DNA of 64,000 bases from Micromonospora sp. NBC_01813 (lineage in GTDB: Bacteria > Actinomycetota > Actinomycetes > Mycobacteriales > Micromonosporaceae), in assembly GCF_035917335.1 (NCBI RefSeq), contig NZ_CP109067.1, forward strand, positions 5,145,001 to 5,209,000, written 5' to 3'. The notes under the pieces are model-generated. The model was not told where the DNA came from and made no database searches. It was given only the letters and a program-made list of their open reading frames with translations. A program made the translations under genes and the position numbers. Shown here one piece after another: positions 1-64,000 of the stretch (positions within the stretch are counted from its first letter, which is position 1; each line of letters starts with the position of its first letter).

Positions 1-215
1 CCGGGCCGCAGCTCGGCTTCGGCGATCAGTGCCGGCCCGTACTGCGGGGACCGGTTGTTTCCGCTGCCGGCCACCGTCGGGATCGCGATGACGGTGGCGG
101 CGGCAAGGAAGGTGAGGGTGGCGAGCAGCGCGGCGAACGCGGTGAGGGCGATCCGTACGGTGTCGGTGCGGGTGCCGGCAAGGGCGAGCCGCAGCAGGGT
201 GGCCGGGCGGATCAC
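1..215 (-). CDS. ABC exporter permease, N-terminal fragment
   Basis: The gene reads leftward off the window edge, so only about the first 71 residues are present. The GTG start (213-215) overlaps the TGA stop of the upstream ATPase gene as GTGA, which indicates translational coupling. A basic N-terminus is followed by one long hydrophobic helix at about residues 16-40, then a polar extracellular stretch. This is the usual beginning of FtsX/MacB-type permeases. By position it is the membrane partner of the ATPase at 212-916, mirroring the complete permease at 2754-5102. The substrate is unknown. The rest of the gene lies outside the window. Confidence 0.75.
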   Translation of the reverse strand, partial: MIRPATLLRLALAGTRTDTVRIALTAFAALLATLTFLAAATVIAIPTVAGSGNNRSPQYGPALIAEAELRP

Positions 216-916
216 GACCGGGTCGCCAGGGTGGCGGCCTGGCCGAGCCCGGCCGGGTCGATCTCGCCGTCGCGCAGGGTGATCTCCCGGTCGGCGTAGC
301 CGGCGACCCGGGGCTCGTGGGTGACCAGCACGACGGCGGTCCGTTGCTCGCGGGCGAGCCGGACCAGGTGGGTGAGGACCTGCTCGCCGGCGAGGCTGTC
401 CAACGCTCCGGTGGGTTCGTCGGCGAACAGCACCCGTGGCTCGGTGACCATCGCGCGGGCCATCGCGCACCGCTGCTGCTGGCCGCCGGACATCTCACCG
501 GGCACCGTGTCGGCGTGGTCGGCGACACCGAGTCGGTCCAGCCAGGTGAGTGCCGTGGTCCGTGCTGCTCGCCGCCCCGTGCCGGCGAGTAGCAGCGGAA
601 GCGCGACGTTCTCCGCAGCGGTCAACTCGGCGACGAGTTGGCCGAACTGGAACAGCACGCCGAACTCGGTGCGCCGCAGCACCGCGCGGGCCGACTCGGA
701 GAGCAGGTCGACGCGTTGGTCGCGGTAGAGCACCTCGCCGGTGTCCGGACGCAGGATGCCGGCGAGACAGTGCAGCAGGGTGGACTTGCCGCAGCCGCTG
801 GGCCCGGTGACGGCGACGATCTCACCTTCGGCAAGGTCGAGGGTGACCCCGCGCAGCGCCGGGGTGGCGCCGTACGACCGGACCACGCTTCGGCCCTGGA
901 GCAGTGGGCTGTTCAC
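212..916 (-). CDS. ABC transporter ATP-binding protein (MacB/LolD type)
   Basis: A 234-residue ABC ATPase. Walker A is GPSGCGKST (about residues 39-47), the signature is MSGGQQQR, Walker B is VLFADEP and the switch histidine is in VTHEP. The segment LFQFGQLVAELTAAENV and the TGALDS D-loop are typical of the LolD/MacB/FtsE group, which pairs with FtsX-type permeases to export or extract lipophilic molecules or peptides. The GTG start overlaps the stop of the PadR gene by four bases. The protein is closely similar to the ATPase at 2077-2757, so the two systems are probably ancient duplicates. The transported compound cannot be read from the sequence. Confidence 0.93.
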   Translation of the reverse strand: MNSPLLQGRSVVRSYGATPALRGVTLDLAEGEIVAVTGPSGCGKSTLLHCLAGILRPDTGEVLYRDQRVDLLSESARAVLRRTEFGVLFQFGQLVAELTAAENVALPLLLAGTGRRAARTTALTWLDRLGVADHADTVPGEMSGGQQQRCAMARAMVTEPRVLFADEPTGALDSLAGEQVLTHLVRLAREQRTAVVLVTHEPRVAGYADREITLRDGEIDPAGLGQAATLATRS

Positions 917-1449
917 TGGCGCACCTCCCGGTGCAGGTCGGCGACGCGCCCTACGGTGGTATCGAGCCAGCGCAGGTCGGCGTCGAGATGGTTGATGGCG
1001 TAGTCGGCGGCGACGATCTCGCCGAGGGTGGCCTCGGCGGTGGTCTTCGCGCGGGTGAGCTCACGGATCCGGGCGGCGTGTGCCGCTCGTTGGGCACCCA
1101 GGTAGCGCCGGGCACGGTCCGGGTCGTCGATGAGCAGGGCGACGACCACCTTTGCCAGCAGGGCGCTGGCGACGTGCGGGGCTGGCGGCTCGATGGTGTC
1201 GAGCCAGCCGGCGAGGGCGTCGCGGCCGGCGTCGGTGAGGGCGTACGAGGTCCGGTCCGGCCCGCCGGCCCGGTCGCGCTCGACCTCCTCGACGAGCCCG
1301 TCGCGTTGCAGCCGGCCGAGGGTGGCGTAGACCTGGCCGAACGCGATCGGTTTGGCTCGTGGCAGCCGTTGGTCGTGGTCACGCTTGAGCTCGTAGCCGT
1401 GCCGGGCCCCGCGGGACAGCAGGCCGAGAAGCACATGGACTGTGGACAC
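913..1449 (-). CDS. PadR family transcriptional regulator
   Basis: A winged-helix PadR repressor of about 178 residues. The region HGYELKRDHDQRL and the following QVYATLGRLQRDGLVEE match the recognition part of PadR proteins. The C-terminal half is the usual helical dimerisation domain. I placed the start at GTG 1447-1449 because the protein then aligns end to end with the divergent PadR at 1556-2080; an upstream GTG at 1462-1464 is possible. A TTGACG/AATAGT promoter pair (1480-1485 and 1456-1461) ends six bases before the start, so the message is probably leaderless. It leads an operon with the ATPase and permease and likely represses it until a ligand binds. Confidence 0.9.
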   Translation of the reverse strand: MSTVHVLLGLLSRGARHGYELKRDHDQRLPRAKPIAFGQVYATLGRLQRDGLVEEVERDRAGGPDRTSYALTDAGRDALAGWLDTIEPPAPHVASALLAKVVVALLIDDPDRARRYLGAQRAAHAARIRELTRAKTTAEATLGEIVAADYAINHLDADLRWLDTTVGRVADLHREVRQ

Positions 1450-1456
1450 CCCATGA

Positions 1457-1475
1457 CTATTCACTGAGCGAATAG
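1457..1475. promoter_or_regulatory. Candidate operator over the leftward PadR promoter
   Basis: The arms CTATTC (1457-1462) and GAATAG (1470-1475) form an inverted repeat with a seven-base spacer. It overlaps the proposed -10 box of the leftward PadR gene. Placement and symmetry suggest an autoregulatory PadR site; binding is inferred, not shown. Confidence 0.45.
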
Positions 1476-1514
1476 CTCGCGTCAAGCGCATTGGGGAAAC
1501 ATCGCCACCGGGGT

Positions 1515-1535
1515 TGTATACATCCGGTGTATACA
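1515..1535. promoter_or_regulatory. Tandem TGTATACA operators before the rightward PadR gene
   Basis: Two perfect 8-base palindromes, TGTATACA, occupy 1515-1522 and 1528-1535, with centres 13 bases apart. They stand out in very GC-rich DNA. They lie just upstream of a TACAGT -10 box (1543-1548) that sits seven bases from the ATG at 1556. PadR proteins commonly bind short AT-containing palindromes in their own promoters, so this is a likely operator for the rightward exporter operon. Confidence 0.55.
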
Positions 1536-1555
1536 CGTGGGGTACAGTCGCCGGC

Positions 1556-2080
1556 ATGTCCCTTGGTCAGACCTTCCTCGGCCTGCTGGAAGCAGCCCCC
1601 CGGCACGGCTACGACCTGAAACGCAGCTACGACGAGCGGTTCGGTCGCAGCAAGCCGCTGCACTACGGGCAGGTCTACTCGACCCTGTCCCGGCTGCTGC
1701 GCGACGGGCTGGTCGAGGTCGACGGCGTGGTGCCCGGCGACGGCCCGGAGCGCAAGCGGTACGCGATCACCGATGCCGGTGTCACCGACGTCGCCCAGTG
1801 GCTGGCCAAGCCGGAGAAGCCGGACGCGTACCTGCAGAACACGCTGTACACGAAGGTGGTGCTGGCGCTGCTCACCGACCGCCCGGCCGCCGACCTGCTG
1901 GACGTGCAGCGCGCCGAGCACCTGCGGCTGATGCGGGAGTTGACCCGCCGCAAGACCGGCGGCGACCTGGCCGACCAGCTCATCTGCGACCACGCGCTGT
2001 TCCACCTGGAAGCCGACCTGCGCTGGCTGGAGCTCACCGCCGCCCGGCTCGACCAACTCGCCAAGGAGCTCCGGCCATGA
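1556..2080 (+). CDS. PadR family transcriptional regulator
   Basis: A 174-residue PadR regulator. It carries the HGYDLKRSYDERFG and QVYSTLSRLLRDGLVEV segments of the winged helix and a C-terminal helical dimerisation region with alternating charged and leucine residues. The start at ATG 1556 is preceded by a TACAGT -10 box with only seven bases between, so the transcript is probably leaderless. The next gene starts inside its stop codon (ATGA overlap). It very likely senses a compound exported by the ABC system encoded behind it. It pairs with the divergent PadR at 913-1449 as part of a mirror duplication. Confidence 0.92.
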   Translation: MSLGQTFLGLLEAAPRHGYDLKRSYDERFGRSKPLHYGQVYSTLSRLLRDGLVEVDGVVPGDGPERKRYAITDAGVTDVAQWLAKPEKPDAYLQNTLYTKVVLALLTDRPAADLLDVQRAEHLRLMRELTRRKTGGDLADQLICDHALFHLEADLRWLELTAARLDQLAKELRP

Positions 2081-2757
2081 GCCCACTGCTGTACGCCGAG
2101 GACCTGCACAAGTCCTTCGGCCCCACGCCGGCGCTGGCCGGTGCGTCGATCCGGATCGAACCCGGCGAGATGGTCGCCATCATGGGCCCGTCCGGTTCCG
2201 GCAAGTCGACGCTGCTGCACTGCCTGGCCGGGATCATCCGACCCGACTCGGGGCAGGTCGGCTATCGCGACCAGGCGGTGTCCAGCATGTCCGACGTGGC
2301 GCGCAGCGCGCTGCGGCGCACCGACTTCGGCTTCGTCTTCCAGTTCGGCCAGTTGGTGCCGGAGCTGACCGCCCTGGAGAACGTCGCCCTGCCGCTGCGA
2401 CTCGACCGGGTCCGTCGGCGGGCCGCCGAACGACAGGCCGCCGCCTGGCTGGACCGGCTCGAAGTCGGCGACGTCGCCGGCAAACGACCCGGCGAGATGT
2501 CCGGCGGGCAGGGGCAGCGGGTCGCGATCGCCCGCGCTCTGGTCGCCGAGCCCTCGGTGATCTTCGCCGACGAGCCGACCGGCGCACTCGACTCACTCAA
2601 CGGTGAGCGGGTGATGCAGCTGCTGACCAGCGCCGCCCGGGACACCGGGGCAGCCGTGGTGCTGGTCACCCACGAGGCCCGGGTGGCCGCGTACGCCGAC
2701 CGGGAGGTCGTGGTCCGCGACGGCCACACCCGCGACCTGACGGTGGCGGCCCGATGA
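2077..2757 (+). CDS. ABC transporter ATP-binding protein
   Basis: A 226-residue ATPase of the MacB/LolD/FtsE class. Walker A is GPSGSGKST, the signature is MSGGQGQR, Walker B is VIFADEP, the D-loop is TGALDS and the switch is VTHEA. It is complete and of normal length. It starts in an ATGA overlap with the PadR gene and ends in an ATGA overlap with the permease, so the three genes form one translationally coupled operon. It energises the permease at 2754-5102 from the cytoplasmic side. The cargo is unknown; the PadR control suggests a toxic or antibiotic-like small molecule, which is inference. Confidence 0.95.
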   Translation: MSPLLYAEDLHKSFGPTPALAGASIRIEPGEMVAIMGPSGSGKSTLLHCLAGIIRPDSGQVGYRDQAVSSMSDVARSALRRTDFGFVFQFGQLVPELTALENVALPLRLDRVRRRAAERQAAAWLDRLEVGDVAGKRPGEMSGGQGQRVAIARALVAEPSVIFADEPTGALDSLNGERVMQLLTSAARDTGAAVVLVTHEARVAAYADREVVVRDGHTRDLTVAAR

Positions 2758-5102
2758 CCGGGCGCGGAGCCGGCGCGGCCGGCCGGGTCGCCCAGGCGGT
2801 CCACGATCTCGGCTACGGGGCCCGCCTCGCCTTCGTCGGCGGCCGCGACGGCTGGTTGCGGACGCTGTTCACCGCGGTCGGTGTCGGCATCGGAGTCGCG
2901 ATGCTGCTGCTCGCCGCATCGGTGCCGGGCGCCCTCGCGGCCCGCGAGGATCGCGGCGCGGCCCGAGCCGGGGAGTACGCCGGCGACAGGACGGGCGACG
3001 CCCTGCTGATCGCCTACTCCGACACGATCTTCCGGAACCAGGGGGTCTGGGGCCGCACCATTGCGCCCGAAGGGCCGCAGGCACCGGTGCCGCCCGGGGT
3101 GGCGGCGCTGCCCGGCCCCGGCGAAGCGGTCGTGTCACCGGCGCTGGCCGAGCTGCTGGCCAGCCCGGACGGCGCGCTGCTGGCACCCAGGATCGGTGAG
3201 CGGATCGTCGGCCAGATCGGCCCGGACGGTCTGACCGGCCCCGCCGAGCTGGCCTTCTACCGGGGCAGCGACAGCCTGGACCCCGAGCGGACCACCCGGG
3301 TCGTGGCGTTCGGCGGCGGCGGACGCCCGGATGAACCGCTCGGTTCCACCCTCAGCCTGCTCGTCGTGGTCATCTTCGTGGTGCTGCTGCTGCCGATCGT
3401 CGTCTTCCTCGGCGCGGCGGTCCGGTTCGGCGGCGCCGCCCGGGACCGCCGGTTGGCTGCGCTGCGACTGGCCGGCGCCGATCACCGGATGATCGGCCGG
3501 TTCGCCGCCGGCGAGACACTCACCGGCGCGCTGCTCGGGCTGATCGTCGGTGCCGGGCTGTTCCTGATCGGCCGACAGGTCACCCCGCTGGTGCAGGTGG
3601 CGGGTCTCAGCGCCTTCGCCGCCGACGTGCGCCCGCCCGCCGTACTGGTCGCGTTGGCCGTCGTCGCCGCGCCGCTGGCCGCCGTCGCGGTCGGCCTGAT
3701 CGCGCTGCGCGGCGTCGTCGCCGAACCCCTCGGGGTGGTACGCCGGGCCACGCCCCCGCGCAGTCGGCCCTGGTGGCGGCTGGCGGTGCCGCTGGCCGGG
3801 CTGGCGCTGCTCTATCCGCTGCTGCGCGGCGGGATCTCCAGTTTCGACGTGCTGTCCCGCTACCAGGTCGCCGCCGGGGCGGTGCTGATGCTGATCGGGG
3901 TGGTGACGCTGCTGCCGTGGCTGATCGAGACGACCGTACGTCGGATGCGTGGTGGGCCGGTCGCCTGGCAGTTGGCGGTCCGCCGGCTCCAGGTCGACGG
4001 TGCCGGCAACGCCCGGTTGGTCTCCGGGGTCGCGGTCGCGGTGGCCGGCACGATAGCGCTGCAGGGCCTGTTCACCGGCATCGAGGACGACTTCACCCGG
4101 GACACCGGCGCGGACACCACCCGGGCCAGCCACTTCGCCAATTTCGGCTCGCCCGCTGGCGACACGGCAGTTGACGCGCTGCTGACCCAAATCACCGAGG
4201 TGCCCGGGGTCGAATCGGCCGGTGGAGTCCTCACCACCGGTGTCACCGTCGGGTCGGACGATGTCAAGGTGTGGGATCGGCTGTTCATCGCCAACTGCCC
4301 GGCACTCGCCGACCTGATCATCGCGACCGGCTGCGCGGACGGTGACGTGTTCCTCGTCGTGCCGCCGGAGGACGCCGTCCGTACCGGGACCGCACCACCG
4401 ACGCCGGTGGCGGCGACAGCCCGGCCCGGCGACCGGGTGCAGGTCGGTGAGGATGAGTACGGGTGGACGCTCCCGCCGACCACCCGCGCCGCCGAGCCTA
4501 GCGTCGACCCATGGGGGCGCCGGCAACACGGCATCTTCGCCACTACGGGCGCGATCGACACCGCCGCGCTCGGACCGATGGCGATCGAGGCGTACCTGAC
4601 CATCGACCCGACCGTGCCGGACGCGGTCGAACGGGTCCGCAACCTGGCGGCCATGGCAGGGGTGAACGGCTCAGTCGGTGCACTGACGACGAACGAGCAG
4701 GCCCGGCAGTACGTCAACATCCGGCGCGGGCTGACCGTCGGCATCGTCGTCACCCTGCTGCTGATCGGCGCCAGCCTGCTGGTCAACACGCTGGAGCAGC
4801 TGCGGGAGCGACGCCGGTTGCTGGCGATGCTGGCCGCCTTCGGCACCCCCCGGCGGGTGCTCGGCTGGGCGGTGCTCTGGCAGCAACTGGTGCCGGTGCT
4901 GATCGGCACGGTCCTGGCGGTCGCCGCCGGGCTCGGCCTCGGTGCGGCACTGCTCGGCATGGTCGGGCGCAGCCTGACGTTCGCCTGGTGGAGCGTGGCC
5001 GGCGCGAGTGCCCTCGGTGCCGGGGCGGCGATCGGAGTCACCGTCGCCAGCCTGCCGGTGCTGTGGCGGCTGATGCGCGCCGACGGGCTGCGTACCGAAT
5101 AA
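2754..5102 (+). CDS. FtsX-like ABC exporter permease
   Basis: A 782-residue permease. One membrane helix lies near residues 37-58. A large extracytoplasmic segment follows, then a group of three or four helices around 200-325. Two further helices flank a second extracytoplasmic region (about 420-640), and a final group of helices ends the protein (about 665-775). This is the two-FtsX-domain layout of actinobacterial exporters that work as a single fused permease. The conserved LAMLAAFGTPRRVLGWAV segment lies in the last FtsX domain. It is coupled to the ATPase gene by an ATGA overlap. Nothing in the sequence fixes the substrate. Confidence 0.9.
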   Translation: MTGRGAGAAGRVAQAVHDLGYGARLAFVGGRDGWLRTLFTAVGVGIGVAMLLLAASVPGALAAREDRGAARAGEYAGDRTGDALLIAYSDTIFRNQGVWGRTIAPEGPQAPVPPGVAALPGPGEAVVSPALAELLASPDGALLAPRIGERIVGQIGPDGLTGPAELAFYRGSDSLDPERTTRVVAFGGGGRPDEPLGSTLSLLVVVIFVVLLLPIVVFLGAAVRFGGAARDRRLAALRLAGADHRMIGRFAAGETLTGALLGLIVGAGLFLIGRQVTPLVQVAGLSAFAADVRPPAVLVALAVVAAPLAAVAVGLIALRGVVAEPLGVVRRATPPRSRPWWRLAVPLAGLALLYPLLRGGISSFDVLSRYQVAAGAVLMLIGVVTLLPWLIETTVRRMRGGPVAWQLAVRRLQVDGAGNARLVSGVAVAVAGTIALQGLFTGIEDDFTRDTGADTTRASHFANFGSPAGDTAVDALLTQITEVPGVESAGGVLTTGVTVGSDDVKVWDRLFIANCPALADLIIATGCADGDVFLVVPPEDAVRTGTAPPTPVAATARPGDRVQVGEDEYGWTLPPTTRAAEPSVDPWGRRQHGIFATTGAIDTAALGPMAIEAYLTIDPTVPDAVERVRNLAAMAGVNGSVGALTTNEQARQYVNIRRGLTVGIVVTLLLIGASLLVNTLEQLRERRRLLAMLAAFGTPRRVLGWAVLWQQLVPVLIGTVLAVAAGLGLGAALLGMVGRSLTFAWWSVAGASALGAGAAIGVTVASLPVLWRLMRADGLRTE

Positions 5103-5108
5103 GGAGTT

Positions 5109-6398
5109 TCAGACCCCGGACGGGAAGGTCTCCGGCTCCCGCACGTCGACCTGCGGGGTACGCAGCGGGCGTACCCCGCGGCTGCGGTCGAACCAGCAGA
5201 AGGCGTCGTAGCGCTCGCCGAGCACAGTCGGCACGTAGTTGCCGCGCCGTTCCCGCTGCGGCCGGTAGACGACGCCGATCGCCCGGTGGTCCAACTCGTC
5301 GGTGAGCAGGTGCGGTCCGTCGCCGTCGGTCGGGAAGACCAGCAACGCCTCGGCCGGGGCGGCGGCGGAGAGTTCCGCTTCCAGCGACCCCGGCCGAGCC
5401 GGCGGTACGGGCATCAGCCGCATCGGCGCACCCCACGACTCCCCGGCGACCACGGTGCCCTGGTTGGTGCCGAAGCCGACCAGCACCACCTGGTCCCGCC
5501 CGTACCGCTCCCGGGCCAGCTGTCCGATGTTGACCTCGCCCTGGTCGGTCATGTCGGTGGCCCGGGCGTCCCCGATGTGGGTGTTGTGCGCCCAGACGAC
5601 GGCCTTGGCGGTCGGCCCGTAGTGCTGCAGCAGCCGGTCCAGGGTGTCGTCCATGTGCCGGTCGCGGACGTTCCAGGAGAGCCGACCGCCGGAGACCAGG
5701 GCCCGGTAGTAGCGTTCCGCGCCGGCCACCACCTCGGCGTTCTGCCAGGCGTTGAAGCTGCCGCCCCCGTCGGCGGCGGCCTCGTGGCGCAGCCGGACCA
5801 GTAGCTCGATCACCTCGGCCTCGCAGCCGGCCGGCACCAGACGCAGCGCCGAGGCGTAGTCCTGCGGGTCCTCGCCGTACGGTTCGAAGCAGCGGTACGC
5901 GGCGAGCGCCGCCGGCACCTGGTCGGGTCGGTGTTCCCGCAGGTGGACGAGGATCTCCCGGAGTGACTCCCACAGTGAGTAGACGTCCAGGCCGTGGAAG
6001 CCGACCCGGGCGGACCCGCCGACCTGGTCGTTGTGGCGGCGCAGCCAGCGGCAGAAGTCGGCGACCTCGTCGTTGGCCCACATCCAGGTCGGCCAGCGTT
6101 CGAAGGTGGTCAGCGCCTCGCGCGGGTCCGACGGCGCGTCGGCGCGGCCACGGACGCTGCGGTCGACCCGGTCGCAGTCGGGCCAGTCCCCTTCGACGGC
6201 GACGAACGAGAAGCCGTGTTCGCTGATCAGCCGACGGGTGATCTCGGCCCGCCAGCCGTAGAACTCGTGGGTGCCGTGGCTGGCCTCGCCGAGCATCACC
6301 ACCCGCGCGTCGCCGACCCGGTCGATGAGCGGGTCGAGGTCGTCGGCACCGGTCAGCGGTTGTGCCAGCGCGGCGATGTCAGCGGCATGTCGGACCAC
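5109..6398 (-). CDS. Erythromycin esterase family protein
   Basis: A 429-residue protein of the erythromycin esterase / succinoglycan-biosynthesis family (EreA/EreB fold). The active-site segment LGEASHGTHEFYGWR (about residues 34-48) holds the glutamate and histidine used in this fold. FVAVEGDWPDC, VVWAHNTHIGDARAT and a C-terminal region also match the family. Most chromosomal members have no proven macrolide activity, so a resistance role should not be assumed. It ends six bases from the stop of the convergent permease gene and is probably transcribed alone. Confidence 0.85.
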   Translation of the reverse strand: MVRHAADIAALAQPLTGADDLDPLIDRVGDARVVMLGEASHGTHEFYGWRAEITRRLISEHGFSFVAVEGDWPDCDRVDRSVRGRADAPSDPREALTTFERWPTWMWANDEVADFCRWLRRHNDQVGGSARVGFHGLDVYSLWESLREILVHLREHRPDQVPAALAAYRCFEPYGEDPQDYASALRLVPAGCEAEVIELLVRLRHEAAADGGGSFNAWQNAEVVAGAERYYRALVSGGRLSWNVRDRHMDDTLDRLLQHYGPTAKAVVWAHNTHIGDARATDMTDQGEVNIGQLARERYGRDQVVLVGFGTNQGTVVAGESWGAPMRLMPVPPARPGSLEAELSAAAPAEALLVFPTDGDGPHLLTDELDHRAIGVVYRPQRERRGNYVPTVLGERYDAFCWFDRSRGVRPLRTPQVDVREPETFPSGV

Positions 6399-6467
6399 CG
6401 GGCGCGGGTACCCGGAAACCGGGGTCGCAAACGCCAGTGGTGGTGGCCACCCGCGCGGCGGTGGCGG

Positions 6468-8009
6468 TTACCGCGCGGTGGCGGACTCCGTGGCGAGCGC
6501 GGCGAGCCGGTGGGTGATCGGCCGGGTGGCCGGATAGAGCTCCCGGTACGCCTGGTAGTACTGGTCGTAGCGGGTCGTGGCGCCGGGGTTGGGGCGGACC
6601 ATGCCGGCCCGGCGGGTCCAGTCGTCCGCCGTGGTCGCCAACCCGACTCCGACCGCGGCCAGGTACGCGTCGCCGTAGCACGCTCCGATGGTCTGTTCCG
6701 GAATCAGCTGGGCGCAACTGGTGACGTCGGAGACGATCTGGGTCCACAGGCTCCGGGCGCCACCGCCGACGGCGATCACCCGGCGGGCAGGGTCGGCCAC
6801 CTCGGCCATCGTCGTCAGGTTGTGCCGGACTCCGTACGCGGTAGCTTCCAGCAGCGCCCGATAGAGGTGGCCGCGCCCATGGTCGATGGTCAACCCGGCG
6901 ATCACTCCGCGCGCCTGGTCGTCGAAGATCGGAGTCCGTTCGCCCGCGAAGTACGGCAGAACGAGGAGTCCGTCCGAGCCGGCCGGCACCGCTGCCGCCT
7001 GGGCGGTCAGCTCCGCGTAGTCCGGTCCGCCGGTCAGCTCCCGGAACCACTCGATCACCGCGCCGGACGTGGCCATGCCGGCGGCCAGGCAGTGGCTGCC
7101 CGGCAAGACGCCGGTGGTGGCCCACAGACCAGGATGGCGGGTGGGCCGGTCGACGGTCTGGACCAGGAACATCGTGGTGCCGTACATCAGCATCAGATCA
7201 CCAGGTCGGGTGGCACCGACGCTGGCCGCCTCGGCCCAGGCGTCCACGGTGCCGGCAGTCACCGGAGTTCCAGCCGCCAGCCCGGTCTGCGCCGCCGCAG
7301 CGTCGGTGATCCGGCCGACTACCTCGGTTGGCCAGTGCAGCCGGGGCAGTCGCAATCCGGGGGCGATCTCGTCGGCTAGGTCGGTGGCCCAACTGCCGCT
7401 GGTCAGATCGTAGAGCGGGTCGCATTGGCTGGCCGAGTGGTGGTCGAGCACGTACTCACCGGTGAGTCGGTGTACGAGTAGCGAGCTGGCCATCATGAAC
7501 CGCCGGGTCCGTTGCCAGACCTGCGGCTCGTGCCGGCGTAGCCACAGCAGCTTCGGACCGATCGCCTGGCTGGTCAGTGGGCTGCCGCCGCGTGCGATCA
7601 GGGCTTCGGCGCCGTACGCCTGGTTGAGTTCGGTGATCTCGGCGCTGGCCCGGGTGTCTACGCCGTACAGGATGGCTGGTCGCAACGGGTCGCCGGCGTC
7701 GGAGGTGGGCAGCAGGCAGGGGCCGATGCCGCTGACCGCCACCCCAGCGACCGCTCCGGCAGGCACCGCGTTGGCGGGCACCCCACCGGCGGGTGCGCCG
7801 GTGAGGAGCTCCCGGGTGACCGAGACGAACTCGTCCCACCAGACGCGGTCCGGATCGTGCTCCACCCAGCCTGGTCTGGGCCGGGACACCCCGTGTGGTC
7901 GGGTCGCGGTCCGCAGCACCGTCCCGTCCGGGGTGGTCAGCACGCCTTTGGTGGACGACGTGCCGATGTCCACCCCGAGCAGGTACGGGCCGGTGGGATC
8001 AGCGCCCAT
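6468..8009 (-). CDS. FGGY family carbohydrate kinase
   Basis: A 513-residue sugar kinase of the FGGY family, closest by eye to xylulokinase-type members. The first phosphate loop is LGVDIGTSSTKGVL near residue 12, the catalytic aspartate sits in GTVDAWAEA, and the second nucleotide segment is VIAVGGGARSLWTQIVSD. The start is ATG 8007-8009, giving a normal N-terminus; the coding region overlaps the upstream PPC gene by 11 bases. It is the last gene of the minus-strand operon that begins at 14261. It should phosphorylate the sugar or polyol brought in by that operon's transporter. The exact sugar is not predictable. Confidence 0.9.
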   Translation of the reverse strand: MGADPTGPYLLGVDIGTSSTKGVLTTPDGTVLRTATRPHGVSRPRPGWVEHDPDRVWWDEFVSVTRELLTGAPAGGVPANAVPAGAVAGVAVSGIGPCLLPTSDAGDPLRPAILYGVDTRASAEITELNQAYGAEALIARGGSPLTSQAIGPKLLWLRRHEPQVWQRTRRFMMASSLLVHRLTGEYVLDHHSASQCDPLYDLTSGSWATDLADEIAPGLRLPRLHWPTEVVGRITDAAAAQTGLAAGTPVTAGTVDAWAEAASVGATRPGDLMLMYGTTMFLVQTVDRPTRHPGLWATTGVLPGSHCLAAGMATSGAVIEWFRELTGGPDYAELTAQAAAVPAGSDGLLVLPYFAGERTPIFDDQARGVIAGLTIDHGRGHLYRALLEATAYGVRHNLTTMAEVADPARRVIAVGGGARSLWTQIVSDVTSCAQLIPEQTIGACYGDAYLAAVGVGLATTADDWTRRAGMVRPNPGATTRYDQYYQAYRELYPATRPITHRLAALATESATAR

Positions 8010-8550
8010 CGGTGGGCCGGGCGTCGCAGCCGTGCAGCTGGATCTGTGGCAGGCCGGTGACCTCTTTGTCATGCTTGCGGTCGACCCGGATGTCGGTGAG
8101 CTCCTGCAGGAAGACCTCACCCTGGCTCCAGATCGTGGCGCGGAAGACGTGCCCGCCACGGACGTTGCCGCCGGCCTCGGAGAACAGCGCGTGGCAGTGG
8201 GCCCAGAGTTCGCCGTCGACCCGGCAGACGTTGCCCTGAACGGAGAGGATTTCCATCGAGCGTTGCAGCACCACGGTGTCGATCTCGTCGGCGAACTCGT
8301 GTTCCTGGCGGATCGGCAGGGTGGTGATGTCCCGGGGGTTGCGCAGGTAGACCTCGCTGATCGTGCCGATGACCGACAGGATCACGGCGGTCTCCACACC
8401 GTGCTCCCGGCAGGCATGCTCGATCGAGTCGGTGAGCTGGGTGCCCGGCGCGAGGCTGATGGCGATCACCCGGCCGTTACGACCGGCCCGGCTGGCCATC
8501 TCCGGGGTGTCGATCACCTTGCTGATGCCGGTGGCGACGGTGCTTGTCAT
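7999..8550 (-). CDS. PPC/DUF296 domain protein
   Basis: A 183-residue protein with a single PPC (DUF296) domain. The segment HCHALFSEAGGNVRGGHV contains the histidines and glycines conserved in bacterial PPC proteins, which form trimers and in some cases bind metal. The start was set at ATG 8548-8550 because GGAGG lies seven bases before it. No AT-hook is present, so this is the stand-alone prokaryotic form, not the plant DNA-binding form. It sits between the permease and kinase genes of the sugar operon, which suggests a metabolic or ligand-binding role there. The family's biochemical role is largely unknown. Confidence 0.82.
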   Translation of the reverse strand: MTSTVATGISKVIDTPEMASRAGRNGRVIAISLAPGTQLTDSIEHACREHGVETAVILSVIGTISEVYLRNPRDITTLPIRQEHEFADEIDTVVLQRSMEILSVQGNVCRVDGELWAHCHALFSEAGGNVRGGHVFRATIWSQGEVFLQELTDIRVDRKHDKEVTGLPQIQLHGCDARPTDGR

Positions 8551-8599
8551 GTTCGCTACCTCCATTGTGGTTGTTCGAGATCGTGGGTGTTTGACGCCG

Positions 8600-9439
8600 C
8601 TATTTGACGCTGCCCATGGTCATTCCGGTGACGATGTGGCGCTGCGCGAAGAGGGTCAGGATCAGGACCGGGATCATGATGATCGTGGCGTAGGCCATCA
8701 TCGGCCCCCAGTCCAGCGACGCCTCGTGCACGAAGTTGAACACGGCGACCGGCAGCGTCCGGGTGTCCCCGTCAGACAGAATCAGCGCCATCTTGAAGTC
8801 GTTCCAGGAGAAGATGAAAGCCAGGATGCCGGCCGTGAGCATTCCGGGTCGAGTCAATGGCAGGGCGATCCGCCAGAACGTCTCCAGCCGGCCACAGCCG
8901 TCGACCTCGGCGGCGTCATAGATCTCGGCGGGCAGACCGGCAAAGAAGTTGACCATGATGAACACGGTCAGCGGGAACGTGATGATCACGTGGGAGAGAA
9001 TGAGCGCCGGGTAGCTGCCGACCATCCGCAACGCGGTGAACGCGACAAAGAACGGCACCAGGTACGCCACCCCGGGCAGCAGCCGCGCGGTGAGCAGCGA
9101 CAGCGACAACTTGCTCTGCCGGTAGCGGGCGATGCTGTACGCCGCCGGCAGACCGATCATCAGGCCAAACAGGCTCGACGCGGTAGCGACCAGCAGGCTG
9201 TTCATCATGTACCGGGTAAACGGAGTCTGCTCCAACGCGCTGCGGTAGTTGTCCAGTGTCGGCGAGAAGTTCAGCCACTGCGGCGGAATCGTATAGATGT
9301 CCACCTGCTGCTTGAACGACGAAGTAACCATCCAGAAGAACACGAACGCCGCCGGCGCCAACGCAACGATCAACGTCAGCCAGAATGCGATGCGACGCAG
9401 GGTCCGCCCAGCGCCGCGCGGTACGGTGGATGCGCTCAT
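8600..9439 (-). CDS. Carbohydrate ABC transporter permease (MalG type)
   Basis: A binding-protein-dependent permease of about 279 residues with six predicted membrane helices. The EAA loop reads DAAEVDGCGRLETFWRIALP, as in MalG-like sugar permeases, and contacts the ATPase. The chosen ATG (9437-9439) lies just after the stop of the partner permease gene; an upstream ATG at 9475 would overlap that gene by 29 bases. With the permease at 9447-10400 it forms the channel of a CUT1-type importer. No ATPase gene is in the operon, so a shared ATPase such as MsiK, known for actinobacterial sugar importers, probably serves it (inference). Confidence 0.92.
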   Translation of the reverse strand: MSASTVPRGAGRTLRRIAFWLTLIVALAPAAFVFFWMVTSSFKQQVDIYTIPPQWLNFSPTLDNYRSALEQTPFTRYMMNSLLVATASSLFGLMIGLPAAYSIARYRQSKLSLSLLTARLLPGVAYLVPFFVAFTALRMVGSYPALILSHVIITFPLTVFIMVNFFAGLPAEIYDAAEVDGCGRLETFWRIALPLTRPGMLTAGILAFIFSWNDFKMALILSDGDTRTLPVAVFNFVHEASLDWGPMMAYATIIMIPVLILTLFAQRHIVTGMTMGSVK

Positions 9440-9446
9440 GGCCGGC

Positions 9447-10400
9447 TCACTTTTCCTCGGTACGGGCGCGGACATGGGTAAAGACGATCGCCACGCCGAA
9501 GACCAGCAAGGTCAGAAAGACCAGCAGCGCCGAGCCGTAGCCGAAGTGCAGGTATGACAAGCCCTGCTTGAACGCGTACAAATTGAGGGTTTCCGATGCC
9601 TGACCCGGTCCACCATCGGTGATCACCTTGATGATGTCGAAGGTCTTGATCGCGTCGATCAGCCGGAACAGGACCGCGACCAGGAGCACCGGCCGCAACA
9701 GCGGCAACGTGACGCTGACGAAGGTCCGGATCGGCCCGGCACCGTCGACCTTGGCCGCCTCGAACGGCTCCTGCGGCAGGGCAGCCAGTCCCGCCAGCAC
9801 GATCAGCATCACCAGCGGGGTCCACATCCAGGTGTCCACGATCGCCAGCGCCGGGATCACCAGATTGGCGTCGGAGGTCCACAGCAGGGTCGGTCCACCG
9901 ATGCTCTGCACCAGGTAGTTGAATACCCCGATCGTCGGGTCGTACATCATCTTCCAGACCAGCGCGACCGCGGCCGGGGTGGCGATCATCGGGAACATGA
10001 AGAACGTGCGGGCGATCCCCCGCCCCGGGAACCGGCGATGGAACAGCAGCGCCGCTCCGACCCCGATCACGACCTGCAGCCCGACGGAGAGAATCACGAA
10101 GTACGCCGTACGCCACAGACTGCCCCAGAACTGCCCGGTGGTGAGCGCCCGGGTGAAGTTGTCGAGACCGATCCACTGCGGTGGACGCAGACCACCGGAC
10201 CACTGATGAAAGCTCAGGTAGATCGTGTAGACGATCGGGAAGGCGAGCATCGCCACCACGACGATGACCGCTGGCGCCGGCAGGATGTACCGGTCGTACC
10301 GGTCCAGCCAGTCGAGCAGTGGGCGCCGCCGGGGCGGCATCGAGCCGGACCCGGCGGGCCGGGCGGGCGGAGCCGGTGGTGATTCGGTGAGCTGGGACAT
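9447..10400 (-). CDS. Carbohydrate ABC transporter permease (MalF type)
   Basis: A 317-residue permease with a proline-rich cytoplasmic N-terminus and six predicted helices. The EAA loop FEAAKVDGAGPIRTFVSVTLP is a standard match to MalF-like sugar permeases. ATG 10398-10400 is preceded by GAGAGGA at suitable spacing. It lies 89 bases downstream of the solute-binding protein gene, and the gap holds a strong hairpin (10424-10478) that may lower its expression relative to the binding protein. It partners the permease at 8600-9439. Confidence 0.93.
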   Translation of the reverse strand: MSQLTESPPAPPARPAGSGSMPPRRRPLLDWLDRYDRYILPAPAVIVVVAMLAFPIVYTIYLSFHQWSGGLRPPQWIGLDNFTRALTTGQFWGSLWRTAYFVILSVGLQVVIGVGAALLFHRRFPGRGIARTFFMFPMIATPAAVALVWKMMYDPTIGVFNYLVQSIGGPTLLWTSDANLVIPALAIVDTWMWTPLVMLIVLAGLAALPQEPFEAAKVDGAGPIRTFVSVTLPLLRPVLLVAVLFRLIDAIKTFDIIKVITDGGPGQASETLNLYAFKQGLSYLHFGYGSALLVFLTLLVFGVAIVFTHVRARTEEK

Positions 10401-10423
10401 CACAAGGTCCTCTCCCACGCAGG

Positions 10424-10478
10424 GCCGGTGACCGGGCGGAATGTTGGGACGGGGACGCCACCCCACCCGGTCACCGGC
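10424..10478. promoter_or_regulatory. Intercistronic hairpin after the binding-protein gene
   Basis: The arms GCCGGTGACCGGG (10424-10436) and CCCGGTCACCGGC (10466-10478) are perfect 13-base complements around a 29-base loop. There is no U-run, so full termination is unlikely. In many sugar operons such a hairpin protects the binding-protein message and reduces the downstream permease messages; that role is inferred here from position. Confidence 0.65.
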
Positions 10479-10489
10479 GCGCGAGTCAG

Positions 10490-11839
10490 CTATTGCATCG
10501 CGTCCAGGAGTCCCTGGAGCTGCTCGTTCTGCTGGTCGGCGACCTGTTGTAGCTGGTCACCGGTCTGCCCTTCCAGGGCCCGGTTGGCTACCAGACCGGC
10601 GATCTCCCGTGCCTCGACCCCCGGGGTCACCGGTGGGTTCATCTGCGCCCGGGCGTTCTCGGTGCTGTCCAACACGACCTGGCTGAACTCCGGAGTCGGG
10701 TCGCCGGCGGCGAACTCCGGTGACTCCCACGCCGACGCTCGCGGGCTGGGCCAGCCGGTCAGCTTCAGGTCCAGGTTCATCTGCTTGCTGGTGGCCCACT
10801 GGATGAAGTACCAGGAGGCGTCGCGCTGCTCGGAGAACGGGTTGATCGCGTATCCCCAGCCGCCGATGAACGGCGCAGGGTCACAGTCGGCGCGCGGCAC
10901 CGTGGTGTAGCCGACGTTGCCGGCGACCCGCGAACGGCTCGGGTCCTCCAGCTCGCTGACGAACAGGTTGACGTCCAGGAAGGCGAAGACGTTGCCCTGG
11001 GCGAACTGTTGGGACGGCACCGGCCAGTCGAATCCGGCGATGCCGGGTGGACCGTAGTTGTTGCCCAGCTGCCCGTACACCTCGTACGCCTCGACCGCCT
11101 CCGGGGAGTTGATCACGGCCTGGCCGCCGTCGTCGACCCACTGGCCGCAGTGCGCGTAAAGGAAGGACGAGAAGGGCGTGGTCGTCTGGTACGGGATGCC
11201 ACGCAGCGCGAAGCCGTAGAGCCGGTTGTCCGGGTCGTGTACGGCCTCAGCAGCGGCGGCCCACTCCTCGAACGTCGTCGGCACGGCCAAGCCAGCCTGT
11301 TCCAGCAGGTCCTTGCGGTAGTAGACCAGATCGGTCTGCATCTCCCAGAGCACCGTGATGGTCTGGTCGTCGACCTTCATCGCCTCCCGCACACCGGTCC
11401 GGAAGTCCTCGAAGTCGTACTCCGGGTCGGTGACTCCGGGATTGTCGATGTACGGACCGAGGTCGGTGTACCAGCCGTTGCTGGCGAACTGGAGCCCGTC
11501 GACCTCCGGAAAGGTGGCCATTACGTCGAAGTCACTGGCTCGGGAGGTGAGCCGGACCGGCAGGTTCTGCCGGTAGCTGGTCACGTCGGCGGACTCGATG
11601 TTGACGGTGATGCCGGTCAAGTCGGTGAACTCGTCGAGGTTGTCTCGCAGCGCCTGCACCTGGCCGGTGTCGGCAATGTAGACATTGAGGGAGGTACCGT
11701 CGTACCGCTTCCAGTCGAAGGTGTCACCCTCGAACTCGGGTCCTTCGCCGCCGGCGGTCGAACCACAGGCGGAGGCGGCGAGGACGGCAGTCAGGCCTAT
11801 CGCGAGCGCCCGGACTGCCGGGCGAATAGTGGGCAACAT
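10490..11839 (-). CDS. Extracellular solute-binding lipoprotein (sugar type)
   Basis: A 449-residue lipoprotein. A short signal peptide ends in the lipobox LAASAC at about residues 20-25, so the mature protein is anchored outside the membrane. The body resembles family 1 solute-binding proteins: SLNVYIADTG near the N-terminus, YYRKDLLEQAGL in the hinge region, and a tryptophan-rich ligand area near WGYAINPFS. AGGAGA precedes the ATG at 11837-11839. It supplies ligand to the two permeases encoded just downstream. Its long separate ligand domain fits an oligosaccharide, glycoside or sugar derivative, but the sequence does not say which. Confidence 0.93.
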   Translation of the reverse strand: MLPTIRPAVRALAIGLTAVLAASACGSTAGGEGPEFEGDTFDWKRYDGTSLNVYIADTGQVQALRDNLDEFTDLTGITVNIESADVTSYRQNLPVRLTSRASDFDVMATFPEVDGLQFASNGWYTDLGPYIDNPGVTDPEYDFEDFRTGVREAMKVDDQTITVLWEMQTDLVYYRKDLLEQAGLAVPTTFEEWAAAAEAVHDPDNRLYGFALRGIPYQTTTPFSSFLYAHCGQWVDDGGQAVINSPEAVEAYEVYGQLGNNYGPPGIAGFDWPVPSQQFAQGNVFAFLDVNLFVSELEDPSRSRVAGNVGYTTVPRADCDPAPFIGGWGYAINPFSEQRDASWYFIQWATSKQMNLDLKLTGWPSPRASAWESPEFAAGDPTPEFSQVVLDSTENARAQMNPPVTPGVEAREIAGLVANRALEGQTGDQLQQVADQQNEQLQGLLDAMQ

Positions 11840-11851
11840 ATCCGATATCTC

Positions 11852-12694
11852 CTAACGCGGGAATGTTCTCGCGGGAGCGCCGTCGTCGCGTTCCTGCGCG
11901 ATGACGGTGCAGGGCACCTCGCCGACCCCTTGGACGTTCAGGGGGGCGATGGTGAGCCGGACCCGGTCGGCGCGAAGGCCGCCGCATCCGACCAGTCCGA
12001 CCACGGTCCAGATCTGCGCGGTGAGGGCCAGCGTGGCTGCCCAGTCGCGCCGGACGCGGTCGCGCCGGTAGTGCTCCAGATATGTCCGAGCGGCGTCGGA
12101 CGGGAAGGGCGGACGCAGCCACGGAACCAGATCGGTCCATTCGGATCGGGCCTGCGACCCGGCCGGCGAGTCGAGGTAGGCGCAGTCCGTCAACAGCAGG
12201 TCGCTGCCGGTTTCGGCGAGCAGGCCGACGAGGGTTTCGGCGGACGACTCGGTCAGGTGTGGGGTTGCCAGGTAGTAGCTCGGATCGTCGCGCCAGCGGT
12301 CGGTGTCGCCCCAGCCGGTGACCAGCAGAATCGCGTCACCGCGGAGCGGGGCGGCCGCGGCGAAGGCGGCGCGCAGTTCGTCCGGCTCGATTGCCCCGGC
12401 TGAACCAGCCGAGCTGGCTGGACCGGGGTCGACCCGGACGACGGTGGCGTCGCGGTTGACGAGTCGTTCCGGCGCGATCTGGTCGGTGGTCGCACCGTCC
12501 GGCGCACCAAGGCCCGGGCCGAGCAGACGGGTGGCAGACCCACTGCCCATCGTGATGTGGAACAGGTTCGCGCCGTTGACCGTGAGCGTGACGATGTCTT
12601 CGGTGCGGTACGGCGCTTCCCACGGCAGCAGGGCGCCGGCCGGCGTGTCGGTGGTGATCGGTCTGGTCAGGTTGATCGTGGTGGAACGGCTCAC
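11852..12694 (-). CDS. Cyclase-family (PF04199-like) protein, altered metal motif
   Basis: A 280-residue protein with the general pattern of the cyclase/kynurenine-formamidase family, including a core ILLVTGWGDTDRW segment and a C-terminal PCTVIAQE strand. The usual metal-binding motif HxGTHxDxPxH is not present; the aligned stretch is GSATRLLGPGLG, with the key histidines replaced. The GTG start (12692-12694) has GGAGG four bases before it and overlaps the stop of the next cyclase-like gene (GTGA). It lies 12 bases from the binding-protein gene. It may be a ligand-binding or differently catalytic relative acting on the imported compound. Confidence 0.8.
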   Translation of the reverse strand: MSRSTTINLTRPITTDTPAGALLPWEAPYRTEDIVTLTVNGANLFHITMGSGSATRLLGPGLGAPDGATTDQIAPERLVNRDATVVRVDPGPASSAGSAGAIEPDELRAAFAAAAPLRGDAILLVTGWGDTDRWRDDPSYYLATPHLTESSAETLVGLLAETGSDLLLTDCAYLDSPAGSQARSEWTDLVPWLRPPFPSDAARTYLEHYRRDRVRRDWAATLALTAQIWTVVGLVGCGGLRADRVRLTIAPLNVQGVGEVPCTVIAQERDDGAPARTFPR

Positions 12695-13506
12695 CGGGCC
12701 TCCTCCGGGTTGTTGTCGGTCGCCCACACCGTGCAGGTGGCACCGTGCGCGCCGGCCAGAAACAGCGGCAGTACGGTGACCGTGATCCGCTTGCCGCGCA
12801 GCGCTCCGCAATTGGCCAGCGCGGCCACTGGGGAGGTGGCCGCGTGCAGCACCACCGACGAGGCCCAGTCCGGGGCGCCTCCGCCGGCTCCCCGCTCCGG
12901 CGTGTAGTGCCGCAGGTAGATCCGGGCCTGCTGGGAAGGGAACGGTGGCCGGTCCCACGGCTCGCGGGAGGACCACTCGGGGAACATGTATGCCTCGCCG
13001 AGGTTGCCGATGTAAGCGCAGTCGGTGAGCATCAGGTCGCTGTTCTTCTCCTTCAGGAGGGCGGCAAGGCGTTCCGCGCCGGCCAGGGAGAAGTGCGGCG
13101 AGGTGCTGGCGTACGCGTCGCCGAGGGTCCGGTAGCGCTCGTCGTCACCCCAGCCGGTACGCAGCAGCACCGCGTCGCCGTCGTGGTAGTCGGGGTCGTC
13201 GGCGAGCCGGTCGATGTCGGCGGGAACGATCTCCGCACCGGCTTCCTTCGGTACGTCGAACACGACGGTGGGCCGGTTGACCAACGGGCCGTAGTCGAGT
13301 TCGTCGACTCGGGGCGCGTTGTCGTCGTAGCAGGCACCGAGCATCAGCCGGGTGCCGGCTTCGCTGTGGAAGCTCATCTGATGCGCGCTCACACCGTGCC
13401 GCTGGTGAGTCAGCGTCGGCGTCAGTTGGAACGGTGAGTCCCAGGCCCAGACGTTGCCGACCGGCATGAACGGATACAGCGGCAGGGTCAGGTTGACGAC
13501 TGTCAT
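12691..13506 (-). CDS. Cyclase-family (PF04199-like) protein, altered metal motif
   Basis: A 271-residue paralogue of the neighbouring gene. Family features are VLLRTGWGDDERY, PHFSLAGAERLAALL and MLTDCAYIGN. The position expected to carry HxGTHxDxPxH reads HSEAGTRLMLGACYDD, so GT is kept but the following histidine is arginine and the later acid and histidine ligands are missing. The ATG (13504-13506) overlaps the GntR stop (ATGA). The two paralogues may form a heteromer. A conventional metal-dependent amidohydrolase or lactonase activity is doubtful on this reading. Confidence 0.8.
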   Translation of the reverse strand: MTVVNLTLPLYPFMPVGNVWAWDSPFQLTPTLTHQRHGVSAHQMSFHSEAGTRLMLGACYDDNAPRVDELDYGPLVNRPTVVFDVPKEAGAEIVPADIDRLADDPDYHDGDAVLLRTGWGDDERYRTLGDAYASTSPHFSLAGAERLAALLKEKNSDLMLTDCAYIGNLGEAYMFPEWSSREPWDRPPFPSQQARIYLRHYTPERGAGGGAPDWASSVVLHAATSPVAALANCGALRGKRITVTVLPLFLAGAHGATCTVWATDNNPEEAR

Positions 13507-14261
13507 CGGTCACTCCTTCGTGCGGCTGGGACGTCGGCGGCGCTCGGGAAGCAGAGTCGTGGCTGAGCCGCGGCCCACTGCTGGCGTTGCTCGGCGAGCA
13601 CCCCGCCGACCAGGTAGACGTGCTCGATCACCTGCTCGGAGATGGCTTGTGCGTCGCCGCCACGAACGACGTCGAGGAGCACCCGGTGGGTGTGGGCGAT
13701 GTCCTGGGCACCCAGCGACGAACCGACCATGTTGAGCCAGAGCCGGAAGAGCACGTGCTGCTCGTCCCAGAGCTTGCGGACCCGCGGCAGTTCGCAGACC
13801 AGGCAGAGGGTGCGATGGAAGGCGTAGTCCAGATGCGCGATCCGCCGGGCGTCGCCGGCCAGACTCGCGTCGTGCATCTCGGCGATGATCTGGTCGAGTT
13901 CGGCGAGGTGCTCGTCGCGCAGCAGCGGTGCCGCCTGTTGGTAGGCCAGGGTCTCCAGCACCGCCCGGATCATGTGCAGTTCCCGCACATCAGCTTCGGT
14001 GAGTTGCACGACCCGAGTGGTACGGGCGGATTCCTCGACCAGCAGCCCGTCCCGCTTGAGCAGCCACATCGCCTCGCGCAGTGGAGCCCGGCTGACTCCG
14101 AGTTGGCGGGAGAGGGCCTCTTCCACGATCCGGGTGCCAGGGCTGAGCGTGCCGTCGAGGATCGCGTTGCGCAGGACGTCATAGGTCGATTCGCTGAGCA
14201 CCACCTTCTGCGGTACTCGAAGCTGGGTGGCCATGAGGCCTGCCTCGACGTTGCCGGTCAT
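13503..14261 (-). CDS. GntR family regulator (FadR/FCD subfamily)
   Basis: A 252-residue regulator. The N-terminal winged helix (about residues 22-90) contains SRQLGVSRAPLREAMWLLKRDGLL, split here as SRQLGVSRAPLREAMWLL and KRDGLL, the hallmark of FadR-type GntR proteins. The helical FCD domain follows, with HRTLC and HTHRVLLDVV carrying likely metal/ligand histidines. GAGGAGGA lies five bases before the ATG. It is the first gene of the operon running to 6468 and overlaps the next gene by ATGA, so it almost certainly controls that operon in response to a carboxylate-type or sugar-derived ligand. Confidence 0.93.
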   Translation of the reverse strand: MTGNVEAGLMATQLRVPQKVVLSESTYDVLRNAILDGTLSPGTRIVEEALSRQLGVSRAPLREAMWLLKRDGLLVEESARTTRVVQLTEADVRELHMIRAVLETLAYQQAAPLLRDEHLAELDQIIAEMHDASLAGDARRIAHLDYAFHRTLCLVCELPRVRKLWDEQHVLFRLWLNMVGSSLGAQDIAHTHRVLLDVVRGGDAQAISEQVIEHVYLVGGVLAEQRQQWAAAQPRLCFPSAADVPAARRSDR

Positions 14262-14305
14262 TGGTGTCCTCCTCGATGTGCCCGGGTACCCGTGATCAGC
14301 GCGGT

Positions 14306-14323
14306 GTTGGTCGGTGGTCCAAC
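14306..14323. promoter_or_regulatory. Candidate GntR operator
   Basis: GTTGG (14306-14310) and CCAAC (14319-14323) form an inverted repeat with an eight-base spacer, 45-62 bases upstream of the GntR start. A second palindrome, CGGGTACCCG, lies at 14283-14292. FadR-type regulators bind short GT...AC dyads in their own promoters, so autoregulation is plausible. The evidence is only symmetry and position. Confidence 0.35.
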
Positions 14324-14509
14324 GCTCTCACCAGGGCATTTACGTTATCGTCGACGGTGTACGGTAGACGGAAACATAGCCGTAACTTTTCACAGAAGTC
14401 AAGAGTTGGCAGCTCAGGAGGGTCATCACGGTCGGGTAACGCCGCCGGGATCGCCCCGCGCGTCATTCAGCTCGATGCGGCTGGCGAAAGCGGACTAGGC
14501 TGCCTCAAC

Positions 14510-15685
14510 ATGGAGGAGCTGTCGCCCGACCAGTCGCCCGACACAGTGCCGGGACGCCGGCGCACCCCACGTTCCCGTTCGCCGGAGGCCGCCTCGACCC
14601 CACCAGCGACCGATCCGGCCGACCGACCCGCCAGGCCCGGCAAACAGGCTGCCGAGAAACAGAGCCCCGACAAGCCGAGCTCCGGCGAACAGCCCGGGAC
14701 CAGACCCACCCGGACCCGCAGGGCTCCGGCGGCCATCGCCCCGGTGCTGTTCCAGCCGCCGGCGGTCGGGCCGGATCAGCCGGTTGCCGGGCCACCCGCG
14801 AAGAAGGCCGGACCACCGGCCCAGAAGGCACCCGCGCAGCAGCCCGGACCACCAGCTCAGCAGACACCCGCCAAGAAGGCGGTGGCGAAGAAGGCTGCCG
14901 CGAAGCGATCGCCGGCGAAGAAGGCCGCTCCGGCTGTGCCGAGTGTGCCGGCTGACTCGGCCGCTCCCGTCGAGGTCCCGCGTCAGACGCCGGCTCCGAC
15001 CGAGGCACCGAGCCCGACGCCGGCTCCGGCTCCGGTCGAGGTGCCGCGTCAGACGTTGCGCCACCTGGTGACGCATGCCGCGTACGCCCCGGAGTTGTTG
15101 GCTCTTGCCGCCGTCGACCGGATCGGGCCGACGGCGCGCGACTGGGCGGCCAGGCTGCGCGACGACTACCCGGCGGCCAGCGACGACGCCCTGGCCCGGT
15201 TGGCGACCCGCCAGTTCACCCGGATCGCCGGGGCTGGCGCGGTGGCGTCCACCGTTGCCGGGCTGCTCGCCCCGGCTCTGGAGCTGGCGGCGGTCGGCTG
15301 GGCGCAGGCGGCGCTGACGCTGCACGTGTCGGCGGCGTACCGGCACGATCCGACCGATCGGCGGCGGGCGGCGGAGCTGCTGGTGCTAACCGGAGTCCAC
15401 CCGGACGTCGAAGCGGCCCAGGTCGCGGTCGACGCGGCGGCGGACGAGGCTCGGCGCCCGGCGGGCGACGACGGTGACCCGCTACTCCGGTTCGCCGGTG
15501 GCGCACAGCGGGTGGTGATGGCGGTGGCCGGGCCGACCCGGGACAGCGGATGGGGTCTGCTGCGGCTGCCGGCCCGGCTGCTGCCGGGGGCACGGGCGCT
15601 GGTCGCCTACGGTGCGGACACGCTGCTGTTGGAGCGGCTCGCCGCGCGGGCGACCGCGCACTACCGGCCCGTCACAGCCAGCTGA
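14510..15685 (+). CDS. EcsC-like protein with Lys/Ala/Pro-rich N-terminal tail
   Basis: A 391-residue protein in two parts. Residues 1 to about 190 are disordered and basic, with repeated KKA/AKK units such as AKKAVAKKAAAKRS followed by PTEAPSPTPAP, resembling histone-H1-like tails of actinobacterial nucleoid proteins. The C-terminal half (about 190-390) is Ala/Leu-rich and resembles EcsC-family domains, with AGAGAVASTVAGLLAPALEL as a hydrophobic core. A TAGGCT -10 box (14496-14501) ends eight bases before the ATG, so translation is probably leaderless. Its 3' end overlaps the convergent protease gene by 14 bases. The function is unknown; the tail could bind DNA, polyphosphate or acidic surfaces. 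Confidence 0.72.
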   Translation: MEELSPDQSPDTVPGRRRTPRSRSPEAASTPPATDPADRPARPGKQAAEKQSPDKPSSGEQPGTRPTRTRRAPAAIAPVLFQPPAVGPDQPVAGPPAKKAGPPAQKAPAQQPGPPAQQTPAKKAVAKKAAAKRSPAKKAAPAVPSVPADSAAPVEVPRQTPAPTEAPSPTPAPAPVEVPRQTLRHLVTHAAYAPELLALAAVDRIGPTARDWAARLRDDYPAASDDALARLATRQFTRIAGAGAVASTVAGLLAPALELAAVGWAQAALTLHVSAAYRHDPTDRRRAAELLVLTGVHPDVEAAQVAVDAAADEARRPAGDDGDPLLRFAGGAQRVVMAVAGPTRDSGWGLLRLPARLLPGARALVAYGADTLLLERLAARATAHYRPVTAS

Positions 15686-16481
15686 ACCACTCTCGGGGCA
15701 GCAGCGCGTAGCCGACGAAGGCGAAGACGTCCAGCAATGTGTGGGCGATGATCAACGGCATCACCCGACGGGTCCGCAGGAAGAACAGCGACAGCACCAC
15801 GCCCATGATCACGTTGCCGACGAACGCACCGAAGCCCTGGTAGAGGTGGTAGGTGCCGCGCAGCAGGCAGCTGGTGGCGATGACCGCGCCGACCTGCCAG
15901 CCGAGTTGGCGCAGCCGGGTCATCAGGTAGCCGACCACGATCACCTCCTCCAGGATGGCGTTCTGCGCGGCGGCCAGGATCAGCACCGGGATCGTCCACC
16001 ACAGGTCCGGTAGCGCGGCCGGCACCAGACTGGCGTTGACGCCGAGCATCGCCGCCGCCCAGAACAGTCCGATGCCCGGCAGCCCGATCGCGGCGGCCAG
16101 GGCGGCTCCCCATGCCACGTCGCGCAGCGGCGACCGCGCGTCCAGGCCGAGGCGGGCACGGGCGTCGGCGCGGTCGCGGTTGAGCAGGTGGATCGCCAGC
16201 AGCACCGGGACCAGCGCGAAGAAGATCCCGAGCAGTTGGTACGTCAGGTCCAGCCACGGCCGGGCCGACTGGGACGCGTTCATGGTTGCGGTCTGCTGGC
16301 CCAGCGGCCGGTCGGCGGTGAGCCGGGCCGTGATCGTGACCAGGGCGTAGATGGCCGACTGGCCGAGCGACACGCCCAGGACCAGCAGCACCTCCGAGCG
16401 CAACACCCGGGGAGCCAGCGGGGTGGTCGGGTCGGCGGGCCGTCCACCCACCGGTGGTGTCGCCGCAAGGTCAGCCGTCAC
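15672..16481 (-). CDS. CPBP family intramembrane glutamic endopeptidase
   Basis: A membrane protein of about 269 residues with seven or eight hydrophobic helices. The CPBP (Abi, CAAX-protease-like) motifs are present: EEVIVVGYLMTR (motif 1, EExxxR-like), RGTYHLYQG (motif 2 histidine) and PLIIAHTLLD (motif 3 histidine). Start choice is uncertain: GTG 16479-16481 gives the shorter form, while ATG 16524-16526 adds 15 residues and has a TAGTGT box upstream. The gene is convergent with the EcsC-like gene. Substrates of most bacterial members are unknown; maturation of peptides or membrane-protein processing is typical. Confidence 0.85.
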   Translation of the reverse strand: MTADLAATPPVGGRPADPTTPLAPRVLRSEVLLVLGVSLGQSAIYALVTITARLTADRPLGQQTATMNASQSARPWLDLTYQLLGIFFALVPVLLAIHLLNRDRADARARLGLDARSPLRDVAWGAALAAAIGLPGIGLFWAAAMLGVNASLVPAALPDLWWTIPVLILAAAQNAILEEVIVVGYLMTRLRQLGWQVGAVIATSCLLRGTYHLYQGFGAFVGNVIMGVVLSLFFLRTRRVMPLIIAHTLLDVFAFVGYALLPREWFSWL

Positions 16482-16613
16482 CGGACCACTGTGCCCCAGC
16501 GGGTACGGCACGGCAACGTCGCACATTCAGTACGTCGCCACACTACGAAGAGTGTTCACCCTGAGACGTAGCGGTACGACGGCGGTGGCGACACGTTGAC
16601 GGGGAAGGGCCCG

Positions 16614-17729
16614 ATGAGCAATCTCGCACAACTGTTGAAGGAGAGCTGGGTCCTCGTCGAGGAGCAACGCGACGAGGTGGCGGGCTACTTCTACGCCCGG
16701 CTGTTCTACGACGATCCGGCCCTGCGTCAGCTCTTCCCGGTGCACATGGACACCCAGCGACGTTGCCTGGTCGAGGCGATCGTCACCGCCGTCGGCTCGA
16801 TCGACGACCCGGAGCAGTTCGACGACTACCTGCAGGGGCTGGGCCGGGCCCACCGCAAGTTCCAGGTGCAACCTGCACACTATGCATCGTTCGGGGCGGC
16901 CCTGCTGGAAGCCCTGCGTACCGTCGCGGCCGACCAGTGGACCATCGAGTACGAGCAGGCCTGGAGCGACGCCCTCGAACTGCTCACCGGCAACCTGATC
17001 CTGGGAGCGCAGAACGACCCGAATCCCGCCTTCTGGCACGCCGAGGTGCTCAGCCACGAACGACGTGGCACCGACATCGCGGTGTTGACCTGCCGGCCGC
17101 TGCAGCATCCGCTGGAATACCAGGCTGGGCAGTACGTGAGTGTCGAAGCACCCCGGTACCAGCCACGGTTGTGGCGGACCTACTCGATCGCCAACGCGCC
17201 CCGGACGGACAACGTCCTGGAGTTCCACGTCCGCGCCGCCGGAGCCGGCTGGGTGTCCAGCGCCCTGGTACGCCGGGTGCGCCCCGGCGATCTGCTACGG
17301 GTCGCCGCGCCGATGGGGACCATGGTGTTGGACCGCGACTCGCCCCGGGACATCGTCTGCCTGGCCGGCGGCGTCGGGCTCGCCCCCGTCAAGGCGCTCG
17401 TCGACGAACTGACCCGCTTCAACCGCAGCCGCTGGGTACACGTCTATTTCGGCGGGCGTACCCGCGACGACCTGTACGACCTGGCCGAGTTGAACCGGCT
17501 GGCCGCCGCGTACCCGTGGCTGAACGTTGTCCCGTGCTGCGCCGACGACCCGACCTGGTCGGGTGAGCACGGCGAGGTGTCGCAGGTGCTCGCCCGCTAC
17601 GGCCCGTGGCACGAGCACGACTTCTTCGTCTCCGGCTCGGCCAGCATGGTCCGGGCCAGCCTGCGTACGCTGGCCGAGCTCGACATCCCGGCGGACCGCA
17701 TCCGGTACGACAGCTTCGGCGAGATGTAG
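16614..17729 (+). CDS. Flavohemoprotein-like globin-reductase
   Basis: A 371-residue protein with a globin domain (1 to about 135) fused to an FAD/NAD(P)H reductase. The proximal haem histidine is H80 in LGRAHRKF; Tyr27 and Gln48 match the distal pocket of bacterial flavohemoglobins. The FAD motif RTYSIA is near residue 188, and GGVGLAPVKAL is the nucleotide-binding loop. Flavohemoproteins oxidise nitric oxide to nitrate in the cytoplasm using O2 and NAD(P)H. GGGGAAGGG precedes ATG 16614. The reductase ends in a FGEM tail rather than the canonical F-x-P-x end, so electron donor preference could differ. No NsrR-type operator was recognised. Confidence 0.88.
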   Translation: MSNLAQLLKESWVLVEEQRDEVAGYFYARLFYDDPALRQLFPVHMDTQRRCLVEAIVTAVGSIDDPEQFDDYLQGLGRAHRKFQVQPAHYASFGAALLEALRTVAADQWTIEYEQAWSDALELLTGNLILGAQNDPNPAFWHAEVLSHERRGTDIAVLTCRPLQHPLEYQAGQYVSVEAPRYQPRLWRTYSIANAPRTDNVLEFHVRAAGAGWVSSALVRRVRPGDLLRVAAPMGTMVLDRDSPRDIVCLAGGVGLAPVKALVDELTRFNRSRWVHVYFGGRTRDDLYDLAELNRLAAAYPWLNVVPCCADDPTWSGEHGEVSQVLARYGPWHEHDFFVSGSASMVRASLRTLAELDIPADRIRYDSFGEM

Positions 17730-17742
17730 GGCCGACTCGGGG

Positions 17743-19287
17743 TCAGTATGCCCAGGGTTGTCCGCTGCCCCGGTACTCCTCGACCGGCACCAGGCTCGAC
17801 CCGGGCGGCATCCGGTCCACGTACAGCCGGCCTTCCAGATGGTCGATCTCGTGCGCGACCAGCCGGGCCATCGCCCGGTCGAACGTCGTGATCACCCGGC
17901 TGCCGTCCAACCGGGCGTGCTCGACGTCGATCCGCAACGGACGCGGCACCAGTCCGCGCACATCGAAGTAGGACAGGCAGCCTTCGTACTGCTCGTCGGT
18001 GTCCAGCGCCGAGTCGACCACCCGGGGGTTGAACAGGATCATCGGCTCGGCACCGGGCTCCGGTGCGCGGACCACCGTGGCGGCCCACGGCAGCCCGATC
18101 TGCGGCGCGGCGAGTCCCACGCCCTTGCTGAACGGGTGCAGTTCGTCGAGCCGGGCGAGCATGGCCCGCAGCCGGGCGGCGGTGTCCAGGGCGACCGACT
18201 CGTCGGCCGGCAACTCGAACGGCTGCGCGGGCTGCCGGAGCATCTCGGCACCCCGCTGGACGATCCCGATCGCCCGCATCCGTTCGCTTGTCCGGCTCGG
18301 CGGCCGGGTCTCGGTGGCGTCGGGCGCACCCGCCGAGCTGGTCGGGCCGGTCGGTCCGGCCCGGAACCGCCACTCCAGCCGGTAACGGGCGTTGAGCAGC
18401 GGGGCTTCGGTCGACCATTCGAAGATCGTCCGGCCGTCGGCCTGGAGGCGGCGGAGCGGGGTACGCAGCGGCGCGTCCTCCGCCGACAGCGAGGTCTCGA
18501 CGCCCCACAGCTGTGGATCGAACGCGTCCGGGAAATCCAGCCGTACGGTCAGCTGCCGGGTGGGTAGCCGGACGGCGCGTTGGAACCAGTGGCCCCACTT
18601 TTCCTGCCCGACCCGGTACGTGTACTCGATCGTGGCCCGCTGGCCGGGGTACAGCGGAAAGCGCCCCTCGGAGTTCTCGAAGAGCACCCAGACCTCTTTG
18701 AACGCGTCCCGGTCGTGCTTCTTGCGCCACTGCATCGGCTCACGGTGCTGGGTCGACCCGCAGAACGCCTGCAGGTCGAGCTCCGCGAAGGTGAGGGGGT
18801 GGTCGCGGTGGTGCCGGTTCGACCGGTCCGGATCGTCGGGGTAGCGGTCGACGGCGATCCGGACCAGGTAGCGGGTCACCGGTTCGTTTCCGGCGTTGTA
18901 CAGCGCCCGGCGGATGGTGCAGTGGTAGTAGCCGTCCTGGTAGGTCAGGGCGGCGACTTCCTGCTCGACGATGAGTCCGGTGCCGGGCGGCATCCACTGT
19001 TCGGGGACCGGTGGGTCCCGTAGCGGTGCGGGGGTGCGGCTGTGCCGAAGCTCGTCGTACTCCTGGTAGCGCTGCCAGATGGCGCCGCCGGCACCGAGCA
19101 CCGCCTCGGCTCGGCGGGCGAAGTCCTCGGTCGGGCGGTGCCGGCGGCCTTCGACGTGGCTGATGTAGGACGGGTCGAAACCCATCCGGGCCGCCAGCTG
19201 CTTCTTGGTCATCGCCCGGTCGATGCGCCACTGGGCAAGCTCCGCCGCGAAGACGTCTGCGGCACGGTCGATGGACGAGCTGGTCAT
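17743..19287 (-). CDS. XRE HTH domain fused to peptide deformylase
   Basis: A 514-residue three-part protein. Residues 17-68 are an XRE helix-turn-helix (TKKQLAARMGFDPSYISHVE). Residues 95-315 form a beta-rich middle domain I do not recognise, rich in Tyr, Trp and Arg. Residues 350-505 are a peptide deformylase with all three active-site motifs: GVGLAAPQ (389-396), EGCLS (435-439, metal Cys437) and HEIDH (479-483, metal histidines and catalytic Glu480). A typical deformylase is only about 170-200 residues. The enzyme half looks active, so it could deformylate N-formyl-Met proteins or sense formylated peptides while bound to DNA. The gene is probably monocistronic. Confidence 0.85.
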   Translation of the reverse strand: MTSSSIDRAADVFAAELAQWRIDRAMTKKQLAARMGFDPSYISHVEGRRHRPTEDFARRAEAVLGAGGAIWQRYQEYDELRHSRTPAPLRDPPVPEQWMPPGTGLIVEQEVAALTYQDGYYHCTIRRALYNAGNEPVTRYLVRIAVDRYPDDPDRSNRHHRDHPLTFAELDLQAFCGSTQHREPMQWRKKHDRDAFKEVWVLFENSEGRFPLYPGQRATIEYTYRVGQEKWGHWFQRAVRLPTRQLTVRLDFPDAFDPQLWGVETSLSAEDAPLRTPLRRLQADGRTIFEWSTEAPLLNARYRLEWRFRAGPTGPTSSAGAPDATETRPPSRTSERMRAIGIVQRGAEMLRQPAQPFELPADESVALDTAARLRAMLARLDELHPFSKGVGLAAPQIGLPWAATVVRAPEPGAEPMILFNPRVVDSALDTDEQYEGCLSYFDVRGLVPRPLRIDVEHARLDGSRVITTFDRAMARLVAHEIDHLEGRLYVDRMPPGSSLVPVEEYRGSGQPWAY

Positions 19288-19565
19288 CGCATGGCGTCCC
19301 CTCAGGCCGGATCCTCAGTCTGCTTTCCGACTCGTACGCCCGGTCAAGAGTGGCGCGTTGCCGACAAAAATCTTGACAAGGCAGCGGCAGCAACTATGTG
19401 CAACCTGGGGGAGACACTCAGTCGCGACGCCCACCAGTACCAACTATGCGTGATCACCGCCGACACCGTGCGCTGCCACGACCGGTGCCGTGTCGTCAAA
19501 GTGAAGTCGAGTCACTACCGACGGCCACGGAGTGTCACATCTTTCAGCCGGCATTTCTGCGGAAC

Positions 19566-19584
19566 TCTGGTTAGGCTAGCCTTA
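19566..19584. promoter_or_regulatory. IdeR/DtxR-type iron box
   Basis: The 19-mer here matches the DtxR/IdeR consensus at 15 of 19 positions by my alignment, including an uninterrupted GGTTAGGCTA core. It overlaps a TAGGCT promoter-like hexamer (19572-19577) and stands 45 bases before the first start codon of the downstream operon. Iron-loaded IdeR would repress from this position. The downstream gene is an iron-reductase-like protein, which supports the call. Confidence 0.72.
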
Positions 19585-19628
19585 GACGGCTAGGGTGAGG
19601 CGAGAGCACGGGTGGGAAGGATCGAAAG

Positions 19629-19727
19629 GTGACAGCGATGAGGCAGGGGCAGCGCAGCCGGGTCGACCACCGGCATGCCGCCTTCACCGCAATCACCTCA
19701 TCTCCGTACGAAAGTCACGTATCGTGA
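19629..19727 (+). CDS. Short coupled upstream reading frame (32 aa)
   Basis: A 32-codon frame begins with GTG 19629, with GGAAGG eight bases before it; an in-frame ATG follows at 19638. Its stop codon overlaps the GTG start of the FhuF-like gene as GTGA (19724-19727). The predicted peptide is basic (RQGQRSRVDHRHAA) and matches no family I know. The tight overlap suggests that translation of this frame delivers ribosomes to the next start. It could be a leader peptide or only the real N-terminal region misread by frame; no codon evidence settles this. Confidence 0.4.
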   Translation: MTAMRQGQRSRVDHRHAAFTAITSSPYESHVS

Positions 19728-20515
19728 CTGCCGTCATCGATCCCCGCGCCCGCGCCGCCGCCCCGCTCGCGCCGATCAGCGCCACCTTGCGCGTTGCCTT
19801 CGGCACCGACGACCTGCCCGGCCTGCACCCTGGCCTGCTGGTCGACAACGAGATCGGCTGGATCCCGGCCACCAGCCTGATCGACGGCGACCACCTGCCC
19901 CGGCTGCTCGACTCCGCCGCCCAGCGTTGGCAGGCGAAGCGCCACGCGGCCGCCGCCCTCGCCTGGAAGGCATACAGCTACTGGGTGGCGCTGCCGGTCG
20001 CACTCGGCTGGGCGTCCGCCCGACGGGTGCCGCTGCTGCGCGCCGACGACGTACTGCTGCGGATGGACGACACCGGCCCGCTGGTCGATGTCGGGCTACG
20101 CATCGGGACCCGGATCGCCGTGCTGCCGGGCGACCCGCTCGCCGTCGCCGGGCTGCCCGAGGTGCTGGTCGTGCCGGACGAGGACGCGATGCTGCGGGCG
20201 CTGCGCGAATCGCTGCTCGATCAACACATGATCCCACTGCTGGACAAGATCCACAGCAGGTCCAAGCTCGGCCCGCGTACGCTGCTCGGGTCGCTCTCCT
20301 CCGGTATCGCCTACGCGGTGCTGCAGGCGGCCGACACCCTGCCCGGGTCGTCGGCCGAGACGATCGGCACTCTGCTCGACGCGTTGGACATCGGAGACCT
20401 GATCGAGTTGGTGCCGGGCCCGGACGGGGCGCTCACCGTGCAGCGCCGGACCTGCTGCCTGGCGTTCACGCTGCCCGACCCGAAGGTCTGCCCCGGCTGC
20501 TGCATCCGCCCCTGA
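19724..20515 (+). CDS. FhuF-like ferric/siderophore-iron reductase
   Basis: A 263-residue protein ending in RTCCLAFTLPDPKVCPGCC. The CC-x10-CxxC arrangement is the [2Fe-2S] ligand pattern of FhuF-family siderophore-iron reductases. The rest is a poorly conserved helical domain, as is usual in the family. It would reduce ferric iron released from an imported siderophore in the cytoplasm. The start at GTG 19724 overlaps the stop of the short frame before it. An IdeR-type box at 19566-19584 implies iron repression. No siderophore synthesis or uptake genes are in the window. Confidence 0.82.
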   Translation: MTAVIDPRARAAAPLAPISATLRVAFGTDDLPGLHPGLLVDNEIGWIPATSLIDGDHLPRLLDSAAQRWQAKRHAAAALAWKAYSYWVALPVALGWASARRVPLLRADDVLLRMDDTGPLVDVGLRIGTRIAVLPGDPLAVAGLPEVLVVPDEDAMLRALRESLLDQHMIPLLDKIHSRSKLGPRTLLGSLSSGIAYAVLQAADTLPGSSAETIGTLLDALDIGDLIELVPGPDGALTVQRRTCCLAFTLPDPKVCPGCCIRP

Positions 20516-20556
20516 ACGCCCGCGCCCGGCGTGTGGCCCCGCCGCCCGGTGCCGGA

Positions 20557-21099
20557 TCAGCCCACGTTCTGGTAGGTCGCCGTCAGGGTCGCCCGCGCCA
20601 GCGTGTGGAAGGTCAGGTTGAAACCGACGTACGCCGGTGTGGCGTCCGGCCCGAGGGCGAGCTCCTCGACGTCGATCGCGTGCACGGCGAAGATGTAACG
20701 ATGCGGCCGGTCAGCCGGCGGCGGCGCGCAGCCGTCGTAACGGGCGTTCCCAAAATCATTGCGTACGCTGAACGCGCCCGCTGCCGCCGTGCCCGGCTCG
20801 GCCCCGACGCCCTGGGCCAACTCGGTCACCGAGACGGGCAGGTTGACCAGCAGCCAGTGCCAGAATCCGCAGCCGGTCGGCGCGTCCGGGTCGTAGCAGG
20901 TGACCACGAACCCCTTGGTCTGCGGCGGGAAGCCTGACCAGGACAGCTGCGGCGAGAGGTTCTCCCCGCCGGCTCCGGTGAAGATGTGCGTCTTGCCGAT
21001 CGGCTCGCCGTCGACGATGTCCGTGCTGGTCAGCGTGAACGAGTCGACCGGCGGAAGCAGGTCGTACGGGCTGGGTGCGACAGGTCGGTCCAGGTTCAT
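20557..21099 (-). CDS. YbhB/YbcL family (PEBP-like) protein
   Basis: A 180-residue protein of the Raf-kinase-inhibitor-like (YbhB/YbcL) family. Characteristic segments are GENLSPQLSWSG, CYDPDAPTGCGFWHWLLVNLP, with the DPDAP and HW signatures, and a late Y-F-V-H-A stretch. No signal peptide is visible, so it is cytoplasmic. The start at ATG 21097-21099 fits the family length; a longer upstream frame lacks a sensible N-terminus. Bacterial members bind anionic ligands, but few roles are proven. It follows the FhuF-like gene convergently, with a 41-base gap. Confidence 0.9.
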   Translation of the reverse strand: MNLDRPVAPSPYDLLPPVDSFTLTSTDIVDGEPIGKTHIFTGAGGENLSPQLSWSGFPPQTKGFVVTCYDPDAPTGCGFWHWLLVNLPVSVTELAQGVGAEPGTAAAGAFSVRNDFGNARYDGCAPPPADRPHRYIFAVHAIDVEELALGPDATPAYVGFNLTFHTLARATLTATYQNVG

Positions 21100-21166
21100 G
21101 CCTCGCATCCTGCCGCACCTGGCACCGGTACGCAGCCGCAGCGCACCGGTGCCAGGTGGATTCCCG

Positions 21167-23419
21167 TCAGGGCCGGTCGGTGCCAGCGCCGGCGGACACC
21201 AACTGGGAGTCGCGCTCGGCGGCCAACCGCAGCCGCAGCTGCTCACCCTCGATGTCCACGTTGGGCAGGGCGCGGGCCAGCCACTTGGGCAGCCACCAGC
21301 CGGAGTTGCCGAGCAGCGACATCACCGCCGGCACGATCGTCATCCGGACCACGAACGCGTCGATCAGCACCCCGATCGCCAGCGCGAAGCCCATCGACTT
21401 GATCACCGGGTCGTCGAGCAGCACGAACCCGCCGAAGACCGCAGCCATGATCAACCCGGCGGCGGTGACCACCCGGGCCCCGTGCCCCATCCCGTTGATC
21501 GTGGCCTGGGTGGCGGTGTCGCCGTGCACGAAGTCCTCCCGCATCCGGGACACCAGGAACACCTCGTAGTCCATGGCGAGACCGAACAGGATGCCGATGA
21601 GCAGGATCGGCAGGAAGCTCACCAGCGGACCGGAGCTGTTCAGGCCGACCAGGCCGGACAGCCAGCCCCACTGGAACACCGCGACCGTGATGCCGAACGT
21701 CGCGCCGACGGTGAGCAGGAAGCCGGCGGCGGCCTTGACCGGCACCAGGATCGACCGGAACACCAGCATCAGCAGCAGGATCGACAGTCCGACCACCAGC
21801 AGCAGGTAGACGGGCAGCGCGTCGGAGAGCTTGTCGGACACGTCGATACCGACGGCGGTGGCGCCGGTCAACGCCACCTCGGCCGGGCCGTCGTCGTTGC
21901 CCGGTTCCAACCCGAGTACGGCGATCTCGCTGCGGATCTGTTCGACCAGTTCCTCGGTTTCCACGTCGGTCGGGCCGGTCGACGGCACGACCGCCAGGAT
22001 CGCGGTGCGGCCGTCCTGGCTGGGCTGCGGCGGAGTCACCACCAGCACCCCGTCGACGCCCTGCACGACGCCGGTCACCTGGGCGGCGGCCGCGGTGGTG
22101 TCCTCGGCCGAGTCAGCGGAGACCACCATCAGCAGCCGGCCGTTGAAGCCCGGCCCGAAGCCGGCGGTGGTCAGGTCGGAGGCGGTCCGCTCGCTGCTGC
22201 CGACCGGCGCGGTGCTGGCGTCGGGCAGCGCGATCCGCATGTCGGCGGCAGGTATCGCCAGGGCACCGAGACCGACCACACCGACCAGGATCACCGGGAT
22301 CCGCCACTTCACCAGCAGGCGGGCCCAGCGGAAGCCGAAGGACTCCTTCTCCACACCGTTTGCGGACGGCTCGGCCGCGGTGGCCGACTCGGCGGTCGGC
22401 TGCGCGGCGCGCTTGCCGCGCGGCAGCACCCGGCGGCCGGCGTAGCCGAGCAGCGCCGGCTGCAGCGTGATCGCGACCAGGACGGCGACGCTCACCGTGC
22501 CGGCGGCGGCGAGACCCATCACGGTCAGGAACGGGATTCCGACGATCGAAAGCCCGGCGAGCGCGATGACGACGGTGACGCCGGCGAACACGACGGCGGA
22601 GCCCGCGGTGCCGACCGCCCGGGCGGCGGCCTCCTCCGGCTCGAACCCTTCGAGCAGGTTCTGCCGGTGTCGGGAGGTGATGAACAGCGAGTAGTCGATA
22701 CCGACCGCGAGACCGAGCATCAGCGCCAACACCGGAGCGGTGGAGGTGAGGCTGACGACGCTGCTCAGCGCGAACAGACCGGCCATGCCGGCACCGACGC
22801 CGATCAGCGCGTTCAGCATCGTCATCCCGGCCGCGACCAGTGAACCGAACGTGATGATCAGGACGACCAGGGCGATCGCGACGCCGATCGCCTCCTGCGA
22901 GCCGACGTGCGGTTCGGTGTTCATCACCTCGCCGCCGTGGGCCACCTGGTAGCCGGCGTCGCGGGCCGGGGCACCGACCGCCTCGTACGCCTCGCGCTGC
23001 TCGGCGGTCACCTCGTCGCCCTGCTCGGCGAACTGGACGGTGACCAGCGCGTACCGCCCGTCCTGGGATACCGATCCGGTCTGGAACGGGTCGAGGGCAC
23101 CGACGACGCCGGGCAGTTCGTTCGCCTCCACGACCACCGCGAGTACGGCGGACTGGCCTTCGGCGGTGGTGAGCTGCTCGCCTTCGGGGGCGGCGATCAC
23201 GATCGTGCCGCTGGCGCCGCTGGCTTGCGGGAACTGCTCCGCGAGCAGGTCCAGCGCCTCCTGGGATTCGGTGCCGGGGATGCTGAAGTTGCTGGCGGTC
23301 GGCCCGCGGAAGGCGAGCGCGGCCGAGCCGAGCGCCACCAGGGCGATCAACCAGATCGCGACGACCAGGTGTCGCTTTCGAAAGGCGGTCCGGCCGAGCC
23401 GGTAGAGCAAGGTGGCCAT
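21167..23419 (-). CDS. MMPL/RND family transporter
   Basis: A 750-residue membrane protein with the MMPL layout: one N-terminal helix, a periplasmic-type loop, five or six helices, and then the same set repeated. Signature stretches are GIDYSLFITSRHRQN in the first membrane block and GLAMDYEVFLVSRMRED in the second, carrying the acidic proton-relay residues. GAGGATG precedes ATG 23417-23419. Family members export lipids, siderophores, pigments or drugs using the proton gradient. A TetR gene follows on the same strand order upstream (23457-24041) and is likely its local repressor. Confidence 0.93.
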   Translation of the reverse strand: MATLLYRLGRTAFRKRHLVVAIWLIALVALGSAALAFRGPTASNFSIPGTESQEALDLLAEQFPQASGASGTIVIAAPEGEQLTTAEGQSAVLAVVVEANELPGVVGALDPFQTGSVSQDGRYALVTVQFAEQGDEVTAEQREAYEAVGAPARDAGYQVAHGGEVMNTEPHVGSQEAIGVAIALVVLIITFGSLVAAGMTMLNALIGVGAGMAGLFALSSVVSLTSTAPVLALMLGLAVGIDYSLFITSRHRQNLLEGFEPEEAAARAVGTAGSAVVFAGVTVVIALAGLSIVGIPFLTVMGLAAAGTVSVAVLVAITLQPALLGYAGRRVLPRGKRAAQPTAESATAAEPSANGVEKESFGFRWARLLVKWRIPVILVGVVGLGALAIPAADMRIALPDASTAPVGSSERTASDLTTAGFGPGFNGRLLMVVSADSAEDTTAAAAQVTGVVQGVDGVLVVTPPQPSQDGRTAILAVVPSTGPTDVETEELVEQIRSEIAVLGLEPGNDDGPAEVALTGATAVGIDVSDKLSDALPVYLLLVVGLSILLLMLVFRSILVPVKAAAGFLLTVGATFGITVAVFQWGWLSGLVGLNSSGPLVSFLPILLIGILFGLAMDYEVFLVSRMREDFVHGDTATQATINGMGHGARVVTAAGLIMAAVFGGFVLLDDPVIKSMGFALAIGVLIDAFVVRMTIVPAVMSLLGNSGWWLPKWLARALPNVDIEGEQLRLRLAAERDSQLVSAGAGTDRP

Positions 23420-23456
23420 GCGGCATCCTCTGAGGTGTCGGGCGTGACGGATCTGA

Positions 23457-24041
23457 TCAGTGGTGGGCTTGCTGCGGTCTGCCGAGTGTCCGGTCGATGA
23501 TCCGGGCCAGCATCGGGCGGAGTTCATCGTCGGTGAGGTCGAGATGCTTGGCCCGGGCCGCGGAAATCCCCGCCAGCACGACCAGGGCGGCGAATCGGCT
23601 CTCCAGTTCGGTGGAGCGGCCGGAGAGAGCGTCGAGCAGCCGGTCGATCATCTGCTCCAGGTCGCAAAAGGCGGGTTGGCGCAACATCTGCGGAATCTCG
23701 GCGTACAGCACCCCGATCTGCCGCCGGTAACGCAGGCAGAGGTCGATGAAACCGTCGATCGCGGCCTGCCGGGCGGCCTCGTCGTCGAGTCCGCTCAGCC
23801 GCTGGTCCAGCTCGACCATGCTGGCGACCGCCGGCTTCATCAGGGCGGCGAGGATCGCGTCCTTGCTGTCGAAGTGGTAGAGCAGCGACGCCTTGGCGCA
23901 CCCCACCTCGGCGGCGATGTCCTGCAGCGAGGTGCCCCGGAAGCCGACCACGTCGAATCGCCGGGCCGCCACGTCGAGGATCTGCTCACGCAGCTCTGCC
24001 CGGCCGCTGCCGCTCCGGCTGGCCTGCATCGTAGTGGTCAC
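23457..24041 (-). CDS. TetR family transcriptional regulator
   Basis: A regulator of about 194 residues. The N-terminal helix-turn-helix (about 18-65) reads ILDVAARRF, then GFRGTSLQDIAAEVGCAKAS and LLYHFDSKDAIL, a textbook TetR pattern. The C-terminal ligand domain is not informative. Start is GTG 24039-24041 or ATG 24027-24029; GGGGGG precedes both. It is transcribed into the MMPL gene 37 bases downstream, so the two form an operon. A perfect palindrome 71 bases upstream (24112-24127) is the likely operator. Confidence 0.92.
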   Translation of the reverse strand: MTTTMQASRSGSGRAELREQILDVAARRFDVVGFRGTSLQDIAAEVGCAKASLLYHFDSKDAILAALMKPAVASMVELDQRLSGLDDEAARQAAIDGFIDLCLRYRRQIGVLYAEIPQMLRQPAFCDLEQMIDRLLDALSGRSTELESRFAALVVLAGISAARAKHLDLTDDELRPMLARIIDRTLGRPQQAHH

Positions 24042-24111
24042 CCCCCGAGCACCCGGTCACCTCTTGTGACTCCATCCCGCGACCAAGAATGCCGCAGCAC
24101 TCGCCGAACCC

Positions 24112-24127
24112 CTGACCGATCGGTCAG
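24112..24127. promoter_or_regulatory. TetR-type operator palindrome
   Basis: CTGACCGATCGGTCAG is a perfect 16-base palindrome in the promoter of the TetR-MMPL operon. TGACCGATCGGTCA-like sites are common for TetR repressors of efflux genes. It could also affect the small divergent gene starting at 24284. Confidence 0.68.
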
Positions 24128-24283
24128 AACGTGAAATAACTCACAGTAACCGACCCTCGCCAGCACTCGGGTTGTCGATCCACTTCGGCCGGTCGATATC
24201 CCATGGTCGCCTCGGATCACGCCGACAGAGCTTGACCACGCCCACCACAATGGCGCTATCCGTGGCAGTTGAGGGAGATGGTC

Positions 24284-24529
24284 ATGGCCCTGCCGGACTG
24301 GATGCGCAACCCGCCCGAGCCGAAACTCACCTGGCGACGGCGGCTGACGTACCGGGCGCTTCGCCTGCCCGGCGCACCGGCGCTGCAGCGGCTGCGCTGG
24401 CGCTGGGAGACCCGGCGGCGACTGCACCAACGGTTCCCGATCCTGACCGCGCTGCTGGCGATACCGCTCGCCTTCGTCACGATCATGGTGATGATCTCAG
24501 CCGTCTACTGGTTGTACGTGAACGCCTGA
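24284..24529 (+). CDS. Small basic single-pass membrane protein, unknown
   Basis: An 81-residue protein. The first 55 residues are strikingly basic (WRRRLTYRALRLPG, LRWRWETRRRL), and the end is a single hydrophobic helix (about 56-79) finishing in YWLYVNA. ATG 24284 is preceded by GAGGGAG six bases away. It probably sits in the membrane with the basic tail in the cytoplasm, where it could touch acidic lipids or nucleic acid. It lies alone between two TetR genes. I do not recognise a family. Confidence 0.65.
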   Translation: MALPDWMRNPPEPKLTWRRRLTYRALRLPGAPALQRLRWRWETRRRLHQRFPILTALLAIPLAFVTIMVMISAVYWLYVNA

Positions 24530-24537
24530 CGGTGTCG

Positions 24538-25197
24538 CTACCCGCCCGGCAGCAACGCGTGCTTCAGCTGGCTGGCCAGCCAGTCCCGGAAGTCCGTCTC
24601 GCTCCAGCCGCAGCGCAGCACCAGGCTGCCGTAGTGCGCCGGGTCGTTGTAGAACCAGACGAGATCCACCGAGCGGTCGAGGTTGGAGCCGTGCCGCAGC
24701 GGCCCCAGGTCGCGCAGTCGTCCGACCACACCCGTGGCCCCGATCCGGCGGTTGCGCAGCAACGTCTCCCACACTCCGGCGACGTCTTCGGCATCGTCGG
24801 CCGCCTGCCGTACGGTCTCGAAGATCTGCGCGGTCCGGCCGCCGATCAGCCGGCACACCTCCGCGTACGCATCGAGGACACCCTCAGAGGTGTCGGCCAG
24901 GCGCACCGGTTGATACCAGGGCCGCTCGCCGACCGGCACCGGTTCGTCGTCGCCCGCCAGTGCCTCGTCGAGGACCTGGCGCAGCAGCGCGGGCTTGGAT
25001 CCGAAGGCGGCGAAGACGGTCGGGCGGGCGACGCCGGCCACGGCGGCGACGTCGGCGAGCGAGGCTCCGGCGTAGCCGCGTTCCACGAAGAGATCCCGGG
25101 CGGCGTCGACGATCGCCCGTCGGGTCCGGCGGGCGCTCTCCTCCCGTACCGCTGATCGGTACTTCCGGGTCGGCCTGGTCTCGTCGTCAGCTGCCAT
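24538..25197 (-). CDS. TetR family transcriptional regulator
   Basis: A regulator of about 219 residues with a basic N-terminal tail (TRPTRKYRSAVREESARRTR), then the TetR helix-turn-helix (IVDAARDLFVERGYAGAS, LADVAAVAGVARPTVFAAFG). The ligand domain is TetR_C-like with no clear ligand clue. ATG 25195-25197 was preferred over GTG 25201-25203. An imperfect palindrome at 25224-25258 lies between it and the divergent lipoprotein operon, so it may control itself and those lipoproteins. Confidence 0.88.
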   Translation of the reverse strand: MAADDETRPTRKYRSAVREESARRTRRAIVDAARDLFVERGYAGASLADVAAVAGVARPTVFAAFGSKPALLRQVLDEALAGDDEPVPVGERPWYQPVRLADTSEGVLDAYAEVCRLIGGRTAQIFETVRQAADDAEDVAGVWETLLRNRRIGATGVVGRLRDLGPLRHGSNLDRSVDLVWFYNDPAHYGSLVLRCGWSETDFRDWLASQLKHALLPGG

Positions 25198-25223
25198 AGC
25201 CACGTCAGCCTACCAAGACATTG

Positions 25224-25258
25224 AATAGACGCCGTCTCTGGACTAGATGGTGTCTATT
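25224..25258. promoter_or_regulatory. Candidate TetR operator between divergent genes
   Basis: Two 14-base arms (25224-25237 and 25245-25258) match in inverted orientation at 12 of 14 positions around a seven-base centre; each contains AATAGAC or GTCTATT. The region is notably AT-richer than its surroundings. It is 27 bases from the TetR start and about 90 bases from the lipoprotein start. Confidence 0.6.
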
Positions 25259-25346
25259 GAATATGCTCCCAGATGTATCACCGGCCCGGGGCCGCCGTCG
25301 ACGCCCCCCTCCGGGCACCCTCCCCGCTGCGACGAAAGGGCCAGCC

Positions 25347-25904
25347 ATGCCAGGACCACCTGTCGGCACCGCACACCCGCAACGACCCGGGCCACCACAC
25401 CGGCTCCTGGTCGGCCTCGCGACGGCGCTGCTGGTCGCGACGGCCTCGGCCTGCACCGCAGACAGCTCGACGCAATCGGCCGACCCCGGCGACCAGCCGC
25501 CGGCCGGGGCGGCCAACGACCAGCCGGCCGGGTCGGCAAGCCAGCCGGCCGTCGACGCCTGCACGCTACTCACCGCCGACGAGGTCACCCCGATCATCGG
25601 TACGCACGACGGCGGCGGACCCGGTGCCGGGGTCGGCGAAAGCGTCTGCGTGTGGGAGAACCCCGACACCTACCACTCCGTGACAGTGAGCATCGGCGGC
25701 GCCGGCACGGCCGCGTCCGGCGAACTGCCCGCCGAATCGGCGTACGGCGAAACCGAACCCGGCCCGGACGGCATCCGGTTCGCCCCCGGCGGCATCGCCG
25801 AGTTCATCGTCGGCGACCGGGCCAGCGAGGTCCAGGTGGTCGCCCCCAACGCCGACCGTGCCGTCACAGTGGAGTTGATCGCCCTGGTCAGGAGTCGACT
25901 GTGA
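25347..25904 (+). CDS. DUF3558-like lipoprotein
   Basis: A 185-residue secreted lipoprotein. A basic proline-rich start leads into a hydrophobic signal helix and the lipobox VATASAC. A disordered Gln/Pro/Ala linker follows. The folded part begins with VDACTLLTADEVTPIIG and has a second cysteine in SVCVWEN about 32 residues later. This Cys-x-Leu-Leu plus CVW pattern is that of actinobacterial DUF3558-type lipoproteins and recurs at 25901-26476 and 38371-38946. It is the first gene of a set joined by a GTGA overlap. Its role is unknown. Confidence 0.78.
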   Translation: MPGPPVGTAHPQRPGPPHRLLVGLATALLVATASACTADSSTQSADPGDQPPAGAANDQPAGSASQPAVDACTLLTADEVTPIIGTHDGGGPGAGVGESVCVWENPDTYHSVTVSIGGAGTAASGELPAESAYGETEPGPDGIRFAPGGIAEFIVGDRASEVQVVAPNADRAVTVELIALVRSRL

Positions 25905-26476
25905 CCCGACGACCGACCCCCGGCCGCCACCGTCTGGCCCGGCTCACCCTGCTGTGCCTGCTGGCGCTCGCCGTGGCCGGGGCGGGCACCGGATGCGGCG
26001 GCGGCCCAGCACCGTCGTCGGGACTGCCGACCGGCCCACCGGGCGACAGCGGCCTGCTCAGCGAGGAGCAGCCGTCGACCGGGCAGACCAGCCCATCGGC
26101 CGCCGCAGCAGCGGTGATCAACCCCTGTGATCTGGTGAGTCAGCCGGAAGCGGAGCAGTTGGCCGGCACACCGCTCAACGAGGGCCGGCAGGTCAAGGCG
26201 ACCTGCACCTACAACTCACCGCCGTCCGGGCCGACCGCCCAGGTCGAGGTCTTCGTCGGACCCGGTGCCAAGAAGATCCTCGACATCAACCGTGAGCTCG
26301 GGCACGAGTTTCATGAGCTGCCCGGCGTCGGCGACGAGGCGTACGCCGAAGACAACAACGTGTACGTCAACAAGTCCGGCCAGTGGGTCTCGATCCGGCT
26401 GGTCCTGCTCAACGACCCGGCCGAGAACCGGCAGGCACTCGAAGACCTCGCCCGTGTCGTCGCCGACCGACTTTGA
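25901..26476 (+). CDS. DUF3558-like lipoprotein
   Basis: A 191-residue lipoprotein with signal helix and lipobox AGAGTGC, an S/P/G linker, then NPCDLVSQPEAEQLAG and KATCTYNSP, the same paired-cysteine pattern as its neighbour. The late segment VGDEAYAEDNNVYVNKSG is typical of the family. The GTG start (25901-25903) overlaps the previous stop, so the two lipoproteins are co-translated. The pair may form a surface complex; what it binds is unknown. Confidence 0.78.
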   Translation: MTRRPTPGRHRLARLTLLCLLALAVAGAGTGCGGGPAPSSGLPTGPPGDSGLLSEEQPSTGQTSPSAAAAAVINPCDLVSQPEAEQLAGTPLNEGRQVKATCTYNSPPSGPTAQVEVFVGPGAKKILDINRELGHEFHELPGVGDEAYAEDNNVYVNKSGQWVSIRLVLLNDPAENRQALEDLARVVADRL

Positions 26477-26521
26477 GCACCCCGCCGGCAGCAGCTCGAC
26501 TGTCCGCAGCACCTCGACCGT

Positions 26522-26557
26522 CCGCAATCCCGCCCGCAATCCCGCCCGCAATCTCGC
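26522..26557. repeat. Three 12-base tandem repeats
   Basis: The unit CCGCAATCCCGC occurs three times head to tail with one mismatch in the third copy. The repeats lie between the lipoprotein stop at 26476 and the start at 26574. Repeat number may vary between strains; no function is evident. Confidence 0.8.
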
Positions 26558-26573
26558 CCGGAAGGTGCCGGTC

Positions 26574-28001
26574 ATGGGGTCGCGCTTCACGAACTGCCGG
26601 CAGCTCGTAGGGTCGGCCATCGTCGTACTCCTCACCGTGACGGCCTGCGACGGCACGGGCCCGGCGGTCGGACCGCGACCCGGCGCGGGCCCGCCGGTCA
26701 GCGCCGAGGCAGAGCCGCGGTACGGCGCCGCACCGACACCGCACCCGGACGTCACCTACCAACCGGACGTGGTGATCGTCGGCGGTGGCGCGTACTCCGT
26801 CCGGTCGGTTGCCGCTGACACCTTCACCTGGCGTATCGATCCGGCGGCGGCCAATGCCGACCAGCTTGCCCCAGGCAAGGTCATGTTCCTCACCGGGCGG
26901 GCGGTGGGGCGGGTGGTCGACGTACGCCGCGACGGCGACGACCTGGCCGTCGCCATCGGCCCGGTCGACATCACCGAGGTGATCCGCGACGGCACCTTCA
27001 GCAGCGCGGAGCCGGTCCCGTTGGCGGCCGCGGTCGCGTACCCGGAGGCGGCCGCCAGCTGGTCGGAGACCACTGACGACGACAGCGGCACCACCGATGG
27101 TGGTGGTGGCGCGGCCGACGGTGCGTCTGGCGGTCTGCTCGTTCCCGCCGCCGCGAAGGCAGCCGCCGGGCTGTCGGCGAAGCCGATCTGCTGCGCCAGC
27201 GGGGTCGGCGCCGACTTCACCTACGCGTCGGACTCGGTGCGTCTGGTCGGCAAGGTCCTGCTGAAGATGAACACACCGAAAGCCAGTTTCCACCTGGAGA
27301 TTCAAGGCGCCCGGGTGACCCGGGCCGAGCTGCAGATCCAGGGTGCCGCCGCGCTGCGGGTCGAGATCAACGGCGCGACGTCGAACGGCCAGAACATCCA
27401 CCGGCGGATCCCCATCCCGGTCGACTTCAGCGTCCCGATCGGGAGCGTGTTGGGGGTGCCGTTCTCGGCGACCGTGACCCAGGTGATCGGGGTGAAGACC
27501 GCGTTCAGCGCCAAAAACGGCAACATCAAGGCCACCGGCGAGTGGTCGCTGAACCGATCGATCGGATTCGGCTACGCCAACGGCGCGTTCGGAGTGCACG
27601 CGCCCAGTTCCATCGGCGTCGACCAGAGCCTGATCAACTCGATCACCGGCATCTCGGTCGGCGTCAACGGCCTCATCCTCGACTATCACGCCAAGTTCCA
27701 GGTCGGGCTCGGCGCGCTCGGCTTCACCGCCGGCCTCTACTTCGAACTGACCGTCACCCTCGGGATGACGATCGGCTCTGCGGCAGGCGCTCCGATCGAG
27801 GTGTGCCGTAGCGCCCAGCTCGGCCTCTGGGCGTCCTACGGCGTCGGCTACACCATCCCCGCCGCGCTGGCGACAGTGATCAACACCTTCCTGCAGCTCT
27901 TCAACGCGAAGCCGATCCCGAAGCAGGGCGGCGTCGGTAACACCAAGAACCTCTACGACAAGTACGCCGTCCACCCCGACGTGCCGATCTGCCGAGCCTG
28001 A
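26574..28001 (+). CDS. Large secreted lipoprotein, unknown fold
   Basis: A 475-residue protein. The signal peptide ends in lipobox LLTVTAC (about residues 19-25). Residues 25-190 include a Pro/Ala linker, a small beta-rich region and an acidic Asp/Thr/Gly linker. From about 195 onward there is a long alternating hydrophobic/polar region that looks beta-rich and glycine-rich, ending in a short helical patch. Eight or so cysteines occur, including a CC pair near residue 206. GGAAGG precedes ATG 26574. It follows the two lipoproteins by 97 bases and may share their transcript. I do not recognise a family. Confidence 0.75.
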   Translation: MGSRFTNCRQLVGSAIVVLLTVTACDGTGPAVGPRPGAGPPVSAEAEPRYGAAPTPHPDVTYQPDVVIVGGGAYSVRSVAADTFTWRIDPAAANADQLAPGKVMFLTGRAVGRVVDVRRDGDDLAVAIGPVDITEVIRDGTFSSAEPVPLAAAVAYPEAAASWSETTDDDSGTTDGGGGAADGASGGLLVPAAAKAAAGLSAKPICCASGVGADFTYASDSVRLVGKVLLKMNTPKASFHLEIQGARVTRAELQIQGAAALRVEINGATSNGQNIHRRIPIPVDFSVPIGSVLGVPFSATVTQVIGVKTAFSAKNGNIKATGEWSLNRSIGFGYANGAFGVHAPSSIGVDQSLINSITGISVGVNGLILDYHAKFQVGLGALGFTAGLYFELTVTLGMTIGSAAGAPIEVCRSAQLGLWASYGVGYTIPAALATVINTFLQLFNAKPIPKQGGVGNTKNLYDKYAVHPDVPICRA

Positions 28002-28019
28002 CCGACACCGGTTCGGCTA

Positions 28020-28817
28020 CTACTCGCAGGCGACGCCGTCTCCGTCGCGGTCCAGGTCGTAGATGTCCGAGCCGACCACCCGCACCGGTCCCTGCACGTA
28101 CGCCGGCCCGTTGCCGCTGCCGCCCGCGCAGTCCACGTCGCTCGCGATCGGCACGCAGGCCCCGGTGTAGTTGGGGTCACACTGCTGGACCACCTTCGTG
28201 CCAACCAGGATCACCTTGGTCACCGGCTGCTTGGTGACCTGCTCGGACACGAGCCGCTTGCCGGTCTGCACGCCGTCGGTCAAGGTCACCTGGTAGGTGA
28301 GCTTCTTGACCCCGGCGACCCCGTTGGTCTGCACCTTCGTGCTGCCCTTCGCCAGGGTGGCGTCGTTGACCCGCTTCTCCTGGAACGGAATCTGCTGGGT
28401 CTCGGTGACCGTCTTCGTCTCCACCTTCGGCTGGCGTACCGCTGGCGGGGTCGGTGACGGTGCGGTCGGCGACAGTGCGGTCGGCGACGGGGTGGGGCTC
28501 GGCGTCGGTGACGGCGACGCTGACGGGGTAGGGCTCGGGGTGCCGGCGTCGTCCGGCGCGGTGGTGCCGGTCCGCGACGAGACGCTGCCATCGCCGGTAC
28601 GCCCGGTCGAGCCGGCTGCGTCGAGTGTTGCCGCCGTCGGTTCCGGCTCCGGGGCGAACGCGCCGATCGCCGCGAGCCCGCCGCAGCAGAACAGGACGGA
28701 CGTCAGCAGTACGCCGCCGAGGATGGCGGCGACCTTCTTCCCGGGGCTGAAGCCGGCACCGCCGGCCGCAGCGGTGGTCGGCGGCAGTTGGTTTGGGTGG
28801 TACGACGGATTGGTCAC
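28020..28817 (-). CDS. Membrane-anchored G5 and Excalibur domain protein
   Basis: A 265-residue protein. After a polar N-terminus a single membrane helix (about 27-53) leads to a long Ser/Thr/Pro linker made of SPTP-type repeats. A G5-like domain (about 130-205) begins with the typical VETKTVTETQQIPF and has VTLTDGVQTGKRLVSEQVT. The end is an Excalibur calcium-binding motif, DLDRDGDGVACE. Both domains are found in cell-wall-binding actinobacterial proteins such as resuscitation factors, so this is probably a surface protein that touches peptidoglycan. Its 3' end is 18 bases from the convergent lipoprotein stop. Confidence 0.88.
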   Translation of the reverse strand: MTNPSYHPNQLPPTTAAAGGAGFSPGKKVAAILGGVLLTSVLFCCGGLAAIGAFAPEPEPTAATLDAAGSTGRTGDGSVSSRTGTTAPDDAGTPSPTPSASPSPTPSPTPSPTALSPTAPSPTPPAVRQPKVETKTVTETQQIPFQEKRVNDATLAKGSTKVQTNGVAGVKKLTYQVTLTDGVQTGKRLVSEQVTKQPVTKVILVGTKVVQQCDPNYTGACVPIASDVDCAGGSGNGPAYVQGPVRVVGSDIYDLDRDGDGVACE

Positions 28818-29188
28818 CGGCGAAGTGTGCAGCCAGGAATCGATCTACAGCAGCGGTCAAAGGTGGACACCTGGCCGCAACCGGTCCATCCACGCTAGCT
28901 GATCATCCTATGCGGTCAGCCGATGCGGCTGGTCCAGCTCGGACAGACCGTCATGCCCGACTGGCTAAACTACCGGCATGGATGCCTCCGTCGTGTTCAG
29001 CTACCGGCGGCGAATGACCACGCCGCCGCCGGACTGACCTGCCCCGTTGCCGCGTCGAGTGGAGCCTGGTGTACGTAATCCGCCCGAGCCATAAGGTACT
29101 TCCGGCTCCACTCGTTGAACTCGACACTGGCCGCTCGGCCGAATCCAAGAACGTCCCTCGGCTTTGTCTATCTTGCTAGCCTGATCTG
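28818..29188. other. Intergenic stretch between divergent genes
   Basis: This 371-base region separates the G5 protein gene from the gene at 29189. Its left part shows nothing I can name. Its right part contains the decayed coding remnant at 28997-29167 and the promoter (TAGCCT at 29177-29182) of the next gene. Confidence 0.5.
28997..29167 (-). pseudogene. Remnant related to the 101-aa gene at 29965-30270
   Basis: On the minus strand the frame encodes TKPRDVLGFGRAASVEF directly after an in-frame stop, then drifts to a stop at 28997-28999. This matches residues 12-28 of the intact protein, which reads PKPGDVLLIGREASVQF, at the KP, DVL, GR, ASV and F positions. After this segment no similarity is visible, and no start codon exists upstream. 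It looks like a truncated duplicate. The similarity is short, so chance convergence in GC-rich DNA remains possible. Confidence 0.5.
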
Positions 29189-29983
29189 GTGCCGGCTATC
29201 GCGGATGCACCGTCGCCGCCTTCCGATCCGTCCGAGTCACGCCGCAAGATCAGTTGGACTGATCGCTTCATCCAGGCAGCAGCGGTCGCCGGATCGATAG
29301 CCGGGATCGCCACCTTTCTCACCGAACACCCCACAGCAGGACTGCGGCTGATCGCGGTCAGCCTGCTCGCCGGCGGCGTCGCCCTCACCTTCAGGTGGCG
29401 TACGGCGGGCGGCCTCAGCAAGGGATTCACCGGTGCCTTGGCGTTGGCGCTGCTCGGCGCGGGCGCATTCGGTTGGTCGTTGCGACCGGGCGGAGCATCG
29501 GACGCCAGCCCGCCGACCCCGACCCCGACCACGCTCAGTTCACCGCCCGCCACGACCCGGCCGACTCCTGGCCCGGCTCCCGAACCTGGCAGCACATCGG
29601 TGACGGTGCATCGGGCCGAGACCACTGTCCCCCTCTCCGCCAGGACGGAGATCGACCTCGACTCACTCGCCCCCGACTGGGACATCGCGGGCTATGACGA
29701 AACGGGCCGGGCCGATCTACGATTCAGCACCAGCAGCCTCGAAGCGATCAACGACGCCCAACTACGGGAGGCCACTGGCGACGGCCCGGAGCTCTGCCAG
29801 CAGGCGACGGCACAGTACCAACTGACGCTGGGCGAGAACCTGCCTGAGACCCGGTACACCTGCGCTATCACCAACGAGAATCGGTTCGCGTCCGTGCGGT
29901 TCAACCGCGAAGACGTTCAGCACGGATACACGGTCTTCAACCGGATCACCCTGACCATCACGGTCTACAACCGCCCCGCCTGA
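29189..29983 (+). CDS. Membrane protein with secreted C-terminal domain, unknown
   Basis: A 264-residue protein. Three hydrophobic helices occupy about residues 27-45, 51-68 and 79-97. A Pro/Thr/Ser linker (100-135) leads to a C-terminal globular part beginning ETTVPLSARTEIDLDSLAPDWD, probably outside the cell. The GTG start at 29189 has a TAGCCT box six bases before it and no Shine-Dalgarno, so a leaderless message is likely. The 3' end overlaps the convergent gene at 29965 by 19 bases. The external domain resembles other unnamed actinobacterial sensor-like domains, but I recognise no family. Confidence 0.68.
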   Translation: MPAIADAPSPPSDPSESRRKISWTDRFIQAAAVAGSIAGIATFLTEHPTAGLRLIAVSLLAGGVALTFRWRTAGGLSKGFTGALALALLGAGAFGWSLRPGGASDASPPTPTPTTLSSPPATTRPTPGPAPEPGSTSVTVHRAETTVPLSARTEIDLDSLAPDWDIAGYDETGRADLRFSTSSLEAINDAQLREATGDGPELCQQATAQYQLTLGENLPETRYTCAITNENRFASVRFNREDVQHGYTVFNRITLTITVYNRPA

Positions 29984-30270
29984 CCACGCTCCGACCAGCG
30001 GCGGGTCCCGTGCTGCGGATCGCGCCGTGCCAGTCGATAAAGTCCCCGGCGTTGCACGAATATCTCCCGCCGCTCGGCGGCGTCACCAAAATTGTCGATC
30101 ACATAGCCGGTCAACCAGACCCAATTCTCGTACGTCCACTTCCGGTCCACCGAGATGACCCGGAACCTGAATCCACGGTCACCGGCGAACTGGACGCTGG
30201 CCTCGCGGCCGATCAGCAGGACATCCCCCGGCTTCGGCTCAGGCGTTCCGAGCAGCCGATCAGCATCCAT
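29965..30270 (-). CDS. Small unknown protein (101 aa)
   Basis: A 101-residue soluble protein. The central part GDVLLIGREASVQFAGDRGF, followed by FRFRVISVDRKWTYENWVWLTG, alternates hydrophobic residues and looks like a small beta-barrel. The C-terminus is basic. The ATG (30268-30270) lies inside the end of the upstream 44-residue gene, an 11-base overlap. A decayed copy of its N-terminal part lies at 28997-29167. It is the last gene of a four-gene minus-strand operon. No family recognised. Confidence 0.65.
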   Translation of the reverse strand: MDADRLLGTPEPKPGDVLLIGREASVQFAGDRGFRFRVISVDRKWTYENWVWLTGYVIDNFGDAAERREIFVQRRGLYRLARRDPQHGTRRWSERGQAGRL

Positions 30271-30394
30271 GCCGGTTCGTCGGGTACGTCATCCGACCGC
30301 AGTCCGGACACCACCGTGACTTCACCTTGAACGACCACAGCCCGGCACAGAAACCAAGCAGCGCCGCCCCGAAAACCGCTCCGATATTGCACAT
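30260..30394 (-). CDS. 44-residue membrane zinc-ribbon miniprotein
   Basis: A 44-codon gene with GAGAGGA eight bases before ATG 30392-30394. Residues 4-22 form a hydrophobic helix (GAVFGAALLGFCAGLWSF). The rest is basic with RWCPDCGRMTYPTNRHGC, a CPxCG knuckle plus a late His and Cys that could complete one zinc site. Its stop overlaps the start of the 101-residue gene by 11 bases. The good ribosome binding site, the helix plus zinc-knuckle design and the coupling argue for a real gene. It may be a membrane tether or partner for its neighbour. Confidence 0.62.
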   Translation of the reverse strand: MCNIGAVFGAALLGFCAGLWSFKVKSRWCPDCGRMTYPTNRHGC

Positions 30395-30433
30395 CGATGG
30401 GTTCCTCTCAAGAAGGAAGACAATTCCAATCGG

Positions 30434-30667
30434 TCACGCGTCGTCGAGCGACACGGGCTCGCCGCCGTTGGCCTGCCATCGGGCCAGGATCTCGGCGAGG
30501 ATCCGGCGGGCACCGGCTTCACCGTGCTCGGCCTTCAAGTCCTCGAAGCTCCACCGCAGCGTGAGGACCACGTCGGCCGCTTCGTCGACTCCGCACTCCC
30601 GGGTCAAGCCGGCGTCGTCGGCACTCGGACCAGCCGACTCGCCCGCACCGTCGTCCGCCAAGATCAC
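30434..30667 (-). CDS. Small acidic protein, unknown
   Basis: A 77-residue acidic protein. The start at GTG 30665-30667 overlaps the previous stop (GTGA), which is why I reject a longer upstream frame. The first 40 residues are Asp/Ala/Gly-rich and likely flexible; the second half, VVLTLRWSFEDLKAEHGE followed by AGARRILAEILARWQ, is an amphipathic helical region. It sits 39 bases before the 44-residue gene. No family recognised. Confidence 0.58.
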   Translation of the reverse strand: MILADDGAGESAGPSADDAGLTRECGVDEAADVVLTLRWSFEDLKAEHGEAGARRILAEILARWQANGGEPVSLDDA

Positions 30668-30903
30668 AAACCGGCCGGTACGCGGTAGCCGAGCGTCTGC
30701 CCGTAGGTCATCAGCGGACGCAGCGTCGGAGTGAGCATCGTCGCCTGCGTTGACCAGTGGCGCCCACGGTTGCCATCCAGCCGCCGATGCCGGGCCGCCG
30801 ACCGTTCCCGGTTGAGCCGGGCCAGCCGCTTCGACGCCGCCGACCGCCCGTCCCGCAACTCCCGCCACCGCAACACCAGCTCACGAACCAACTCAACGAT
30901 CAC
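30664..30903 (-). CDS. Small basic helical protein, unknown
   Basis: A 79-residue protein. GTG 30901-30903 has GGAGAG four bases before it; an upstream TTG is less likely. The first half is a strongly charged helix (ELVRELVLRWRELRDGR, then SKRLARLNRERSAARHRR), resembling a coiled coil or nucleic-acid-binding helix. It is the first gene of a minus-strand operon with the genes at 30434, 30260 and 29965. A basic first protein and an acidic second protein, coupled by overlap, suggest a binding pair such as toxin/antitoxin or regulator/anti-regulator, but that is speculation. Confidence 0.6.
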   Translation of the reverse strand: MIVELVRELVLRWRELRDGRSAASKRLARLNRERSAARHRRLDGNRGRHWSTQATMLTPTLRPLMTYGQTLGYRVPAGL

Positions 30904-31083
30904 TGCTCTCTCCTGTTCAAGGTCGTTTTTCGTGTCACGCAATCGATCAAGCCCACGGCGTCACACCGCCGACGTGCCCACGAGGCACCGGCGGTCCTGC
31001 CTCATTAGCATCCCCTGCAACGTGCGCACCGTCAACCTTGCAACTGGCAAGGTTCACGGAGGCAAGGTGCATAGCTTGACCTT

Positions 31084-31278
31084 GTGAAGCTGGTCGCGCT
31101 GTCCGACGTCGCCGAGATGCTCGGCGGCGTATCGCGCACCCGCGCCACCGAAATCACCAACCGGTCGACCTTCCCGGCACCAGTCGCGCTCGTTGCCTCT
31201 GGCCGCATGCGGATCTGGGACCGCGACGACGTCGCCGAGTGGATCCGCACCCACCGCCCGACCCAGCAAGAAGACTGA
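31084..31278 (+). CDS. AlpA/MerR-like small HTH protein
   Basis: A 64-residue DNA-binding protein. LSDVAEMLGGVSRTRATEIT is a helix-turn-helix of the AlpA/excisionase (MerR-like) class, and MRIWDRDDVAEWIRTHRP is the standard wing. TAGCTT (31072-31077) ends six bases before the GTG, so the message is probably leaderless. AlpA-like proteins control excision in mobile elements, but free-standing chromosomal copies are common in actinobacteria. No integrase is near. It is divergent from the small-gene operon and may regulate it. Confidence 0.78.
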   Translation: MKLVALSDVAEMLGGVSRTRATEITNRSTFPAPVALVASGRMRIWDRDDVAEWIRTHRPTQQED

Positions 31279-31494
31279 CCGGCTTCACCAGGTCACGAAC
31301 CATCTTCGATCCTCATCGCTTCCCCGCTTGCCCGACCGAAGATTGCTCTGTCCTGACTAGATTTTCGCCCATCGACTACGCGCAGTGAACGCATCAGGCG
31401 TACGGCTTCTCGGATGGGTCGAACGGCAACTGGTACGCGACGTACGACTTCGCCCGCCTCCCACGGCGGCGCGGGCGCAACCCGGCAATGATGC

Positions 31495-32745
31495 TCAGGA
31501 ACCCGCGCCGAGCAGGTCGGCTAGCGCCGCTAGCTCCTGGCTGACCGGCCGACGCCGGCGAGTCAGGATCGTGGTGACGATGTCTCCGGCGTACCGCTGA
31601 TGCCGCAACCAGGTTGGCGACTTCGCTCGGAGCCCGGAGAGAATGCGCGTCGCTTCGACCAGGTCGCCGCGTTCAGCGTTGGCCCAGGCACGGTCGAGTT
31701 GGTGGCGATTGCGGTTGTCTGACGTGGCACGGCCACTTCCCGGCGGCACGCGCTCCGCCAGCGCGAGCGCCGTGACGGGATCGCCCGCCACGACCGACAT
31801 CTCGACCCGCTTCATCTCCACGGTCACCGCGCAGAAGGCACCCATAGTCACCGGCATGCGGAGAGCCACGTCGGCGGGTAGCTGCTCGCCGATCCGGGCC
31901 GCTGCCGCGCTCGCGGCGTCGAGCATTTCTCCGGCGTCGTCGGCGCGACCATCGCGGATGGCGGCGGCCGAACCGCGCAGCATGAGCCAGCCCCAGACCG
32001 CCAGCCGGGTCGGGTCCGCGCGGGAGAAGCGTGGTTCCACCGCATCCGCCGTGGCGACAGCCAACTGCTCTGCCTCGTCGAACCGCCCCTGCCGGAGCAA
32101 CATCCAGCACATCGTGGTGACAACTGACGCAGCGACCAGCTCGTTTCCGGACTCGTCCGCGACGTCGAGCGCCAGATTCAGCGCATGGTGGGCAAGATCG
32201 AAGCTCCGAAGCTGGATCAAGGTCGTCCCGGCAATCTGGTACGCCTGAGCAAGCTGCCCCGCGCTGGTAGTCCGCTGGTCGCCGGAACTCGCGTCGACAA
32301 GGCTGCGGGCTGCACCGATCAGCACCGGCAGCCGGGCCAAGGCGCTGGCGTAATCGTCGCCATGGTAGATCCGGTCGATCTCGGCAATCGACCTCTGCAG
32401 CCCATCCACTGTCGGCGGACTTACCGAGACATGACCGACAGTCATCCCGCTCAAGCCGCGTGCCGGAGTCAGCGCCCGCCGCAGCAGTCCAAGTGCGATC
32501 TTGTCGTCATCCGAGCCGGGCCCGGCGGCCAAGCCTGCGACAGCAGGGCCGACGAGTGCGGATGTTGGCACAGCAAGCGCGCTGGCGATTGCCCTCAAGG
32601 TCGACATCCGTGGTGATCCCGGCTTGTTCTGCTCAAGCTTCTGGATTGTCTCGACCGCAAGGCCGGCAGCCTCTGCCAACTGCTCCTGAGTGAGTCCTCT
32701 GAGTCGACGTAGCCGCCCTACGTTGTCGCCCACCGTCGAACTCAT
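31495..32745 (-). CDS. XRE regulator with TPR-like C-terminal domain
   Basis: A 416-residue regulator. The N-terminal XRE helix-turn-helix (about 5-60) reads VGRLRRLRGLTQEQLAEAAG. The long remainder is helical with repeating hydrophobic spacing like tetratricopeptide repeats, for example LAHHALNLALDVADESGNEL and GRFDEAEQLAVATADAV. This layout resembles actinobacterial regulators that bind peptides or small signals. GGGAGGC precedes ATG 32743-32745. It is divergent from the CutA-like gene. Confidence 0.83.
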   Translation of the reverse strand: MSSTVGDNVGRLRRLRGLTQEQLAEAAGLAVETIQKLEQNKPGSPRMSTLRAIASALAVPTSALVGPAVAGLAAGPGSDDDKIALGLLRRALTPARGLSGMTVGHVSVSPPTVDGLQRSIAEIDRIYHGDDYASALARLPVLIGAARSLVDASSGDQRTTSAGQLAQAYQIAGTTLIQLRSFDLAHHALNLALDVADESGNELVAASVVTTMCWMLLRQGRFDEAEQLAVATADAVEPRFSRADPTRLAVWGWLMLRGSAAAIRDGRADDAGEMLDAASAAAARIGEQLPADVALRMPVTMGAFCAVTVEMKRVEMSVVAGDPVTALALAERVPPGSGRATSDNRNRHQLDRAWANAERGDLVEATRILSGLRAKSPTWLRHQRYAGDIVTTILTRRRRPVSQELAALADLLGAGS

Positions 32746-32882
32746 CGAGTTGCCTCCCGAAACCGCGCCCGTCAGCAGGAGCCGGCTCCGCCGCCTCAAC
32801 CGCCGCTGACAACCGTACCGTTGAATGATGATCAACTGTCGCTCCAGAATTGGTGCGTCATGACGGGCGCTAACCTCAGACC

Positions 32883-33218
32883 ATGAGCGACTATTTGCAG
32901 GTGTCGACTGCTGCCGAGTCACGCGAGGCTGCGGTGGCCCTGGCCAGATCGGCAGTAGGTGCCCGCCTGGCCGGAAACGCGCAAGTGATCGGTCCTGTCA
33001 TCAGCGTCTTCTGGCATCTGGGCAACCAGGGTGAGGGCGAAGAGTGGCAGGTCCTACTCAACACGACGGCGAGCCGGTACCAAGCCCTGGAGCGGCATCT
33101 ACTCACGCACCATCCCTGGCAGAAGCCGCAGATCATCGCCACCGCTATCGTGGCAGGATCAGCGGCGTGTCTGGAGTGGATCAAAGCATCGACGGACGAC
33201 GCCGCGCCGGGCACGTGA
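32883..33218 (+). CDS. CutA1-like divalent-ion tolerance family protein
   Basis: A 111-residue protein whose pattern follows CutA1: AVGARLAGNAQVIGPVIS near the front, EEWQVLLNTTASRYQALERH in the middle and HPWQKPQIIATAIVAGSAACL-type ending split as HPWQKPQIIATAIV and CLEWI. CutA1 forms compact trimers; its link to copper tolerance is disputed. The canonical front cysteine is replaced by glycine or asparagine. TAACCT (32871-32876) ends six bases before the ATG, so it is probably leaderless. Confidence 0.75.
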   Translation: MSDYLQVSTAAESREAAVALARSAVGARLAGNAQVIGPVISVFWHLGNQGEGEEWQVLLNTTASRYQALERHLLTHHPWQKPQIIATAIVAGSAACLEWIKASTDDAAPGT

Positions 33219-33672
33219 GGGTACAGCTTCCTTCGCTGGGCGGCGTAGCGAAGTCGTGGCGGTGTCCCGTCGACCGTCGACGCGGCGATTCAGCGCTACG
33301 ACGTCGCCAGTGCGGGCTCGCCAACCAGCGTACGTAGCGCATGGTAGGCCTCGTCCACTCCCGGTAGGCCCTTGGTGTCTTCGCCATCCTCTGCAGACGG
33401 ACCACAGACCGCAGCAAGAGCGCATGCGATCGCTCCGGAGCTAGCCTGGTGCAGGCGAGCCTTCCGTGGGCGACGCCTGCCGCAGTGCCTATAGGAGTCA
33501 CTGTTCACTTTTCTAGGATGAAGACTTTTCAGATTCGGTCGCGACATCGCGGCTCGCCCTTCGGACACTCCGAGCCACCTGTCAAAGAAGGGTCCCGGAA
33601 GTAGCCGGCCGAAGTGACCGTCGACGTTGATTCCGGTGGCGGGTCGGCGGTGGGGTCGGCAGGATCGTGGGC
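33219..33672. other. Intergenic stretch with no supported gene
   Basis: About 450 bases. Several frames are open on the minus strand (33159-33568), but they overlap each other, lack convincing ribosome binding sites and give arginine-rich compositions typical of noncoding GC-rich DNA. An AT-rich patch at 33490-33540 (ttttctagg, gacttttcag) breaks the local composition. It may be a decayed gene region. Confidence 0.5.
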
Positions 33673-34428
33673 ATGAGCACCGAATCGGAGCGCCAAGCGG
33701 TCGGCTCGCTGCGGGCCGTGGCGATCGACGCCCCGGACATCGACCGCCTGGCCACGTTCTACGAGCAGCTCGCCGGCTGGCGACGCCTCACCGCCGACGA
33801 TAGCGACGACGATGACGGTGACTGGATCACGCTCGTCACCGATGACGGCTGGCGGATCGGCCTGCAGCAGGCCGTCGACCACGTACCGCCGGTTTGGCCG
33901 GGCCAGGACCGGCCGCAACAGGCCCACCTCGACTTCCAGGTGCCGGACATCGACGCGGCGGCCGAACGCGCCCAGCAACTCGGCGCCAGACTGCTACACC
34001 GCAACGAACAGTGGCACACCCTCGCCGACCCGGCCGGCCATCCGTTCGACCTGTGCCTGAAAGCCGATGAGCCGCGGACCCTCGTGGCGGGCGTCATGCT
34101 CGACTGCCCGGACGCCAAGGCGCTGAGTCACTTCTACGCCCAGCTGCTCGGCAGACCGGTGACGTCTGCGGCGGACGGGACCACCATGATCGGCGAAGAG
34201 GGCGCACAGCCCATCCTGTTTCAGCAGGTCGAGCCGTACGTCGCACCTCGCTGGCCGGATCCGGCGTACCCGCAGCAGATCCACCTCGACGTGCTGGTCC
34301 AGGACGTGGACGCCGCCGAACGGGCTGCCCTCGGCATCGGCGCCACCCGACTCGACGGTGCCTGCTCGAACTGGCGCGTCTACGCCGACCCCGCCGGCCA
34401 CCCGTTCTGCCTGATCTGGCTGACCTGA
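33673..34428 (+). CDS. VOC (glyoxalase-fold) family protein, two domains
   Basis: A 251-residue protein made of two vicinal-oxygen-chelate domains (about 10-125 and 130-250). Each ends in the same kind of segment: WHTLADPAGHPFDLC and WRVYADPAGHPFCLI. Between them AHLDFQVPDIDAAAERAQQLG and IHLDVLVQDVDAAERAALGI repeat as well, supporting an internal duplication. Actinobacteria have many such proteins acting as dioxygenases, resistance binding proteins or lyases. ATG 33673 was preferred over GTG 33667. The substrate is unknown. Confidence 0.9.
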   Translation: MSTESERQAVGSLRAVAIDAPDIDRLATFYEQLAGWRRLTADDSDDDDGDWITLVTDDGWRIGLQQAVDHVPPVWPGQDRPQQAHLDFQVPDIDAAAERAQQLGARLLHRNEQWHTLADPAGHPFDLCLKADEPRTLVAGVMLDCPDAKALSHFYAQLLGRPVTSAADGTTMIGEEGAQPILFQQVEPYVAPRWPDPAYPQQIHLDVLVQDVDAAERAALGIGATRLDGACSNWRVYADPAGHPFCLIWLT

Positions 34429-34602
34429 TCAGCCACGATCCGACAGCGGACCGGCGCACGGCCGGTCGCTACGACCGGAGTGCTGGGCCCACCCTTGCCG
34501 ACCCTGTCCGTCAAACCGGGTCAACCCCACTCCCCTCGTCCTCCACAAGCCTGCAGCGCGAGCATGCCGATTCGTTGGCGGCAGGCGACTACTGTGCCGA
34601 TC

Positions 34603-37347
34603 ATGGCCCGGCCGGTGCAGGAGTCGCCGCTGATCGGCCGTGAGCTGGAGTTGGCCACGGCAGTCGAGTCGCTGCGCGCCCCGGACGGACCAGGTGTGCT
34701 GATCGCCGGATCAGCCGGGGTCGGCAAGAGCCGGCTCGCCCGGGAAGCCGCACTCAGGAGCACAGCGAAGAGCGAAGCCAGCAAACGGGTACGCGGCGCG
34801 CGGCTGCTCACCGTCCACGCCACGGCAGAGGCCAGCGAGTTGGTACTCGGCGCGTTGGCCAGCCTGCTCGGCCCGCCCTCGCCCGACCAGATCGGCCTCA
34901 GCCCAGTGCAGGTCGGCCTGCAGAGCCTGCGCCGCATCGCCGGCCAAGACGGCCAGGAGCATCGCCCGGTGATCCTCTCGGTCGACGACGTCCACCTGCT
35001 GGATCCGGTGTCCCTGGCGGTGCTGCACCAGGCCGTCACAGAGCGGACCGTCACGCTGCTCGCCACCGTACGCACCGATCGGCCGGTCCCGGATGCGGTG
35101 ACGGCCCTGTGGAAGGACGCCGGGGTCGTCCGGATCGATCTTGCCCCGCTGGACCCGTCTGCGTCCGAGGAGTTGCTGACCGCGCTGCTCGGCGGCCCGG
35201 TGGAGGGGCGGACCCTGCGCCAGCTGCGGGACACCGCCGCCGGCAACCCGCTGTTCCTGCGCGAACTCGCCACCTCCGCCCGCGAAGCCGGGCTACTCGA
35301 CCAGGCCGGCGGGCTGTGGCGACTCACCGGACCGATGACCGCCGTACCGAGGCTGACCGAGTTGCTGGCCGGCCGGCTCGCCGCCAGCTGCCCGGCCGAA
35401 CGCGACGCGCTGGAGCTGCTCGCGGCCGGCGAGCCGGTGCCGCTGCCGGTGGCGCTCACCGTCGTCGCCGAGGAGACCTTGGAGGCATTGGAACGCCGTG
35501 GCCTGCTCTGCGTAGGCCCCGCCGACCCGTCGGCGGTCCGGCTCAGCCATCCGCTGTACGGCGAACTGCTGCGCGCCGGCACCCCGGCGCTCGCCAGGCG
35601 GCGGCACCTGCGCCGGCTCGCCGACGCATCCGAGTCGGACAGTGTCGACTACGGAGAGGATCGGCTGCGGATCGCCTGCTGGCGGCTCGACGCCGGCGGC
35701 CCGGTCAACCCGCAGCTGATGTTGGCCGCCGCCGAACAGGCGACCACCAACCGCGAGTACGCCCTGGCGTACCGGCTGGCCGACCGCGCCTTCCAGACGC
35801 ACGGTGACGTCGCCGCCGGGCTGGTCTCGGTACGGGCGCTGGTGCAGCTCGGCCGCATCGACGAGGCGCTGGCTCGCTGCGCCGCGTTGGCCGACCTGGT
35901 CCGGCCGGCCGGCACCGACCTGGACCGGCTGCTGGTCGCGGTCGAACACGCCGAGATCCTGGTACACGCGATGGACGACGTACCCGCCGCTCGCGGCGTC
36001 GTCGAGCGGGCTCGGCAGGATCGCGCGCGGGCGACCGGCGCGGACCCGACCGCCGCCGGCGACCCGGTGGCCTGCCCGCTGACCGCGTTCGACCTGTACC
36101 TGCGCTCGGTGCAACTGGACTGCACGGTGATCGACCCGTCGTTGACGGTGGTACGCAGCGACGCGCCGATGCCGGCCCGGATGGCGGCCAGCGGCGCGGC
36201 CGGTGGTGCCTTGCTGGTCGCCGGCCGGTACGCCGAAGCGGAAGCGCTGATGGCGCAGTTCATGCCGCTGGCTGGCGTGAACCTCGGCGGCAGTCAACTG
36301 CAGGCCGCCGGTGTGTCACCCGCCGCTGCCGCGTTGCGCTGCTACCGGCCCGACCCGGCCGCCGCCCTGGAGTTGGCCGAGCACGGCTACCAGGCCAGTT
36401 TGCACCCGACGAATCCGGTCAGCCAGGCGTTGCACGCACTGGTGCTGAGTCAGATCACCCTGTTCCAGGGCCGGCCACGGACCGCGTTGCGCTGGGCGCG
36501 GGAAGCCCGGCTGGTCGCTGGCGAGATCAACCTGCGACCGGTGTGCCGCTGGTCGGCTGCCGTCGGGTTGCAGGCCGCCGCGCAGCTCGGTGCCGACGCC
36601 GACATCGGCGTTCTCGCCGCCGAACTGGACCGATACGCGGGCGGACCGGACTCGATGCGGCTGTTCGACATCGAAGTCGCCCGGGCGTACGCCTGGCGCG
36701 GCGCGGTCGTCGGGGACGGTGGCGCCGGCATCGGCGCGCTCGCGGCGTCCGTCGCCGAACACGGCCGGCTCGGCGCGATCGGCTCCGGGGTGCTGGGCGC
36801 GCTCGACCTGGTCCGGCTCGGTGCCGGCACGCAGGCGGTCGCGCTACTCGCCGCGTACCCGCCGGATCCTGGCTGGTCCCTGGGCCGCGCCATCGTCCGC
36901 TACGCCGCCGCGGCGCGGTCCGCCGATCCCACCGGGCTGCTGGACGTGGCGCAGCAGTTCGCCGGGTACGGGATGCCACTGCACGCCGCCGAGGCCGCCG
37001 CGCTGGCTGAAGCTGCTGCGCCGGCCAAGGCTGCCGCGCTGGCTGAGGCTTCCGGCGGTGATCCGGCTGCCGTGGCGGTCAATGCGCGGCTGCTCGCCGA
37101 GGCGCAGTTGGCGTCGACCGGCGAGCCGGCCAGCACCCCGGCGCTGCGCCGACGCGGCCCGGTCAGCCAGTTGACCGCCCGCGAGCGGGAGGTGGCGTTG
37201 GCCGCCGCCCGTGGCGAGTCGGCGCGGGACATCGCCGGCCGGCTGCATCTGTCGGAACGGACCGTGGAGAACCACCTCCATCGGGCGTACGCCAAGCTCG
37301 GTATCACCGGCCGGAGAGCGCTGCGGACGGCCCTCGGCCTCAGCTGA
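34603..37347 (+). CDS. LuxR family regulator with AAA ATPase domain (LAL type)
   Basis: A 914-residue regulator. The N-terminal AAA/STAND domain has Walker A GSAGVGKSRLA (about residues 38-48) and Walker B VILSVDDVHLLD. A long helical TPR-like middle follows. The C-terminal LuxR helix-turn-helix reads LTAREREVALAAARGESARD, then IAGRLHLSERTVENHLHRAY. TACTGT (34590-34595) ends seven bases before ATG 34603, so the message is probably leaderless. Such LAL regulators often activate secondary metabolite or sugar genes. Possible targets are the surface/secreted genes just downstream, starting at 37502. Confidence 0.93.
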   Translation: MARPVQESPLIGRELELATAVESLRAPDGPGVLIAGSAGVGKSRLAREAALRSTAKSEASKRVRGARLLTVHATAEASELVLGALASLLGPPSPDQIGLSPVQVGLQSLRRIAGQDGQEHRPVILSVDDVHLLDPVSLAVLHQAVTERTVTLLATVRTDRPVPDAVTALWKDAGVVRIDLAPLDPSASEELLTALLGGPVEGRTLRQLRDTAAGNPLFLRELATSAREAGLLDQAGGLWRLTGPMTAVPRLTELLAGRLAASCPAERDALELLAAGEPVPLPVALTVVAEETLEALERRGLLCVGPADPSAVRLSHPLYGELLRAGTPALARRRHLRRLADASESDSVDYGEDRLRIACWRLDAGGPVNPQLMLAAAEQATTNREYALAYRLADRAFQTHGDVAAGLVSVRALVQLGRIDEALARCAALADLVRPAGTDLDRLLVAVEHAEILVHAMDDVPAARGVVERARQDRARATGADPTAAGDPVACPLTAFDLYLRSVQLDCTVIDPSLTVVRSDAPMPARMAASGAAGGALLVAGRYAEAEALMAQFMPLAGVNLGGSQLQAAGVSPAAAALRCYRPDPAAALELAEHGYQASLHPTNPVSQALHALVLSQITLFQGRPRTALRWAREARLVAGEINLRPVCRWSAAVGLQAAAQLGADADIGVLAAELDRYAGGPDSMRLFDIEVARAYAWRGAVVGDGGAGIGALAASVAEHGRLGAIGSGVLGALDLVRLGAGTQAVALLAAYPPDPGWSLGRAIVRYAAAARSADPTGLLDVAQQFAGYGMPLHAAEAAALAEAAAPAKAAALAEASGGDPAAVAVNARLLAEAQLASTGEPASTPALRRRGPVSQLTAREREVALAAARGESARDIAGRLHLSERTVENHLHRAYAKLGITGRRALRTALGLS

Positions 37348-37359
37348 GGATGCCCTCGT

Positions 37360-37377
37360 CCTGAGCTGAGGCTCAGG
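37360..37377. terminator. Hairpin after the LuxR gene
   Basis: CCTGAGC (37360-37366) and GCTCAGG (37371-37377) form a seven-base stem with a four-base loop, 13 bases after the LuxR stop. A perfect palindrome, CCTCAGCTGAGG, overlaps the stop codon itself (37339-37350). No U-run follows, which is common for actinobacterial terminators. Confidence 0.5.
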
Positions 37378-37501
37378 CCGGGCCGGAGTTGAGTACCTCG
37401 GCACTCATGCCGGATCACCAGCCCCGATGGTGGGCTTGGACGATCCGACCACCATGCCGGTTACTCGCCATCGCGCGTTTCTTTTGAAGGGCCTTCCCCT
37501 C

Positions 37502-38368
37502 ATGCGTCGCAGATTGTCCGCTCTTGCCGCCGCGACACTTCTGACCATCGGCGGGCTACTGCTCGGCACCGCCGCGCCGGCCGCCGCCGACCCGCCGACC
37601 GTCAACTTCACCGACCTCTGCGGGGCGGTCGGCTTCTCCTGGGACACCGGCACCATCGGTGGTGACGACGGCTGGCCGACCACCGTGCTACGCAACGACA
37701 CCGTGATCGACGAGTTCCCGATGCAGTCCCGGGGCAGCCAGGAGTACGGCGCCAGCGACGGGGACGTGTTCGAGATCCGGCGCGAGGGTCTACCGGCGTC
37801 GAGCTACCTGCACCGTACGCCCGAGGGCTGCACCGACGCGCCGCTGCTGACCGTGACCGCCACCAGCGGTTGCGACGGGCTGACGTTGTCGTTCGTCAAC
37901 GCCGGAGCGACCCCGGTCGCCGGAGTCCAGGCGCTCTCGACCGGGCACCCACCGTGGGAGCTGGAGCCGATCGGCCCCGGTGCAACCGAGTTGACGCTGC
38001 CGCTGGCCGACGCCGCCGGGTTCTACGTGCGCAGCCCACGGTCCGACGGTGGCTGGTCGACCTGGCTGGTCGGCACCTACACCCAGCCGACGGACTGCCC
38101 GGTCGATCCCAGCCCGATCCCCAGTGCTGACCCGGGCCCGAGTGACAGCCCGACTGACAGCCCGACTGACAGCCCGTCCGCCGGGTCGACTGCGACTGCG
38201 ACGCCGGACGCGACCGCGGCCCCCGGCGCAGGTGGCGGGCTGCCGGTGACCGGCGCCGAGACCGCCCTGCTCTCCACCGTCGGGCTGGTCCTGGTCGGTG
38301 CCGGCACGGCGCTGTTCGTGGTGGCCAGGCGCCGTCGGGTCCGCTTCACCACCATCGAAGGGCAGTGA
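37502..38368 (+). CDS. LPxTG cell-wall-anchored surface protein
   Basis: A 288-residue secreted protein. The signal peptide has RRR followed by a hydrophobic core and AAPAAADPP as the cleavage region. Residues about 35-215 form a domain I do not recognise, with four or five cysteines. A Pro/Ser/Asp/Thr linker with SDSPTDSPTDSP repeats leads to LPVTGAE (about residue 249), a hydrophobic helix and a basic tail, the full sortase sorting signal. GAAGGG lies about ten bases before ATG 37502. No sortase gene is in the window. The following lipoprotein gene begins at its stop, so they are co-transcribed. Confidence 0.85.
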   Translation: MRRRLSALAAATLLTIGGLLLGTAAPAAADPPTVNFTDLCGAVGFSWDTGTIGGDDGWPTTVLRNDTVIDEFPMQSRGSQEYGASDGDVFEIRREGLPASSYLHRTPEGCTDAPLLTVTATSGCDGLTLSFVNAGATPVAGVQALSTGHPPWELEPIGPGATELTLPLADAAGFYVRSPRSDGGWSTWLVGTYTQPTDCPVDPSPIPSADPGPSDSPTDSPTDSPSAGSTATATPDATAAPGAGGGLPVTGAETALLSTVGLVLVGAGTALFVVARRRRVRFTTIEGQ

Positions 38369-38370
38369 CG

Positions 38371-38946
38371 ATGCTGGACACCGCGAAGATCATCCGGCGG
38401 TTGGCCGTCACGGCCGTCGCCGTCACCCTCACCACCGTCGCCACCGGATGCGGTGCAGCGGATGACGCCACCCCCGCTCCGGCGGCAGCGCCGACGACCA
38501 ACTCGACTGAACCCGAGGCAGCCGAAGCCGGGTCGACCGAAGCCGGTGCGAGCGCGGCCGGAGCTGCCGTGTGTGACCTGCTGACCGTTGCCGAGGCCGG
38601 CGACCTGTTCGGCGCTACTGCCGCCGTCGACAGCGACGCGGATTCGACCCGCGAATGTGTCTGGGTTGGCCGCGAGGGCGCGCTACACCAGCTGCACCTA
38701 CAGGTCTATACCGGACAGTCGTTCTACTCGCCGGCGCGCTGGGGCGGCACCGGTGAGCCGGTGACCGGGCTCGGCGACGAGGCGTTCCTGATCCGCAGCA
38801 GCCCGCTCGGGGTCACCGCCGGCACCCGCGACGGTGAACAGGTCGTCTTCCTCAACTACCAGATCCTGCTCGGCGCGAACGCCAAACCGGCGGAGCGGGC
38901 CGACGACGTGACGCAGTTGCTGCGTACCGCCGTCGGTCGGCTCTGA
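38371..38946 (+). CDS. DUF3558-like lipoprotein
   Basis: A 191-residue lipoprotein. Lipobox TVATGC follows a short hydrophobic signal; an Ala/Thr/Glu linker follows. The folded part starts AAVCDLLTVAEAGDLFG and has RECVWVGREG about 30 residues later, the paired-cysteine pattern shared with 25347-25904 and 25901-26476. ATG 38371 fits the GAAGGG site; GTG 38365 overlapping the previous stop is the alternative. It lies between an LPxTG protein and a secreted protease in one operon-like block. Confidence 0.78.
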   Translation: MLDTAKIIRRLAVTAVAVTLTTVATGCGAADDATPAPAAAPTTNSTEPEAAEAGSTEAGASAAGAAVCDLLTVAEAGDLFGATAAVDSDADSTRECVWVGREGALHQLHLQVYTGQSFYSPARWGGTGEPVTGLGDEAFLIRSSPLGVTAGTRDGEQVVFLNYQILLGANAKPAERADDVTQLLRTAVGRL

Positions 38947-38974
38947 GGCCAACCACCCGATCGGAGCGACCATC

Positions 38975-41191
38975 ATGTCAAACGTCCGTCATCGCTGGCT
39001 CCGCCTGGCCGCCGCCGCGCTGCTCACCGCGACCCTGCTCAGCCCTGGCACGTCGCCAGCTGTCGCCGCGCCCACCGGGAAGGAACAGGTCCCGGACGCG
39101 TACGTGGTGGTCCTGGCCTTCGACGACAAGGAACTCGACGGCAAAGACATAGAGGCGACCAAGAAGAAGATCGACAAAGCTGTCGCCAGCCTGCTCGCCG
39201 AGTATCCCGCGAAGCTGACCCACACCTACTATCACGCGCTGCCCGGCTTCGCCGGATACATGTCGGAGCAGATCGCCAAGGCGCTGGCCAAGAACCCTCT
39301 GGTGGCGTACATCGCGCCGCAGATGGAGATCGAGTGGCTCGGTGGCGAGCAGCGCGACCCGTCGTGGGGGCTGGACATCAGCGACCAACGCCGGAGCATG
39401 GACGACGTCTACCGATGGGACTCCGACGGCACCGGCGTCAACGCGTACGTCGTCGACAGCGGGATCCGGGCCACCCACGAGGACTTCGGCGGACGGGTGG
39501 TCAGCACGGTCACCTTCGGCCAGACCGACGTGGGGCCGGACGGCTCGCACGACTGCTTCGGGCATGGCACGCCGATGGCCGGGACCATCGGGGGTCGACT
39601 GCACGGGGTGGCCAAGAACGTCCGGCTGCACTCGATCCGGCTGGGCTGCACCACGGCGACCACCGCCGACATGATCGCCATCATGGACTGGCTGCACGTC
39701 AACGCGGTCCACCCGGCGGTGGTCAACCTGAGCTGGCGGGTGCCGGGGATACACCCGCCACTCGACGCCGCGGTGACCCGGGTGATCGACCGAGGAATCA
39801 CCGTGGTCGCGGCGGCCGGCAACAGCGACCAGGACGCCTGCCGATTCTCCCCCGGCCGGGTGCCGGCGGTGATCACGGTCGGTTCGATCCATGCGCTCAA
39901 GGACCGGATCCGGGGCACCGCCTGGGGCCCGTGTGTCGACCTGTTCGCGCCCGGGGACCAGGTGTCGACCACGACCAACGACAGTGACACCGCGACGACC
40001 AACTTCGGCACCGGTACGTCGATCGCCACCGCCCACGTCACCGGCGCGGTCGCCCGCTACCTGGACCGCTTCCCGACCGCCTCGCCCGAACTGGTGGCCA
40101 CCACCCTGATCGGCGAGGCCAGCAAGGACCGGATCACCGACATCGCCGGCTCGCCGAACCGGGTGCTCTACCTGGACCGCAACGGGCCGGGCAACGACGG
40201 CTTCGGGCGTACCGGATCCGATGTAAACGGTGACGGCCGCGACGACATCGTCACCTTCATCCGGGGTGCCGCCGCCGACGTGTACGTGGCGCTGTCCACC
40301 GGATCCGGGTTTACCGCCGGCAGCAAATGGCACGAGTACTTCAGCGCCGGTGAGGAGATCCCGCTGCTCGGCGACGTCGACGGCGACGGCCGCGACGACC
40401 TGATCACCTTCACCCGGGATGCGTCCGCCCACGTGTACGTGGCGCTGTCGACCGGGTCGTCGTTCGGGCCGTCGCAGCTCTGGCACAGCCGCTTCGCTGT
40501 CGGCAACGAAACCCCGGTGGTCGGTGACTTCAACGGCGACGGGCGCGACGACATCGCGACCGTCACCCGGGGCATCCGGGCCAACCCGTCGACCAACCGT
40601 ACGGTGTTCGTCGCACTCTCCAACGGCAGCCAGTTCGTCGGCACCGGAGTCAGCTGGACCAGCGGCTTCCCCGGCGGGGACGCGGTGCCGCTGGTCGGTG
40701 ACTTCGACTGCGACGGACGCGACGACCTGGTGGCGGTCGACCGGGTCGGCGCGGGAATGCTGCGGGTCGTCGCGTCCCAGGGCGACCGGTTCGCGCCAGC
40801 CGCGTACTGGGGTCACCCGCTCGCCCTCGGCACCGACGTGCCGGCGGTCGGCGACGTCGACGGTGACGGCTGCGCCGACCTGATCGGCTTCGCCCGGGGC
40901 GACCGCCGGTCGGTGGTGGTCGCGCAGTCGATGGTCCGGTCCTGGTCACTGCGCCAGTTCGGTACGGCGACCGTCTGGCATCGTGACTTCGCCAGCGGGG
41001 TGCAGGTCCCCGGCGTCGGGGACTTCACCGGCGACGGCCGCGACGACCTGATCGCCTTCACCCGGGGCGACGCGGCCGACGTCTACGTCGCCCCGGCGAC
41101 AGGCGGATCGGCGTTCTCCACCGACGTACGCAGGTGGAGCGACTGGTTCGCCTACGGCAGCGAGATCCCGATGCCGGCTGTCCTCTGGTGA
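38975..41191 (+). CDS. Secreted subtilase with six FG-GAP/VCBS repeats
   Basis: A 738-residue exoenzyme. A signal peptide (1-32) precedes an inhibitor-I9-like propeptide (about 38-122) and an S8 peptidase domain (about 130-400). The catalytic triad is visible: Asp in YVVDSGI, His in CFGHGTPMAG and Ser in GTGTSIATAH. The remaining 330 residues contain six calcium-loop repeats such as DVNGDGRDDIVTF, DVDGDGRDDLITF and DFTGDGRDDLIAF, which build an integrin-like beta-propeller for binding or stability. The active-site serine motif reads GTSIATAH instead of the usual GTSMAxPH. It is secreted and probably matures by self-cleavage. Confidence 0.93.
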   Translation: MSNVRHRWLRLAAAALLTATLLSPGTSPAVAAPTGKEQVPDAYVVVLAFDDKELDGKDIEATKKKIDKAVASLLAEYPAKLTHTYYHALPGFAGYMSEQIAKALAKNPLVAYIAPQMEIEWLGGEQRDPSWGLDISDQRRSMDDVYRWDSDGTGVNAYVVDSGIRATHEDFGGRVVSTVTFGQTDVGPDGSHDCFGHGTPMAGTIGGRLHGVAKNVRLHSIRLGCTTATTADMIAIMDWLHVNAVHPAVVNLSWRVPGIHPPLDAAVTRVIDRGITVVAAAGNSDQDACRFSPGRVPAVITVGSIHALKDRIRGTAWGPCVDLFAPGDQVSTTTNDSDTATTNFGTGTSIATAHVTGAVARYLDRFPTASPELVATTLIGEASKDRITDIAGSPNRVLYLDRNGPGNDGFGRTGSDVNGDGRDDIVTFIRGAAADVYVALSTGSGFTAGSKWHEYFSAGEEIPLLGDVDGDGRDDLITFTRDASAHVYVALSTGSSFGPSQLWHSRFAVGNETPVVGDFNGDGRDDIATVTRGIRANPSTNRTVFVALSNGSQFVGTGVSWTSGFPGGDAVPLVGDFDCDGRDDLVAVDRVGAGMLRVVASQGDRFAPAAYWGHPLALGTDVPAVGDVDGDGCADLIGFARGDRRSVVVAQSMVRSWSLRQFGTATVWHRDFASGVQVPGVGDFTGDGRDDLIAFTRGDAADVYVAPATGGSAFSTDVRRWSDWFAYGSEIPMPAVLW

Positions 41192-41202
41192 CCTGCTGAC
41201 AT

Positions 41203-41248
41203 CTGCAGTCAGGCCGGGACGGGCCCCTGCAGTCAGGCCGGGACGGGC
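41203..41248. repeat. 22-base direct repeat at the azoreductase 3' end
   Basis: The same 22 bases (ctgcagtcaggccgggacgg plus gc) occur at 41203-41224 and 41227-41248 with a two-base gap. The right copy includes the azoreductase stop codon, so the left copy is a duplication of the last codons placed just behind the gene. It does not change the protein. Confidence 0.85.
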
Positions 41249-41886
41249 AGCGCGCCGAGGGCGCGGCCGGCCTCCCGGGCCGACTGCAGGGCTCCGGCGT
41301 GCATCTGCGCGGCGGCATCGGTGAAGCCGTCAAGCGCCGGGTTGACTCCGACGAGGGTGAACTCGCGTTCCACCACGGTGAGGTCGGCAGCCCAGCAGTC
41401 GGCGATGATCCGTCGCAGGTACGGCGTGGAGTGGTCCCAGCCCTCCCGTGGCGTGCCGGTGCCGTACGCGCCACCGCGCACCGTGGCGAGCACGACAGGC
41501 TTGCCGGCGAGGAACGGTTTCCCGGTCGTTCGCGGGTCGGCCAGCACAACGTCGACGTACGTCTTGAAGTGCTGGGAGACGCCGAAGTTGTAGAGCGGTA
41601 CGGCGAACAGGATCGCGTCGGCGGCGATCAACTCGTCCACCAGGGTCGCGGCGAGGGCGAGGGCGTCCCGCTGCTCGGCGGTGTGCTCCTCGGCCGGGGT
41701 CATGCCGGCGGTCACCGCGTCCGCCCAGACGGTCGCCGACAGGGTGTCGACGCCGATGTGGCGAGTGTGGACCGTGTCGCCGGGGTGGGCGGCGAGCCAC
41801 TCCTCCTCGACGATGTCCGCGATCTCGCGACTCGCGGAGCCGTGCGTACGGATGCTGGCGTCCAGCCGGAACAGGGTCACAGCCAC
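41233..41886 (-). CDS. FMN-dependent NAD(P)H azoreductase-like quinone reductase
   Basis: A 217-residue flavodoxin-fold enzyme of the AzoR family. LFRLDASIRTHGSASREIAD binds the FMN phosphate, and VPLYNFGVSQHFKTYVD is the AzoR signature where SVPmYNFgiPsqLKaYiD normally stands. GGAYGTG completes the flavin site. It should reduce quinones or azo compounds with two electrons from NAD(P)H in the cytoplasm. A double TTCAAGCTTGAA palindrome lies directly upstream and a MarR gene reads away from it, so it is almost certainly repressed by that MarR and induced by quinones or electrophiles. Confidence 0.92.
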   Translation of the reverse strand: MAVTLFRLDASIRTHGSASREIADIVEEEWLAAHPGDTVHTRHIGVDTLSATVWADAVTAGMTPAEEHTAEQRDALALAATLVDELIAADAILFAVPLYNFGVSQHFKTYVDVVLADPRTTGKPFLAGKPVVLATVRGGAYGTGTPREGWDHSTPYLRRIIADCWAADLTVVEREFTLVGVNPALDGFTDAAAQMHAGALQSAREAGRALGALPVPA

Positions 41887-41903
41887 TCCCGATCGATAGT
41901 TGG

Positions 41904-41948
41904 TTCAAGCTTGAAGTTGAGCCTAGCCGGCAATGATTCAAGCTTGAA
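41904..41948. promoter_or_regulatory. Two TTCAAGCTTGAA operators between azoR-like and marR genes
   Basis: Perfect 12-base palindromes sit at 41904-41915 and 41937-41948, with centres 33 bases apart (three helical turns). A leftward TAGGCT hexamer (41920-41925) lies between them and is a likely -10 of the azoreductase gene. MarR-family repressors of quinone or azo reductases use such TTCAA-TTGAA dyads. Confidence 0.75.
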
Positions 41949-42001
41949 CCCAAATGAGAGATCGCTCACTTCAACGGTGAAGCGGGAAGTAGGCTCGCGG
42001 C

Positions 42002-42463
42002 ATGCCGGACGAACCGCCATGGCTGACCGACCGCGAACTCGAAGCGTGGATGGCCCTGGCCAAACTCATGTTCAACCTGCCCAGCGCACTCGACGCCCAG
42101 CTGCTGCGGGACAACGACCTCACGCTGTTCGACTACTTCGTGCTCAGCGTCCTGTCCATGACGCCCGGCCGCACCCTGCGGCTCAGTGAGCTTGCCGGCC
42201 AGGTCAGCAGCTCGCTGTCCCGGCTGTCGAACGTCGTCAAGCGCCTCGAACGGCGGGGTCTGCTACGTCGCGAGCCCGACCCCGACAACCCCCGGTACAC
42301 CACCGCCGTGCTCACCGACACCGGCTGGGACCTGGTGGTCGCCGCAGCCCCCGGACACGTCACGGCCGTCCGCCGCTTCGTCATCGACGGCCTCACCGAG
42401 CATCAGATCGACGTCCTACGCCAGGTCGCCTGCCACGTGACACGCAACCTCGCTCAGGGTTAG
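42002..42463 (+). CDS. MarR family transcriptional regulator
   Basis: A 153-residue regulator. The winged helix contains LRLSELAGQVSSSLSRLSNV and VKRLERRGLLRREPDPDNPR, the standard MarR recognition helix and wing; flanking helices make the dimer. TAGGCT (41990-41995) ends six bases before the ATG, so its message is probably leaderless. It is divergent from the azoreductase gene and shares the double operator with it. Its stop codon overlaps the convergent methyltransferase stop. Confidence 0.93.
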   Translation: MPDEPPWLTDRELEAWMALAKLMFNLPSALDAQLLRDNDLTLFDYFVLSVLSMTPGRTLRLSELAGQVSSSLSRLSNVVKRLERRGLLRREPDPDNPRYTTAVLTDTGWDLVVAAAPGHVTAVRRFVIDGLTEHQIDVLRQVACHVTRNLAQG

Positions 42464-43098
42464 CCGGAGCCGACGAAGCGGAACAGCGTCTCGTCGGGGC
42501 GCAGCGCCGCGGGGACTCCGGTGTACCGGTGCACGCCGACCCCGTACCCGTTGGATTTGTCGGAAAGCCAGACCGGCTCGAACCCGGCGGCAGCGAACCA
42601 GCCCAGGATGGTCGGCACCAGGTCCGGCTCGCTGCGGTGCCGGGTCCAGATCACCGTGCCGCCGGCGGCGGTCAGCTGCGGCGCCGCGGCGACCACCCGG
42701 GCGACGTCGGCATCGACGATGTTGCCGAACACCCCGCAGAGCAGGACGAGATCAGCGGGCACCGCGTCGGCGTACGCCGCGAGCCGCGCCGCATCCCCGG
42801 TGACCACCTCGACGTCGGTGCCGATCGCGGCGGCCCGGCGGCGGGCCCGGTCGGCGAGCTGCGGATCCAGCTCGACCAGCCGCCCCCGCACGTCCGCCCG
42901 GCGCGGATGACCATCGAGTACGCCGAGCAGGTCCCGCCCTTCGCCAGCGCACATGCTCACCAGCCGGATCGGCCCCGGTGCGGCGGCGTCCAGCACCTCA
43001 CCGATCCGCTCCTGCACGACCGCAAGCCGCCGGGACAGCAGCGACGCCGGATCGGCGTACGCCTCGTGCCAGCCGAGCCAGTCCCGGGAAGTCGTCAT
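42460..43098 (-). CDS. Class I SAM-dependent methyltransferase family protein
   Basis: A 212-residue Rossmann-fold protein. VSMCAGEGRDLLGVL is motif I, with GLVELDP-like acidic residue in RLVELDPQLADRARRR after it and VTGDAARLAAYADAVPADLVLL as the later motifs. The missing DxGxGxG is replaced by CAGEGR. The gene starts 30 bases from the tRNA-Ser 3' side. The substrate cannot be guessed; related proteins are annotated only as methyltransferases. Confidence 0.82.
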   Translation of the reverse strand: MTTSRDWLGWHEAYADPASLLSRRLAVVQERIGEVLDAAAPGPIRLVSMCAGEGRDLLGVLDGHPRRADVRGRLVELDPQLADRARRRAAAIGTDVEVVTGDAARLAAYADAVPADLVLLCGVFGNIVDADVARVVAAAPQLTAAGGTVIWTRHRSEPDLVPTILGWFAAAGFEPVWLSDKSNGYGVGVHRYTGVPAALRPDETLFRFVGSG

Positions 43099-43126
43099 CA
43101 GTCACCCCTGGCGCCGCTTGGTGGAG

Positions 43127-43213
43127 CGGAGGGCGTGGGATTCGAACCCACGAAGACATTGCTGCCTTACCGGTTTTCAAGACCAGCGCCATCGGCCACT
43201 AGGCGAGCCCTCC
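43127..43213 (-). tRNA. tRNA-Ser (anticodon UGA)
   Basis: On the minus strand GGAGGGC opens and GCCCTCC closes a perfect seven-base acceptor stem, followed by discriminator G and no encoded CCA. The anticodon stem CTGGT/ACCGG carries the loop CTTGAAA, giving anticodon UGA, which reads UCA. A long variable arm (TAAGGCAGCAATGTCTTC) is typical of class II serine tRNA, and GTGGGTTCGAATCCCAC is a perfect T arm. No integrase or duplicated 3' end is visible nearby. Confidence 0.96.
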
Positions 43214-43346
43214 CGGTGCGACGGAGCCGGGGACGGCCGGCACCCCGCGCCGCATGCGCCCCTAGTGTGCCATGAGTGCGAAACAGCCGCCTGGGGCCCA
43301 TAGCTAAACGCGGCGGTAGCCGCCGGGAACCGGTAAGACTGATCCC

Positions 43347-44348
43347 ATGCATGCGATCACTATCCCGCAGCCAGGTGGCCCCGAGGCCCTGGTCTGGGCC
43401 GAGGTGCCCGACCCGATCCCGTGCCCCAACGAGGTGATCGTCGACGTGGCGGCCACTGCGGTGAACCGGGCCGATCTGCTGCAGCGGCAGGGGCACTATC
43501 CACCGCCGCCGGGCGCGCCGCCGTACCTCGGGTTGGAATGCTCGGGGGTGATCAGCGAGGTCGGCGCGGACGTCTCGCACCACCGGGTCGGCGACCAGGT
43601 CTGCGCGCTGCTGGCCGGCGGCGGGTACGCCGAGCGGGTCGCCGTGCCGGCCGGTCAGCTGCTGCCGGTGCCGGCCGGGTTGAGCCTGGTCGACGCGGCC
43701 GCGCTGCCGGAGGTGGCCTGCACGGTCTGGTCGAACGTGGTCAAACTGGCCGGGCTGCGGGCCGGCGAGTCGCTGCTGGTACACGGCGGTGGCAGTGGGA
43801 TCGGCACGTTCGCGATCCAGCTCGGGGCGGCGCTCGGCGCGATGGTGCTGACCACCGCACGGGCCGGCAAGCACGAACAACTCCGGGCGTTGGGTGCCCA
43901 CCACACGATCGACTACACGGCGGAGGATTTCGTCGCCCGCGCCCGGGAGCTGACCGGTGACGGCGACGGCGGGGTGGACGTCATCCTGGACATCATCGGC
44001 GCCGGATACCTGGAACGTAACGTCGAGACGTTGGCCGTCGGCGGCCGGTTGGTGATCATCGGGTTGCAGGGCGGGCGCAAGGCCGAGTTGAACCTCGGCG
44101 CTCTGCTGGCCAAGCGTGGCACGATCTTCGCGACGGCGCTGCGGTCCCGGCCGATCGCGGAGAAGGCGGAGATCGTCCGGCGGGTGCACGACCAGGTCTG
44201 GCCGTTGGTGGCCTCGGGGGCGATCCGGCCGGTGATCGACCGCCGGCTGCCGCTGCCTCAGGCCGCGCAGGCGCATCGGATCGTCGAGGGCAGCGACCAC
44301 CTGGGCAAGGTGCTGCTGGTCGCCGGGGAGGAGACAGCTGTGAGGTAG
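43347..44348 (+). CDS. NAD(P)H quinone oxidoreductase / MDR family
   Basis: A 333-residue medium-chain dehydrogenase without structural zinc cysteines, as in quinone oxidoreductases of the PIG3/TP53I3 type. VNRADLLQRQGHYPPPPGAP is the family signature, LLVHGGGSGIGTFAIQL is the NADPH-binding loop, and VDVILDIIGAGYLERN follows. It probably reduces quinones or enones in the cytoplasm. A TAAGAC-like box stands just before the ATG. It is convergent with soxR; its presence between an azoreductase/MarR pair and soxR fits an oxidative-stress theme. Confidence 0.93.
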   Translation: MHAITIPQPGGPEALVWAEVPDPIPCPNEVIVDVAATAVNRADLLQRQGHYPPPPGAPPYLGLECSGVISEVGADVSHHRVGDQVCALLAGGGYAERVAVPAGQLLPVPAGLSLVDAAALPEVACTVWSNVVKLAGLRAGESLLVHGGGSGIGTFAIQLGAALGAMVLTTARAGKHEQLRALGAHHTIDYTAEDFVARARELTGDGDGGVDVILDIIGAGYLERNVETLAVGGRLVIIGLQGGRKAELNLGALLAKRGTIFATALRSRPIAEKAEIVRRVHDQVWPLVASGAIRPVIDRRLPLPQAAQAHRIVEGSDHLGKVLLVAGEETAVR

Positions 44349-44360
44349 CGCGGGGCTAGC

Positions 44361-44813
44361 TCAGGGCTGGCTCTCGCCGTCGAGCAGGATGCGCGGGCCG
44401 GGGCCACGGTCGGCGAGCCGGTCTGCCGGGTTGTACAGCGTGCAGCTCTGCAGGGACAGGCAACCGCAGCCGATGCAGCCGGTCAGGTTGTCCCGGAGCC
44501 GGTGCAGCAGCGCGATCCGCTCGTCGAGCCGGGTCCGCCAGCGGCGGGACAGCCGCGCCCAGTCGGCCTTGTTCGGGGTACGCGAGGCCGGCAGCTCGTC
44601 CAGCGCCGCCTTGATTTCCTCCAGCGGCACCCCGATCTGCTGGGCGATCCGGATGAAGGCGACCCGGCGCAGTTCGCTGCGCTCGTACCGACGCTGGTTG
44701 CCGCCGGTGCGGTCGGCCCGGATCAGTCCGAGCTGCTCGTAGTAGCGCAGCGCGGACGGCGCCACCCCGCAGCGCACGGACAGTTCGCCGATGGTCAATG
44801 CCTTCTGCATCAC
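44361..44813 (-). CDS. soxR: Redox-sensing transcriptional activator SoxR
   Basis: A 150-residue MerR-family protein. The N-terminal helix-turn-helix reads LTIGELSVRCGVAPSALRYY. The C-terminal cluster C113-x2-C116-x-C118-x5-C124 has the exact spacing of the SoxR [2Fe-2S] site. In actinobacteria SoxR responds to redox-active compounds and activates oxidoreductases and pumps rather than soxS. Start may be the first or second ATG. The convergent quinone oxidoreductase gene and the divergent transketolase genes are candidate targets. Confidence 0.95.
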   Translation of the reverse strand: MMQKALTIGELSVRCGVAPSALRYYEQLGLIRADRTGGNQRRYERSELRRVAFIRIAQQIGVPLEEIKAALDELPASRTPNKADWARLSRRWRTRLDERIALLHRLRDNLTGCIGCGCLSLQSCTLYNPADRLADRGPGPRILLDGESQP

Positions 44814-44825
44814 ACAGCCCTTGAG

Positions 44826-44841
44826 TTAAAGCCTACTTTAG
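44826..44841. promoter_or_regulatory. Possible SoxR-type dyad
   Basis: TTAAAG (44826-44831) and CTTTAG (44836-44841) form an imperfect dyad between soxR and the divergent transketolase gene. It is shorter than the known CCTCAAGT-type SoxR boxes, so the assignment rests mainly on position. Confidence 0.3.
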
Positions 44842-44857
44842 GTTGCAGAGTAGTGGC

Positions 44858-45634
44858 ATGACCACATCGGTAGCGAATCCGATCGCCCCGACGGACCCGC
44901 CACTGGTCACCGGGTACGCGGCACTGACACCGTTGCTGCGTCGGGTGACCGGCGACGAGAAGCACGAACCGAGCTCCAACTCGACACTGGACGTGCTCTG
45001 GGTCCTCTATGACCAGATTCTGCGGGTCAGCCCGCAGACCGTCGACGCCGCCGACCGGGACCGGTTCCTGCTGTCCAAGGGACACGGGCCGGCGGCCTTC
45101 TACGCCGTACTCGCCGCCAAGGGGTTCTTCCCGCTCAGCTGGCTCGACGACCTGGCCGGGCCGGACAGCCCGCTCGGGCATCACCCGGACCGGCTGCTGG
45201 TCCCCGGGGTGGAGATCGGCTCCGGATCACTCGGGCATGGGCTCGGCCTCGGCGTCGGCATGCTGCTCGGGCTGCGCGCCCAAGGGCTGACGCCCAGCTC
45301 CGGAAGTCCGGCGGGTGCCCGGGTGTACGTCCTGGTCGGCGACGCCGAACTCGACGAAGGCGCCAACCACGAGGCGATCGCGTACGCCGGCAGCCGGCCA
45401 CTGGCCGATCTGACCGTGGTGGTGGTCGACAACGACTCGGCCACCCACGGCTGGCCGGGTGGGCTGGCCAGCCGGTTCACCGTCAACGGCTGGACCGCAG
45501 CGACCGTCGACGGGCGTGACCACGACGCGTTGGCGACCGCGCTGACCGGGCACGACGGCATCCGCCCACACGTGGTGGTCGCCAAGGTGCCGGCCAAGTA
45601 CGCCGCACTCGGATCGGCGGATCGCGATGCGTGA
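44858..45634 (+). CDS. Transketolase, N-terminal (TPP-binding) subunit
   Basis: A 258-residue protein equal to the first domain of transketolase. LLSKGHGPAAFYAVLAAKGF and GSLGHGLGLGVGMLLGL bind thiamine diphosphate, and GDAELDEGANHEAIAYAG with VVVDN at the end is the metal/TPP motif (here GDA instead of GDG). It needs the pyrimidine domain encoded by the next gene, which overlaps its end by eight bases. Split transketolases move two-carbon ketol units and occur both in the pentose phosphate path and in biosynthetic clusters. There is no clue to an unusual substrate. Confidence 0.92.
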   Translation: MTTSVANPIAPTDPPLVTGYAALTPLLRRVTGDEKHEPSSNSTLDVLWVLYDQILRVSPQTVDAADRDRFLLSKGHGPAAFYAVLAAKGFFPLSWLDDLAGPDSPLGHHPDRLLVPGVEIGSGSLGHGLGLGVGMLLGLRAQGLTPSSGSPAGARVYVLVGDAELDEGANHEAIAYAGSRPLADLTVVVVDNDSATHGWPGGLASRFTVNGWTAATVDGRDHDALATALTGHDGIRPHVVVAKVPAKYAALGSADRDA

Positions 45635-46523
45635 GGCGTTCGCCCGGGCCACCACCGGGCTGCTGGACACCGATCCGCGTACCGCGTTGGTGCTCGCCGA
45701 CATCTCGTTCGAACTGTTCGCCCCGGCCGCCCGCCGGCACCCGGACCGGGTGCTCAACGTCGGCATCCGGGAGCAGCTGATGATCGGCGTGGCCGGTGGG
45801 CTGGCGCTGACCGGGCTGCGCCCGATCGCCCACTCGTACGCCCCGTTCCTCATCGACCGCGCGTACGAGCAGATCAAGCTGGACCTCGACCACCAGGGCG
45901 TCGGCGCGGTGCTGGTCAGCATCGGCGGCTCGTACGACGCGGCGGCCGAGGGCCGCACCCACATGTCGCCCGGTGACGTCGCGCTGCTCGACACCGTCGG
46001 GTCGTGGACGGTGCGGGTCCCCCGGCACGCTGGCGAGGTAGGGCCGTTGCTGCGGGCGGCGGCGGCCAGCGACGATCCGGTCTACCTGCGGCTGGGTGCC
46101 CGCGCCAACAGCGGCGAGCACGGTGACGGAGTGTCGGGTCGGCTGGTGACGGTGCGTCGGGGCAGCGGGGGCGCCCCGGTCGTCGTCGCGGTCGGCCCGA
46201 TGCTCGACCCGGTGCTGGCGGCGGTCGCCGGGCTGGACGTGACGGTGGCGTACACGAACACGCCACGGCCGTTGGACGTGACCGGTCTGCGGATGCTCAC
46301 CGATCAGGTGACGCCGGTGGTGGTGCTGGTCGAGCCGTACCTGGCCGGCACGTCCAGTCATCTGGTCGGCGAGGCGCTGGCGGACCGGCCGTACCGTTTA
46401 CTGGCGTTGGGGGTCGGCCGGGAGGAACTGCACCGGTACGGCAGGCCGGCGGATCACGATCGCTGGCACGGGCTGGATCCGGCCGGCCTACGCCGCTCGA
46501 TCGCCCGTTTCCTCACCCAGTGA
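45627..46523 (+). CDS. Transketolase, C-terminal subunit
   Basis: A 298-residue protein covering the pyrimidine-binding and C-terminal domains of transketolase. VLNVGIREQLMIGVAGGLAL contains the catalytic glutamate that activates the thiamine ring; IDRAYEQIKLDLDHQGVGAV and DPVYLRLGARANSG follow the family pattern. Eight-base overlap with the N-terminal subunit gene ensures equal production. The pair should form the active heterotetramer in the cytoplasm. Confidence 0.92.
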   Translation: MREAFARATTGLLDTDPRTALVLADISFELFAPAARRHPDRVLNVGIREQLMIGVAGGLALTGLRPIAHSYAPFLIDRAYEQIKLDLDHQGVGAVLVSIGGSYDAAAEGRTHMSPGDVALLDTVGSWTVRVPRHAGEVGPLLRAAAASDDPVYLRLGARANSGEHGDGVSGRLVTVRRGSGGAPVVVAVGPMLDPVLAAVAGLDVTVAYTNTPRPLDVTGLRMLTDQVTPVVVLVEPYLAGTSSHLVGEALADRPYRLLALGVGREELHRYGRPADHDRWHGLDPAGLRRSIARFLTQ

Positions 46524-46538
46524 TCACGGGAGGTGGGT

Positions 46539-47246
46539 TCAGGAGGCGACTGGGGGGCGCTCCCGGCGACGGGCGCGCTCGCGGCCGAGAATCCACAGCG
46601 CCTCCACCCCGTCCTTCCAGGTGATCTTCTTGCCTTCCTCCCGGCCGCGCGCGCGGTAGGAGATCGGCACCTCGTACGGGCGGATCCGACGGCGCAGCAG
46701 CTTGCCGGTGACCTCTGCCTCCATGCCGAACCCCCGCGACTTCACGTCGAGCGAGCGGTACAGCGACAGTGGCAGCAGTTTGAAGCAGGTCTCCAGGTCA
46801 CCGATGTAGGAATTGAACATCACGTTCGCCGCCGTGGTGACCGCCTTGTTGCCCATCACGTACCAGAAGCTGTAGGCGCTGTGGCTGCCAAAGGTGCGGT
46901 TGCCGTAGACCACGGTCGCCCGGCCGTCGAGCACCGGCTCCAGCAACTTCGGAATGTCCTGCGGATCGTACTCAAGGTCGGCATCGAGGATCACGATGTA
47001 GTCACCCTCGGCGGAATCGACCGCGGTGCGGATCGCCGCACCCTTGCCAGCGTTCCGCGGGTGAGTGATCACCCTCAGCCGCGCGTCGTCGACCCGCCCC
47101 AGGATCTCACCGGTGCCGTCCCGGCTGCCGTCATCGACGACGACCAACTCGATCTCACACGGGTAGTTCACGGCGAGGGCCTGCTTGAGGGCGTCCCCGA
47201 CGCGTTCTTCCTCGTTGTAGACCGGCATGAGGATCGAGAGCTTCAC
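46539..47246 (-). CDS. Glycosyltransferase family 2 (polyprenyl-phosphate type)
   Basis: A 235-residue GT2 enzyme. LSILMPVYNEEERVGDALKQ opens it, VDDGSRDGTGEIL and ILDADLEYDPQDIPKLLEPV carry the nucleotide and metal (DxD-like) residues. FWYVMGNKAVTTAANVMFNS and RGFGMEAEVTGKLLRRRIRP resemble dolichol/polyprenyl-phosphate mannosyl- or glucosyltransferases. It has no C-terminal membrane helices. It probably loads a sugar onto a polyprenyl phosphate for extracytoplasmic transfer, perhaps by the divergent membrane transferase at 47429. Start GTG 47244-47246 gives the normal N-terminus. Confidence 0.9.
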   Translation of the reverse strand: MKLSILMPVYNEEERVGDALKQALAVNYPCEIELVVVDDGSRDGTGEILGRVDDARLRVITHPRNAGKGAAIRTAVDSAEGDYIVILDADLEYDPQDIPKLLEPVLDGRATVVYGNRTFGSHSAYSFWYVMGNKAVTTAANVMFNSYIGDLETCFKLLPLSLYRSLDVKSRGFGMEAEVTGKLLRRRIRPYEVPISYRARGREEGKKITWKDGVEALWILGRERARRRERPPVAS

Positions 47247-47428
47247 GGTGAGTCTCCGAACGCAAGTAACGGCAATCGTCCCAGAGTAGCCTGGCGGGTT
47301 CCAGATCGTGCGACCGGCGACACGCCTGGTGTCGCGGCCACCAGCCCGGTCAGGCACTGCCAGCAGGTCGTGGCGGGCGTCGGCGGGTGCGGGCGGCGGG
47401 CCGCCGACGATGGTGTTTACTTCCCGCC

Positions 47429-49501
47429 ATGCCAGCCGGCTGGATCATCGCCCTCATCGCCCCGCCACTGCTGTTTCTGCTGGCCGCCTTTCTGGCCTGG
47501 CCGACTGGCAGCACGTCCGCAGCGGAGACCGTCGCCCCGGTCCGGCGGACGGTGGTGCTGGCCGCACTGACAACCGGCGGGTTCGCCGTGGTCGCGGTGG
47601 AGTCGCTCGGCGCGGCCGAGGCGCTGACCGGTTGGGCGCTCGCCGCTGCCTGGCTGACCGCACTGGTCGTGCTCGCCGCTGCGGCGGCTCGACGGTGGCG
47701 GCGGGCGGTGCCGTCGTCCCGGCCGCGGGCCGCCGTGGCCCTGCGCGCGTTGGCCGCTCGGTCGCGGCGGCGGGTCGGCCAGGCGTGGGCATCGGCCGGC
47801 CGCGGCGAACGTCTGCTGGCCGGCACGATCGGCGCGATGCTGTCGATCGAGCTGATCGTGGCGTTGCTCGCCGAACCCAACAACGTCGACTCGCAGACCT
47901 ACCATCTGCCCAAGGTCGAGCACTGGGCGGCTCAGGGCACTCTGGAGTTCTGGCCGACCGCGATCCACCGCCAGGTGACCATCCCGCCGGGCGCCGAGTA
48001 CCTGCTGCTGCACCTGCGGCTGCTGACCGGTGGCGACGCACTGCACAATCTGCTGCAGTGGCTCGCCGGCATCGGCTGCCTGTTGATCGTGACCCGGATC
48101 GTCGCCCAACTCGGGGGTACGCGTCGGGCACAGCTGATCGCCGCCTTCGCGGTCGCCACCACCCCCATGGTGGTGCTGCAGGCGACCAGCACCCAGACGG
48201 ACCTGGTGGTGGCGGCCTGGACTGGCTGCGTGGCCACGCTCGCACTGGACGGACTGCGTCGACCGGCGACCGTCGGGGCGGTGCTGGCGCTCGGCACCGC
48301 GACCGGACTGACGGCGATCACCAAGACCAGCGGACTGCTGGGTGTCGGCCCCATGCTGGTGCTCTGGGGGCTGGGTCAGTTGCGCCTGTCAGGTTGGCTG
48401 CGTCGGCCGGGCGCGGTGCTGCGGACCGGGGCCGCGTCGTTGGCGATCCTGGCGGTGGCCGGGGTCTTCGTGGGCCCGTTCCTGGCCCGGGTGGCGAACG
48501 AGTTCGGCCATCCGCTCGGCCCGCCCCGGTTGCGGGAGTCCATCCCGATGCAGCGCCACGATCCCGCCGCTGTCCTGGTCAACGGCCTACGGATCGGCCA
48601 CACCGCGCTGGACACACCATTCGCGCCGCTACGCGCCGGTGCCGCGACGGTGATCGTGGCGGTCGCCGAGGCGATCGGCGTCGATCCGCAGGATCCCGAG
48701 ATCACTTTTCACCGGACCGAGTTCCCGGTGCCGTCGTGGTATCCCGACGAGGACCGGGTCGCCTTTCCGCTCGCCGGTGGGCTGGCGCTGGTCGCCGGGG
48801 CTCTCGCACTCTGCCGGCCACGGCTGGTGGCTCCGCTGTCCCCCGGGACGGCACGGGCGTACGCGGTGACGGTGGCAACCGCACTGGTGCTCTACTTCGC
48901 CATGATCAAGTGGCAGCCGTGGGGCAACCGGCTACTGCTGTTCTGCCTGATCCTGGCCAGCCCGCTGATCGGGCTCTGGCTCGACTCGATGTTCCGGCGG
49001 CGGGGCGACCGGCGGCGCGACGAGTCACCGGACGACCGACACCAGGCGCGTCGCCGCCGGTCGGTGGCGGTGACCCTCGCGGCAACGGTGCTGGCGACGT
49101 CGGCGCTGTCCGGGGTGCTCGCCGTCTCCTACGGCTTCCCACGCCGGTTGGTCGGTGCCGGTTCGGTGTTCACCACCGACCCGTGGGAGACGCGGTTCCT
49201 GCGTCGGCCCGACTGGGCGGCGGACTTCCGCTGGGCGGCGGCCGAGGTACGGCGGGCCGACGTCCAGCGGGTCGGCCTGGTGCAGCAGAACATCACCTGG
49301 GAGTATCCGTTGTGGCTGCTGCTGCCCGATCACGAGATCGTGGCGCTGCAGTCGGTGTTACCGGATCGGCCACCGGCCGACCCGGAGTCGGTCGAGATCA
49401 TCGTGTGTCTCGGGGACCGGGACGACTGCACGGAGTTGGTGCCGGCCGACTGGACCCTCGAGTTCCGTGGCTACCTCGGGGTGGCGAATCCCCCGGCCTG
49501 A
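47429..49501 (+). CDS. Integral-membrane glycosyltransferase-like protein
   Basis: A 690-residue polytopic membrane protein with about eleven helices. After two helices and a basic loop, the segment EPNNVDSQTYHLPKVEHW (about 152-169) carries the early acidic residue used by GT-C enzymes such as ArnT and PMT, followed by AIHRQVTIPPGAEYLL. The C-terminal part (about 575-690) is soluble and outside the membrane. Such enzymes transfer sugars from polyprenyl-phosphate donors on the outer face. It is divergent from the GT2 gene, which may make its donor. ATG 47429 lacks a clear Shine-Dalgarno and follows a TTTACT box by seven bases. Confidence 0.82.
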   Translation: MPAGWIIALIAPPLLFLLAAFLAWPTGSTSAAETVAPVRRTVVLAALTTGGFAVVAVESLGAAEALTGWALAAAWLTALVVLAAAAARRWRRAVPSSRPRAAVALRALAARSRRRVGQAWASAGRGERLLAGTIGAMLSIELIVALLAEPNNVDSQTYHLPKVEHWAAQGTLEFWPTAIHRQVTIPPGAEYLLLHLRLLTGGDALHNLLQWLAGIGCLLIVTRIVAQLGGTRRAQLIAAFAVATTPMVVLQATSTQTDLVVAAWTGCVATLALDGLRRPATVGAVLALGTATGLTAITKTSGLLGVGPMLVLWGLGQLRLSGWLRRPGAVLRTGAASLAILAVAGVFVGPFLARVANEFGHPLGPPRLRESIPMQRHDPAAVLVNGLRIGHTALDTPFAPLRAGAATVIVAVAEAIGVDPQDPEITFHRTEFPVPSWYPDEDRVAFPLAGGLALVAGALALCRPRLVAPLSPGTARAYAVTVATALVLYFAMIKWQPWGNRLLLFCLILASPLIGLWLDSMFRRRGDRRRDESPDDRHQARRRRSVAVTLAATVLATSALSGVLAVSYGFPRRLVGAGSVFTTDPWETRFLRRPDWAADFRWAAAEVRRADVQRVGLVQQNITWEYPLWLLLPDHEIVALQSVLPDRPPADPESVEIIVCLGDRDDCTELVPADWTLEFRGYLGVANPPA

Positions 49502-49575
49502 GACGGACCCGGGGACGACAGTCACGACGAGGAACGACTTACACCGGGAGTGACGGCGGGCGGTAATCTGCCCCC

Positions 49576-49752
49576 ATGGGCGACAAGGATGATCAGCCGG
49601 GACCGAGGAGGCGTCGGCCACCGATCTGCCAGAAGTGTCTCGGTGCCGGAAAAGCCTTCACCTTCGCCCTGATCGGCGGCCGCACTCGGGAGGTCTGGCT
49701 CAAGTGCTCGGCGTGCTCCGGTTCGATCCAGTCACCGGTCGCCGGCCCCTGA
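49576..49752 (+). CDS. 58-residue zinc-knuckle miniprotein
   Basis: A 58-residue gene. A basic leader (GPRRRRPP) precedes CQKCLGAGKAF and, 24 residues on, CSACSGS, two CxxCxG-type knuckles as in DnaJ zinc centres that together could hold one zinc ion. TAATCT (49564-49569) ends six bases before the ATG, a strong leaderless signal in this genome. Conserved cysteine pairs and the promoter make it convincing despite its size. Its function is unknown; such knuckles often bind other proteins or RNA. Confidence 0.75.
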   Translation: MGDKDDQPGPRRRRPPICQKCLGAGKAFTFALIGGRTREVWLKCSACSGSIQSPVAGP

Positions 49753-49780
49753 CGCCGAGGTCCGTGACGCCAAGGGCGGG

Positions 49781-50230
49781 TCAGGCCGCAGCGCTGCGGG
49801 CGTCCACCGGGCGGGCCAGGAACGCGTAGCTGAACAACGCTTCGACGTGGCTGGCCCGGTCCGGATCACCGATCTTGATCAGGAAACGCTCCCGGATCCC
49901 GTCGATCGCGGTCACCGCGAGTTCGACGATCCCGGCGCGCGGATCGGTGGTCCAGGTGACGTGATCGAGGTGCCGTAGCTCGCTGTTGAGGTGCAGCCGC
50001 AGGCGACGCCACAGGATGGTCTCCTGGGTCACCACCAGACGGCGTTTGGTGAGAAGCAGCAGGTAGTCACCCTGCATTGGCTGGTCAGGGCGTTGGCACC
50101 GGGCGACGAGGACGGTGCGTTCGTTGGGGGAGACACAGCGCCGGAGCACCGGCATGTGTCGGCTGGTGGTCGCTATCGGCACGGCGGTCTCGGCCGCTGC
50201 CGGCAGGAACGTGCGGGAGAAGACGTCCAT
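49781..50230 (-). CDS. Conserved-looking unknown protein (149 aa)
   Basis: A 149-residue soluble protein. The central part, LLLTKRRLVVTQETILWRRL and HLDHVTWTTDPRAGIVELAV, alternates strands like a pleckstrin-homology (YokE/bPH-like) fold, and the end is an amphipathic helix. No signal peptide. The 55-base region before it contains a GTCGT/ACGAC dyad. It is isolated from its neighbours. Family assignment is only a guess. Confidence 0.68.
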   Translation of the reverse strand: MDVFSRTFLPAAAETAVPIATTSRHMPVLRRCVSPNERTVLVARCQRPDQPMQGDYLLLLTKRRLVVTQETILWRRLRLHLNSELRHLDHVTWTTDPRAGIVELAVTAIDGIRERFLIKIGDPDRASHVEALFSYAFLARPVDARSAAA

Positions 50231-50285
50231 GTCGTGTTAACGACACGTCAACCCTCGATGACTCGGGGTAGTCGTGAAATTTCAA

Positions 50286-51458
50286 CTACAGAATTTCCAC
50301 GACAGTGGCGTTGGCCATCCCGCCGCCCTCGCACATCGTCTGCAACCCGTACCGGATGCCGTTGGACCGCATGTGGTGCAGCATCGTCGTCATGATCCGG
50401 GCGCCGCTGGCGCCGAGCGGATGGCCGAGTGCGATCGCGCCGCCGCGCGGATTCAACCGGGCCGGATCGGCACCGGTCTCGGCCAACCAGGCCAACGGTA
50501 CGGGCGCGAACGCCTCATTGACCTCATACACCCCGATGTCGGCCAGACTCAACCCGGCGCGTCGCAGCGCCTTGGCGGTCGCCGGGATCGGCGCGGTCAG
50601 CATCATCACCGGGTCATCCCCGACGACCACCGCGGTGTGCACCCGGGCAAGCGGTCGTACGCCGTGCGCCTGGGCCCACTCGGAGGTGGTGACGGCCAGC
50701 GCCGCCGCCCCGTCGGAGATCTGCGAAGCCGACCCGGCGGTCACCACCCCGTCGGCGCGGAACGGGGTCGCCAACTCGCCGAGCTTCGCCAGCGACGTCT
50801 CCCGGCGGATCCCTTCGTCGGCTCCGAACTTGTCGCTGCCAGCCACCGGCACCGGGGCGATCTCGGCGTCGAACTCGCCGGCGTCCTGGGCCGTTGCCGC
50901 CCGCTGGTGGCTGGTCAACGCGAACTCGTCGAGGGTGCCACGCGACAGACCCCACCGGGCGGCGATCAGCTCGGCGCCGACACCCTGGTTGAACGGCACC
51001 GGATCATCCGGGTTGGTGCCGTCGACCCCACGGTAACGGTCCCGGACCTGCTCGCCGAAGGGCCGGCCGTCGCCGGTGCTGGCACCCATCGGCACCCGGG
51101 TCATCGACTCGACGCCGCCGGCCACGACCAGGTCGGCCTGCCCGGAGATCACCGACGCGGCGGCGAAGTGCAGCGCCTGCTGGCTGGATCCGCACTGCCG
51201 GTCGATCGTGGTCCCGGGCACCGACTCGGGCCATCCGGCGGCGAGAACGGCGTGGCGGCCGATGTTCCAGCTCTGGTCACCGACCTGGAAGACGCAGCCC
51301 CAGACGACGTCGTCGACGTCGGCCGGGTCGAGGCCGGTCCGTTCGGCGAGTGCCCGCAGCACGTGGCTGGACAACTCGACCGGATGCACCGACGCCAGTG
51401 TGCCCTTGCGCCGACCGATCGGGGTCCGGACCGCTCCGACGATGACCGCGTCCCTCAT
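50286..51458 (-). CDS. Acetyl-CoA acetyltransferase (thiolase)
   Basis: A 390-residue thiolase. The nucleophilic cysteine is in DRQCGSSQQALHFAA (about residue 87), NEAFAPVPLAW and GGAIALGHPLGASGARI hold the catalytic histidines, and CEGGGMANA has the second cysteine. It cleaves 3-ketoacyl-CoA or condenses two acetyl-CoA. GGGGAGTAGGC precedes ATG 51456-51458. It stands alone, with no partner dehydrogenase next to it, so a degradative or biosynthetic role cannot be distinguished. Confidence 0.95.
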   Translation of the reverse strand: MRDAVIVGAVRTPIGRRKGTLASVHPVELSSHVLRALAERTGLDPADVDDVVWGCVFQVGDQSWNIGRHAVLAAGWPESVPGTTIDRQCGSSQQALHFAAASVISGQADLVVAGGVESMTRVPMGASTGDGRPFGEQVRDRYRGVDGTNPDDPVPFNQGVGAELIAARWGLSRGTLDEFALTSHQRAATAQDAGEFDAEIAPVPVAGSDKFGADEGIRRETSLAKLGELATPFRADGVVTAGSASQISDGAAALAVTTSEWAQAHGVRPLARVHTAVVVGDDPVMMLTAPIPATAKALRRAGLSLADIGVYEVNEAFAPVPLAWLAETGADPARLNPRGGAIALGHPLGASGARIMTTMLHHMRSNGIRYGLQTMCEGGGMANATVVEIL

Positions 51459-51526
51459 GCCTACTCCCCGGTAACTTGATTTCCTGAATCCTACGCCGAA
51501 GCCCGTGCCGCTGGCATCCTTGACCT

Positions 51527-52027
51527 GTGCGCGCCGAAGCAGACGACCAACCGCATCCCGATCCACCGTCGGATCCCGATCCGCACCCAGATCCCGATCC
51601 GCCGGCCGCCGACCTCAGCTGGCGGGTCCCCCGGAAGCTGCCGGTCACGAAGATCATCGGGGCTTCGACGGTCCTGGCGGCAGGGCTGCTACTCGCCGAC
51701 GGCGACCAGGTCCGACTGGCGCTCGCCATCGGGACCGCCGCGTGCGTGACCGGGTGGGCGCTGCGCGACCTGCTGGTACCCGTGCGGCTCACCGCCGGCC
51801 CGGACGGGATCACGGTCGTCGCCGGGTTCGCCGGTCGACGCCGACTCGGCTGGGGACAGATCGAGGCGATCACCGTCGACCGGCGCGGCCACCGGGGCGT
51901 ACGCACCGAACTGTTGGAGATCGACGCAGGCGAGTCGCTGCACCTGCTCGGCCGGGGCGACCTCGGCACCGACCCGGAGGAGGTGGCCGCGGCACTGCGC
52001 GCCCTGCGCTCGCGCGACGAACCGTGA
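51527..52027 (+). CDS. Two-helix membrane protein with PH-like domain
   Basis: A 166-residue protein. Residues 7-28 are DPxP repeats (PDPHPDPDPP) encoded by near-repeats of GATCCCGATCCG. Two hydrophobic segments span about 41-58 and 64-82. The rest, VRLTAGPDGITVVAGFAG with RRRLGWGQIEAITVDRRG, is a typical actinobacterial PH-domain (bPH6-like) fold. The GTG start at 51527 is the first in the frame. It is convergent with the rhomboid gene, 32 bases away. Its role is unknown. Confidence 0.82.
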   Translation: MRAEADDQPHPDPPSDPDPHPDPDPPAADLSWRVPRKLPVTKIIGASTVLAAGLLLADGDQVRLALAIGTAACVTGWALRDLLVPVRLTAGPDGITVVAGFAGRRRLGWGQIEAITVDRRGHRGVRTELLEIDAGESLHLLGRGDLGTDPEEVAAALRALRSRDEP

Positions 52028-52059
52028 CAGGCACCCTGCGCTCGCGCGGCGGCCCGTGA

Positions 52060-52998
52060 TCAGGTCGCGTTGGCCAGCGCCATCCGGGCGACCGTGAGCA
52101 GGACCAGGAACAACAGCACCGCGCCGGTGCCGACCGCCTGCACCACCGTACGGTTGGTCCGGGGGGCGTAGGCCAGGATCACCCCGACCAACGCACCGGT
52201 GATCAGCCCGCCGAGGTGCCCGGCGATCGACAGGCTGGACACGGTGAAGGTCAGGACCAGGTTGATCACCAGGATGCCGATGACCGCCGAAGTGTCCCGC
52301 TTCAGCCGGCGCAACACGATGAAGAAGCCGGCGAACAAGCCGAACACGGCGGTGGACGCACCGGCGGACAATGCCCCCGGGTCGACCAGGTAGGCCGCCA
52401 CGTTGCCGCCGAACCCGGCGACCAGGTACAGCGCCAGGAACCGGGCCGGCCCGAGCACCGATTCCAGGTTGCGGCCGAGCACCCACAACGCCCACATGTT
52501 GAACGCCAGGTGCAGCAGGCCGTAGTGGATGAACATCGCGGTGATCAGGCGGTAGACGCCGCCGCCGTCGATCCCGATGAAGACGTCGCCGTACATCGGC
52601 AGCGCGCCGAGCAGCACGTCGCCGTTCGAGCGCACCGTGACGTCCGGGCCGATCACGCCACCGAAGGCGTGCAGGGTCCCAGCGGCCGAGAACAGGCCGG
52701 CACCGAGCAGCGAACCACCACCGGAGATCGCCAGACCGATCAGCGCGAACGCCGCGTTGATGCCGATCAGCGCCTTGGTGACGTAACCCTGCTGGCCGGC
52801 GGCACTGCCACCGAAGGCAGTGCGCGCCGACCGCTGGGTCCGTCGCCCCTCGGCGACGCACTCCGGGCACTGGTGCCCGACCGCGGCTTCCTGCATGCAG
52901 TCGGGACAGATCGGCCGCTCACATCGGGCGCACCGGACCCAGGTCTCCCGGGACGTGTGCCGGTAGCAGACCGGCACGGCCGGGGCTGGATCACTCAT
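52060..52998 (-). CDS. Rhomboid family intramembrane serine protease
   Basis: A 312-residue membrane protease. Residues 11-50 are a cytoplasmic B-box-like zinc finger with CYRH, CARCERPICPDCM and CPECV. Six or seven helices follow; the first ones flank the rhomboid HYGLLHLAFNMWALWVLG loop. The catalytic serine is in GASTAVFG and the histidine in SIAGHLGGLITGA. Actinobacterial rhomboids with this zinc finger are common; substrates are unknown. GAGGTGG precedes ATG 52996-52998. The gene is next to, but reads away from, the cyclophilin gene order on the same strand. Confidence 0.94.
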   Translation of the reverse strand: MSDPAPAVPVCYRHTSRETWVRCARCERPICPDCMQEAAVGHQCPECVAEGRRTQRSARTAFGGSAAGQQGYVTKALIGINAAFALIGLAISGGGSLLGAGLFSAAGTLHAFGGVIGPDVTVRSNGDVLLGALPMYGDVFIGIDGGGVYRLITAMFIHYGLLHLAFNMWALWVLGRNLESVLGPARFLALYLVAGFGGNVAAYLVDPGALSAGASTAVFGLFAGFFIVLRRLKRDTSAVIGILVINLVLTFTVSSLSIAGHLGGLITGALVGVILAYAPRTNRTVVQAVGTGAVLLFLVLLTVARMALANAT

Positions 52999-53146
52999 CG
53001 TGCCACCTCACTGCGCCGATCTCGGCGGTCGGTGCGGGTACTTGACCGCCAAGATTACCCGGCGCGGACCCCGTCCGCCGCCTCAAGATCCACTAGCCGT
53101 ACGCGACGGCGGTGGCCGGACGACGGGCCGAGGATCCGACCGAGGT

Positions 53147-53674
<528 letters not shown>

Positions 53675-53794
53675 GGGTACTCCTCAGTTGTTGGTCAGTT
53701 CCATGCGGATCCTCCCATGTGCCCGATCCGGTCACACGGAGGCACCCGAAGGTGGAGGATGACGGCGTAACGACGGCACAGGAGGTAGGCAACG

Positions 53795-54469
53795 GTGTTG
53801 AGGATCTCCAGGCGCGCCAGGCGACGGGAACTCGTCCGGGCGGAGCTCGGCGAGGGTCTAGATCATTTCATGCAGGCAGCGACGCATGCGGCCGGGGGCG
53901 TGGGGGCCACCGTCGGGCCTCGGCTGCACGCCGCACGCGAGGCGGTGGCGCCCACGGCCGACCGGATGCGTGACTCCGCGTCACAGGGCGTGACGTGGAC
54001 CATGGCCACGCTGGCACCCATCGCGGTGGCGGCCGCCGACGGTGCCCGCCAGGCCGGCCGGGCAACCAGGAAGGCGAAGGCGCAGAACATGAAGACAGCG
54101 AAACGAACCGGCCTCAAGGCGATGGCCGCGTCGAAGGCCACCGGCCGGACCAAGGCCATGAAGGCCAAGTCGATGGGGAGCAGGCTCACCGCGACCGGGC
54201 GCAAGAGCAGCGACCGCCGCCGTTGGCCGGTCGTCGTCGGGGTGCTCGCGGTCGGTGCGGCGATCGGCACCATCGCGGTACGCCGTCGACGTGCCGCCCA
54301 GTGGGAGGAGTACGACCCGGGGCAGGCACTGGACTCGATGCGGGCCGCAACCAACGCGACCCACGAATCCGGCGCGCCGAAGTCGACCAGCGGCGGCAAG
54401 CCGCACGGCGACCCGATCGCCCCGATGGACAGCGACCCCGCCGCCGCCCGCAACGGAGGACGCGGCTGA
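53795..54469 (+). CDS. DUF5324-like membrane-tail protein
   Basis: A 224-residue protein. The N-terminus is basic, then an Ala-rich helical region with ATVGPRLHAAREAVAP and TWTMATLAPIAVAAADGARQ, a strongly basic lysine-rich stretch (about 90-140), one hydrophobic helix (about 145-165), then RRRRAAQWEEYDPGQAL and a flexible tail. This resembles the actinobacterial DUF5324 family. GGAGG lies eight bases before GTG 53795. It ends in a perfect hairpin terminator shared with corA. Confidence 0.72.
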   Translation: MLRISRRARRRELVRAELGEGLDHFMQAATHAAGGVGATVGPRLHAAREAVAPTADRMRDSASQGVTWTMATLAPIAVAAADGARQAGRATRKAKAQNMKTAKRTGLKAMAASKATGRTKAMKAKSMGSRLTATGRKSSDRRRWPVVVGVLAVGAAIGTIAVRRRRAAQWEEYDPGQALDSMRAATNATHESGAPKSTSGGKPHGDPIAPMDSDPAAARNGGRG

Positions 54470-54496
54470 CCAGCACCGGCGCAGCAGTCGTCCCGC

Positions 54497-54542
54497 AACG
54501 TCGGATCGCCGTGGCAGGTTCCTGCCACGGCGATCCGACGTT
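54497..54542. terminator. Bidirectional terminator hairpin
   Basis: Two perfectly complementary 22-base arms (54497-54518 and 54521-54542) are separated by TT. The structure begins 28 bases after the DUF5324-like stop and directly abuts the corA stop codon (54543-54545). It should end transcription from both sides. Confidence 0.9.
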
Positions 54543-55694
54543 TCAGAGCCAACCGTTGCGCCGGAACGAGCGGTAGAGCACCAGCGAGATACTCAACATC
54601 AACGCCAGCACGATCGGGTATCCGAACTTCCACTCGGTCTCCGGCATGAAGTCGAAGTTCATGCCGTAGATGCCGGCCAGCGCGGTCCACACCGCCGCGA
54701 TCGCCGCCCACGCCGCGATCTTGCGCATGTCGTTGTTCTGCGCCACCGTCACCTGCGCCAGCCGCGCCTGCAGGATCGAGTTGAGCAGGTCGTCGTAGGC
54801 GTTGACCTGCTCGACCACCCGGCTCAGGTGGTCCTGCACGTCGCGGAAGTAGCGGCGGATCTCGGCCGGGACATCCTCGTTGATCTCGGCGGTGAGCGTC
54901 ATCAGCGGTCGCTGCAACGGCGCGACGGTGCGTTTGAACTCCACCAGTTCCCGCTTCAGCTGGTAGATCTCCTGCACCTTGTCGCTGGCATCCGGGGAGA
55001 ACACGTCCGCCTCGACGGTGTTCAGGTCGGTCTCGACCCGGTCGACCACCTCCAGGTAGAGGTCCACCACCCGGTCGGTCACCGCGTACGCCACCGCCCA
55101 CGGCCCCTGCGTCATCAGGTCCCGGTTGCGCTCCAGGTCGGCCCGGACCGGGGCCAGCCGGCAGGCGTCACCATGCCGGACGCTGATCACGAAGCCCTGC
55201 CCGATGAACAGCATCACCTGGCCGGTCTCCACCACGTCCGAGTCGCTGGTCAGCTTCTCGTGGTCGACGTAGCGGGCGGTGCGCAGCACCAGGAAGTTGA
55301 CCGTGCCGAACTGCTCCAACTTCGGTCGCTGCTCCGCCTTGACCGCATCCTCCACGGCCAGTTCGTGCAGCCCGTACGTGTCGGCGATGCCGGCCATCTC
55401 GGCCAGGCTCGGCTCGTGCAACCCCAACCAGACGAACGCGTTGGTCTCCCGCCGGGCAGTGGCCAACGCCTCCGGATGCTGCCAGGAACCCGGCTGCCGC
55501 ACGCCGTCGACGTAGAGGGCGCAGTCGACGATCCCACTGCGCTCCTCGGCCGGCGGCGGCTCAGCCACCGGCGTACCGTCGGTGGAGTTGAGCATTCGGC
55601 TGACCGCGCGCACCGGTGCCGTCCAGGCCCGCGACAGCGCCCGGCTGCTACCGCCGTCCGGCCACCGCTGCTGCGCACGATCCTGATCCGCCAT
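54543..55694 (-). CDS. corA: Magnesium/cobalt transporter CorA
   Basis: A 383-residue CorA channel. The long N-terminal cytoplasmic part contains LHEPSLAEMAGIADTYGLHE and VEDAVKAEQRPKLEQ, typical of CorA. Near the C-terminus comes the helix with YGMNFDFMPE, the GMN selectivity motif, followed by a second helix and a basic tail. It forms a pentameric Mg2+/Co2+ uptake channel. The start at ATG 55692-55694 has GGGAG upstream, and an upstream frame to 55805 adds only unlikely sequence. It ends at the bidirectional hairpin. Confidence 0.95.
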   Translation of the reverse strand: MADQDRAQQRWPDGGSSRALSRAWTAPVRAVSRMLNSTDGTPVAEPPPAEERSGIVDCALYVDGVRQPGSWQHPEALATARRETNAFVWLGLHEPSLAEMAGIADTYGLHELAVEDAVKAEQRPKLEQFGTVNFLVLRTARYVDHEKLTSDSDVVETGQVMLFIGQGFVISVRHGDACRLAPVRADLERNRDLMTQGPWAVAYAVTDRVVDLYLEVVDRVETDLNTVEADVFSPDASDKVQEIYQLKRELVEFKRTVAPLQRPLMTLTAEINEDVPAEIRRYFRDVQDHLSRVVEQVNAYDDLLNSILQARLAQVTVAQNNDMRKIAAWAAIAAVWTALAGIYGMNFDFMPETEWKFGYPIVLALMLSISLVLYRSFRRNGWL

Positions 55695-55815
55695 CCGCCC
55701 GTCTCCCTTCCGGCAACCGCGCCCCGCAACCGCCCCAGAACAGGAAACCACCACACGACAAGCCCCCGGCACCAGTTCGCCCAGCACCGGGAGCGTGATC
55801 GGCAACGCCGGCCGG

Positions 55816-56913
55816 CTACGCCTCGCGTACCTCGTCGACCGCCTCGGCCAACCGGCGTACGCCTTCGTCGATCTGATCCACCGTCACCGCCGAGTAGGCC
55901 AGCCGCAGTGCGTGCTCGCCCCCGTCGAGCAGGAAGTCACTGCCCTTGACCACGGCGACGCCGCGCTGCGCGGCCGCCGGGACCAGGGCGTCGACCGACA
56001 CGTCGTCCGGCAGATCCACCCAGAGGAAGTAGCCGCCGTCCGGCTCGGTGAACCGTACGCCCGGGATGTGCTTGCGCAGCGACTCGGCCAGCACCTGGGC
56101 GCGCTCGGCCAGCGCGGTGCGCACCGTGGCGATCGACCGGTCCAGGTCGCCGGAGACGCAGAACTGGTGCACGATCGCCTGCGCCACCATGCCCGGTGAG
56201 ATGTACAGGTTGGTGGCCCGCCCGGCGATCTGCTTGATCAACCCGGCCTCGCCGACCAGGTAGCCGACCCGTACCCCGGGGCAGACGGTCTTGGTGAAGC
56301 TGGAGGCGTGCACCACCACCCCGTTGGTGTCCAGCGAGAGCATCGACGGCAGCGCCTCGCCCCGGAACCGGATGTCGGCGTACGGGTCGTCCTCGAAGAT
56401 GGTGAAGCCGAACTCGACGGCCAGCTCCAGCAACGCCTGCCGCTTCGCCAACGACAGGGTCACCCCGGCCGGGTTCTGGTAGTTGGGGATGACGTGCGCC
56501 AGCCGCGGCCGGACCCCGGACTCCAGCAGCTTGCGCAGCTCGTCGACGTCCAGCCCGTCCGGCTGGATCGTGACTGGGTGCACCTGCGCGCCGAGCTGGC
56601 GCAGGTTCAGCAGCGTACGGTCGTAGGTCGGCCGCTCCACGACCACCGCGTCGCCCGGCTTGACCAGGTGGTCGAAGAGGAACGCGTCGGCCTGCAACGA
56701 GCCGTTGGTGACCAGGACCTGCTCCGGCGTGACCCCGTGCTTGTCGGCGATCCAGCGGCGCAGCGGCAGGTAACCGACGGACGTGCCGTACGCGGTCACC
56801 CCGGCCGGGTCGGCGTCGAAGGCACGGACGGCGGCCGCCTTGAGACCGTCGATGTCGACGATGTCCAGCGACGGCGCCCCACGGGCGAAGGAGATCAACT
56901 GCTCGGCGCTCAT
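55816..56913 (-). CDS. PLP-dependent aminotransferase (class I/II)
   Basis: A 365-residue class I/II aminotransferase of the LysN/AAT group. Asn in PNYQNPAGVTL, Asp/Tyr in EDDPYADIRF, the PLP lysine in SSFTKTVCPGVRVGY and an Arg near the end are all visible. It probably transaminates an amino acid such as 2-aminoadipate or an aromatic acid. TACGCT (56921-56926, minus strand) ends seven bases before ATG 56911-56913, so the message is likely leaderless. It stands next to the Nudix gene in divergent orientation. Confidence 0.93.
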   Translation of the reverse strand: MSAEQLISFARGAPSLDIVDIDGLKAAAVRAFDADPAGVTAYGTSVGYLPLRRWIADKHGVTPEQVLVTNGSLQADAFLFDHLVKPGDAVVVERPTYDRTLLNLRQLGAQVHPVTIQPDGLDVDELRKLLESGVRPRLAHVIPNYQNPAGVTLSLAKRQALLELAVEFGFTIFEDDPYADIRFRGEALPSMLSLDTNGVVVHASSFTKTVCPGVRVGYLVGEAGLIKQIAGRATNLYISPGMVAQAIVHQFCVSGDLDRSIATVRTALAERAQVLAESLRKHIPGVRFTEPDGGYFLWVDLPDDVSVDALVPAAAQRGVAVVKGSDFLLDGGEHALRLAYSAVTVDQIDEGVRRLAEAVDEVREA

Positions 56914-57080
56914 GGGTGCCAGCGTACGACTTGCTCCGCCGATTCCCGCCGGCTGGTGTGGCAGCCCACGGTGCCAAACCTCCCGGACAGGCACGGTCCG
57001 GACATCACGCACGGGTTCCGCTCCGGTCCACCCAAGCTTGTCCTGGTTCTCCCCCGGGGCCGCTCGCTACTGTCACAGGC

Positions 57081-57557
57081 GTGTCCGTCCCACCCCCCGG
57101 CCGCGACGCGCCCAGCGATCCGCTGCGGTGCGTCGGCGCGCTGATCGTCGACGACGACGGACGAATCTTCTTCCAGCTCCGGTCGCCGCACCGGCGGCTC
57201 TTCCCGAACACCTGGGACGTCGCCGGCGGCCACGTCGAACCGGGCGAAACCCTGATCGAAGCCCTGCACCGCGAGGTGCACGAAGAAACCGGATGGACCG
57301 TCTCCCACGTCCTCACCGAGGTCGGCGAATACTCCTACGTCGGCGACGACGGCATCGCCCGGGTGGAGACCGAATACCTGGTACGGGTGGACGGTGATCT
57401 GGCCCGCCCGCAGTTGGAAGCCGGTAAACACACCGAGTTCCGTTGGCTCACCGCGGCCGACCTCGACGTGCTGGACGAATCGCGCGACGTCAACGACGGG
57501 TTGATCCGCCAGATCGCCGAAGACGGCTTCGCCGTGCTGCGCACCCTGGGCCTGTGA
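57081..57557 (+). CDS. NUDIX hydrolase
   Basis: A 158-residue Nudix protein. The Nudix box is complete: GGHVEPGETLIEALHREVHE then ETGW, with the catalytic glutamates in the REVHEE core. It hydrolyses a nucleoside diphosphate linked to another group, substrate unknown. TACTGT (57068-57073) ends seven bases before GTG 57081, so it is probably leaderless. Its stop overlaps the next gene's GTG start. Confidence 0.93.
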   Translation: MSVPPPGRDAPSDPLRCVGALIVDDDGRIFFQLRSPHRRLFPNTWDVAGGHVEPGETLIEALHREVHEETGWTVSHVLTEVGEYSYVGDDGIARVETEYLVRVDGDLARPQLEAGKHTEFRWLTAADLDVLDESRDVNDGLIRQIAEDGFAVLRTLGL

Positions 57558-58348
57558 GCGCCGGGCCTGTGAGCGCCACCGACCAGCTGTGGCTGCCCGG
57601 CCATCGGTGCGCCGCGTTGACCGCCCCGGCCGTCGACCGGGTGTACCGCGCCGCGATGGCCGCCACCGCTGCCGCCGCCGGCACCGAACTGCGGCAGCGG
57701 TACGGCGGGCCGGCCGCCATCGGTTTCCTCGTCGACCTGCGCACCCGGCTGGCCGCCCCCGGTGGGATGGTCGACGCGGCCGGCTTCGCCGCCGTCACCC
57801 GCTACCAGGATCCGGCGAGCTGCCAGCGGGTGCTCGACAAGCAGGTCGCGTACGGCATGGTGGTGCGCCACCCGGACGGCACGCTGCGGGCCACCGAACG
57901 CGGTGCCGCTTTCCTCACCGACCTGTACGCGCTGCACGCCGAGGTCACCGCGCAGATCTGGGGCTCCGAGCACACCGGCCGGCTGGCCCGGCTGGTCGAA
58001 CTCACCGGTCGGCTGCTGGCCGCCGCCCGCACCGGCCAGGCGGGTGACCCGACTGAAGGAGCCGGCGCCTTCGGTGCCGTCGCCCCGCCGTACGAGCCGG
58101 AAGGCACCCCGGTCGGCGTGCTCCTGCTGAACCGGCTCGGGGTGCTGCGCTACCACCGGGCCGATGCGCACGCCGCCGCCTGGACCGCCGCCGGGCACAC
58201 CGCCCGCAGCATCGTCGACCTGCCGCCCGGCCCGGCCCGGCTGGCGATCGAGCAGGAAACCGACCGCCGGGCAGCCGGGCCCTACCAGGGCCTGGACCCG
58301 GAGCAGCGGGTCACCCTGCTCGCCGACCTGGCCGCGCTTCCCGGTTGA
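57554..58348 (+). CDS. Unknown protein coupled to the Nudix gene
   Basis: A 264-residue protein with no clear family. GTG 57554 overlaps the Nudix stop as GTGA; GTG 57569 is an alternative start because the sequence GTGAGCGCC occurs twice. The protein is Ala-rich and mixed helical; VTRYQDPASCQRVLDKQVAY and MVVRHPDGTLRATERGAAFL look like a winged helix-turn-helix (MarR-like) unit. The remainder resembles a ligand domain. It is therefore possibly a DNA-binding protein working with the Nudix hydrolase. Confidence 0.65.
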   Translation: MSAGPVSATDQLWLPGHRCAALTAPAVDRVYRAAMAATAAAAGTELRQRYGGPAAIGFLVDLRTRLAAPGGMVDAAGFAAVTRYQDPASCQRVLDKQVAYGMVVRHPDGTLRATERGAAFLTDLYALHAEVTAQIWGSEHTGRLARLVELTGRLLAAARTGQAGDPTEGAGAFGAVAPPYEPEGTPVGVLLLNRLGVLRYHRADAHAAAWTAAGHTARSIVDLPPGPARLAIEQETDRRAAGPYQGLDPEQRVTLLADLAALPG

Positions 58349-58402
58349 ACCGCTATCCTCCACCGGTACTCAAACCCCACCCCTCAACAGGAGGACCGCC
58401 TG

Positions 58403-59134
58403 ATGATCGGTCTCGTGCTCGCCGCCGGAGCGGGACGGCGGCTAAGGCCGTACACAGACACCCTGCCCAAGGCGCTGGTGCCGGTGGACGGGGAGACCAC
58501 CATCCTGGACATCGGGCTGCGTAACCTCGCCGCCGCCGGGCTCCCCGACGTCGTCGTGGTGGTCGGCTACGCCGCCGACGCGGTACGCAGCCGGCAGGCC
58601 GATCTGGAAGCCCGCCACGGCGTCCGGCTGACCCTGGTGCACAACGACCGCGCCGAGGAGTGGAACAACGCGTACTCGCTGTGGCTGGCCCGGGAGCACT
58701 TCGCCGCCGGCGCGCTGCTGGTCAACGGCGATACCGTGCACCCGGTCAGCGTCGAGCAGACGTTGCTCGCCGGCCGCGGGCCGAGCCTCCTGCTCGCCGT
58801 CGACGCGGTGAAGAAGCTCGCCGACGAGGAGATGAAGGTCGTCTTCGACGACGCCGGTCAGCTGAGCCGGATCACCAAGTTGATGGATCCGGCCGACGCG
58901 CACGGCGAGTACATCGGTGCCACCCTGATCGAGGCGTCCGCCGCCGCCGGGCTGGCCGAGGCGTTGGAAGCCGTCTGGCGGCGCGACCCCAACCTCTACT
59001 ACGAGGACGGCTACCAGGAGTACGCAGACCGTGGCGGCGAGGTACGTGGCGCCCCGATCGGCGACGTCTCCTGGGTCGAGGTCGACAACCACGACGACCT
59101 GACCAAGGCACGGGACATCGCATGCCACTACTAG
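58403..59134 (+). CDS. Nucleotidyltransferase of the phosphocholine cytidylyltransferase type
   Basis: A 243-residue sugar-nucleotide-transferase fold. LAAGAGRRLRPYTDTLPKAL is the nucleotide-binding signature, LLVNGDTVHPVS the metal-binding aspartate, and GEYIGATLIEASAAAGLAEA a later family segment. It resembles LicC-like CTP:phosphocholine cytidylyltransferases and IMPCT-type inositol cytidylyltransferases. It would activate a phosphorylated alcohol as a CDP compound. AGGAGG precedes ATG 58403. Its end overlaps the next gene by 13 bases. Confidence 0.87.
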   Translation: MIGLVLAAGAGRRLRPYTDTLPKALVPVDGETTILDIGLRNLAAAGLPDVVVVVGYAADAVRSRQADLEARHGVRLTLVHNDRAEEWNNAYSLWLAREHFAAGALLVNGDTVHPVSVEQTLLAGRGPSLLLAVDAVKKLADEEMKVVFDDAGQLSRITKLMDPADAHGEYIGATLIEASAAAGLAEALEAVWRRDPNLYYEDGYQEYADRGGEVRGAPIGDVSWVEVDNHDDLTKARDIACHY

Positions 59135-60189
59135 CCCGTACCGTCCACACCCCGCTCGCCATCGACGTACGTCGCGGCGCGGTCGCCGGTCTGGGCGCGT
59201 TGCTCGCCGACCGGCGGATCTCCGGCGGCGGCGAGGTCGCCGTCGTCGTCGGCCCCGGCCAGGGTGAGCGGATCGCCGAGCTGATCGCCCCCGGGCTGGG
59301 CCGCGCCGACGTGTTCACCGTCGTCGGCGGCACCCTGGACGGCGCCCACGAGCTGGGCGAGAAGCTGCGGCAGCGCTCCTACGACGCGGTGGTCGGCATC
59401 GGTGGCGGCAAGACCATCGACACCGCCAAGTACGCGGCGTCGCGGTACGCGATCCCGATGGTGAGCGTGGCGACCAGTCTGGCCAATGACGGGATCGCCT
59501 CCCCGGTGGCGTCGCTGGACCACGACGGCGGGCGCGGCTCGTACGGCGTACACATCCCGCTGGCGATCGTCGTCGACCTGGACTTCGTCGATGCTGGTCC
59601 GGACCGGCAGACCATGGCCGGCATCGGCGACGCGTTGAGCAACATCAGCGCGGTCGCCGACTGGGAGCTGGCGCACGCGGTACGCGGCGAGCCGATCGAC
59701 GGGCTCGCCGTGACGCTGGCCCGCACCGGCGCGGAGGCGCTGGTCAACCATCCGGGTGGGCTCGGTGACGACGCGTTCCTGACCACGCTCGCCGAGGCGC
59801 TGATCCTGGGTGGGATCGCGATGGCGGTGTGCGGGTCGAGCCGGCCGGCCAGCGGCGGCTGCCACGAGATCTCGCACGCCCTCGACCTGCTGCACCCGGG
59901 CACCGGATCACACGGCGAACAGGTCGGGCTCGGCGCACTGTTCTGCACCTACCTGCGCGGCGACCAGCCACGGTTCGCACAGCTGGCGGCGGCGCTGCGC
60001 CGGCACGGCCTGCCGGTGCGCCCCGCCGATCTGGGGCTCACCGACGACGACTTCGTCGCCGCCGTGGTGCACGCCCCGCACACCCGACCGGACCGCTTCA
60101 CCATTCTGGAACACCTCCGCCTCGATGCGGATGCCATCCGGGGGCGGCTGGCAGACTACCTCGATGCCGTCAGCGTCACTTCAAGGTGA
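59122..60189 (+). CDS. Glycerol-1-phosphate dehydrogenase-like (iron-containing ADH superfamily)
   Basis: A 355-residue dehydrogenase of the EgsA/AraM group. The NAD site is VVGIGGGKTIDTAKYAA (about residues 87-103); the metal residues lie in SLANDGIASPVASL (Asp), GGCHEISHALDLL and HGEQVGLGAL (histidines). Bacterial AraM and archaeal EgsA convert dihydroxyacetone phosphate to sn-glycerol-1-phosphate. The start at ATG 59122 overlaps the nucleotidyltransferase end by 13 bases. Together they suggest formation and CTP-activation of a G1P-like phosphate. Related enzymes act on other polyols, so the substrate is not certain. Confidence 0.85.
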   Translation: MPLLARTVHTPLAIDVRRGAVAGLGALLADRRISGGGEVAVVVGPGQGERIAELIAPGLGRADVFTVVGGTLDGAHELGEKLRQRSYDAVVGIGGGKTIDTAKYAASRYAIPMVSVATSLANDGIASPVASLDHDGGRGSYGVHIPLAIVVDLDFVDAGPDRQTMAGIGDALSNISAVADWELAHAVRGEPIDGLAVTLARTGAEALVNHPGGLGDDAFLTTLAEALILGGIAMAVCGSSRPASGGCHEISHALDLLHPGTGSHGEQVGLGALFCTYLRGDQPRFAQLAAALRRHGLPVRPADLGLTDDDFVAAVVHAPHTRPDRFTILEHLRLDADAIRGRLADYLDAVSVTSR

Positions 60190-60202
60190 ACAAACCGTTG
60201 CC

Positions 60203-60895
60203 ATGCCCTTCCTGAGAGACTTCTATCAGGCGAACAGAGGGGGCGGGCTGTTCAGCGAGGCGGTCAGCCAGCAGCTGGGTGCGGTGTTCGCGTACGCCGG
60301 TGCCCGGTTGCGGCTGGCGCCGACCGTACTGACCGTGGCGAACCTGCTGCTCGGGCTGGCCGCGTCGGTCGCGGTGATCGCGTCCGCCGAGGCGGTGGCC
60401 GACGGGTCCGTCCCGGCCTGGCTGATCGGGCTGGTCGCGCTGGTCGGCTGGCAGGTGGCGTACGCGTTGGACTGCGCCGACGGTCAGTTGGCCCGGGTGA
60501 CCGGGCAGACCAGCCCGGCCGGGGCCCGGGTGGACGTGCTCTGCGACGTGGCCGCCCAGATCGCGCTGGTGACGGCGCTGTCGGCGGTGGCGGTGGCGCA
60601 GCTGCCGGAGACCCCGATCTGGCTGGTCGCGGCGTTCGCCGGCACCTGGATGGTGAACCTGGTGACCTCGGTGATGCAGTCCGGCCCGAACGCGGCCAGC
60701 ATGGTCACCTCGACGTCGCTGCCCGTACGGCTGGTGAAGCTGATCCGCGACTACGGCGCGGTGATCTTCGTCGCCGGGCTCGTGCTGATCTTCGCCCCCG
60801 CGCTGACGGTCTGGCTGATCGCCGCGTTCACCGTGGTCAACGGCGGCTTCCTGCTGGCCAGCGTCGCCTTCTCGGCCCGCTCCGCCCTGCGCTGA
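60203..60895 (+). CDS. CDP-alcohol phosphatidyltransferase
   Basis: A 230-residue membrane enzyme with five or six helices. DCADGQLARVTGQTSPAGAR followed by VDVLCD is a perfect DG-x2-AR-x8-G-x3-D-x3-D CDP-alcohol motif. It transfers a phosphoalcohol from a CDP carrier to a lipid or polyol. It starts 14 bases after the dehydrogenase stop, so the three genes from 58403 form one operon. The acceptor is unknown; a phospholipid headgroup, inositol-phosphate-like solute or a cell-wall glycerol phosphate unit are all possible. Confidence 0.93.
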   Translation: MPFLRDFYQANRGGGLFSEAVSQQLGAVFAYAGARLRLAPTVLTVANLLLGLAASVAVIASAEAVADGSVPAWLIGLVALVGWQVAYALDCADGQLARVTGQTSPAGARVDVLCDVAAQIALVTALSAVAVAQLPETPIWLVAAFAGTWMVNLVTSVMQSGPNAASMVTSTSLPVRLVKLIRDYGAVIFVAGLVLIFAPALTVWLIAAFTVVNGGFLLASVAFSARSALR

Positions 60896-60947
60896 CGCCG
60901 TGGCCGTCGGTGGGTCAGGCGTCCCGGCGGCGTAGCGGCAGTCGTTG

Positions 60948-61012
60948 AAGATCAGTTGATGAAAATGCGGAGCGGCGTCGGCGTGTCGGCCGGTTTTCGG
61001 TTAACTGATCTT
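60948..61012. repeat. Long-loop inverted repeat between convergent genes
   Basis: AAGATCAGTT (60948-60957) and AACTGATCTT (61003-61012) are perfect 10-base complements separated by 45 bases and lying over the GT4 stop codon. It could be part of a terminator or a remnant of an insertion. Confidence 0.45.
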
Positions 61013-62185
61013 GGTGCTGACCGCGTCGTAGATGGCGAGGTGCTGTTTCATCACCACGTCGGGGTGGAAGGTGGTCTCGTAGCGGGCGCGGGCGACGCCC
61101 GCCAGGGCGGCGGCGGCGTCGCGGGCGGCCGGCAGGGCGGCCGCCAGCGCCTCGGTCTCCGGCGGCACCACCCAGCCGGCAGGGCCGGCACCCCCGGCAG
61201 CGTCGGCACCGATCAGGTACGGGATGCCGCCGAGCGCGGTGCCGAGCACCGGCCGCCCGCTGGCCAGTGCTTCGATCACCACGGTCGGCAGGACGTCGTG
61301 CCAGGTGGAGACGGCCAGCACCACGGCGGTGGCGCGCAGCGCGTCGCGTACCCCTGATCTGTCCAGCGGGCCGAGGAAGTCGATGTCGGCGCGGCCGGCG
61401 GCGGCCGCCTCGACGAGCGGTCGCAGCTCGCCGTCGCCGCCGATCCGCAGCGTGCCGAGGGTGCCGTCGGGGTGCCGCTGCCAGGCGTCGAGCAGTAGCC
61501 CGATGCCCTTCTCCGGGGTGAGTCGGCCGAGGAAGAGGAATCCGTCGCCGAGCGGGGCGGGCGGGCCGGGGTCTTCGATGGCGTTCGGCTTGACCACGAT
61601 CCGGTCGTCGGGGATGCCGTACTCGCGCAGGTGCTCGGCGACGGCGGAGGTGAGCGCGATGAACCGGTCCACCGACCGCCAGGTGGGCCGGTGCAGGGCC
61701 AGGGTCGCGGCCATCACCGCGCTCTGCGCCCGGGAGCCTCGGTAGCAGCGGTGCACCACGCCGGGCAGGCCGATCGCCCGGCCCCTGCAGTCGGTGCAGA
61801 TCCGGCCGTCGCGGAAGTACAGCCCGGACGAGCAGACCTGCCGGTAGTTGTGCACGGTGTGCACCACCGGCACCCGGTGCCGGTGCGCGGTGCGGATCGC
61901 CCAGGGCGAGATCAACGGGTACGGGTTGTGCAGGTGCAGCACGTCCGGCCGGTGCTCGGTGAGCAGTCGGTCCAGGTCGCGTTGGGCGTCCGGGGCGTAG
62001 CTGGGTGAGATCGGCAGCAGCGCCTTGCCGGTCGCCGGCAGCGCCGGAATGTCGTCGGAGCTGCGCAGGAACGGGATGACGTCGACCCCGGCGGCGGCCA
62101 GCTGGTCGATCTCGCTGTCGACGATGACGTTCTCGCCGGACGGCTGGGCCTGCCGGTATCGGTTGTGCGCCACGACGACTCTCAC
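61001..62185 (-). CDS. Glycosyltransferase family 4
   Basis: A 394-residue GT-B glycosyltransferase. VAHNRYRQAQPSGEN opens the acceptor domain with the glycine/serine loop of actinobacterial GT4 enzymes. FLGRLTPEKGIGLLLDAWQR and the EAL segment VVIEALASGRPVLGT mark the donor domain. A cysteine-rich patch (about 115-145, VCSSGLYFRDGRICTDCRG) may bind zinc. The gene is divergent from the Fpg gene and convergent with the CDP-alcohol transferase operon. With the glycosylphosphotransferase at 63322 it suggests surface polysaccharide or glycolipid synthesis. Confidence 0.9.
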   Translation of the reverse strand: MRVVVAHNRYRQAQPSGENVIVDSEIDQLAAAGVDVIPFLRSSDDIPALPATGKALLPISPSYAPDAQRDLDRLLTEHRPDVLHLHNPYPLISPWAIRTAHRHRVPVVHTVHNYRQVCSSGLYFRDGRICTDCRGRAIGLPGVVHRCYRGSRAQSAVMAATLALHRPTWRSVDRFIALTSAVAEHLREYGIPDDRIVVKPNAIEDPGPPAPLGDGFLFLGRLTPEKGIGLLLDAWQRHPDGTLGTLRIGGDGELRPLVEAAAAGRADIDFLGPLDRSGVRDALRATAVVLAVSTWHDVLPTVVIEALASGRPVLGTALGGIPYLIGADAAGGAGPAGWVVPPETEALAAALPAARDAAAALAGVARARYETTFHPDVVMKQHLAIYDAVSTKIS

Positions 62186-62231
62186 CGGTCAACCCTCCTG
62201 TTCCACGTCGACAGACGCTACCGTTTGGGGC

Positions 62232-63113
62232 GTGCCCGAGTTGCCGGAGGTGCAGGCGCTCGCGGCCTACCTGCGGGAGCGCGCGGTCGGCCGCCGGGTG
62301 GAGCGTGTCGAGGTGTGCGCGATCAACGCGCTGAAGACCTACGATCCGCCGCCGTCGGCGCTGGCCGGGTCGGTGGTCACCGGGACCGGGCGGCACGGCA
62401 AGTTCCTCGACGTCACGCTGGACGCCGCGGGGATGACCGGCGGTGCCGAGGTGCACCTGGTCACGCATCTGGCCCGGGCCGGCTGGCTGCACTACCGCGA
62501 GTCGTTTCCGTCGGCGGCGCCGCTGAAGCCGGGCAAGGGTCCGATCGCGTTGCGGGTCCGGCTGGACGACGGTTCCGGCTTCGACCTGACCGAGGCCGGT
62601 ACGCAGAAGAAGCTGGCGGTCTACCTGGTGACCGACCCGGCGCAGGTGCCGGGGGTGGCTCGGCTGGGCCCGGATGTGCTCGCGGTGGACCGGGACACCT
62701 TCGCGCGACGGTTGCGGAGTCGACGTGGGCAGGTCAAGGGGGTGTTGACCGAGCAGGAGGTGTTGGCGGGGGTCGGCAACGCGTACTCCGACGAGATCCT
62801 GCACACCGCTCGGCTGTCGCCGTTCGCGTTGACCAACCGCCTCACCGACGACCAGTTGGCGGTGCTGCACGAGGCGACGCGTCAGGTGTTGACCGACGCC
62901 GTGGATCGGTCGGTGGGTCAGCGGGCCGCTGAGTTGAAGGGCGAGAAGCGTTCGGGGCTACGGGTACACGGCCGCACCGGTCTGCCTTGTCCCGTTTGTG
63001 GCGATCAGGTGAAAGATGTCTCTTTTGCAGATTCCAGCCTGCAGTATTGCCCCACTTGCCAGACCGGCGGCCGGCCACTCGCTGACCGACGGTTGTCCCG
63101 TCTTGTGCGTTAG
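62232..63113 (+). CDS. Fpg/Nei family DNA glycosylase
   Basis: A 293-residue base-excision repair enzyme. PELPEV at the N-terminus supplies the catalytic proline and glutamate after removal of Met. The middle has the helix-two-turns-helix region around LAGVGNAYSDEILHTARLSP, and the end has a zinc finger with CPVCG and CPTCQ. TACCGT (62219-62224) ends seven bases before GTG 62232, so the message is likely leaderless. It removes oxidised bases and cuts the strand. The exact subfamily (Fpg, Nei or Nei2) is uncertain. Confidence 0.93.
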   Translation: MPELPEVQALAAYLRERAVGRRVERVEVCAINALKTYDPPPSALAGSVVTGTGRHGKFLDVTLDAAGMTGGAEVHLVTHLARAGWLHYRESFPSAAPLKPGKGPIALRVRLDDGSGFDLTEAGTQKKLAVYLVTDPAQVPGVARLGPDVLAVDRDTFARRLRSRRGQVKGVLTEQEVLAGVGNAYSDEILHTARLSPFALTNRLTDDQLAVLHEATRQVLTDAVDRSVGQRAAELKGEKRSGLRVHGRTGLPCPVCGDQVKDVSFADSSLQYCPTCQTGGRPLADRRLSRLVR

Positions 63114-63200
63114 GTGACAAAATCCGGCTTGTGTCGCTGATCGTCCCGCGCCACATCGATGTGCACCAGATCGGGGACTTCCCCGGTGACAATCCATCGG

Positions 63201-63206
63201 TATAGT
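63201..63206 (+). promoter_or_regulatory. -10 box before the structured leader
   Basis: TATAGT is a near-consensus -10 hexamer. It would start transcription near 63212-63214, right where the base-paired leader begins and about 110 bases before the gene start. No convincing -35 element is seen. Confidence 0.6.
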
Positions 63207-63210
63207 GGCC

Positions 63211-63315
63211 CGGTCCCAATGCTTCAACGCCATCGGGTTCGCCAGTCCCCGCCATTCGGACAGGGGGCGCAAAGTCTTTCGGGTTACCGTCCGTGTGCGG
63301 TCACCGTGGGAGACT
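63211..63315 (+). ncRNA. Structured leader, class I cyclic-di-GMP riboswitch candidate
   Basis: TCCCA (63214-63218) can pair with TGGGA (63307-63311), closing a structure with two internal hairpins. The segment GGGGCGCAAAGTC (63264-63276) plus the later CGGGTT resembles the conserved GGGACGCAAAGCC-n-CGGGTC part of class I cyclic-di-GMP aptamers. GGTTACCG (63282-63289) and CGGTCACC (63298-63305) make a stem with one mismatch. The 5' GCAAACC part and GNRA loop are not recognisable, so it may be a variant subclass. The closing stem contains GGGAG, the likely ribosome binding site of the next gene. Confidence 0.42.
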
Positions 63316-63321
63316 GAGCTG

Positions 63322-64000
63322 GTGGGCGAGCCAAGCCTTCACGGAGAGTGGGCGGCACGTGTCACGCGGGAGGACGTGGGTGAGGTGACGACAAGCCTCC
63401 AACGCCCGGTAACCAATACCAGCCGGAGCAGCAGGTTGCGCCACGTCGACAGCTTCGAGATCCAACCACCCGCACCGCCGCCGACCAACGGCGTACCCCG
63501 GTCCGCGTGGACCCGGGCAAGTCGGCGCGTGTCGGGCTGGCACCGCCCGTACACCGCGATTCTGCTTGTCCTGGATTTCACCGCAGCGGTGCTGGCCAGC
63601 TACATCTCGATCTCGCTGTTCGAGAAGGCCACCTCCGGCTTCTCCGACGCCGACAAGGACGCCACCTGGTTCCACACGGTGACCTACCTGATGCTGCCGT
63701 TGGGCTGGCTGGTGGTGCTCTGGGGCACCGGCTCGTACGACCGGCGCTACCTCGGCCTGGGCACCGACGAGTTCAAGCGGGCGCTCCGCGCCGGTGTCAC
63801 GGTCGCGGCCAGTGTCTCCTTCCTCGCCTTCGCCACCAAGACCGACCTGTCCCGGCTCTCGGTGGCCACCGCGCTGGCCGGCGCGCTGGCATACATTCTG
63901 CTGTTCCGGTTCCTCGCCCGGTACGCCCTGCACGTGCTGCGGCGGCGGGTCGGGCAGGCCGCCCACCGGATGGTGCTGATCGGCACCCTGCCGGAGACGC
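63322..64000 (+). CDS. Polyprenyl glycosylphosphotransferase, N-terminal part
   Basis: The gene runs off the right edge; about 226 residues are present. A disordered start and Pro-rich linker lead to a membrane helix (TAILLVLDFTAAVLASYIS), then FHTVTYLMLPLGWLVVLWGT, two more helices and a Arg-rich loop before RMVLIGTL. This is the start of exopolysaccharide sugar-phosphate transferases that put the first sugar phosphate on undecaprenyl phosphate. I chose GTG 63322 because GGGAG (63308-63312) is nine bases before it; GTG 63385 with GGGAGGA is an alternative. The riboswitch-like leader would control it. Confidence 0.8.
   Translation, partial: MGEPSLHGEWAARVTREDVGEVTTSLQRPVTNTSRSSRLRHVDSFEIQPPAPPPTNGVPRSAWTRASRRVSGWHRPYTAILLVLDFTAAVLASYISISLFEKATSGFSDADKDATWFHTVTYLMLPLGWLVVLWGTGSYDRRYLGLGTDEFKRALRAGVTVAASVSFLAFATKTDLSRLSVATALAGALAYILLFRFLARYALHVLRRRVGQAAHRMVLIGTLPET

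Follow-up and report, generated by a model that had tools for sequence, protein, structure and literature searches.

What does a peptide deformylase, ordinarily a housekeeping enzyme, do when it shares one protein with a DNA-binding domain? The question is raised by a gene on the minus strand (17743–19287) of a 64,000-nucleotide stretch, hereafter the window, of the 7.63-Mb single-contig genome of the soil bacterium Micromonospora sp. NBC_01813. Its product joins an XRE-type helix-turn-helix (HTH), a middle domain (M) and a peptide deformylase (PDF), an arrangement kept in relatives. The reading of this XRE-M-PDF protein as a one-component regulator, in which the PDF senses formyl-peptides, PDF inhibitors or metal state, has in our estimate an even chance of being right.

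Domain architecture of the fusion protein

The frame runs from ATG to stop without a break over 514 codons, and translation, Pfam and AlphaFold2 bear out the preliminary description of an uninterrupted XRE, beta-rich and deformylase protein with intact motifs; the strand, which that description left unstated, is the minus strand. The XRE helix-turn-helix (HTH_31, residues 13–70; 19078–19251, minus; E 2e-11) exceeds the curated Pfam cut-offs (44.5 vs 27 bits; HTH_3, 23.8 vs 23 bits), as does the deformylase (PF01327, Pep_deformylase, residues 342–495; 17803–18264, minus; E 8e-32, 110.4 vs 22.8 bits), in which GVGLAAPQ, EGCLS and HEIDH are all present. The NCBIfam deformylase cut-offs are not reached (TIGR00079, 91.5/103.95 bits; NF001159, 101.9/125 bits). 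The window protein has no Pfam match between HTH_31 and Pep_deformylase, the region that holds M (residues 100–312; 18352–18990, minus), supported by AlphaFold2 and Foldseek against the PDB, and a variable linker (residues 313–337; 18277–18351, minus) with pLDDT below 50 at residues 313–329 of the full-length model. The HTH, M and PDF are each under purifying selection, with median dN/dS over 21 pairs of seven same-genus genes of 0.05 for the HTH (residues 1–82), 0.14 for M and 0.15 for the PDF, against 0.59 for the linker (residues 313–335). The full-length model has a pTM of 0.46, from which mutual domain contacts are not readable.

Modelled alone, M is beta-rich (pLDDT 90, pTM 0.87) and resembles in fold the beta domains at the N-terminus of M1 aminopeptidases as well as 3kd4, a structure that we take to be of DUF3857 type (E 3e-7 to 1.5e-5 among the 50 Foldseek matches shown; ERAP1, E 3e-7; 3kd4, E 3e-6 with a TM-score by query of 0.56). 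TM-scores by query are near 0.5 (0.44–0.56) at about 5–11% identity, no peptidase domain is attached to M, and oligosaccharyltransferase and inter-alpha-inhibitor chains match about equally well. DUF3857 is weakly matched in 7 of 25 M-bearing members, the window's own M not among them, and a PDB sequence search with an M profile gave three matches (best E 0.29). Outside the fusion, M occurs in PDF-less XRE-M proteins, after N-terminal stretches that Pfam leaves unmatched (L135–L137) and behind NTPase-like regions, including an NTPase/TPR-like one in L134 (nSTAND3, E 8.5e-4; TPR_12, E 0.0085; both weak and below cut-off). We infer that M is a ligand-binding or coupling module. The L134 locus encodes two large NTPase/TPR-like proteins with M (4444–7200 and 9477–11828), one of them with a C-terminal inositol-monophosphatase domain, and a genome of the window's genus encodes a 504-aa protein with a Pfam-unmatched N-terminus, M and a PDF on a long branch (L137, 6674–8188).

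Active site and deformylase clade

The fusion PDF retains the metal ligands C437, H479 and H483 together with E480 and R444, the equivalent of E. coli Arg97. In an alignment of 32 proteins (the window protein and 31 of 63 named loci), both motif-I glycines, the Gln, Glu-Gly-Cys-x-Ser, Arg444, Arg449 and His-Glu-x-Asp-His are invariant. The pattern extends to 46 clade-type PDFs, 31 of them from a tree clade and a further 15 recruited from plasmids by profile match, all of which carry Gln50, Glu88, Gly89, Cys90, Ser92, Arg97, Arg102, His132, Glu133, Asp135 and His136 in E. coli numbering (Arg97 and Glu88 as in PMC12690207); the motif-I glycines are found in 44/46 and 45/46 and Leu91 in 44/46. 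Further marks of the clade (window numbers) are Phe386 (45/46), Phe440 (44/46), Phe441 (45/46), Asp442 (46/46) and Arg444, giving the signature EGCLSFFDxR for fusion-type PDFs. In a tree of 59 PDF domains built with a quick method, 20 fused PDFs and 10 split or nearby ones group with L038 on a single branch (SH-aLRT 94, not starred; 98 with L055 added), most members of which are fused to, or near, an XRE-M protein. The genome also encodes four stand-alone PDFs (open frames of 187–208 aa), which fall outside this clade in the same quick tree.

Position 97 distinguishes the clade from most of the other deformylases compared. Arg is found there in all 46 clade-type PDFs as compared with 5 of 28 other actinobacterial PDFs, in which the catalytic residues are equally kept, and the four stand-alone PDFs of the genome have His, Tyr, Tyr and Thr. 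According to a published study, from which the updated definitions of motifs I–III were also taken, Arg97 hydrogen-bonds actinonin, its replacement by Tyr raises the actinonin MIC in Vibrio cholerae, and Tyr97 is the tolerance signature of accessory PDFs (PMC12690207). This signature is absent from the fusion clade, and the retained Arg97 is an argument for ligand binding and against resistance.

These observations bear on a rival explanation, that the fusion is a spare or protective enzyme carrying out ordinary or inhibitor-tolerant deformylation, with the XRE half only autoregulating the gene when deformylation fails. Every catalytic residue is retained, and accessory PDFs, some on mobile elements, are reported to confer actinonin tolerance in V. 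cholerae (PMC12690207). However, a spare enzyme would add to four PDFs already in the genome, a protective one lacks the Tyr that the genome's own L002 and L003 carry, and the fusion brings in a 213-residue M domain and faces unrelated operons. We regard this explanation as unlikely. The preliminary description had suggested both self-resistance, which is weakened because Arg97 is retained, and a back-up enzyme, which is possible but redundant beside the other four.

Occurrence, split genes and neighbourhoods

The three-domain architecture recurs elsewhere, in the family and on plasmids of Streptomyces, Nocardia and Nonomuraea. Counted by hand, matches reaching from the HTH through the PDF within a single frame occur in 91 of 150 Micromonosporaceae genomes (three cross a stop), 85 of them close (58–100% identity) and 6 distant (48–50%). 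One match (G083) starts only at residue 30 rather than at the full HTH, and three of the close matches (G106, G121 and G095) cross one TGA; in L144, one of these that was read, the gene ends after 499 aa. Further family genomes have the protein in two pieces. Among 296 genomes sampled phylum-wide, two family members have the protein and one other full-length protein (G195, 51%) is among the matches listed. A scan of named genomes gave 63 loci, mostly from Micromonosporaceae and several broken or partial; the nearest named relatives all belong to this family (Phytohabitans, Micromonospora, Salinispora and others), with scattered loci in Pseudonocardia, Actinomadura, Streptomyces, Actinoalloteichus, Kutzneria, Nocardia, Nonomuraea and one Nitriliruptorales MAG. 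At E ≤ 1e-10, 45 of 72,556 plasmid records match (Streptomyces 32, Nocardia 3, Nonomuraea 1, Proteobacteria nine), 13 of them over at least 80% of the length, either as two adjacent genes (H1, H2) or as a single gene annotated 'peptide deformylase' (H3–H13). Within the part of the open-licence PubMed Central literature covered, no description of an HTH-deformylase fusion was found in titles, abstracts or passages.

Several relatives keep the two halves as separate genes. The XRE-M and PDF genes overlap by 4 bp in L111, L114 and L138 (gene caller) and in H1/L149 (annotation), a gap of about 330 bp separates XRE-M from the PDF that follows it in L140, the two lie on opposite strands with a few kilobases between them in L128 and L129, and Phytohabitans suffuscus (L103; L132/G057) has the protein in two frames. 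Two-gene homologues had been named beforehand as a possible sign of a sequencing artefact; they do exist, but we read them as splits of a linked pair and not as a sign of error in the window. A frameshift or misassembly at 17743–19287 is ruled out by one-frame relatives at 58–88% identity, the conserved residues and the dN/dS values, and a one-off joining of chance neighbours is made unlikely by the single PDF clade and the separate XRE-M and PDF gene pairs. In four loci (L130, L131, L139, L141) XRE-M has no PDF in the 12 kb covered at each, and the PDF is therefore dispensable there. Conversely, clade-type PDFs occur without M shown beside them (L038, L162, L163), and some stand alone on plasmids (H21, H25), and M was not found in the DNA examined, some of it short, around L038, L121, L124, L125, L126 and L127. 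A HAD-type hydrolase family, recognized by its L128 member, recurs near XRE-M or PDF genes in four loci (L128 10767–11318, L129 5164–5658, L138 6250–6825, L140 4532–5095).

At the window locus, the fusion gene is divergent from a FhuF-like gene (19724–20515, plus; start uncertain, with a longer frame from 19595) whose product ends in CC-x10-C-x2-C and matches Pfam FhuF (E 3e-4, 21.6 vs 25.2 bits) and FhuF_C (E 0.015, 15.6 vs 20.5 bits) below the curated cut-offs. On the other side lies a convergent flavohaemoprotein-like gene (16614–17729, plus) with globin, FAD and NAD domains by Pfam; in 46 of 57 loci it directly adjoins the fusion on its 3' side. Of 64 loci, the window's among them, 45 have the FhuF-like gene next to the fusion in divergent orientation; the rest comprise eight with another divergent gene (in L118 a truncated copy), three with a co-directional gene, three at a contig edge and five in which no fusion was called. 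The neighbour is thus divergent in 53 of the 56 loci where it is readable. An obligate pairing of the two genes is ruled out, as the FhuF-like protein is matched in 143 of 150 family genomes, including fusion-less ones. Elsewhere in the window, a gene pair at 44858–46523, which we take to encode the two halves, N- and C-terminal, of a divided transketolase, is found less than 8 kb from the fusion gene in some other Micromonosporaceae, and two tandem minus-strand genes at 11852–13506 encode similar proteins of 280 and 271 aa, presumably of cyclase/kynurenine-formamidase type, beside an apparent sugar ABC transporter set (8600–11839).

The intergenic region contains two sites. A candidate operator/promoter block, GTCAAG-N5-TGTCGGCAA (19358–19377, minus), lies 71–90 bp upstream of the start codon, and its GTCAAG-N5/6-TGTCG form is present at 10/11 or better in 44 of 44 Micromonosporaceae intergenic regions (0.3% in shuffles). 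Between the divergent genes is an iron-box-like palindrome (19566–19584), defined by a consensus that we take to be of the IdeR/DmdR type and matched at no fewer than 13 of 19 positions in all 44 usable regions (1.7% in shuffles). The 44 regions are related and the shuffle figures consequently overstate significance; both this block and the TCAC pairs described below were picked after inspection. The exact block has a single match in the whole genome, from which no wider regulon is readable, and the idea that it marks one was dropped.

The neighbours and the palindrome invite an explanation in which iron supply or nitrosative damage is sensed at the Fe2+ site of the PDF, with the XRE half acting in response on the FhuF-like gene and, perhaps, on the flavohaemoprotein. 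The iron-box-like site accompanies the FhuF-like neighbour in every region compared, the flavohaemoprotein usually follows directly, and in Salmonella nitric oxide is reported to inactivate Fe-PDF by zinc mismetallation and S-nitrosylation (PMC7683392), a sensitivity that leaves room for a nitric oxide or metal role. Against this, the PDF-less relatives retain the FhuF-like neighbour (4/4) and the flavohaemoprotein (3/4), and the flavohaemoprotein is convergent, not divergent. The iron box is, we presume, better explained by an IdeR/DmdR-type regulator. No iron box is found upstream of 21 mobile or plasmid homologues (best 12/19), and their operons are not obviously iron-related. Support for the iron idea comes only from the Micromonosporaceae locus, and we consider it improbable.

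The mobile homologues face a different set of genes, on most of the plasmids opened a small biosynthetic operon. Of 16 plasmid records opened among the 45, 11 contain the whole fusion or an intact pair, divergent from the next gene in 10. The facing gene is a glycosyltransferase (H1, H3), a D-alanine–D-alanine ligase operon (H6), 6-carboxytetrahydropterin synthase/QueE/FolE (H7, H10, H11), a methyltransferase with uracil-DNA-glycosylase-like genes (H8, H9), a radical SAM gene with a creatininase-family gene (H13) or, in H12, a hypothetical gene accompanied by one for a MazF-type toxin; H4 has an IS5 gene between fusion and neighbour. Operon types repeat among the plasmids and there are accordingly fewer independent cases than records. 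The remaining records include a fusion interrupted by an IS3 element with a divergent dTDP-glucose dehydratase operon (H14), a short XRE gene with a PDF (H16), and PDF genes for which the annotation shows no intact XRE-M (H19, H21, H25). In Actinomadura harenae (L106, 5217–7726), an ATP-grasp RiPP (graspetide-type) operon lies opposite the XRE-M-PDF gene, with TIGR04187 and TIGR04186 over cut-off and TIGR04188 at 368/380; a fragmentary ATP-grasp RiPP operon is also seen near the Kutzneria fusion (L120). The L105 fusion lies beside RepSA-like (438/700 bits), recombinase-like and weakly Tra-like genes, all below NCBIfam cut-offs, in surroundings that look like those of an integrative element; the Rep-like family recurs at L107 and the Tra-like family at L110.

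Of 20 mobile homologues, 15 have two TCAC motifs spaced by 4 or 11 bp in the 70 bp upstream of the start (9 of 20 for 11 bp alone), and five lack such pairs. The corresponding shuffles give means of 0.59 (maximum 4) and 0.17 (maximum 2), and other genes of the same loci have none (0/186). The 20 include near copies (L111/L114/L149/L157 and L152/L156/L158/L159/L160); L106, whose start is unsure and which has no TCAC upstream, was left out of the count.

A role in which M is an NTPase-type conflict-protein module and the PDF an effector triggered by infection or translation stress is very improbable: M does sit behind the NTPase/TPR-like and Pfam-unmatched regions of L134–L137, and mobile-type genes lie near the fusion in L105, L107 and L110, but PADLOC matches are confined to the HTH region, on which ground defence-system membership was set aside, the chromosomal neighbours are conserved in Micromonosporaceae, and no phage record matches M.

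A predicted regulator and its known counterparts

Divergent geometry, upstream repeats and target operons exchanged on the same input module make a regulator facing its target the simplest account. The regulator that we favour most likely attaches to intergenic repeats through its XRE domain and would control its own promoter and the divergent neighbour, FhuF-like here and biosynthetic operons in plasmid relatives. M and the PDF would form the signal-input half, in which the PDF, whose metal site and catalytic Glu are intact together with the substrate-contacting Arg97, would bind and probably hydrolyse an N-formyl-methionyl ligand. Occupancy of the PDF by substrate or a natural PDF inhibitor, or loss of Fe2+, would then alter DNA binding. 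DNA binding, regulation and its target, ligand and catalysis are here all predictions. The suggestion of a deformylase-based sensor in the preliminary description fits the divergent layout, the operator-like repeats and the XRE-M-tied PDF clade; the PDF-less XRE-M relatives fit it less well. More specifically, and only tentatively, a working, inhibitor-sensitive (Arg97) PDF might serve a transcription factor as sensor of formyl-peptides or natural PDF inhibitors, travelling with mobile biosynthetic operons in hosts whose stand-alone PDFs differ at position 97.

If this is so, an essential translation enzyme has been turned into a signal receptor, linking transcription to the maturation of protein N-termini or to stress from PDF inhibitors, and EGCLSFFDxR beside XRE-M would be a marker for small biosynthetic operons in actinobacteria. 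Plasmid genes of actinobacteria annotated 'peptide deformylase' (H3–H13) may be regulators, which affects counts of PDFs per genome.

The fusion PDF shares motifs I–III, the metal ligands, the catalytic Glu and Arg97 with the peptide deformylases (PF01327), from which it differs in being joined to XRE and M and in forming its own clade. ImmR-ImmA, DdrO-IrrE and CapH-CapP are pairs of an XRE regulator and a metalloprotease. The fusion resembles them in tying an XRE DNA-binding protein to an HExxH-type metallohydrolase, and CapH is weakly matched by its HTH only; here, however, the hydrolase is a deformylase, it is fused, and there is no sign of regulator cleavage. The older form of motif III, QHEXDHLXG, has a Gln before HEXDH that the fusion PDF lacks (PMC12690207). 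A near parallel is the Exiguobacterium def-fmt fusion, in which a PDF is likewise part of a larger protein, and the same study describes accessory PDFs carried by mobile elements (Lamberioux et al. 2025, PMC12690207); neither "helix-turn-helix" nor "Micromonospora" appears in its main text. There the partner is a formyltransferase and the tolerance signature of the accessory PDFs is Tyr97, whereas the window's PDF is joined to a DNA-binding domain and retains Arg97.
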